Source: Cyclobacteriaceae bacterium SS2 (GTDB taxonomy: Bacteria > Bacteroidota > Bacteroidia > Cytophagales > Cyclobacteriaceae). Taken from it: 33,788 nucleotides of DNA. Below the pieces are notes generated by a model that was not told the DNA's origin, searched no databases, and saw only the letters and a list, made by a program, of their open reading frames with translations. Location of the stretch: positions 73 through 33,860 of the forward strand of contig JAHCMM010000287.1 of NCBI GenBank assembly GCA_019192515.1, in the 5' to 3' direction. Positions 1 through 33,788 of this stretch are shown here, in pieces. The translations under genes were made by a program, and so were the position numbers. The first letter of the stretch is position 1. Each line of letters opens with the position of its first letter.

Positions 1-3000
1 TGACAGAAGGACCTGTCAGGCCCAAGCTCCAGGTTCGGTCGTCCATCCCCGATAAACACTGTGACTGTATCCGATGCACAGCCATCCGTATTGGATATGG
101 CTACATCTACGATGGCTGGTGCAGTAAAGGTCACCGATCGGGTAGTGTCCCCGGTTGACCAGTAATATCTCAGATCCGGTCTGTCCACATCCCACGCATT
201 GAGGGTAAGGCTGCCACCACACAGGGCAGTGTCTGAAGGTACCATGGGAAGCTCCGGAATGGTATAAACCGTAATCGTATCTCTAAAGATCGAGTCGACG
301 TCGCATCGGTTACGAAGGGTCAGTGTCACGATGTAGGTGGTGTCGTTTGTGTAAATGTGCGTGGTATCAGGATCGGTAGAGAAATCTGTTCCCGTTCCGT
401 CCCCGAAGTCCCAGGCGTATGTTTCGATAGAAGGATCTCGTCCTGCAGCTGTAAATGTTGTCGGCTGACCCACACAGGCCGTGGTAATACTCATGCCCGG
501 AGGAGGTGGTGTCATCCCCTGAAACTGTACGAAATTCGGGAGCCCCAGTCGACTGATCCTGCCAGCCAGGTTGAAGCCGGTTGCCAATACAGAGGCACCA
601 TTGTCATTCCCATCCGGTGTCTGGATGGTCAGTAGATCCGGACTATTGTCAATAGCGCCGTAGATCACACCATCAGGTCCGGTTTGGAGTGCACCCAATA
701 CACCTCCCTGACCTCCATAGTCAAATTTGGAAGCTTCGATATCCGCTACCTCCGTTGGTCTGCCCAAACTATCGAGGTCGAACTGCATCAGTTTTGAACC
801 ACCACCGATCGTGGAGACATATAAGCGGTTTCCACCCGCTGAAATTTCGATGCCATATGCCTGGCTACCGACTGGTTCACCAATATCAATGGTTCGCCCG
901 TTTGTGATCACACCCGTCGCAAAGTCATAATCACAAATCTCCACTCCATTCAAAGAACTGCTACCACTGGCGGTAGCGATGATGCCGGCCGCAGGAGATA
1001 TTTTCATATATCCCCGGCCCGTAAGCTGATCCTGGTAGGGATCATTTTCCCCGGCAACAGACCAGATAGCGGCGGAGATCCCCTCAGCGATAATCTGATA
1101 GGCCCGGAAAACGTTGTTTCCAAATTCATGTGAGATCACCAGGCTGTTAGCCGTGAACCCTGAGGCAGTCAATCGTTCTGTCATATCATTTGCCAGTACA
1201 TTGTTCTTGCTGATGACTTCACCGCGAGCAGTATCTCCCTTTAAATCCACGATGGAATACTTGAGCTGATACTCAAAATCACCATACACTTCTTCGGTGG
1301 TAAATATCCAGTATAGCGTGGCATCGTCAGCAAATGGGATGATGATGGCGGATTGCGCCGCCGTATTTTCCCCACCTATGTTCGTGCCATTGAGCATTAC
1401 ATTGTGTTCCTTGTTCCAGACCGTGACCCCATCCGTATAGAAGAGCAATTGACCGCCAATATCTGATATCGTCGCGCACCCCTCGGGCGAGAGCATCATA
1501 TTGGCATCCGCGAGGGGCGTCGGGGGTGCCGTATTGAAGTCTATCCCCGCCATTTCTCCAAAATACCACTGATTGGCTACCTGGTTGGCTACTCCGTATT
1601 CTGTTACCACAATGTCATCAAACACTGTACATCCATTGGGCCCCGTCACCTCTACCCAATATGTTCCGGCAGTATCAATGGTGATGATTTGGGAAGTTTC
1701 CCCGGTACTCCACACATACCTGATGCCTCCTGCCCCGGCATCCAGGTCCAGGGTTTCGTCCACGCATATGGTGGTGTCATTTCCCAGGTCAACAGTGAAA
1801 GAGCTGTCAGGAATGTCAATCGGCATGACGATGGTATCGGCCCGACCGTTTAGGCCTACGATGAGTGATACAAAACTTCCCCCGGCAGCCATAAATTCAT
1901 GTACGGGCGAAACAGCTGTAGAAGTGGTCCCATCCCCAAAATCCCAGAAATAGCTGGTGGGTATTGGCCTTACAAAAGGCACAAATTTCGTGGCATTCAT
2001 GAAACAGCTGTCATAATAAGTAAAGTTTATCGAGTCAAAAGCTGGCATAAACTCAGGTGCAAATGCAGGAAACTGTCGTCCGTTAAAATCTTCGTCAAAT
2101 ACAAGGCTGTCATACACCGTGAGTGCTGCTACACTATCTGCAAAGTCGATACGTCCGAGCCTAAAAGGTCCCCCGTTGGTTAGCTGATACAGGTGATAGA
2201 TCTTGTCGTCGATACCCCGTTTCAACCCCCAGCTTCTGTTGAAGGAATAGGGAAGAATATTATTCACCGCCGCTAATGTATCCTGGGTGTCATATTGGTA
2301 GAGTTCACCTGGATTAGTGCCATCACCATTTCGGGAGAGATAAAGCTTGGTGCCATCGGCTGACCATTCCAGGTCATAGACCACATCCGGTCCGCTATCG
2401 GGAAATCCGGTATTCAATACTCTCCTGTTGAATGTAAGTGTACCTGTGCCACGATCAAAATCCAGTAGCTGGATATTTCTGTTGGCTGCCCGGCTGGCAA
2501 CTGCCAGTGTAGATGAATTAGGATGGAAGGCAAAAGCCGATGCCTCAAAGCCAGGTACTGTTACATTCACAAAGTTGAATGTTTGCGTGGCACCAACACC
2601 TCCTGGATTAATTTCTGTTACGTGGAAGTCGAAGGTGGTCCTGTTTTGAGTAATTAACCAGTAAGTGTCAAAATCCCGGCCCTCAATGATGATCATGGCT
2701 TCAGATGGATCGGTGAGCCCCGTAGGCTGATTTGCCTGGGTAAGATCTCCGAGAGGGTACTGGGCTACTGTGCTGTTTCCCACGATGGAAGCGTCCACCA
2801 CACTGTATTGTATTTCATTTGGGCCTGTGCTTCCAGGGTTGGTGAAAAAGTAATATCTGTTCGTGCCGTCTGGGAAGGGGGAGGTAACCACGGGCTGATT
2901 GATAGATGAGTTTCCATTAAGGGTGGTGCCCCCGGCTATGGTAGGCAGCAGCTGATGTGAGGCGTCATAAATTCTTTGGCCATCGCTGTAAAACATGAGA

Positions 3001-3218
3001 TTACCGGTGATATGATTACTGACAACCCCTGATCCACCAGTACCGAATACAGGGTTTTGAAAGTCGAAAGACTCAGGATCGCGACCATTTTTATCAAAAA
3101 TGAAATGCTGGTCAGAGTTACCAAAATACCATTGAGTCTCTACGATGTCCTGAGAAAAGAGGGTCTGGGAGGCGAAAAGTCCCAAAATAAAAATTACACC
3201 TGAATAAAATTTTGACAT
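1..3218 (-). CDS. Large secreted multidomain protein (PKD / beta-propeller-like / SprB-like Ig modules), 3'-truncated by the window edge
   Basis: Read by hand on the minus strand from ATG at 3218: MSKFYSGVIFILGLFASQTLFSQDIVETQWYFGNSDQHFIFDKNG... Open to position 1 with no stop, so absent from the ORF track. Signal peptide; PKD motifs YFWDFGDGTTS and YAWDFGDGTGTDFS; SprB-like motifs YVWSTGETSQ...GPNGC and YYWSTGDTTR...TDGC. Confidence 0.88.
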   Translation of the reverse strand, partial: MSKFYSGVIFILGLFASQTLFSQDIVETQWYFGNSDQHFIFDKNGRDPESFDFQNPVFGTGGSGVVSNHITGNLMFYSDGQRIYDASHQLLPTIAGGTTLNGNSSINQPVVTSPFPDGTNRYYFFTNPGSTGPNEIQYSVVDASIVGNSTVAQYPLGDLTQANQPTGLTDPSEAMIIIEGRDFDTYWLITQNRTTFDFHVTEINPGGVGATQTFNFVNVTVPGFEASAFAFHPNSSTLAVASRAANRNIQLLDFDRGTGTLTFNRRVLNTGFPDSGPDVVYDLEWSADGTKLYLSRNGDGTNPGELYQYDTQDTLAAVNNILPYSFNRSWGLKRGIDDKIYHLYQLTNGGPFRLGRIDFADSVAALTVYDSLVFDEDFNGRQFPAFAPEFMPAFDSINFTYYDSCFMNATKFVPFVRPIPTSYFWDFGDGTTSTAVSPVHEFMAAGGSFVSLIVGLNGRADTIVMPIDIPDSSFTVDLGNDTTICVDETLDLDAGAGGIRYVWSTGETSQIITIDTAGTYWVEVTGPNGCTVFDDIVVTEYGVANQVANQWYFGEMAGIDFNTAPPTPLADANMMLSPEGCATISDIGGQLLFYTDGVTVWNKEHNVMLNGTNIGGENTAAQSAIIIPFADDATLYWIFTTEEVYGDFEYQLKYSIVDLKGDTARGEVISKNNVLANDMTERLTASGFTANSLVISHEFGNNVFRAYQIIAEGISAAIWSVAGENDPYQDQLTGRGYMKISPAAGIIATASGSSSLNGVEICDYDFATGVITNGRTIDIGEPVGSQAYGIEISAGGNRLYVSTIGGGSKLMQFDLDSLGRPTEVADIEASKFDYGGQGGVLGALQTGPDGVIYGAIDNSPDLLTIQTPDGNDNGASVLATGFNLAGRISRLGLPNFVQFQGMTPPPPGMSITTACVGQPTTFTAAGRDPSIETYAWDFGDGTGTDFSTDPDTTHIYTNDTTYIVTLTLRNRCDVDSIFRDTITVYTIPELPMVPSDTALCGGSLTLNAWDVDRPDLRYYWSTGDTTRSVTFTAPAIVDVAISNTDGCASDTVTVFIGDGRPNLELGPDRSFC

Positions 3219-3239
3219 ATAATCCTTAAAACATCTCCA

Positions 3240-3270
3240 CCAATATACTTGTTCAACACATTAAACAAAA
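3240..3270 (-). promoter_or_regulatory. Putative Bacteroidota-type promoter for the 1-3218 CDS
   Basis: Minus strand reads TTTTG-N18-TATATTGG, close to the TTTG/TAnnTTTG consensus, 22 nt upstream of the ATG. Confidence 0.3.
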
Positions 3271-3347
3271 TTAAGGTAAAATACTAACGCCCTAATTTTC
3301 GTTACATTACGTAGTTTAGCAGTTTTATTGGACAATTAATACTCCAG

Positions 3348-4415
3348 TTGAATAGATCAAACAGGTTATACCAATTAGCTTCAGGCTGTGTCTCCTTTTG
3401 GGTGGTGGTTTTTTCGCTTGTGAATATAAATAATTTACAGGCACAGGACCCACAATTTTCACAGTATTATGCAGCACCCATGTACCTCAATCCGGGATTG
3501 GTAGGGATCAACCAAAAAGGACGGGCGGGAATCAACTACCGCAACCAGTGGCCTTCCATCGCCGCGAACTTCGAAACCTATTCCTTTACCATGGAGTACA
3601 ACTGGGAAGATTACTTCAGCAGTGCGGGGATCATCGTCAATACAGACAGAGAGGGCATTGCCGGATTACAATCAACGAGTGTAGGGCTGCAGTATGCCTA
3701 CCAGGTGAGATTGAATTACCGATGGACCTTCCGGCCGGGGATTGAATTTTCATACTACTGGAGAGACATCAACTTTGATCAGCTCACCTTTGGCGATCAG
3801 TTTGACCAGACCGGGCAGGTACGACCTGTTACCGGTGAAACGTTTGATACTGGTTTGAATGCAAGATTTTTTGATATGGCCCTTGGAGGGGTTGTTTTCA
3901 ATCCTAATGCCTGGTTTGGATATGCCATGCACCATGTGTTGGAGCCCAATCAGTCTATCGCCGGTGGAGATTCTCCGCTACCCAGGCGCATTAGCATCCA
4001 TGGAGGTTATAAAATACCTTTTACAGCCATCAACAAGCGTGCTACTTTGAATCCCGAAGGGAGGGAACGTAGTATGACCCCTTCTGTAAATTACCGGATA
4101 CAAGGGGAGTTTGACCAATTGGATCTGGGGCTGTATTTTACCCTGGAGCCAATCCTTTTAGGGACCTGGTATCGCGGGATCCCGATCCGAAACGTGGATG
4201 GAGTGGCCAACAGTGAATCGGTGATTTTTATGATTGGATTCAGTAAGAAAAACCTTACCATCGGTTATAGCTTCGATTACACCATTTCTGACCTGGGGAT
4301 CCAAAGTGGTGGTGCCCATGAAGTATCTATTGCCTACGCCTTTAGCCTGGCTGATCCCAGGAAGCCTCCAAAAAATGTGCGGGAGCTGAGCTGTCCGATA
4401 CCGTTTATCTTCTAA
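3348..4415 (+). CDS. PorP/SprF family type IX secretion system membrane protein
   Basis: QDPQFSQYYAAPMYLNPGLVGINQKGRAGINYRNQWPSI signature after a signal peptide; C-terminus RELSCPIPFIF. Start codon appears to be TTG; in-frame TAG upstream at 3312 and no ATG between. Confidence 0.92.
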   Translation: MNRSNRLYQLASGCVSFWVVVFSLVNINNLQAQDPQFSQYYAAPMYLNPGLVGINQKGRAGINYRNQWPSIAANFETYSFTMEYNWEDYFSSAGIIVNTDREGIAGLQSTSVGLQYAYQVRLNYRWTFRPGIEFSYYWRDINFDQLTFGDQFDQTGQVRPVTGETFDTGLNARFFDMALGGVVFNPNAWFGYAMHHVLEPNQSIAGGDSPLPRRISIHGGYKIPFTAINKRATLNPEGRERSMTPSVNYRIQGEFDQLDLGLYFTLEPILLGTWYRGIPIRNVDGVANSESVIFMIGFSKKNLTIGYSFDYTISDLGIQSGGAHEVSIAYAFSLADPRKPPKNVRELSCPIPFIF

Positions 4416-4451
4416 GAAAGCATTTCCCTTATCCTGTTAACTTTGCGCGTC

Positions 4452-5690
4452 ATGAACAACGAGGTGATATTGATTCTTATGCTGATTTTCGTATCGGCAG
4501 ATTTTGCGCTTGAGCGGATACTTTCTGTACTAAATGCTAAGAGTGGTAAAAAGCCCATCCCCAGGGCTCTGGAGGGTATTTATGACGAAGCAAAATATCA
4601 GAAGTCTCAGGATTATAACCAGACGGTTACACGGTTTGGCAATATCACCGCTACTTTGAGTTTTGTGATCACCATCGCAGCACTTTACTTTGGGTGGTTC
4701 GGATTACTGGATCAGTGGGTAAGGGGATTCTTCACCAATGAGATCCTGGTCTCCCTGGCTTTCTTCGGAGCTATATTCGTATTTTCTGAGGCGACAGGTA
4801 CACCGTTTTCGTATTACAAGAATTTTGTAATTGAAGAGAAATTCGGGTTCAACAAGATGACCATCCGTACGTTTTGGATGGATAAAATCAAAGGTTTGAT
4901 CATCACAGTTTTGATCGGGGGGGTGTTGATCGTAGCCCTGCTATACCTGGTGCAAATCATGGGAGAGGGCTTTTGGGTTTATTTCTGGGTGATTATCACG
5001 GCTTTTGTCCTGTTTATGAATGTGTTTTATACCTCGTGGATACTGCCTTTGTTCAACAAGCTGACCCCAATGGAGGACGGAGAGCTTTATCAATCCATCA
5101 AAGGGTATAGCGAAAAGGTGAATTTCCCGCTCAGCAACATCTTTGTGATGGACGGGTCCAAGCGATCCAGCAAGGGGAATGCCTTTTTCAGTGGTTTTGG
5201 GAAGCGCAAAAAGGTCGTGCTGTTCGATACACTTATTGAGAAGCATACGGTGGAGGAGCTCACAGCTGTGTTTGCGCATGAGGTTGGTCATTTCAAGAAA
5301 AAGCACATTGTGTATTCAACAATCGTCAGTATCCTGACTACGGGGCTGATGCTTTATCTGCTGTCACTGATGATCGATAACCAGGAAGTGAGCATCGCCA
5401 TGGGTGGGTCGGTATCAGCGATCCATCTCAACATTCTGGCGTTTGGGATTTTGTTCACGCCTGTTTCCAGGATCCTTGGCATCCTGAGTAACCTCCAAAG
5501 CCGAAAATACGAGTATGAAGCCGATCGCTATGCTGATGATACCTATGATGGTAAACCTCTGATCACGGCCCTGAAAACCATGAGCAGCGACCACCTGACA
5601 AACCTTACACCGCACCCGGCTTATGTGTTTCTACATTATTCTCATCCTACTTTATTGCAAAGGATGGAGGCACTAGAAGGTAAAAAGTAA
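4452..5690 (+). CDS. M48 family (Ste24/CAAX protease-like) membrane metallopeptidase
   Basis: Multiple hydrophobic segments; HEXXH in AVFAHEVGHFKKKH; downstream SRKYEYEADRYA. The track starts at TTG 4443, but ATG at 4452 is in frame and more likely. Confidence 0.92.
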   Translation: MNNEVILILMLIFVSADFALERILSVLNAKSGKKPIPRALEGIYDEAKYQKSQDYNQTVTRFGNITATLSFVITIAALYFGWFGLLDQWVRGFFTNEILVSLAFFGAIFVFSEATGTPFSYYKNFVIEEKFGFNKMTIRTFWMDKIKGLIITVLIGGVLIVALLYLVQIMGEGFWVYFWVIITAFVLFMNVFYTSWILPLFNKLTPMEDGELYQSIKGYSEKVNFPLSNIFVMDGSKRSSKGNAFFSGFGKRKKVVLFDTLIEKHTVEELTAVFAHEVGHFKKKHIVYSTIVSILTTGLMLYLLSLMIDNQEVSIAMGGSVSAIHLNILAFGILFTPVSRILGILSNLQSRKYEYEADRYADDTYDGKPLITALKTMSSDHLTNLTPHPAYVFLHYSHPTLLQRMEALEGKK

Positions 5691-5703
5691 AGTAGAACCA
5701 TCA

Positions 5704-6086
5704 AGCTTCATATCGGTGTTGTCACCGACAATTAGGCATGCCTTCAAAAGTTGGTATTAAGAGAACCATCAAGCCATAAGGTAATTTAGACTTCAATTCT
5801 CGCCTGCAGGGTTAAGCCAAACTCTCTATAAAGCCCAATTCACCATCAAGAAATTGTATTATTCTATTAAGAATAATACTATGATACAGTAGTGTTCGTC
5901 CAGTGTAGCTCCACACTTCCTCCACACTAGCTCCACACTTCTTCCACACCCCCTGTAGTAAGGGTTTCAATTGCATCTAAATAATATAGAGCTTCATGTC
6001 GGTGTCGCACCAACAAATAAGCGTGCATTCAAAGTTGGATATTAAGAAAACCATTGGGGCATTAAGGAATTAGACTTCACTTCTCG
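5704..6086. repeat. Pair of diverged ~97-bp direct intergenic repeats (5704-5802 and 5990-6086)
   Basis: AGCTTCATATCGGTGTTGTCACCGACAATTAGGCATGCCTTCAAAAGTTGG-TATTAAGAGAACCATC...TTAGACTTCAATTCTCG versus AGCTTCATGTCGGTGTCGCACCAACAAATAAGCGTGCATTCAAAGTTGGATATTAAGAAAACCATT...TTAGACTTCACTTCTCG; co-linear with small indels. Confidence 0.8.
5907..5950. repeat. 22-bp tandem duplication
   Basis: AGCTCCACACTTCCTCCACACT followed directly by AGCTCCACACTTCTTCCACACC (2 mismatches). Confidence 0.85.
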
Positions 6087-6212
6087 TTCTATCACTTGTG
6101 ACGGTCAAAAGAAATCATTACTTTAATCCTTAGGTAAGAATGGACAGATATATCCATTGAGATGTTACCATTTAATATTAAGCAATCCACTCACAATTAA
6201 CCGCATAACCAA

Positions 6213-6659
6213 ATGAAATCCGTATTGATCATCTTACTAATATTTGTTGTATCCAGCTATAACATCCTCGGTCAGGAGCAAAACGAATCAAAAGAGCTCA
6301 AGCCAGATGTTTATATCGACGGAGAAATGTATAACTACAAGATATTTGAGCTGTTGGATCTGGAAAAGATCGAGTCTGTCAGCGTATTGAACAGAGAAGA
6401 GGCACTGGAAAAATACGGCGCTGAAAATGGTGTGATTCTGGTAAAGACCAGACTAGTTGAATTGGAGGCTGGGGAGCGTAGTGGTGCTAGCTCGGAAAAG
6501 CATCTTATCATCATCGATGGTGAAGTTGCCGATAGCGATGATTTGATCATTTTGAATCGCAAGGATGTAAAGTCTGTCAGGGTATTGAAGGGGCAGGAAT
6601 CCAAAGAAAAATACAATGCCCCGAATGGGGTTGTGATTATTACAACCAAAAAGAAGTGA
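6213..6659 (+). CDS. Small secreted protein with two tandem TonB-receptor plug-like repeats
   Basis: Signal peptide; repeat 1 VYIDGEMYNYKIFELLDLEKIESVSVLNREEALEKYGAENGVILVKTR; repeat 2 LIIIDGEVADSDDLIILNRKDVKSVRVLKGQESKEKYNAPNGVVIITTKKK. Confidence 0.85.
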   Translation: MKSVLIILLIFVVSSYNILGQEQNESKELKPDVYIDGEMYNYKIFELLDLEKIESVSVLNREEALEKYGAENGVILVKTRLVELEAGERSGASSEKHLIIIDGEVADSDDLIILNRKDVKSVRVLKGQESKEKYNAPNGVVIITTKKK

Positions 6660-6676
6660 TGGCATAAATCAGGAGC

Positions 6677-7741
6677 CTACAGAAAATCAATCTCTGCCCT
6701 GAAAGGGAACTTCATCAGGAATTTGTGAGCATCATTCACATTCATCTCCTTCTTGATGATCCTAAAGAGGGTTTCTGTGATCGGACAGCGTACTTTGTAA
6801 GTAATAGACAATGCGTGGATGATCTCAATGGTCTTGATTCCCTCGGCAACCTCTTCCATGCTGTTGATGATATCATCAATATCTTCTCCCTGTGCGAGTC
6901 GATAGCCGACGGAATAGTTTCTACTCAGGTTACTACCTGCTGTGGCAATCAGGTCACCGACACCAGCCAATCCTAAAAAGGCACTGGCATTTCCCCCAAG
7001 TGCCGTCCCGATGTGCACCATCTCCACCAGTCCACGGCTGATAAACAGTGCGCTGGCATTGGCACCAAGTCCAAGTCCGGCGATGGTACCTGCACCCACA
7101 GCGATGATGTTTTTCAGCACCCCACAGAGTTCTATTCCAATGAGGTCGTTGCTACCATAGATAAGAAACCGGTCGTTTTTCAGCAGCTGCTCACCCATCT
7201 TGATCACCTCGTCGAAATGGCTGGCTACTACAGTAGCTGCAGGTTTCTTTTCGCTAATCTCACGAGCCAGGTTAGGTCCTGCCAGGCAGCCCACCCGCAC
7301 TACCTGGCTTTCTTCCTGGATCACCTCGCTCATCGTCTTCACGTGCTCACGGGTCAGTGGATTTCTGGAGTTGATCTTTTCACTCTGCACCATCTCAAGG
7401 TCCAGACCTTTGGTGCCATGGATCAGGATGTGATAGGGCCTTAAGAAAGGGCTCATCTTGCGCATCATGTCCCGGAAATTGGCCGAAGGGATGATGGGAA
7501 AAATCACATTACATGACTTAGTCACCTTCTCAATGTCGTTGGTGACCTCGACCAGATCATCCAGCTTCTGACCGCTTGACATCCGTTCCCGCTGAAACTT
7601 CTCTGCGCGCTCCGGTGTACGGGCATAGAGGAGGACTGGGTTTTTCTTCTCGGCCAGCAAATTAGCCATGGCAGTGCCAAAGCTTCCTGCTCCTATTACG
7701 CCTACAGGCTGATTAGATGTAGTTTTCGAGACCATAACCAT
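6677..7741 (-). CDS. gpsA: NAD(P)H-dependent glycerol-3-phosphate dehydrogenase
   Basis: N-terminal Rossmann motif VGVIGAGSFGTAMANLLAEKK, GxKGLD (HGTKGLDLEM), LAGPNLAREI, ALKN-type GVLKNIIAVGAG, AGVGDLIATAGSNLSRNYSVGYRLAQG. Confidence 0.95.
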   Translation of the reverse strand: MVMVSKTTSNQPVGVIGAGSFGTAMANLLAEKKNPVLLYARTPERAEKFQRERMSSGQKLDDLVEVTNDIEKVTKSCNVIFPIIPSANFRDMMRKMSPFLRPYHILIHGTKGLDLEMVQSEKINSRNPLTREHVKTMSEVIQEESQVVRVGCLAGPNLAREISEKKPAATVVASHFDEVIKMGEQLLKNDRFLIYGSNDLIGIELCGVLKNIIAVGAGTIAGLGLGANASALFISRGLVEMVHIGTALGGNASAFLGLAGVGDLIATAGSNLSRNYSVGYRLAQGEDIDDIINSMEEVAEGIKTIEIIHALSITYKVRCPITETLFRIIKKEMNVNDAHKFLMKFPFRAEIDFL

Positions 7742-9389
7742 CCATCCTGTTGTGATAGTAATATAAAGTATTCATGTTCTGAATCACGATCTTCCCATTC
7801 TTTAGTACAAGAGGTCTTTGGGCATGATAGAGCCCCACATTTTCTACTCCCAGTTTGATGACCTGATCTGCCTTCTTTTTCATGTGCCCTGCCACACTTA
7901 CTTTGCCTTCCTTGTTCAGCTTCATCACTTTTTTTCTGAGCTTTTTGAAAGCTTCTTTAAACTCTTCATAATCAAGTACGAGATCTTCATCAGGTATTCT
8001 CAACAGGTTATAAAGGTCCAGCTTGGCATTTTTCCTTTCCATCATCTTAAAGGCTGTAAACGCTACCAAATGACTGGCAAAGACCCGGTTGTATTTGTGG
8101 TACTCCTCTACTATGCGTCTGGAGAGGATCCGCACATATTCCTCTTCCCTTTGCGAATCAATGGTGATTTGGCCATTTGAGATAAAATAATCTACGGTAT
8201 CAATAGGGTTGCCATTGGCATCATAGCTGTTGCCCTGGTCATCCACGTAGTTGCCCAGGATGTCCATTCCTTTGCCGATGCTGACAGAAATGTCCGATCC
8301 CTTAGTGAAAAACTTAAACAGAAATGAGGCAATCTTGTAGGAGGAGGAAAACTCGTCACTCTCCTGGTAATATCGTTCCTGACCGGTTCTTTTCAGGTGC
8401 TCATTGATCAATGCCGGTGCTTCCAGCGTAAAGTTGTAATTGATCACTACCGGTACAATAAAGATCTTGGAAGCTTTTCTCGCATCTTTAGCTTGCTGAT
8501 AAAGAATGCGTTGAGCTTCGATAGTGGTGCTGAGCAGACCAAGCTTCAGCCTTTTTTCTATATGCCCCGACCTCGACCTGGTTCCCCCGGGAAAGAAAAG
8601 GCTGTGACAGCCCCTTCGCAACGCCATGCTGGAATACGTCTTAAGCGTCTCCAGGTAAACAGGGTTTTTCTTTCGTCTGTCTACCTTATAAGCTCCCAGG
8701 CTATTCATAAAATAGGCAAAGATCTTGATATTGAAGAGGTTGAGGCCGGCTCCGTAGATAAAGGCCGGTAATCCCAAAAACTGGATCACCCAGCCAATCA
8801 GGATAGAATCCAGGTTACTGAAATGTGTGGGTACCATCACCACGGTGCCCTGACGCGCCAGGTTTCGGATGTGTTCTGTTTCTCCCACGATATGGATCTT
8901 ATCATCCAGATCAAGCTGACGGCTGAAAAGCGAGGTCAGTCCTTTCACGCGGGTAGCATTCAGAAGCCTTGCAAAGCCAAACGTCACTACTGTACGGGCA
9001 AACCTGTAGGAGTTTTTCTTGAAGTTACCTGATATCTCTTCAGCGTATCTTTGTATGATCTCCATCAGGATCTTTTCTTCTTCATTCCTGGCCTCTTCGG
9101 GCTCCATGGTGCTGCTATCCAGCAACCGCTGCTGCATTTTGTTCCAGAAGGGCTTTTCATCTCTGGGATCTACCCGCCACGGGTTAGCCCGGATCCGGGC
9201 TTTCTCCCTGTAGATCGTCATCTCCACCTCTTCCCGAAGTGATCTGCCTTTGGTAATGCCCTTTAATGCTTCGAAGGATTCGGCAGAAACTTCTTCAATG
9301 AATTTTTTACGATCCCTTGAAAGCTGAACGATAGGCCATTGCTTCGTCTTGGGAATAATTTCACTGTATCGGACTTTTTCTTTCCTCAT
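7713..9389 (-). CDS. Glycerolipid acyltransferase (PlsB/PlsC-type glycerol-3-phosphate or 1-acyl-G3P acyltransferase)
   Basis: HX4D-type motif VPTHFSNLDSILIGW, FFPGGTRSRSG, FIVPVVINYNF; overlaps gpsA by 29 bp. Confidence 0.85.
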   Translation of the reverse strand: MRKEKVRYSEIIPKTKQWPIVQLSRDRKKFIEEVSAESFEALKGITKGRSLREEVEMTIYREKARIRANPWRVDPRDEKPFWNKMQQRLLDSSTMEPEEARNEEEKILMEIIQRYAEEISGNFKKNSYRFARTVVTFGFARLLNATRVKGLTSLFSRQLDLDDKIHIVGETEHIRNLARQGTVVMVPTHFSNLDSILIGWVIQFLGLPAFIYGAGLNLFNIKIFAYFMNSLGAYKVDRRKKNPVYLETLKTYSSMALRRGCHSLFFPGGTRSRSGHIEKRLKLGLLSTTIEAQRILYQQAKDARKASKIFIVPVVINYNFTLEAPALINEHLKRTGQERYYQESDEFSSSYKIASFLFKFFTKGSDISVSIGKGMDILGNYVDDQGNSYDANGNPIDTVDYFISNGQITIDSQREEEYVRILSRRIVEEYHKYNRVFASHLVAFTAFKMMERKNAKLDLYNLLRIPDEDLVLDYEEFKEAFKKLRKKVMKLNKEGKVSVAGHMKKKADQVIKLGVENVGLYHAQRPLVLKNGKIVIQNMNTLYYYHNRMDGYGLENYI

Positions 9390-9392
9390 TTA

Positions 9393-10301
9393 CTACCCGT
9401 TGGTACTTTCTAAACCATGTTGGTGGCCAGGACCCAAAAATAGCTCGCCTTTACCAACTAGTTGGCATTTTCCTCCAACCTTCACTTCGGTTATTTTATT
9501 CTCCGCATTTATCGTAAGGTCCAAATGTAGCTGGCTGGGGCGTCCCATCTCATATCCCTGAAGGCTTAATACCGGCATTTCCAATATCCTGTGTTTGGCT
9601 AAATAACATGCCAGTGGTCCGTTGGCAGAGCCTGTAGCCGGGTCTTCGTAAATGCCAATCAATGGGCCAAACATCCTTCCCTGCACATCACCCCCAAGCA
9701 CCCTATTCACGCTGAAGCAATAAAGCTGGGTAGTGTCTACCTGCCCTGAAAGTGCTTCCAGCAGGTCTGTTTTAATTTTGATCTTGTTAAGTGTTGCGAC
9801 ATCCCTGATAGGAATAAAAAGGATGTTGTTGCCACAGGAAATTTCCTGAATTGGTGTGTTGCCAATATCTTCAACAGGCAGGGAGAGCATGTCGGCAATG
9901 GCAGCTTTATCTTCGAAAACACGTCCATAGACCGGTAGAGGCTGGTTCATCGTGATCAGGTCTGGCTCTCCGTCTTTATAGGTAATGCTTACTGGAATAT
10001 CTCCAATTTTCTGCTTGAAGACCAGTGATTTCTGGCCTGTCTTCATGGCCAGGACATATGCTGTGCCTATGGTGGGGTGACCTGCTGTAGGTAATTCTCT
10101 TCCGGGAGTAAAAATGCGCATAGCAGGATTTTCTCCCGATTTTGAGGGAAAAAGAAATACAGTCTCAGATAAATTAAATTCTTTTGCAATGCTCTGAAAG
10201 AGTGCAGGGTCGATATCTGAAGCATCCGGAAAAACAGCTAATTGATTTCCCGAAAGCGGCTTGCTTGTAAATACATCGAGCAGATAGTACTGGAAACTCA
10301 T
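9393..10301 (-). CDS. PhzF family phenazine biosynthesis-like isomerase
   Basis: LLDVFTSKPLSGNQLAVFPDA, GRELPTAGHPTIGTAYVLA, DPATGSANGPLACYL. Confidence 0.93.
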   Translation of the reverse strand: MSFQYYLLDVFTSKPLSGNQLAVFPDASDIDPALFQSIAKEFNLSETVFLFPSKSGENPAMRIFTPGRELPTAGHPTIGTAYVLAMKTGQKSLVFKQKIGDIPVSITYKDGEPDLITMNQPLPVYGRVFEDKAAIADMLSLPVEDIGNTPIQEISCGNNILFIPIRDVATLNKIKIKTDLLEALSGQVDTTQLYCFSVNRVLGGDVQGRMFGPLIGIYEDPATGSANGPLACYLAKHRILEMPVLSLQGYEMGRPSQLHLDLTINAENKITEVKVGGKCQLVGKGELFLGPGHQHGLESTNG

Positions 10302-10412
10302 ATCGGACCAATCATGTTGGGTGCTAAGCTAGTTAAGCAATCAGGGGAAAACAAAGAGAAACAAAGAACACTTAATAAATGATTGAGGTGTTAATATTGC
10401 AGAAGAAATTTT

Positions 10413-11390
10413 ATGCCGTCATTTAGCTTAAAAGAAATCCAGGCGCCGGTCGCAGTCGAAATGGCTGAATTCGAAAAGAAATTCCGCCAGTCTATGCGTA
10501 GCAATGTCATGCTGCTCGACAAAATCACCGGCTATATTGTCAAACGTAAAGGAAAGCAGATGCGACCGCTGTTTGTTTTTCTCAGTGCGGGAGTGGCTAA
10601 TGGCATTTCTGAATCTACCTACAGAGGGGCGGCACTGATAGAGCTTTTACATACAGCTACCCTGGTGCACGATGATGTGGTAGACGATGCGCATTATCGC
10701 AGGAGCTACTTTTCCATCAATGCTTTGTGGAAGAATAAAATAGCTGTGCTGGTGGGTGACTTCCTGCTGTCACGTGGTCTGCTGTTATCACTCGAAAACA
10801 ATGACTTTGACCTGCTCAAGATCGTGTCCAATGCAGTGAAGGAGATGAGTGAAGGGGAGCTGCTGCAGATGGAGAAAGCCCGAAAGCTGGACATCACCGA
10901 GGAGGTCTACTATGAGATCATCCGACAGAAAACAGCCTCTTTGATCACTGCCTGCTGTCGAACAGGGGCAGCCTCTTCAGGAGCTTCATCAGGGATCGTG
11001 GATCAGATGACTCAGTTTGGTGAAAATGTAGGAATGGCCTTTCAGATCAAAGACGACCTGTTTGACTATGGTACCTATGAGATCGGCAAGCCAACGGGTA
11101 TAGACATTAAGGAAAAGAAAATGACTTTGCCACTGATCTATGCCCTCAACCAGTCTGGGCGATCAGAGAAGAACCGGATCAAGAAGATGATCAAGAAAAG
11201 TGCCCAGGAACCAGCCCTGGTTCATGAGGTGATCGACTTTGTGAAATCTACGGGGGGTATCCAGTATGCCATTGAGGTGATGGAACAATATCATGAAAAA
11301 GCGAAGGATATTTTGGCGCAACTTCCTGATTCTGATTACAAAACATCACTGGATCAGCTCGTGCAGTTCACCATCGACCGGACGAGGTAA
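10413..11390 (+). CDS. Polyprenyl (isoprenoid) diphosphate synthase
   Basis: First Asp-rich motif LVHDDVVDDAHYRR, GKQMRP, FQIKDDLFDY second Asp-rich motif, KPTGIDIKEKKMTLPLIYAL. Confidence 0.94.
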   Translation: MPSFSLKEIQAPVAVEMAEFEKKFRQSMRSNVMLLDKITGYIVKRKGKQMRPLFVFLSAGVANGISESTYRGAALIELLHTATLVHDDVVDDAHYRRSYFSINALWKNKIAVLVGDFLLSRGLLLSLENNDFDLLKIVSNAVKEMSEGELLQMEKARKLDITEEVYYEIIRQKTASLITACCRTGAASSGASSGIVDQMTQFGENVGMAFQIKDDLFDYGTYEIGKPTGIDIKEKKMTLPLIYALNQSGRSEKNRIKKMIKKSAQEPALVHEVIDFVKSTGGIQYAIEVMEQYHEKAKDILAQLPDSDYKTSLDQLVQFTIDRTR

Positions 11391-11425
11391 TACCATGTTT
11401 TCTGGTAATTGGGATATGGCCTTGT

Positions 11426-11433
11426 TACCTTTG
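11426..11433 (+). promoter_or_regulatory. Putative -7 element (TACCTTTG) for the SlyD-like gene
   Basis: Exact match to Bacteroidota TAnnTTTG, 69 bp upstream of the ATG at 11503. The -33 element is not clear. Confidence 0.35.
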
Positions 11434-11502
11434 CATCTTCAAATAAGCAATTCTATCAAATAAAGGAAAGCCATTTCGGTAAGTTTCCGCACAAGCAATA
11501 TT

Positions 11503-11931
11503 ATGAAAAAAGTAGAAGCAAACGACAAAGTAAAAGTACACTACACAGGAAAATTGACATCAGGAGAAGTGTTTGACTCTTCTTTGGAGAGAGATCCATT
11601 GGAGTTTACAGTTGGAGCAGGTCAGATGATCAAAGGGTTTGACCAGGCTGTGAATGGTATGGAACTCAACGAAAAGAAAACTGTAACCATCCCTTCAGGA
11701 GAGGCTTACGGAGAAAGAAATGAGCAGCTTATCCAGGCTGTGCCAAGAACTGATCTTCCACAAGATATGAAACCTGAGGTAGGACAGACACTGGTAGCTA
11801 CCAACGATCAGGGCCATCAAACGCATGTGGTAGTTACTGAAGTAGCGGATGCAACGATCACGATTGATGCCAACCACCCTTTAGCGGGTAAAGATCTTGT
11901 ATTTGAGATCGAGCTGGTTGAGATCGCATAA
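11503..11931 (+). CDS. slyD: FKBP-type (SlyD-like) peptidyl-prolyl cis-trans isomerase
   Basis: VHYTGKLTSGEVFDSSLERDPLEFTVGAGQMIKGFDQAVNGM; insert-in-flap-type domain; NHPLAGKDLVFEIELVEI. No His-rich tail. Confidence 0.92.
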   Translation: MKKVEANDKVKVHYTGKLTSGEVFDSSLERDPLEFTVGAGQMIKGFDQAVNGMELNEKKTVTIPSGEAYGERNEQLIQAVPRTDLPQDMKPEVGQTLVATNDQGHQTHVVVTEVADATITIDANHPLAGKDLVFEIELVEIA

Positions 11932-11953
11932 TTTCACAAATAGTATTTAAAAT

Positions 11954-11996
11954 ACAGCCAGGTTGTCCTAGTGGATCACCTGGCTGTTTTGTTTTT
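11954..11996 (+). terminator. Rho-independent terminator downstream of the slyD-like gene
   Basis: ACAGCCAGGT (11954-11963) / ACCTGGCTGT (11978-11987), perfect 10-bp stem, then TTTGTTTTT. The T-tract runs into the stop codon of the convergent gene at 11995. Confidence 0.9.
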
Positions 11997-12735
11997 ACAG
12001 GGCTGTGATTCCCTGATACAACATAAGCAGACCACTTATTACCATAAAGAGGATCACCCACTTTCTGAATGACTGATCCGAAACGCGTTTTAGCACAAGT
12101 TTGCCAAAATAGCTTCCGACAGAGATTCCAAGACCTAAAGCGATGGCAGGATATATTACTTCAGTGGACATCAACCCAAAGTAGGCGTAACTTCCGATCT
12201 GCGCCAGACCCATGAAGAAGCTATTGGCTGTTTTTGTGGCAATGAGCGATTCTTTAGTGATTCCCAGGTTGAGATAAAATGGATTCAAAACAGGGCCCAG
12301 GCCCCCGATAATAGTCCCCAGTATAGAGATTAGAAAACCAAGAGGGAGGAGATAAGAATACTTCATTTGGAAAGATTTCTTCTTTTTACCCCAGCTGAAT
12401 TGCCAGATAGTGCTGACCAGGAACAAACCAATGATGATTTGGAGCCAGTCGATTTTGAGTGTGGAAAAAAGCATGGCACCCAAAAAAGCACCTGTCATGG
12501 CAGCAGGTACATAGAAGAGCGTAGCTTTCCAGTTGATGTCTTTCCAGAAAATAATTATCCGTACAGGGCGTCCGATGAGGTTACCTGTATTGAGGATGGG
12601 AGCTGCAATTCCTGGTCCGGCCAGGTAGTTCACAATAGGTACAAGGACTAACGCTCCACCTCCTGCAGTCAGAGTCGCCATTGTAAAGGTGATTGCACCA
12701 GCCAGAAAAATAAAGCCGAGAAGCCAGTAGTCCAC
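11995..12735 (-). CDS. TauE/SafE family sulfite/sulfonate exporter-like membrane protein
   Basis: Polytopic; GGGALVLVPIVNYL, GNLIGRPVRI, GTIIGGLGPVLNPFYLNLGITKESLIATKTANSFF, SVGSYFGKLVLKRV. Confidence 0.85.
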   Translation of the reverse strand: MDYWLLGFIFLAGAITFTMATLTAGGGALVLVPIVNYLAGPGIAAPILNTGNLIGRPVRIIIFWKDINWKATLFYVPAAMTGAFLGAMLFSTLKIDWLQIIIGLFLVSTIWQFSWGKKKKSFQMKYSYLLPLGFLISILGTIIGGLGPVLNPFYLNLGITKESLIATKTANSFFMGLAQIGSYAYFGLMSTEVIYPAIALGLGISVGSYFGKLVLKRVSDQSFRKWVILFMVISGLLMLYQGITAL

Positions 12736-12801
12736 CAGATTTGAATGTCTTAAACTATCATTTAAGTTAAGTTATTCAATTTCAAATCGAAAGTGCCCTG
12801 T

Positions 12802-15800
12802 TTATTTCGACTTGCTATTCAGCCAATCCAGCATGTCTTCCTGGTACTCTCCAAGATACCTGTGACCCACATTTTTCACCTCTTTCCAGGATAGATCTAC
12901 TCCTTCTTGCTCCAACAGGTCTTTTAAAATTACATTATTGTCTTTCCACCGCTCCAGCTCACCCCATGCCATCCAGACAGGTGTATTTTTAAATTTGGCT
13001 GCTTCCTCTTTGGTTGGTTCCTGTAAAAATGCCGCGCTATACATACCAATAGCCGCCCAGCGATCAAGTGTCTTTTGACCGATATGAAATGACCCATTTC
13101 CTCCCATGGAAAACCCATACATGTATTGTCTCTTTGGATCAGTCTTAAACATCTTATCAAAATCTGCCAGAACCTCCAGGATGTCTGTCTCAGCTATATC
13201 GCGGTAAAATTTATCGCCCCTTCCCCAGGGGAGGATAAACAGACCATCTTTTCGGTAACCCATATTGGTCACACCGGCAATCTCTGGTTGCAGAGGATGA
13301 TACAGCATCCTGCGTGGGTTGTTGTTTCTCCCACCACCACTGCCATGGAGTTCCATGTAGAAGGGTAGCTGTTTTGTCTTCTTCGGGTTGAAATCCTGTG
13401 GGATAAACAGCCAATAGAAGCTGTATTTTCCATCCGTTAGAGATTTAAAAGACATCATGAGGGGACGAGGACCATCTTTATAAGTTTCCCACTCTGTGCC
13501 TCCGTTTTTGAAGAAGTTGAGTACCATCGAAGCGGATTCTATGTCTTCGTCCGTAATGTCAAAACCGTGGGTAGTATCCTTTGTAAACCTCGCGATCGAT
13601 TCAAAATGACGCTTCATCAGAGGATTCTTTTCTTTGGCAGCCAGGGAGTTCATCAGGTTCGCCAGTTGATCGGGTGCATCTTTTTCAATCTTCACTGCGA
13701 GACTGGTGTTGTAAGTAAAGGAATAGCTGCCTGACCCCACCTCAATCACCACATTTCCATTCTCTTCTTTAGCATTTGGGAAACTGCCTGTAATGGGTTT
13801 TCCATTCTCCCGTATCTTATTGATTTTGGTTTTAGGCAGGGTAATGGTGGCTGTGGTGTTGGCTGGTATCGTGCAATAGACGGTCAGGTTGCCATTGTCA
13901 ATTTTCCAGCCGGAGACAATTTTGCCATACTTACTTTCATGGGTTGCTTCAGCATGATCCAGTCTTGAGCTTGGTTGAGGCTGTATGAGTATGTGTTTAT
14001 AGCCAGGTGCACCAATTTCCATTCCTGCCACTACCCTGTACATCCAGTCGCCAATGGCACCATAGGCGTAGTGGTTGAAGCTGTTCATGCTCACATTCTG
14101 GAAGGTGCTGTCGGGCTTTTGACCATCCCATCGCTCCCAAATGGTGGTGGCTCCCATTTTCACGGGATAAAGCCATGAAGGAAATTCTTCCTGGAGCAGG
14201 AGATCATAAGCCACATCAGTTTTTCCATTTTCTGAGAGCACATGGCAGATGTAGGGAGTCCCCAGGAAACCTGTAGAAAGGTGGTTGCCCCGGCTACGGA
14301 TATTGTCTACCAGATAGTTTACTGCATTGTTCTTTTGGGCTTCGGGAAGCAGGTCAAACATCAGGGCAAGTACATATGAAGTCTGGCTATGTGAAATGAT
14401 CCGTCCTGTCGGAGTGATATAATTTTCGGAAAATGCCTGCTTGATCTTCTCCAACAGATCTGAATATTCTTTCACATCTGCTTCATTACCCAGTACTTCG
14501 GCTGCTTTGATCAAAAGCTGAGTAGAATACGCATAGAAAGCAGTGGCAATCAGATCCTGATCGGTGTGTCCGTCAGGTACAGTCCACTTCGACAGCTCCG
14601 GCTTGAAGAAAAGCCAATCGCCGAAGACGCTCCCATCTTCCCAGATATAATTCCTTCCGGCATCCCTGCGAACGAAATCCACATACTTTTTCATGGAGGG
14701 ATACTGGGTGGCTAGTAGTTCTTTATCACCATATACCTTGTACATAGTCCAGGGGGCAATGGTGACTACATCTGCCCAGCCAGCAGAAGCTCTCACGCTT
14801 CCCAATACATTCGGCACCACAAAGGGAATTGCTCCGGCCTCACTTTGTTCGGCAGCTACATCTTTGAGCCACTTGGTAAAAAAAGCAGCCACATCCATGT
14901 TATATGCAGCAGTCCTCACAAAAGCCTGGGCATCACCTGTCCAGCCCAGTCTTTCATCGCGCTGAGGGCAGTCGGTAGGTACATCCAAAAAGTTTCCTTT
15001 CTGGCCCCATTGGATGTTTTTCTGAAGTTGATTGATCAATGGATTGGAACACTCAAATGTACCGATGGGCTCCATATCAGAATGTATGACCACACCGGTG
15101 AGATGTTCCGGCTTCAGCTCCCCGGGAAATCCGTCTAACGCCACATACCTGAATCCCATAAAAGTGAAAGAAGGCTCATAAATCTCATCTCCTTTTCCAT
15201 TGAGGGTATACTGCAGGGTTGCCCTGGCAGCTCGAAGGTTGTCCGTATAGAATTCCCCGTATTTGTCCATTACCTCTGCATGCCGGATGGTAACGGTTGT
15301 TCCGGCACTACCATTCACCTTGAGCCGGATCCAGCCTACCATATTCTGACCGAAATCAGCTACCAGAGTACCCTTGGGAGTTTTCCAGATCTTTATCGGT
15401 TTGATTTCTTCAATTTTTCTTACAGGGACGGTCTCGGTGGGGATTAGTTCTTTATAACCATATTCAGCTACGTTTACTGGTTTCCACCCGCTGTCATTAA
15501 ATGCAGCAGAACTCCAGTTATCCATCTCTTTTCTGGCATCATATGTTTCACCGTTATACAGACTGTTCATAACAATGGGGCCATCATCAGTACCTTTCCA
15601 GGTATTGTCAGAAAGGATCATTTCGGAAGTGCCGTCTGCATATTCAATTTGGATCTGACAAAGCAGACCAAGCTTCTTTCCATACACGCCCCAGTTATCT
15701 TCCCACGCCAGGTGTCCTCGGTACCAGCCATCTCCCAGCATGGCCCCAATGGCGTTTTCTCCCTTGGATAGTAAACTGGTAATGTCATATACCTGGTACT

Positions 15801-16410
15801 GCAGCCGGTCCTGGTACCTGGTCCATCCGGGGGTAAATACCTCATCGCCCACCTGTTTTCCATTGATGAACAGTTCATAAATCCCATGGGCAGTTACATA
15901 GGCTCTGGCGCTCTTTACTTCCTTATTGAGTGTGGCTTTTTTTCTAACCAGCAATGCCGGAGCATTTGCCTGTTCTTTCTGCACGGGTTCAATCCATTGA
16001 GCCTTCCAGTCATCTTCAAAAAGACCCATCTCCCAGTAAGCAGGAGTGCTCCAGGCTGACACGTTTCCATTTTGGTCCCATACTCTTACCCGCCAATAGT
16101 AGCGATTTCCGGAAGCCAGTTTGTCACCTGAATAGGGGACAAGAACAGACTGATCGCTGGCTACCTTGCTACTTTCCCAGGTAAGGTGGGTTGTGGGGAA
16201 GTTATTCACCTCGGCTACCTGCACCTGATAGTGCATTTGCAAAATATTCTTTTCTGAGGACCTGATTTTCCAGCTCAGACGAGGTGAAGTTGTTTCCAGC
16301 CCCATTGGGTTTTGCTTATGTTCTACGGTGAGACCATATACCTCCAGGTTTTGGGATATAGCCACACCGGATATGAGTAACGCGATAGCGAAAGTGCCGA
16401 GGAATTTCAT
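12802..16410 (-). CDS. Secreted GH78 alpha-L-rhamnosidase fused to a C-terminal alpha/beta-hydrolase (esterase-like) domain
   Basis: Signal peptide; rhamnosidase landmarks NPMGLETTSPRLSWKI, FTPGWTRYQDRLQYQVYDIT, GWYRGHLAW, DVPTDCPQRDERLGWTGDAQAFVRTAAYNMD, GATTIWERWDGQ, MNSFNHYAYGAIGDWMYR. After ~residue 900: FYMELHGSGGGRNNNPRRM, GFSMGGNGSFHIG, VGHRYLGEYQEDMLDWL. Confidence 0.93.
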   Translation of the reverse strand: MKFLGTFAIALLISGVAISQNLEVYGLTVEHKQNPMGLETTSPRLSWKIRSSEKNILQMHYQVQVAEVNNFPTTHLTWESSKVASDQSVLVPYSGDKLASGNRYYWRVRVWDQNGNVSAWSTPAYWEMGLFEDDWKAQWIEPVQKEQANAPALLVRKKATLNKEVKSARAYVTAHGIYELFINGKQVGDEVFTPGWTRYQDRLQYQVYDITSLLSKGENAIGAMLGDGWYRGHLAWEDNWGVYGKKLGLLCQIQIEYADGTSEMILSDNTWKGTDDGPIVMNSLYNGETYDARKEMDNWSSAAFNDSGWKPVNVAEYGYKELIPTETVPVRKIEEIKPIKIWKTPKGTLVADFGQNMVGWIRLKVNGSAGTTVTIRHAEVMDKYGEFYTDNLRAARATLQYTLNGKGDEIYEPSFTFMGFRYVALDGFPGELKPEHLTGVVIHSDMEPIGTFECSNPLINQLQKNIQWGQKGNFLDVPTDCPQRDERLGWTGDAQAFVRTAAYNMDVAAFFTKWLKDVAAEQSEAGAIPFVVPNVLGSVRASAGWADVVTIAPWTMYKVYGDKELLATQYPSMKKYVDFVRRDAGRNYIWEDGSVFGDWLFFKPELSKWTVPDGHTDQDLIATAFYAYSTQLLIKAAEVLGNEADVKEYSDLLEKIKQAFSENYITPTGRIISHSQTSYVLALMFDLLPEAQKNNAVNYLVDNIRSRGNHLSTGFLGTPYICHVLSENGKTDVAYDLLLQEEFPSWLYPVKMGATTIWERWDGQKPDSTFQNVSMNSFNHYAYGAIGDWMYRVVAGMEIGAPGYKHILIQPQPSSRLDHAEATHESKYGKIVSGWKIDNGNLTVYCTIPANTTATITLPKTKINKIRENGKPITGSFPNAKEENGNVVIEVGSGSYSFTYNTSLAVKIEKDAPDQLANLMNSLAAKEKNPLMKRHFESIARFTKDTTHGFDITDEDIESASMVLNFFKNGGTEWETYKDGPRPLMMSFKSLTDGKYSFYWLFIPQDFNPKKTKQLPFYMELHGSGGGRNNNPRRMLYHPLQPEIAGVTNMGYRKDGLFILPWGRGDKFYRDIAETDILEVLADFDKMFKTDPKRQYMYGFSMGGNGSFHIGQKTLDRWAAIGMYSAAFLQEPTKEEAAKFKNTPVWMAWGELERWKDNNVILKDLLEQEGVDLSWKEVKNVGHRYLGEYQEDMLDWLNSKSK

Positions 16411-16429
16411 AGGATCTAAATGTTGAATT

Positions 16430-16464
16430 ATTTACCTGCTAAAGGTATCCACTATCAGGTAAAT
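16430..16464. promoter_or_regulatory. Inverted repeat upstream of the GH78 fusion (candidate operator)
   Basis: ATTTACCTG (16430-16438) / CAGGTAAAT (16456-16464), perfect 9-bp arms, 17-bp spacer enclosing minus-strand TACCTTTA. Confidence 0.6.
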
Positions 16465-16503
16465 CACTGTCTTGGGCTTACAGGATTTTACCCTATGGAT
16501 GGT

Positions 16504-17430
16504 TTAGGATTTCAACACCTGTCTGCGCTTCAGGTTGATCATAATGGCACTCGCGATGATGATGATCATACCTACCATTTGAAAAGTGGAAATGGTCTCA
16601 TTGGCGAAGAGCCATCCGATAAGTACCGCAATGATGGGGTTGACGAACGCGTAGGTTCCCACTACAGCTGCAGGCTTTTGGGTAAGTAGCCACGTATAGG
16701 CTACCAATCCGACTATGGAGCCGGCAAGGGCCAGGTAAACAATTGCTGACCAGGCTCTGATACCCACATTAGAAAAGTCAGTGTGACTGTATTCACCAAG
16801 AATACCACTGAGAAGTAGTGAAAGAAGAGAAGCAAAAACAAATTGCCATCCCAGGTTCATGTACATAGAATCGCGGGGAGGGTAACTTTTATACAAGAGT
16901 GTACCAAACACCCAGCTGATAGCTCCAACTATTACCAGTCCTGTCGCTATGAGTTCCAGACTGGAGGAAGCAACTCCTTCACTGGTAAGCTTCTCGCCAA
17001 ACAGGGTGAGAATACCGATAAAACCTAGTGCCACACCCAGGATGATAAAAGGATTATTGAAATAAAGCTTCCAGTTGCCCTTATCAATAATGACAAACCA
17101 AAGCGGAATGGTGGCCACCAGGACGGAAGCATATCCTGTTGCTATATATTGCTCGGACCAAACCAACAATCCCTGTCCACCAACCATGATGATCAATGCA
17201 AAAAATGCATTTCTGACCATAGAGTGAAATTTGGGCCACTTCTGGCCAGCCCACAAACAATATGCAACCAGGATAACACCAGCCATCATAAAACGTACCG
17301 ACGCCATCATGAATGGGGGAAGTCCATCCAGGCCGATCCTGATTGCCATGTATGTAGTACCCCAGATCAGGTAGATACACAGGAAGGCAATGATGATCAA
17401 AAGTTGATTAGAGATCTGTCTCTGCGCCAC
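16504..17430 (-). CDS. EamA/DMT family transporter
   Basis: About 10 TM segments; IYLIWGTTYMAIRIGLDGLPPFMMASVRFMMAG; second half AFVNPIIAVLIGWLFANETIS. Confidence 0.92.
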   Translation of the reverse strand: MAQRQISNQLLIIIAFLCIYLIWGTTYMAIRIGLDGLPPFMMASVRFMMAGVILVAYCLWAGQKWPKFHSMVRNAFFALIIMVGGQGLLVWSEQYIATGYASVLVATIPLWFVIIDKGNWKLYFNNPFIILGVALGFIGILTLFGEKLTSEGVASSSLELIATGLVIVGAISWVFGTLLYKSYPPRDSMYMNLGWQFVFASLLSLLLSGILGEYSHTDFSNVGIRAWSAIVYLALAGSIVGLVAYTWLLTQKPAAVVGTYAFVNPIIAVLIGWLFANETISTFQMVGMIIIIASAIMINLKRRQVLKS

Positions 17431-17521
17431 TGGCTTGTCAATTTGAGCGCTAAAGTACTACAAGGGCAATTTGGAAACTAAAATTGAGTTTTAATTGTAT
17501 GTAATATTGGAGGAGGTTGTC

Positions 17522-17902
17522 ATGAAGAAGATAGTTATTTGGCTTATTTCGTTGCTTTTATTGGGGTGTGCTCAACACATCTCACCTCACAGACCGGTGA
17601 GCAGCAACATCATTCAGGAGACAGACGATGAAAAACATGAAATCGTGATCCTTGATCCTGCATTTCAGTCCTGGTTTGTGAGCAATGCGAAGCCAATAGG
17701 ATTTTATTCACTCCGTTTTTATGAATCCCACAACATCAGATATGTCACTTCGTGGAATCAAAAGGCCAGAAATGCCTATGGACCTATTACAAATGAGATC
17801 AATTACGATCCAAACGAAGACTACGGACTTGAAGTAAACTATCAACTTTACTGGTATTTCAAGTATATCGAATCTATTTACGGTCGGTATTTCCTCCTTT
17901 AG
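17522..17902 (+). CDS. DUF6146-like lipoprotein
   Basis: Lipobox LLLLGCAQ; EIVILDPAFQSWFVS, EINYDPNEDYGLEVNYQLYWYFKYIESIYGRYF. Track start 17495 is earlier; ATG AAG AAG at 17522 gives a proper signal peptide. Confidence 0.75.
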   Translation: MKKIVIWLISLLLLGCAQHISPHRPVSSNIIQETDDEKHEIVILDPAFQSWFVSNAKPIGFYSLRFYESHNIRYVTSWNQKARNAYGPITNEINYDPNEDYGLEVNYQLYWYFKYIESIYGRYFLL

Positions 17903-18075
17903 GTCACTTTTTTCTTCCCCTTGATAAAATAAATAAGAGGACCAACGATCGGAAATAGTATTACGAGTACCATCCACAATATTCTATGGTTCATATCCAT
18001 AGTGGCTCTAATTACATCCAGCATTGCCCATATTGCCAGGGAAACGGCTACAATTCCAAATATTAAACCTTCCAT
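17899..18075 (-). CDS. 58-aa PLDc_N-type small membrane protein
   Basis: Hand translation: MEGLIFGIVAVSLAIWAMLDVIRATMDMNHRILWMVLVILFPIVGPLIYFIKGKKKVT*. Pattern xWMxxVxxFPxxGPxxYFxxGxKK is typical of PLDc_N. Below the apparent ORF-track length cutoff. Confidence 0.85.
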   Translation of the reverse strand: MEGLIFGIVAVSLAIWAMLDVIRATMDMNHRILWMVLVILFPIVGPLIYFIKGKKKVT

Positions 18076-18249
18076 TTTTTTATTTAAATCTAAATATTTT
18101 AGAAGATAACAGGGTTGACTGATTTCATATATAAATATGACTTTTAATGGAATATTAATTGTCCACCATATATTACATTGAAGTTGGAAATTGTTTTAAA
18201 GGATTAATTGGTGTCCGGCATTAAGGTCTACCCGTTAAATCTACTAGTG

Positions 18250-18783
18250 ATGATGAGGCGATTATTCATATTGTTTACCGTGGTTTTGTTTTCATCCTGT
18301 TCAACTTTCAAGGTGAGGGTCTACTACGATGAGCGTTTCGAATTTGAAAATTTTAAATCCTTTTGCTGGATGAGTGGGTGTGAATTCAATATTGAAGGAC
18401 CTTCATATCTTGCAGGCGATACCTCTATTGTGCACTCCTTTATGAGAGAAATCAAGTCTCAGTTACAGGATAAAGGGTTTACATATAATGATGAAACCCC
18501 TGACTTTCTCATCAATCTCCATGTGGTAGCCTTCGAAAAAGAAGTGGGTGGATATACGCCTTATCACATTTATGGGCAGGAAAATGATTTCACACCTTTT
18601 CTGGCAGAAGAGTCTTACCAGTACCTGGAAGGGTCTCTGATTATTGATATAGCTAATTATAAAACCAGTACAGTGGTGTGGCGCTCAGATGTGATCGGGT
18701 ATACAGATTCTGGAAAGGTATTTTCTGAAAAAACCATCAGACACGTCATTTCCAAAGCACTCAGGCAATTTCCTCCTGATTGA
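18250..18783 (+). CDS. DUF4136-like lipoprotein (copy 1)
   Basis: Lipobox VVLFSSCST; DERFEFENFKSFCW, QLQDKGFTYNDETPDFLINLHV, GSLIIDIANYKTSTVVWRSD. ATG ATG AGG at 18250 is the likely start. Confidence 0.75.
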   Translation: MMRRLFILFTVVLFSSCSTFKVRVYYDERFEFENFKSFCWMSGCEFNIEGPSYLAGDTSIVHSFMREIKSQLQDKGFTYNDETPDFLINLHVVAFEKEVGGYTPYHIYGQENDFTPFLAEESYQYLEGSLIIDIANYKTSTVVWRSDVIGYTDSGKVFSEKTIRHVISKALRQFPPD

Positions 18784-19068
18784 CCCTGCTTTTTGATTCT
18801 GATCAAATTTGCCTTAAAATCTAGGATTAAGACCAATACAGGCCGTTTTTGGAGCTTTAAGTAACCTGCTTTTTCAAAACATCTATTTTAAGCTCAATTC
18901 AGAGACGCAAAATCACAAAAAATCAAAGCTTTTAATACTTTTTTATAAGAAATGTAATTTTTCGTATTATTCAATAAAAACTTAATTAAAATATTAATGT
19001 TTAAATGAATTGGTTATAATTTTAAATGAAATTTAATATTAGGGCTAATTTATTAAAATATTGATTTT

Positions 19069-19596
19069 ATGAAAAGGTTAATTGTCTCACTCATTATTCT
19101 CATCAGTGGATGCAGCTCAAGCCGCAACCTGATAGAATCTCAGTTCAATTATAAAGGACATTTCAAAGAATATCAATCCTTTGGATTTGTCAACCCGAAA
19201 TCAATGAACGTCAATGGACTAAACGTTTATGATAATAGTGTAATACAGAGTATGATCTACAAGCGATTTACTGCAATGGGTTATACCTATGATGCAGATA
19301 CACCTGACATTCTGATTACCTTCAGGTATTTCCCAGAAGGTACCAGCCTGGTCACCATGCAGCAGCGGAGTCTGAATACCTGGATCAATAGTGCCAATAA
19401 GGATGATGATCAGTACCTCTTGAGGCGGGTAATCAATAACAATGGTACGCTAAGTGTTTATTTCATAGATAGGGCATCCAGCAATATTATTTTCCAGGGC
19501 TTCTATAAGGATTACCGGAAAGACAATAATTCAGATCACCAGATCATCTCGTCTATCAGCCAGCTGCTAGATAAGTATCAGGTAACTACTTATTAA
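19069..19596 (+). CDS. DUF4136-like lipoprotein (copy 2)
   Basis: Lipobox LIILISGCSS; FKEYQSFGFVNPKS, RFTAMGYTYDADTPDILITFRY, LSVYFIDRASSNIIFQGFYKD; layout parallels copy 1. Confidence 0.72.
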   Translation: MKRLIVSLIILISGCSSSRNLIESQFNYKGHFKEYQSFGFVNPKSMNVNGLNVYDNSVIQSMIYKRFTAMGYTYDADTPDILITFRYFPEGTSLVTMQQRSLNTWINSANKDDDQYLLRRVINNNGTLSVYFIDRASSNIIFQGFYKDYRKDNNSDHQIISSISQLLDKYQVTTY

Positions 19597-19633
19597 AAAT
19601 TAAGGTCAAAATGAGGATTGATAGAAAGTAGCT

Positions 19634-19662
19634 AAAGGGGAATGGTCGTATCATTCCCTTTT
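19634..19662. terminator. Hairpin terminator between convergent genes
   Basis: AAAGGGGAATG (19634-19644) GTCGTAT CATTCCCTTTT (19652-19662), 11-bp stem with one G-U, T-rich 3' side; lies between DUF4136 copy 2 (+) and the DinB-like gene (-). Confidence 0.7.
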
Positions 19663-19667
19663 GCTTC

Positions 19668-20108
19668 TCAGGAAAGCAATCTTCTGTGATAGTTCACCTG
19701 ACCCAAATGGTAGTTGAGGTGACCGTAAAGGTGCAATAGGAAATAAGTGGTATTCATCGGCTTGCCAAATACCTCTACAGGGTAGTCAGATTCAAGCGTT
19801 TCTGAAGTTAATTTGCTCAGGGTATTGTCAATCATTGTTTGAGTGCTTTCCACATCCTGAATGATCTTATCCAATGGTATATTCTTATCGTTGAATTCAC
19901 CTTCCCGGTCTCTTTTAAAACCGGTCTTACCCAGAATCGCTCCTATAAAGTGGTTTAGATTCCCAATCAGATGCAAAGCCAGGTTTCCAGCCGAGTTGTT
20001 GATGCCGGGATCTACCTTCCAGATCGTTTCAGTACTTTCATATGCCTGAAGCTCTTCTTTCAGCTTATCCAGGTCCCTGTTAAATAAGGTGATGTAATGG
20101 CTGGTCAT
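19668..20108 (-). CDS. DinB / DUF1572-like four-helix protein
   Basis: NSAGNLALHLIGNLNHFIGAILG and LLHLYGHLNYHLGQVNYHRRLL with conserved metal-ligand-type histidines; overlaps metB by ATGA. Confidence 0.85.
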   Translation of the reverse strand: MTSHYITLFNRDLDKLKEELQAYESTETIWKVDPGINNSAGNLALHLIGNLNHFIGAILGKTGFKRDREGEFNDKNIPLDKIIQDVESTQTMIDNTLSKLTSETLESDYPVEVFGKPMNTTYFLLHLYGHLNYHLGQVNYHRRLLS

Positions 20109-21250
20109 TTCAATGCATTTTCAAGGTCCGCTAATAAATCCTCTATGTCCTCTATGCCGACAGAAAGCCTGATGAGGGAGTCTGTAATACCTGACTTCTT
20201 ACGTTCTTCGGCAGGGATGCTGGCATGTGTCATGGTTGCGGGATGACCTGCGAGGGACTCAACACCCCCAAGAGACTCTGCCAGGCTGAATACTTTTATT
20301 GCTTCCAAAAACTTAAAGGCTTTTTCCTGTTTGTCCTCCTTCAGTGTGAAAGACACCATTCCACCAAAATCTTTCATCTGTTTGGCAGCTACCTGATGGT
20401 TTTGGTGATCAGGAAATCCGGGCCAATGCACTTTCGCTACTTTCGGGTGTTCCTTCAAATATTTTGCTATTGCAGCTCCGTTTTCGCAGTGCCTCTGCAT
20501 GCGGATATGCAGGGTTTTGATGCCACGCAGTACAAGGAAGCAATCCATAGGACCCGGAACAGCGCCTACAGCATTTTGATGATAAGCCAATCGCTCGTGT
20601 GTCTCCTGGTCGTTTGTGATAACAGCTCCCATCACGGTATCCGAGTGACCTGCAATATATTTAGTTAGTGAATGAACCACTATATCGGCATGCAAATCCA
20701 GTGGGTTTTGCAGGTAAGGGCTGGCAAACGTGTTGTCAACAACCGTTTGAGCTTTATGCCTTTTTGCGATATCGGCTACAGCTTTGATGTCGATGATCTG
20801 CAGCATTGGGTTCGTGGGTGTTTCTATCCACACCATCCTGGTTTTATCGTTCACAACTTTTTCCACCTGCTGCAAATCCAGCATATTGATAAAGTGAAAC
20901 CGAATACCATAATGGGCATAAACGCTGGTAAATAATCGGTAAGTCCCACCATACAGATCATTCGTACATACGACTTCGTCGCCCGGCTTCAACAGCTTCA
21001 TGATAGTATCTGTAGCAGCCATGCCTGAGCTGAAGCACCTGGCAAATTTTCCATTCTCCAGTGCCGCCAGGTTGGCTTCCAGCGCTGTGCGCGTTGGGTT
21101 TTGTGTCCTGGCATATTCATATCCCTTATGCTTTCCGGGTGAAGATTGTACGTATGTAGAGGTCTGATAGATAGGGGTCATTATTGCCCCGGTAGACGGA
21201 TCAGGTTCCTGTCCGGCATGGATAGCTTTGGTACCGAATTTCATTTTCAT
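20105..21250 (-). CDS. metB: Cystathionine gamma-synthase / Cys-Met metabolism PLP enzyme
   Basis: FGTKAIHAGQEPDPSTGAIMTPIYQTSTY, FSSGMAATDTIM, YGGTYRLF, ETPTNPML, VDNTFASPYLQNPL, VHSLTKYIAGHSDTVMG, ESLAGHPATMTH. Confidence 0.93.
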   Translation of the reverse strand: MKMKFGTKAIHAGQEPDPSTGAIMTPIYQTSTYVQSSPGKHKGYEYARTQNPTRTALEANLAALENGKFARCFSSGMAATDTIMKLLKPGDEVVCTNDLYGGTYRLFTSVYAHYGIRFHFINMLDLQQVEKVVNDKTRMVWIETPTNPMLQIIDIKAVADIAKRHKAQTVVDNTFASPYLQNPLDLHADIVVHSLTKYIAGHSDTVMGAVITNDQETHERLAYHQNAVGAVPGPMDCFLVLRGIKTLHIRMQRHCENGAAIAKYLKEHPKVAKVHWPGFPDHQNHQVAAKQMKDFGGMVSFTLKEDKQEKAFKFLEAIKVFSLAESLGGVESLAGHPATMTHASIPAEERKKSGITDSLIRLSVGIEDIEDLLADLENALK

Positions 21251-21257
21251 ATCTTAT

Positions 21258-21288
21258 GTGAACAAAGATAGGCTAATGTTTTGTTCAC
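21258..21288. promoter_or_regulatory. metB promoter with operator-like inverted repeat
   Basis: GTGAACAAA (21258-21266) / TTTGTTCAC (21280-21288), perfect 9-bp arms, 13-bp spacer; minus-strand TATCTTTG (21270-21263) is an exact TAnnTTTG -7 match overlapping one arm; ATG at 21250. Confidence 0.65.
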
Positions 21289-21306
21289 CCGGATGGAATT
21301 TTTATG

Positions 21307-21699
21307 TCAGAAAGAGGTAGTTGTTTCCATGAACTGGCGCAGCCAGGTGAGTGCAGAATCTTTATCAGTAAAAAGTCGGGTGGGCTTGACTGGTTTGTTG
21401 ACAGAAACATAGAAGTTGGCAGCCATTTTTACTACGGCTGAGTCTACTAATATTGCACTTGCTGTAACCAGTTCGTTGCCTTCTTTTGCCAAAAAGTCTC
21501 TGGCTTCTTTGGTTGAATGCTTGATTTTGGATACGTCGAAAAGGCAGGGATAGGATACACCATTTGAGTGCTCTACGCGCTTAGATACAAGGTGTTTGGT
21601 GATCTCTAGAGTAAGCTCCTGAAGGTCGTAAAAACTGCATTTCATGATGCCATTCTCAATAACGATGCTTCCATACTGAAAATCTATGGATTCTTTCAT
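21307..21699 (-). CDS. STAS/SpoIIAA-like (DUF7793-type) small soluble protein
   Basis: ENGIMKCSFYDLQELTLEITKHLV...PCLFDVSKIKHSTKEARDFLAKEGNELVTASAILVDSAVVKMAANFYVSVNKPVKPTRLFTDKDSALTWLRQF; resembles a Bacteroidota STAS-like family from memory. Confidence 0.6.
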   Translation of the reverse strand: MKESIDFQYGSIVIENGIMKCSFYDLQELTLEITKHLVSKRVEHSNGVSYPCLFDVSKIKHSTKEARDFLAKEGNELVTASAILVDSAVVKMAANFYVSVNKPVKPTRLFTDKDSALTWLRQFMETTTSF

Positions 21700-21782
21700 T
21701 TCATCTAATTAATCATAAATACCAACTAACGCCATAGATATTTTGCATTAAAACTATTTCTAAAATAACCAATCAGCAGAAT

Positions 21783-24251
21783 ATGGCAAAAATCAAACAT
21801 AATAACTTTGTGAAGACGGTCGACGAAGTTATTACCGCAGCGAAGGAAAAAGGCGTCGTTCATTTGTATGCGCAAGGTCATACAACCGACAGAAGATACC
21901 TAACAATTAATCAACAAAAAACGCTTCACTTCGGAACATGCGGCTATCTGGGTCTGGAACATCACCCATTTGTCAAGGAGTCTGCAATCAAGGCCATCGA
22001 GAACTATGGAACACAGTTTCCAATGTCAAAAACATATATCTCCAACCCATTGTATTCAGAGCTGGAAATGCTGGTAGAAGAAATGTACCAGGCTCCGGTT
22101 GTGATTTCAAAAAACTGTACCATTTCGCACCTGGCTACTATTCCCATCATTGTGTCAGAAGAAGATGCTGTAATTCTGGATCATCAGGTTCATGCCAGCA
22201 TTCAGGAGTCAGTTCAGAAGATGCTTACCAAGGGGGTAACCGTGGAAATGATCCGTCACAACAACCTGGAGATGCTGGAAGAAAAAGTGAAGTCACTTAA
22301 GGATAAGCATCAGAAGATCTGGTATATGTCGGATGGTGTTTATTCCATGTATGGTGATTTTGCCCCTATTAGAGAATTGATTGCCCTGGCTGAGAAATAT
22401 GAACAGCTACATCTGTACGTAGATGATGCACACGGAATGAGCTGGGCAGGAAAGAATGGGACAGGTTATGTGATGAGTCAAATGCCTGAAGGACTTTATA
22501 GAAAAATGGTCCTTACTGCTACTTTAGGAAAAGGTTTTGGAGCCTGCGGTGGCGTATCTGTATTTCCAAATGAGGAGTGGAGGCGAAAAGTGAAGACCTT
22601 TGGCGGTCCAAACACATTTTCTGTACAGTTGGAGCCGCCCATCCTTGGAGCTGCCGTTGCTTCAGCCAAGATCCATCTAAGTGATGAGATCAATGATCTT
22701 CAGTTGGAGCTGCAAAACAGAATCAACTATTGTAATACTTTGCTTGGCAGAACACAGCTTCCACTGGTGGCTGAAACAAAAAGTCCGGTATTCTTTATAG
22801 GCACAGGGGTAATGGGAACAACCAATGAGTTTGTGAGTAGACTCATTGAAGATGGTGTATACGTAAACCCGGCACTGTTTCCGGCAGTACCGATGAAAAA
22901 TAATGGTTCACGCTTTACTATTTCACTCAACAATACATTTGAAGATATCGAGGTACTGGTTGATACTATGGAGCGAAACTTTGACGCTTCACTTAAAGCC
23001 ACTAACCAGACACAGGATAAGATCAGGAAAGCATTTAAGATGCCTGCTTTGGAAGAGCAAACCAACGAGCTGGATGAGATCCTGCAAAAGTCTTCTATTG
23101 CCCATAATTCACATGATTTTTCATCCATCAATCTGAAGGTATATGATACCATTCAGGATGTGGATAAAGACCTTTGGAACGGGAAGCTTGGTCATCGTGG
23201 AATGTTTGACTGGAATGGCATGAGCTTTTTGGAAAGATCATTTAGCGGTCACGTGAAACCCGAAGATAACTGGGACTTTAAATATTTTGTGGTAACAGAT
23301 AAAGTGGGAACACCGATCCTGGTAACCTTCCTGTCTTCTACCGTATGGAAAGAGGATGCGTTTGCCAGGGCTTCGATCTCTGCTCAAATAGAGCTCGTAA
23401 GAAAAAAGGATCCTTATTACCTCACATCCAAGGTCCTCATGATGGGAAGCCTCTTTACAGAGGGAGAGCATTTCTACCTAAACATGGAGCATAACCTCTG
23501 GAAAAACGCTGTGCTCATGTTTACGGAAAGACTTTTTAAAGAGCAGGAAAGCTGCGGTGCAACCAATATTGTACTTCGTGATTTCACGGAAAATACAGAG
23601 TTGACCAAGCTGTTTCTGGAACACGGTTTTGTGAAGATGGATATGCCTGAAACATGCATTATTGAAGACCTTTCGTGGAAGGATGAAGAGGAGTTTAGGG
23701 GACTACTGAGCAAACGAAATAAGAAGCACTTCAAACAAGAAGTTAGAAAGTACGCATCCTGTTTTAATGTGGAGGTGGTAGATAAGTTATCAGATGAAGG
23801 ACTACAGCATGCTTTCAATCTCTTCCTGCAGGTCAAAAACAAGAACCTGGCCCTGAATGGCTTTACTTATCCATATAGGTTATTCGAGGAGATGAATAAT
23901 GATCCTTCGTGGGAATTTGTGGTCCTCCGACTCAATGAGGCTACATCGGATCACAGATTGCCTGTAGCAGTGGCCTTCTGTCATAAGAATGCCAGGGATA
24001 CCTATAGTGGTATGTTCTTAGGTCTCGACTATGACTTTAATTTTGACTATGGCGTATACAGACAAGCGCTATATCAGTGCATCAAAAGAGCTAAGAGTTT
24101 GGGATGCACCAAGGTGAATTTAGGCGTTTCGGCTACAGTAGAAAAGAAAAAGCTAGGTGCCACCACCTATCCAAGGGTTGCTTATGTGAATACACAGGAC
24201 AACCTGAGCATGGAAATCATGGAACATACTTTGTTAGTCACAAAACATTAA
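21783..24251 (+). CDS. Bifunctional alpha-oxoamine synthase (SPT/AONS-like PLP enzyme) - GNAT/FemAB-like acyltransferase fusion
   Basis: N-terminal ~420 aa: NFGTCGYLGLEHHP-like start (LHFGTCGYLGLEHHPFVK), YVDDAHGMSWAGKNGTGY, TLGKGFGACGGV (PLP lysine context). C-terminal ~390 aa: LRDFTENTELTKLFLEHGFVKMDMPETCIIE, SKRNKKHFKQEVRKYASCFNVEVV, AVAFCHKNARDTYSGMFLGLDYDFNFDYGVYRQALYQCIKRAKSLGCTKVNLG. Confidence 0.88.
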   Translation: MAKIKHNNFVKTVDEVITAAKEKGVVHLYAQGHTTDRRYLTINQQKTLHFGTCGYLGLEHHPFVKESAIKAIENYGTQFPMSKTYISNPLYSELEMLVEEMYQAPVVISKNCTISHLATIPIIVSEEDAVILDHQVHASIQESVQKMLTKGVTVEMIRHNNLEMLEEKVKSLKDKHQKIWYMSDGVYSMYGDFAPIRELIALAEKYEQLHLYVDDAHGMSWAGKNGTGYVMSQMPEGLYRKMVLTATLGKGFGACGGVSVFPNEEWRRKVKTFGGPNTFSVQLEPPILGAAVASAKIHLSDEINDLQLELQNRINYCNTLLGRTQLPLVAETKSPVFFIGTGVMGTTNEFVSRLIEDGVYVNPALFPAVPMKNNGSRFTISLNNTFEDIEVLVDTMERNFDASLKATNQTQDKIRKAFKMPALEEQTNELDEILQKSSIAHNSHDFSSINLKVYDTIQDVDKDLWNGKLGHRGMFDWNGMSFLERSFSGHVKPEDNWDFKYFVVTDKVGTPILVTFLSSTVWKEDAFARASISAQIELVRKKDPYYLTSKVLMMGSLFTEGEHFYLNMEHNLWKNAVLMFTERLFKEQESCGATNIVLRDFTENTELTKLFLEHGFVKMDMPETCIIEDLSWKDEEEFRGLLSKRNKKHFKQEVRKYASCFNVEVVDKLSDEGLQHAFNLFLQVKNKNLALNGFTYPYRLFEEMNNDPSWEFVVLRLNEATSDHRLPVAVAFCHKNARDTYSGMFLGLDYDFNFDYGVYRQALYQCIKRAKSLGCTKVNLGVSATVEKKKLGATTYPRVAYVNTQDNLSMEIMEHTLLVTKH

Positions 24252-24258
24252 TTTTGCC

Positions 24259-25971
24259 ATGAATATCGTCCACCCAATGGAAAGCACCATACGAGATCGT
24301 ATAGAGGAGATCAGTAGACTAATTTTTGAAGTAGCGAATGGAAATTTCGCATATAAAATACCCAGCTCACCCCACGATACAGATGAATTGGAAGCCATCA
24401 TCCTGGGTGTAAATATGCTTGGTCAGGAGCTTCGGAAATCTACCGTTTCCAGAGATTATATGAAGAGGATCTACGACGGGGTTATTGATATCCTCATCAT
24501 TATGGATGCCAATCTGAAGATTAAAGCTGTGAACAATGCCGCCTGTGAGCTTTTGGGGTATCAGGAAGATGAATTGATTGGTAAGCCATTGGAGCAACTC
24601 CTTTCGGAAGACTCGAAGAACTCACCATTTGTCAGAGTCGTTGAGGATCTGGCTAGATTAGGACAATCTAAAAACAAAGAATTGAATTTTGTGAGTCGGG
24701 ATGGCTATGAACTACCCACTTCCACTTCGTTTTCTACTCTTGAGAATGAAAATGAGGAGGAAAAAGAGGTTATGATCATTGCTAAGGATATCTCGCAACT
24801 TAAAGCTACTGAGTTAGCTTTGAGAAAGGCGAGAGATCAGGCAGAGGAAGCTAACAGGTCGAAAGGTCGTTTCTTGTCCAATATGAGTCATGAGATCAGA
24901 ACACCTTTGAATGGTATCCTGGGATTTTCTGAGTTGTTAAAAAACACCGCAGCTACCAAGATGCAGAAGGAGTATCTTTCGTTGATCCATTCTTCAGGAG
25001 AGACACTTGCCAAGCTGCTCAATGATGTGCTGGACCTTAACAAGATGGATCTTGACAAACTGGTTATTGAAAAGGTTCCGTTTGACTTCCGATATAATGT
25101 GGACTCAAACCTCCATCCGTATAAGTATCTGGCCAAAGAAAAGAATCTGACTTTCGATTTTGTAGTGGAAGAAAGCGTGCCTGAGATCGTGATCAGTGAC
25201 CCCACCAGGATCAACCAGATCATCATCAACTTTGTGAGTAACTCCATGAAGTTTACTGAAGATGGTAGCATTCATTTGAAATTCAAAGGGATTAGGAGAG
25301 AAGGCATGTTGCTGCTTCATGGTGAAGTAATAGATACAGGGATTGGGGTAGCGCACGATAAGCGAGATACGATTTTTGAAACGTTCACACAATCTGATAG
25401 TTCTACTACCAGAAAGTATGGTGGATCGGGGCTGGGCCTGGCTATCTGCAAGCAGCTGGTTGGATTGATGGATGGGCAGATCGGAGTGGATAGTCCGATC
25501 AGTGAAAATCAACAAGGTTCCAGGTTTTGGTTTACAATTCCTATTGAAGCTGGTGTGAAACCGGAAAAATCAGCTAAAGATCATTCGGAAAACAACTTTA
25601 AGCTCAAGGAAAACAAAAATATTCTTGTAGTGGATGACAACAATGTAAACCTGCTGCTGATCAAGAAAATGCTGATGTCGGCAGGAGCAAAAGTTACCAG
25701 TGCCATTCATGGTAAAGACGCCATCGAAAAGGTGCAGAGCAAAGATTTCGACATGATCTTTATGGATATCCAGATGCCTGTGATGGATGGTTTTGATGCC
25801 ACAATTGCGCTGCGCAAACAAGGCTATGAAAAGCCAATCCTGGCGCTATCGGCGAATGTAGATAAGGAAAATATTGAAAAATGTCTGACCGTAGGAATGA
25901 ATGATTACCTGCAGAAGCCTTATCACAAGAAGCAATTGATGGGATTGCTGGAAAAGTGGGCTTCAAATTGA
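24259..25971 (+). CDS. Cytosolic hybrid sensor histidine kinase (HAMP-like/PAS - HisKA - HATPase_c - REC)
   Basis: PAS ILIIMDANLKIKAVNNAACELLGYQEDELIGKPL; H-box GRFLSNMSHEIRTPLNGILGFSELL; G-boxes DTGIGVAHD, YGGSGLGLAICKQLV; receiver NILVVDDNNVNLLLIKKML, DMIFMDIQMPVMDG, LALSAN, YLQKPYHKK. No TM segment visible. Confidence 0.94.
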   Translation: MNIVHPMESTIRDRIEEISRLIFEVANGNFAYKIPSSPHDTDELEAIILGVNMLGQELRKSTVSRDYMKRIYDGVIDILIIMDANLKIKAVNNAACELLGYQEDELIGKPLEQLLSEDSKNSPFVRVVEDLARLGQSKNKELNFVSRDGYELPTSTSFSTLENENEEEKEVMIIAKDISQLKATELALRKARDQAEEANRSKGRFLSNMSHEIRTPLNGILGFSELLKNTAATKMQKEYLSLIHSSGETLAKLLNDVLDLNKMDLDKLVIEKVPFDFRYNVDSNLHPYKYLAKEKNLTFDFVVEESVPEIVISDPTRINQIIINFVSNSMKFTEDGSIHLKFKGIRREGMLLLHGEVIDTGIGVAHDKRDTIFETFTQSDSSTTRKYGGSGLGLAICKQLVGLMDGQIGVDSPISENQQGSRFWFTIPIEAGVKPEKSAKDHSENNFKLKENKNILVVDDNNVNLLLIKKMLMSAGAKVTSAIHGKDAIEKVQSKDFDMIFMDIQMPVMDGFDATIALRKQGYEKPILALSANVDKENIEKCLTVGMNDYLQKPYHKKQLMGLLEKWASN

Positions 25972-26052
25972 CAGATAATTAAAAAATCTCGGCTCTTTCT
26001 GTTTTGTTAAGTCCTTTATGCTGAATTTAGGCGTTTTTAAAAGGCGTCCTTA

Positions 26053-27195
26053 ATGATCATCCAGGCATCAGATCGACTTAATACTGCACAGGAATACTAT
26101 TTCTCGAAGAAGCTCAAAGAAATAGCACGGCTTAATCAGTCGGGCGATCGGGTAATCAACCTGGGCATTGGTAGTCCCGATCTCATGCCGCATGACAAGG
26201 TTATTGCCCGGTTGAGCGAGACCATTGTGCAACCGGATGTGCATGGATATCAGCCGTATCAGGGGATACCTGAACTAAAGGCTGCCATCTCTTCTTTTTC
26301 AAAGAAGTATTTCAATGTCGATCTTGGTACGGAGGAGATTTTGCCTTTGATTGGTTCCAAAGAGGGTATCATGCATATTTCCTGGTCATATCTCAATCCT
26401 GGAGATAAAGTATTGATCCCAGCATTGGGTTACCCTACCTATACTTCGGTCACCAAGCTGGCAGGTGGAGAACCGGTTTACTTTCCACTCAAAGAAGAGG
26501 AGGGATGGTCTCCGGACTGGGATTTTCTTGATCAGCTTGATTATACCGGCATAAAGCTTTTGTGGCTCAATTATCCGCACATGCCAACAGGTTCCAGGGG
26601 TTCTTCTGAGATTTTTCAGCGATTCATCAGGCTGGCCAGGGAAAAAGGATTTTTGATTTGTCACGACAATCCCTATAGCTTTATTCAAAATGATAATCCT
26701 GTAAGCATTCTGTCAATTGAAGGGGCCAAAGAGGTGTGTATAGAGCTGAATTCATTGTCTAAAACATTCAACATGGCAGGGTGGAGGATAGGTTGGGTCT
26801 CCGGAGATCAGTCATACCTGGATCCTATTCTCAAAGTGAAGAGCAACATAGACTCCGGGATGTTTAAACCATTGCAGCTGGCAGCCATTGAAGCCTTAAA
26901 TCTCGATGGGTCATGGCTCTCTACCTTGAATAGAGTCTATTCAAAACGTAAGGAGCTCGTATTTAACCTGCTGCAAAAATTAAACTGTTCTTTTAGCAGG
27001 GATCAGGCAGGCTTGTTTGTTTGGGCCAAAGTTTCTGAGAACGATGGCGAAGCCTTATCGGATAGAGTGCTTCAAAGTAGCAGGGTATTTATTACACCTG
27101 GGTTCATCTTTGGGGAAAGTGGCCGGCAGTACGTCAGGATATCTCTTTGCTCTTCTGAAAAAATGCTGGGGGAGGCCATTGAACGGATCTCATGA
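26053..27195 (+). CDS. Class I/II PLP-dependent aminotransferase (aromatic/aspartate type)
   Basis: INLGIGSPDLMPHDKVI, YQPYQGIPELKAAI, GSKEGIMHISWSYLNPGD, LNYPHMPTG, HDNPYSFI, NSLSKTFNMAGWRIGWVSG, YVRISLC. Confidence 0.92.
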   Translation: MIIQASDRLNTAQEYYFSKKLKEIARLNQSGDRVINLGIGSPDLMPHDKVIARLSETIVQPDVHGYQPYQGIPELKAAISSFSKKYFNVDLGTEEILPLIGSKEGIMHISWSYLNPGDKVLIPALGYPTYTSVTKLAGGEPVYFPLKEEEGWSPDWDFLDQLDYTGIKLLWLNYPHMPTGSRGSSEIFQRFIRLAREKGFLICHDNPYSFIQNDNPVSILSIEGAKEVCIELNSLSKTFNMAGWRIGWVSGDQSYLDPILKVKSNIDSGMFKPLQLAAIEALNLDGSWLSTLNRVYSKRKELVFNLLQKLNCSFSRDQAGLFVWAKVSENDGEALSDRVLQSSRVFITPGFIFGESGRQYVRISLCSSEKMLGEAIERIS

Positions 27196-27272
27196 ATTTG
27201 GTGATTCAGTATTTAGGTTGAATCTTGCGACCTGATTTAACATTGCTTTAGTCAAATAAAGAAAAATTTAAG

Positions 27273-28118
27273 ATGAAAATTCTCTTCATAGGGACCGGAT
27301 TAATAGGTGGTTCATTTTCATTGGCCATGCAGCAACAGAAAATGTTGGATCAGGCTGGTGGATATAGCAGAAACCCTGAAAATCTGGATAAATCCATTTC
27401 TTTGGGGATTATTCAGCAAAAGTTTGATAGCCTGGAAGCAGGGATTTCGTGGGCAGACTGGATTATCCTTTCGATTCCTGTTGATGCAATAGTGAAATTG
27501 TTACCCGGCATCCTGGATAAACTCAACTCGGGACAGGCAGTTATCGATTTTGGGTCCACCAAAGGTTCAATCTGTGAAGCGATCCGTAATCACAAGAACC
27601 GGTCTCAGTTTATTGCTGCACATCCTATTGCAGGCACTGAATACTCAGGTCCTGAAGCAGCTTTCCCAAAGCTTTTTGAAAACAAATCGATGTTGATCTG
27701 TGAGAAGGAGCTGACTGATCCGGAATTGATGGGGCAGTTTGAAAAACTGTGTATCCGGTTATCTATGAAAGTGGATTATCTGGGAGCCACCGATCACGAC
27801 AGGCATCTGGCGTATATTTCGCACCTGAGTCATGTGACTTCTTATGCGCTTAGCAATGCTGTGCTGGCCAAAGAAAAAGACGGTAGCGTGATCCTGGAAA
27901 TGGCCGGATCCGGATTTGCATCCACAGTAAGGCTGGCCAAGAGTAGTCCTGATATGTGGGCCCCAATATTCTTAGATAATAAAAAGATGGTGTTGGAGGC
28001 GATTGGACAATACGATTCGCAGCTCAAGAAATTTAAGCAACTCCTTGAAAAAGATGACCTGGAGGGTATGATGTCATTCCTGACAGAGGGTAGAAAAATT
28101 GGAAAGATCCTCAAATAG
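27273..28118 (+). CDS. tyrA: Prephenate dehydrogenase
   Basis: ILFIGTGLIGGSFSLAMQ, DWIILSIPVDAIVKLLP, VIDFGSTKGSICEAI, AAHPIAGTEYSGPEAAF, ATDHDRHLAYISHLSHVTSYAL, GSGFASTVRLAKSSPDMWAPI. Confidence 0.95.
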   Translation: MKILFIGTGLIGGSFSLAMQQQKMLDQAGGYSRNPENLDKSISLGIIQQKFDSLEAGISWADWIILSIPVDAIVKLLPGILDKLNSGQAVIDFGSTKGSICEAIRNHKNRSQFIAAHPIAGTEYSGPEAAFPKLFENKSMLICEKELTDPELMGQFEKLCIRLSMKVDYLGATDHDRHLAYISHLSHVTSYALSNAVLAKEKDGSVILEMAGSGFASTVRLAKSSPDMWAPIFLDNKKMVLEAIGQYDSQLKKFKQLLEKDDLEGMMSFLTEGRKIGKILK

Positions 28119-28131
28119 GAGGATCCAGGTG

Positions 28132-28395
28132 TTAGTTTAAGCTAACCTTATCTTTAGACTTGTCGATCATTTCTTTTCCGGTTTGGGAATACTTGTCGAT
28201 CATGTCATTGTAGGTTTTCTTATACTCATTGAGTTTTCCGGTCAGGATTTTTTCCCATTTGTCAGATTGTTTTCTGAAATCCTTTTTGAGGGATTTTAAT
28301 CTCTTTTCAGATCCTTTGGGGTCAGTATAATATGCTGCAGCTACACCCGCAGCGACTCCGGTCATAAATGTGAATAAATATTTTCCTGCGCTCAT
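28132..28395 (-). CDS. YtxH domain-containing protein
   Basis: GKYLFTFMTGVAAGVAAAYYTDPKGSEKRLKSLKKDFRKQ..., single TM followed by a charged helix. Confidence 0.85.
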   Translation of the reverse strand: MSAGKYLFTFMTGVAAGVAAAYYTDPKGSEKRLKSLKKDFRKQSDKWEKILTGKLNEYKKTYNDMIDKYSQTGKEMIDKSKDKVSLN

Positions 28396-28510
28396 GATTT
28401 TAATTTTTAGGTTCCCTATAGTATATAATTAACTAACACCGTCCGTTGGACTATTGTTTCAGGGAGAGACCTGATTTTGGTCATCTAATGAGTGCAGAGT
28501 AGGGTTTTCC

Positions 28511-29986
28511 TCAAGTGCCCGCCGACCTGTCAAGCTTAAATATGATGGGTAAAACCATTTTTACTTTCACGGTTTCACCACCTTCGCGGCCAGGGTTAAA
28601 CCGGGGAGCGTTTCTCAGAACACGCTCAGCTTCCTGATCGCATCCGGCTCCTATGCCTTTAATCGCCTTTACCTCAGTGATCGACCCTTCCTCGTCTACA
28701 ATGAATTCTACATACACTCGGCCTTCTATACCAATTGATCTAGCCGTAGACGGGTACTTGAGATTTTCAGAAATATACTTGTAAAAAGCCTGCAGACCCC
28801 CTGGGAACTCTGGCTGATTCTCCACAATTGTAAAAACCTGATTTGAACGAGGGGCCTTGCTGCTCTGAGCATCAGCCATATAATCCTTCAATTCCACCAC
28901 CACCCCAATGCGGTCTTTGAGGTAAAAAAAACTCACCATATTTCCTTCCACATGTAGTTTTCTTAGGATGTCATAGACGGTGCCGACTTCCTCACCTTCT
29001 TCCACGGCCAGTTCCTTGTACGCGTAAGTCTTTTCGGGGTGTTTACTATGTAGCTCTTCGATCAGTTCTTTGGCCTGTGGTGGTATTTCTGCTTCCAAAA
29101 CAGCACCCTCTGCGATCTTCTCAATTTCCTTGTCCAGCTCATTGTTGCAGGCAAATGTGGTGATGAGTACTGCATAAAGTGTACCTAGTGTTGCCAGTTT
29201 CCATCCACTGATGTATTTCATCTGGTTTTTCATGGCATGGATACGTTTGAGTACAGAGCCACCATGAAATGAATTGGCCAGCGCCCAACCATTCGCTTTG
29301 AGGGTGTGTTTGATCAGGGTATTTGAATAATCTGATAAATTAAATTGTTTGAGCGCTATTCGGTCTGCATCATACTCATGGATCTTTTTCATCTCCTTCT
29401 GGAGCCACCATGCACTGGGCAGGAACCAACAAAAAATTCTGAAAATATTAACTATGATAGTGTCAAGCGAGTGTAATTGCTGGGCATGGGCCAGTTCGTG
29501 ATGCAGAATGGCCTGATGATCCTTGTCGGAAATAGCTTCTTCATGGATGAAGATCCATTTTAAAAACGTAAAGGATCCTCGCTCTTTGATAAGATGGGTC
29601 CGAATACCATCAATAGTGGCTGGTGTGCTCTTTCTGACAAGTTTCCATATTGATCCCAGCCCCGCCAGAAAGTACAGCAATAGAGCACTGGTGATCAGGA
29701 GGTATACCCATGTGAGCACAGCGTACTGATCAATAGCTGATTGGGTGCCAACTACTATTGGGGACAGACTATGCGTCATAATGGAATTCAACTCTGTGGA
29801 TGCTCCGCCTGTGTTTGTGCCGAGAAACCCTTCAAATGAGATTAAGGGGACTATGACAGCAACAGGTATTGTGAAGAGCAACAAAAACCGCATAAGCTGG
29901 TACTGTCGTTCCCCTCTCATAGTAAACATGTACACCAAAGTAAGCGCAAGGTGTATAATGGCCAACTCGATGAAATAAGCTATCAA
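28511..29986 (-). CDS. BlaR1-like M56 family membrane peptidase with C-terminal TonB domain
   Basis: Several TM helices; zinc motif HHELAHAQQLHSLDTI; WWLQKEMKKIHEYDADRIAL; C-terminal PEFPGGLQAFYKYISENLKYPSTARSIGIEGRVYVEFIVDEEGSITEVKAIKGIGAGCDQEAERVLRNAPRFNPGREGGETVKVKMVLPIIFKLD (TonB_C). Confidence 0.93.
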   Translation of the reverse strand: MIAYFIELAIIHLALTLVYMFTMRGERQYQLMRFLLLFTIPVAVIVPLISFEGFLGTNTGGASTELNSIMTHSLSPIVVGTQSAIDQYAVLTWVYLLITSALLLYFLAGLGSIWKLVRKSTPATIDGIRTHLIKERGSFTFLKWIFIHEEAISDKDHQAILHHELAHAQQLHSLDTIIVNIFRIFCWFLPSAWWLQKEMKKIHEYDADRIALKQFNLSDYSNTLIKHTLKANGWALANSFHGGSVLKRIHAMKNQMKYISGWKLATLGTLYAVLITTFACNNELDKEIEKIAEGAVLEAEIPPQAKELIEELHSKHPEKTYAYKELAVEEGEEVGTVYDILRKLHVEGNMVSFFYLKDRIGVVVELKDYMADAQSSKAPRSNQVFTIVENQPEFPGGLQAFYKYISENLKYPSTARSIGIEGRVYVEFIVDEEGSITEVKAIKGIGAGCDQEAERVLRNAPRFNPGREGGETVKVKMVLPIIFKLDRSAGT

Positions 29987-30345
29987 CTTTTATCTTTTTT
30001 AAGTTCTTTGAGCAATGCTTCCAGTTCTTTCAGACTGAGGTTGTCTTCCTTGGTAAAGAATGAAACCATTTGCTGATAAGAACCACTGAAATACTTACCC
30101 ACGAAGCTTTTCATGAAAGTCTTCGTGTATTCCTCTTTCGAGATCAATGGATGATATTGATGTGATTTCCCAAAAGCTTCGTGTCCTACAAAGCCCTTTT
30201 GCTGGAGTATCCTGACGATCGTAGAAACGGTGTTATATGCAGGTTTAGGCTCGGGAAGCTGCTCAATGATATCTTTTACAAAGGCATTTTTTAAATCCCA
30301 AAGGACCTGCATGATTTCTTCTTCTGCTCGCGTCAACTCTTTCAT
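29983..30345 (-). CDS. BlaI/MecI/CopY family transcriptional repressor
   Basis: LTRAEEEIMQVLWDLKNAFVKDIIEQLPEPKPAYNTVSTIVRILQQKGFVGHEAFGKSHQYHPLISKEEYTK; ATGA overlap with the M56 gene. Confidence 0.95.
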   Translation of the reverse strand: MKELTRAEEEIMQVLWDLKNAFVKDIIEQLPEPKPAYNTVSTIVRILQQKGFVGHEAFGKSHQYHPLISKEEYTKTFMKSFVGKYFSGSYQQMVSFFTKEDNLSLKELEALLKELKKDKS

Positions 30346-30346
30346 A

Positions 30347-30415
30347 AACTAATATTTTAGTTAAATATAAATGTTTTCCTGATTCATTCCAAATAAAACA
30401 ACTAAAATATTAGTT
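30347..30415 (-). promoter_or_regulatory. BlaI-type operator pair flanking the predicted blaI-M56 promoter
   Basis: Site 1 AACTAATATTTTAGTT (30347-30362); site 2 AACTAAAATATTAGTT (30400-30415), the exact reverse complement. Between them the minus strand has TTTG-N20-TATATTTA (30393-30362). Confidence 0.75.
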
Positions 30416-30637
30416 AATCCAATAAAGGAGAGATACTAGTAGAATTGGAAATCCCCAAAATGGTAAAGATTCTCTCAAAATAAACAATCTATGGTTTGGA
30501 TAGGTACGAGTGGTATTAACAAATCCCTTTTGCTAATATTCAGATTTACAGTGAGTTAAACGATCTAATTCCTCCTGAGCATCAAAGGTGGCACTAATCT
30601 GGCACAGGCAAAGACCTTAACCAGTTTTTGACCAGCC

Positions 30638-33463
30638 ATGAAATTAAATTCAGCAAATCAGCTTTATGGAATGCTATTGGGGACGGTGGTCTTGTTTTGT
30701 TCCGTCCCATTGGCAGCTTCAACTAATCCGGAGGATTGTTTATGTGAGTTTGGGGTTCAATACATGTCCGTAAGATATGACGGACCCCAGGGAGCTACTG
30801 TGAAGGTATATGCTACCCGAAATCAGCGCGATTTTGTTCAACAGTTCGAAAATGTGGACAATGGAGAGGTACTTTTTATTGACAAATCAGATTTTCTTAA
30901 GGGAAGTGTAAAGACCAAGACTTACCTCGTGGTGGAAGGAGAGCCCGAGTCTGAAGTTTCGTATCATACTTCATGTTCAGAGGATATCCTAAATCAGACG
31001 AAGGGCTATTTTACCGTCACAGCTTTTCAGGATGCTTTCGGAAATGCCTGTGCAAATGAGCTTGGACTAACTGCAACAATCAAGCATAATCAATGTTACG
31101 GAGAAGTGCATGGTGAGATTGCTTTGAGTATTTCCGGAGGTTCGTCACCATACGAGATTCTGTGGGCTGATGGAAGTAGTGATCTGATCCGAGCGGATCT
31201 TGGCAATGGTAATTATCAGGTTTCTGTCTCTGATTTTATGGGAAATTCAGTAGATACTACCTTCATCATTTCCAGTCCTGATCATTTACAAATAGCAGGT
31301 GAAATCAGTGTTGCCGGTTGCGGCGAGTCAGATGGTGGAGCAATTGAATTGAGCATCTCAGGTGGCGTAGCACCTTATCAAATTCTTTGGTCCACCGGTG
31401 ATACGACTCCTTCGATCAAAACTCTTCCGGGAGGTACCTACAATGTTGAAGTGATTGATTCAAATGGATGTGGCGTAAGTGATGCTTACGAAATTCCTCA
31501 GAGGTCTCCTATCTCTGTGCAGATAGAACAAAATAATTGCCAGGATGGAAAGCTAATCGCTGTCGTTGATGGAGGCGATTCTCCATATAATTATTTCTGG
31601 TCAACAGGGGAATCAGGGGCAGCGATAGCAGTCTCGGAGCCCGGAGAATATTGGTTGAGCGTAATTGATGCATCCGGTTGTGAAGGTTATGATACCCTTA
31701 CCATTGATCAGCTCAACCTTATAGAAGCTTCAGCCGAATTCAATACCCCTTCTTGTTTTGGAGGAAGTGATGGTGCCATCCTATTATCTGTTTCCGGTGA
31801 CCCATCCCAGTATGAATATGTGTGGAGTAATGGTGAGACAACCCGGGATCTGACCAATGTAGAATCAGGTACCTACCAGGTAACGATTACTGCCACCGAC
31901 GGATCATCATGTAGCCGGGAGTTTTCATTCACACTACCGGATGCACAAGCCACATCGGTCTATGCAACAGTTACTCAAATCAATTGCCTGGGACTGGGTT
32001 CAATAACTCTTGATTCCCTGGTGGGATCGGGGCCTTTTGAAATTGAATGGTCCACGGGGGAGACTACCTCTTCAATTGACAACCTCAACACGGGAAGTTA
32101 TGGATTGATAATTACTGACTCCCATGGCTGTGAGGTATCGAGAAATTTCACCATCATGGAATATCAGCCCCTGCAGGTGAGTATAGATTATGATTTTTGT
32201 GTCAACAGCAGCCTGCGAGCCATAGTGAGGGGAGGAACTGGTCCGTATACCTATACATGGAATGGTGTTTCGGGTAATTATTCAATGATTCCTGAAGCCA
32301 TCGGAACATACGAGATGGTGGTTACAGACAGTCAGGGGTGTAAGGATTCTTCCACTGTGGAGATCACGGATATTTTCACGCCGCTCAATATCAGTGGTAC
32401 TACGACACAGCTTACCTGCGACGACCCTGCTTCAGGTTCAATCGATCTCAGTGTAAGTGGTGGAGAGGGACCTTATACTTATGTGTGGTCAAATGGGGCC
32501 ACAGGACCGAGTATTAGTGGGCTTACTTCAGGCTATTATGAGGTGAAAGTAACAGATCAGAAGGGGTGCGAAAAGTCCAGGTTGTTTTCCATTCGTCCCC
32601 TGGAAATCATGAGTTTGACAACAGATGTCACCATGCCAGGATGCGAAGATGGTGACGGTGCAATTAGCGTAAGTGTAGCCGGTGGAACAGCACCCTATAC
32701 TTTTCAGTGGGATGGCGGAATGACTGGTGAGTCTATTTCTAATTTGACCGCAGGTGTTTATTCACTCACAGTTGATGATGCAGCTGGCTGCCAGGTCGTG
32801 GAGTCTTTTACACTTATGCTATCAGATACCTGTGAGGTTCCGGATCCTGATAAACCAGCAGGTGAGTCTTGTTGTGATGGTAAAGTATCCCAATTGTCAC
32901 TGGAGTATCAGGGCACTGTTTCAGGTTATGTCAAGGTGGTCCAGAAGATAGATGGTCAAACTGTTTTTGCGGAAAAGGTAAGCCCTGGTGGTGTTTTTAC
33001 ACTTCATGGACAAGACCGTAAAGGCACATTAGGTCCTGAAATTATCATATATGTCGATGGTAATAATGCAGCTCAGTTCCATACCAGTTGTTCTGAACCC
33101 ATAGGCCCTGGTTCGGTGAGTGGCGATTTTCTGGTACTTTCAGGAGAAAGCCGAAATGGCGGTGCACTATGTCCTGTTGATGAGAAGACTTCTGTACAAA
33201 CTATGGAATATAACCTCTATCCAAATCCGTATGTTGGAGAGGGCAAACTGAAAGTTAAATTCTCCCCAAATGAAGAGAAGTCAATTAGTGTGAGGTTGTA
33301 TGATTTAACCGGTAAACTCAGGGCATCAATGAATAAGGAATATGCTCCCAGTCAAACATTGATGGATATCAGTGAGATCACTACTGAGCTGTCAAGAGGA
33401 CAGTACCTGGTGAAGTTCAAGATAGGATCACAGGAACACATTGAGCGGTTAATCATTCAGTGA
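30638..33463 (+). CDS. Secreted surface protein with 8 SprB-like repeats and a T9SS type A sorting domain
   Basis: Signal peptide; repeats of the form (S)GGxxPYxYxWSxGxTxxxIxxLxxGxYxVxVxDxxGC; C-terminal YNLYPNPYVGEGKLKVKFSPNEEKSISVRLYDLTGKLRASMNKEYAPSQTLMDISEITTELSRGQYLVKFKIGSQEHIERLIIQ. Confidence 0.93.
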   Translation: MKLNSANQLYGMLLGTVVLFCSVPLAASTNPEDCLCEFGVQYMSVRYDGPQGATVKVYATRNQRDFVQQFENVDNGEVLFIDKSDFLKGSVKTKTYLVVEGEPESEVSYHTSCSEDILNQTKGYFTVTAFQDAFGNACANELGLTATIKHNQCYGEVHGEIALSISGGSSPYEILWADGSSDLIRADLGNGNYQVSVSDFMGNSVDTTFIISSPDHLQIAGEISVAGCGESDGGAIELSISGGVAPYQILWSTGDTTPSIKTLPGGTYNVEVIDSNGCGVSDAYEIPQRSPISVQIEQNNCQDGKLIAVVDGGDSPYNYFWSTGESGAAIAVSEPGEYWLSVIDASGCEGYDTLTIDQLNLIEASAEFNTPSCFGGSDGAILLSVSGDPSQYEYVWSNGETTRDLTNVESGTYQVTITATDGSSCSREFSFTLPDAQATSVYATVTQINCLGLGSITLDSLVGSGPFEIEWSTGETTSSIDNLNTGSYGLIITDSHGCEVSRNFTIMEYQPLQVSIDYDFCVNSSLRAIVRGGTGPYTYTWNGVSGNYSMIPEAIGTYEMVVTDSQGCKDSSTVEITDIFTPLNISGTTTQLTCDDPASGSIDLSVSGGEGPYTYVWSNGATGPSISGLTSGYYEVKVTDQKGCEKSRLFSIRPLEIMSLTTDVTMPGCEDGDGAISVSVAGGTAPYTFQWDGGMTGESISNLTAGVYSLTVDDAAGCQVVESFTLMLSDTCEVPDPDKPAGESCCDGKVSQLSLEYQGTVSGYVKVVQKIDGQTVFAEKVSPGGVFTLHGQDRKGTLGPEIIIYVDGNNAAQFHTSCSEPIGPGSVSGDFLVLSGESRNGGALCPVDEKTSVQTMEYNLYPNPYVGEGKLKVKFSPNEEKSISVRLYDLTGKLRASMNKEYAPSQTLMDISEITTELSRGQYLVKFKIGSQEHIERLIIQ

Positions 33464-33621
33464 TTTTGAGATGGATCGTAGTGCCAGGTCAAATTGATCA
33501 ATTATAAAAGCTCTGGTTTTTGAATTCTGTTATTCGACAGATTGTGAATTTCTACCGCTGGTGAATGAAAAGGTATTAATTTGCCCAACTGTTAGCATAA
33601 CACCTCTTGAATAACCTGAAC

Positions 33622-33788
33622 ATGAGCATGAACAATCTGGCAATCCTGGTTTATCTATTAGTAGTCATCACAAGCTGTAATGCCCCCACTCAGCGTAACA
33701 ATCAGTCTCCCAATATTATTGTGATATTGGCTGATGACCTGGGTTATGGAGATCTGAGTTTTTACAATGCTGACTCCAGGATCAAGAC
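33622..33788 (+). CDS. Sulfatase (arylsulfatase family) lipoprotein, 3'-truncated by the window edge
   Basis: Hand translation MSMNNLAILVYLLVVITSCNAPTQRNNQSPNIIVILADDLGYGDLSFYNADSRIK...; PNIIVILADDLGYGDLS is the sulfatase N-terminal metal-binding signature; lipobox ITSCN. Confidence 0.9.
   Translation, partial: MSMNNLAILVYLLVVITSCNAPTQRNNQSPNIIVILADDLGYGDLSFYNADSRIK

Follow-up and report, generated by a model that had tools for sequence, protein, structure and literature searches.

The gene at positions 21783..24251 (+ strand) of the window, the 33,788-nucleotide stretch of Cyclobacteriaceae bacterium SS2 DNA analysed here, encodes an alpha-oxoamine synthase (AOS) and a tandem-GNAT acyltransferase of the Fem type in a single chain. 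As an enzyme architecture this one-chain AOS-acyltransferase is new and well supported, and it sits in a regulatory module that is strongly conserved. With a chance close to even, it makes an N-acylated or N-aminoacylated aminoketone signal as a single enzyme and has its own cytoplasmic receptor encoded alongside. No published work was found on AOS-GNAT fusions or on DUF7793, the family of the divergent neighbour, and no small-molecule signal of this type was found described for Bacteroidota in the open-licence literature.

An AOS and a tandem GNAT in one chain

The fusion gene has an ATG start, encodes 822 aa and has no internal stop. The AOS occupies residues ~1-405, followed by a linker (~406-448) and the tandem GNAT (~449-815). 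NCBIfam AOS models cover residues ~7-398, with PRK07505 (288 bits) ahead of bioF (160 bits) and SPT (149 bits). PRK07505 stays under its curated cutoff of 342 and is still the nearest model, the subfamily being uncharacterised. The SPT model fails by a wide margin (cutoff 640), as does the CqsA/LqsA-type alpha-hydroxyketone synthase model (81 bits, cutoff 428), and the BioF, KBL and ALAS scores are also far under their NCBIfam cutoffs. The nearest solved AOS structures are 8xha (E 4e-40) and its kin. In a small tree with long branches, the fusion AOS clade is split at 100/100 from the host SPT, CapA-type and BioF-like enzymes, and two AOS-only relatives (L112, L114) share the clade.

The PLP lysine is K250, in TLGKGFGACGG, and DDAHGMSWAG corresponds to D214-G223; both motifs had been picked out in the first-pass annotation of this DNA. 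Across 24 diverse family members H137, D214, H217, K250 and R377 never vary, and across 91 members they are at least 98% conserved. They line up with the host SPT motifs VHAS, D-AH, FSKS and RF. The fusion thus has the PLP lysine, the stacking histidine, the aspartate to the pyridine nitrogen, the DxAH histidine and the carboxylate arginine of the AOS superfamily. In these alignments all five are kept. Since the catalytic residues are intact, family knowledge indicates that the AOS half should be PLP-active.

In the C-terminal ~390 aa, PF13480 matches residues 646-788. Among 58 homologs, PF13480 is found in 56 and PF04339 (FemAB_like) in 22. The AlphaFold model from the 58-sequence alignment has a pLDDT of 91.5 and a pTM of 0.86. 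A Foldseek search of the PDB with this model matched FemX (1.7e-11), FemA, Sba18/Sbb17, MprF, a clavulanate tandem GNAT and N-myristoyltransferases; the best matches have E values of 1.7e-11 to 1e-9, an identity of 10-15% and an overall TM of about 0.5. A sequence-profile search of the same half against PDB sequences gave only weak chance matches. The model contains two GNAT-like domains in the Fem arrangement, and by its predicted structure the C-terminal half is a tandem GNAT of Fem-type fold. Such a fold would be compatible with acyl-CoA, acyl-ACP or aminoacyl-tRNA as donor and makes no choice among them. The computed pI of this half is about 6, which gives no hint of a basic surface for RNA binding. 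The earlier reading of one 822-aa frame that joins an AOS with intact PLP residues to tandem GNAT folds is thereby confirmed by the ORF coordinates, models, alignments and AlphaFold/Foldseek results, and the acyltransferase-fold match sought for the C-terminal region was found in FemX and other tandem GNATs.

The fusion is not a chance joining, because 80 loci of Flavobacteriia and Cytophagia encode its whole length, at 45-93% identity. It is present in 28 of the 295 sampled genomes of the class and the family spans Bacteroidota. In these 295 genomes the C-terminal half never stands alone but always lies in a frame of ~800-860 aa, the exceptions being contig edges and one broken copy. Plasmid copies were absent from PLSDB at 1e-50. 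The occurrence is patchy, and multi-copy and broken copies exist. Second copies that are broken or split lie beside an intact DUF7793 gene (L103 14284-17216; L160 4172-5309; G250:C1:1214942-1216139), which suggests turnover.

Regulatory partners, operator and mobile elements

DUF7793 protein: The divergent neighbour of the fusion (21307..21699, - strand) is a protein of 130 aa that matches PF25056 at 126 bits. Its model (pLDDT 88) resembles 2q3l (E 7.7e-7) and 4xs5 (TM 0.65-0.66), and the protein is predicted to have a SpoIIAA/STAS-like fold. Of 111 fusion loci, 105 have a DUF7793 gene no more than 3 kb away, and DUF7793 is present in all 28 fusion-bearing genomes as compared with 144 of 295 overall. 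In places DUF7793 genes stand in tandem, three to six in a row (L151 4241-6676, L170 2746-4116, L162 4506-6698).

HAMP-like regulator: A hybrid histidine kinase of 570 aa with PAS, HisKA, HATPase and receiver domains (24259..25971, + strand) starts 7 bp past the fusion gene and has no predicted membrane or hydrophobic span. Its first ~65 residues (24259..24450, + strand) form a HAMP-like module (13 of 20 members give a HAMP match), and the same module is carried by AraC-type regulators of flavobacteria. The flavobacterial counterpart is a HAMP-PAS-AraC transcription factor whose gene lies beyond DUF7793. A profile of the first 68 residues of the AraC proteins matches the kinases of the window lineage at 1e-13 to 1e-18, and thus one input module is joined to different outputs. 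The distant fusion members L107, L108, L110 and L111 are without the regulatory module. A HAMP-like regulator is encoded within 5 kb of the fusion in 99 of 111 loci, and several of the loci that miss it or DUF7793 are contig ends. Only one fusion, one DUF7793 gene and one HAMP-like module were found in the host genome, and all three fall within 4.3 kb. In a by-eye comparison, the strongest HAMP-like matches in the 295 genomes are nearly all beside DUF7793 and most are beside the fusion. The pair of DUF7793 and HAMP-PAS regulator occurs without the fusion too; such pairs could be like receptor solos or could regulate something else.

Direct-repeat operator: DUF7793 and the fusion are separated in the window by a divergent intergenic region of 83 bp (21700..21782). 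In flavobacterial loci this region contains TTGYYN5RGGA twice at a spacing of exactly 21 bp. The 1.28 Mb of AraC-type loci hold 34 such two-copy sites, 33 of them just upstream of the fusion, and shuffled sequences hold none. A scan of 18 whole genomes gave 30 sites (1-4 per genome; 0 in the reversed control). The repeat was not found in the window or in other kinase-type loci, an absence that would fit with the AraC protein as its binder. It is a putative operator that, judged from the sequence pattern, is probably bound by the AraC-type regulator. Two operator matches, one inside a coding gene (L223) and one near unrelated genes (L222), were set aside as possible chance.

Micropeptide genes: Eight of the extra operator sites are located beyond the SusC end of the same cassette, except that one of them is upstream of a Cas9 gene instead. 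Seven precede a conserved ORF of ~40 codons (M-EWYEIIG-V-W--GLYLRGKIYE---YNDSWR-RKK), and the half-sites keep a fixed distance of 87-88 and 66-67 bp to its start codon. The eighth (L217 15931) has, by eye, this same leader, but its ORF has a variant start codon. The genes for these ~40-aa micropeptides with a single membrane span are at L215 8313-, L216 14178+, L217 11898/14421/17417+, L218 3422-, L219 9963- and L220 6892-, often with their own terminator-like hairpin. The copies adjoin defence-like cargo, namely a PDC-S15 FRG protein, a PD-T4-4/PDC-M47 ATPase, Cas9 and a PDC-S37 helicase. A conserved cassette of SusC-SusD-S9 peptidase, a DUF6520-like small Cys peptide and MauE lies between the operator-bearing element ends (L009, L062, L074, L224 and other flavobacterial loci).

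Mobile-element genes: The next same-strand gene after the fusion is rteC in 52 of 81 loci, at a median gap of 49 bp, and the RteC family match beside the flavobacterial fusion is 245 bits. The Gillisia copy has rteC, TraG, TraM and a coupling protein nearby and a phage-type integrase ~57 kb away. These hallmarks of a CTnDOT-type element (rteC, TraG, TraM, coupling protein) apply to flavobacterial copies only and not to the window copy, which is surrounded by housekeeping genes and shows no element genes in its vicinity. Chromosomal copies of Cytophagia likewise have no element genes seen nearby, and the sensor pair is still present. Excision and transfer of CTnDOT are under the control of RteC, which is itself downstream of RteAB (PMC1976400). 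Because rteC adjoins the fusion and RteC acts downstream of RteAB, the fusion module may occupy the place where RteAB input would act. The window also encodes a repressor of the BlaI type and an M56 membrane peptidase that is BlaR1-like and has a TonB C-terminal domain (28511-30345), and a protein of 941 aa that contains six SprB repeats as well as a sorting tail for type IX secretion (30638-33463).

Proposed product and competing explanations

The type of chemistry is well founded, and from the enzyme and its neighbours we infer the substrates, product, ligand binding, signalling role and circuit logic as follows. According to the chemistry of its family, the AOS half would condense an amino acid and an acyl thioester with loss of CO2 to give an alpha-aminoketone. 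The Fem-type tandem-GNAT half would then move an acyl or aminoacyl group onto the amine of this aminoketone. A membrane-permeable product, most likely a signal, would be released, and the HAMP-PAS regulator encoded next to the fusion would read it within the cell. The STAS-like DUF7793 protein would be the sensor partner of this regulator, a role that the near-constant linkage suggests. The synthase gene would itself be a feedback target of the regulator, via the direct-repeat operator and its probable AraC-type binder in flavobacteria, and via the co-transcribed hybrid kinase in the window lineage. On the mobile elements of flavobacteria this switch would probably drive rteC and the membrane micropeptide too. 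With an aminoacyl-tRNA as donor, ring closure of the product to a pyrazinone would be conceivable, which is only an idea. A chemical signal is preferred to a membrane lipid because of the near-constant sensor and regulator neighbours and the transfer switch on mobile DNA. The conserved DUF7793 and HAMP-PAS partners, the operator and the mobile context, all of which the first-pass annotation missed, point to signalling. The wider proposal of a new Bacteroidota signalling system, with an N-(amino)acyl aminoketone, a STAS-like/HAMP-PAS receptor, AraC or kinase outputs, rteC-controlled conjugation and a micropeptide regulon, is doubtful as a whole and is offered tentatively.

The first-pass annotation proposed, among its options, a one-polypeptide synthase of keto-ceramide or N-acyl-capnine, and for this the domain types and the reaction order fit. 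Condensation followed by N-acylation stays plausible as a two-step scheme because the bacterial order Spt, bCerS and CerR is a precedent, in which both Spt and bCerS reside in the cytoplasm and their action is proposed to come ahead of that of CerR (PMC11087976). Of the products named, the diffusible acyl-aminoketone keeps its support and the two lipids do not. The separate host genes for SPT, capnine synthase and ceramide synthase were looked for and all three types were found, which counts against the lipid reading. One host gene encodes an SPT that scores 605 bits with the SPT model for Bacteroidota, and the same stretch encodes an epimerase/CerR-like protein and a YghO-like protein of 377 aa. 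The latter is 28% identical (5.8e-28) to YghO of E. coli BL21, which serves as N-acyltransferase in the sphingolipid cluster of E. coli (PMC9386255). This sphingolipid-type operon (L002, L227; contig C179) also holds a short-chain reductase and a FabZ-like dehydratase. An ortholog of the CapA-type cysteate acyltransferase is encoded elsewhere in the host genome (L004, 561 bits to 28eh), whereas the fusion reaches just 67 bits against 28eh/CapA and falls outside the CapA/SulA group. No homology was detected between the C-terminal half and bCerS/YghO (hhalign E 0.3, probability 0.2%; no hmmsearch match). A ceramide or sulfonolipid synthase was rejected because the host has separate genes and the C-terminus is without bCerS homology, and the product of the fusion is expected to differ from both lipids. 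Together with the failed SPT model and the separate AOS clade in the small, long-branched tree, the complete separate pathway makes keto-ceramide or N-acyl-capnine synthesis very improbable.

The regulator linkage would equally fit a stress-regulated lipid or a secondary metabolite, and since the DUF7793 and HAMP-PAS pair occurs without the fusion, these regulators may sense something else. Neither an exporter nor a secreted sensor is encoded with the fusion. It is unlikely that the fusion makes a specialised membrane lipid, such as an N-acyl aminoketone or an unusual sphingoid-like molecule, which the adjacent regulator induces under stress without any signalling. AOS and N-acyltransferase chemistry would follow the Spt-bCerS order (PMC11087976), the host encodes sphingolipid enzymes, and linkage to a regulator is compatible with ordinary regulation; on the other hand, the SPT, bCerS-like and CapA genes are already separate, the distribution is patchy at 28 of 295 genomes, and the conserved partners are sensors, rteC and the micropeptide rather than lipid export, reductase or head-group genes. 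Less probable again is a secreted antibiotic or toxin-like metabolite made by a single-gene cargo of integrative elements and controlled by the element. The rteC and tra genes around flavobacterial copies, the single biosynthetic gene with its patchy, multi-copy and broken occurrence, and the defence-like cargo near the micropeptide copies would suit such a cargo, whereas the same sensor pair accompanies chromosomal Cytophagia copies with no element genes seen nearby, and genes for resistance or export show no consistent linkage. In AOS fusions of the SxtA type, the GNAT domain probably loads or edits the acyl group that the AOS uses. There is a slim chance that the GNAT half of the present fusion likewise serves its AOS half rather than acylating the amine, as GNAT and AOS are joined in SxtA and the fold alone leaves donor and acceptor unfixed. 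However, SxtA has an acyl carrier domain between the two and none is seen in the fusion, and the nearest folds are Fem-type and amine-directed transferases.

If the proposed synthase-receptor circuit holds, it would be common to flavobacteria and cytophagas and would combine a compact synthase with a receptor of new architecture and a defined operator. Element transfer under rteC control would then have an input besides the tetracycline-induced RteAB. Should the product turn out to be no signal, the one-chain AOS-acyltransferase would still be a useful new enzyme architecture.

Comparison with known systems

CqsA/CqsS and LqsA/LqsS-LqsR: In Vibrio and Legionella, respectively, a single-gene AOS signal synthase is encoded with a sensor kinase or regulator. 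The fusion is similar as a single-gene AOS synthase beside a sensor kinase or regulator. In contrast, it has a tandem GNAT, its putative receptor is without a membrane span, and it has a STAS-like partner.

DPO-VqmA: In Vibrio, the cytoplasmic PAS regulator VqmA reads DPO, a small signal derived from amino acids, and this offers a pyrazinone parallel. The DPO system has no AOS or GNAT synthase, and cyclisation of the fusion product is conjecture.

FemX/FemABX, Sba18/Sbb17 and MprF: These share the tandem-GNAT fold with the C-terminal half, and differ from it at the low identity and TM given above. Sba18/Sbb17 are aminoacyl-tRNA-dependent.

Alb29 and BioF2: The closest solved AOS, 8XHA, is Alb29 (PMC11906848), which is a stand-alone enzyme. 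BioF2 (Rv0032) of M. tuberculosis consists of an AOS and an extra domain, and its function is unknown (PMC12910592). The extra domain is N-terminal in BioF2 and C-terminal in the fusion, and no conserved module is reported for BioF2.

Spt and bCerS: In Caulobacter, and in E. coli BL21 with spt-yghO, condensation by an AOS is followed by N-acylation, which is proposed to precede reduction (PMC11087976), and the fusion would share this order of steps. In contrast to the fusion, the two activities are there on separate polypeptides, bCerS is without detectable homology to the fusion C-terminus, and the host of the fusion owns that pathway in addition.
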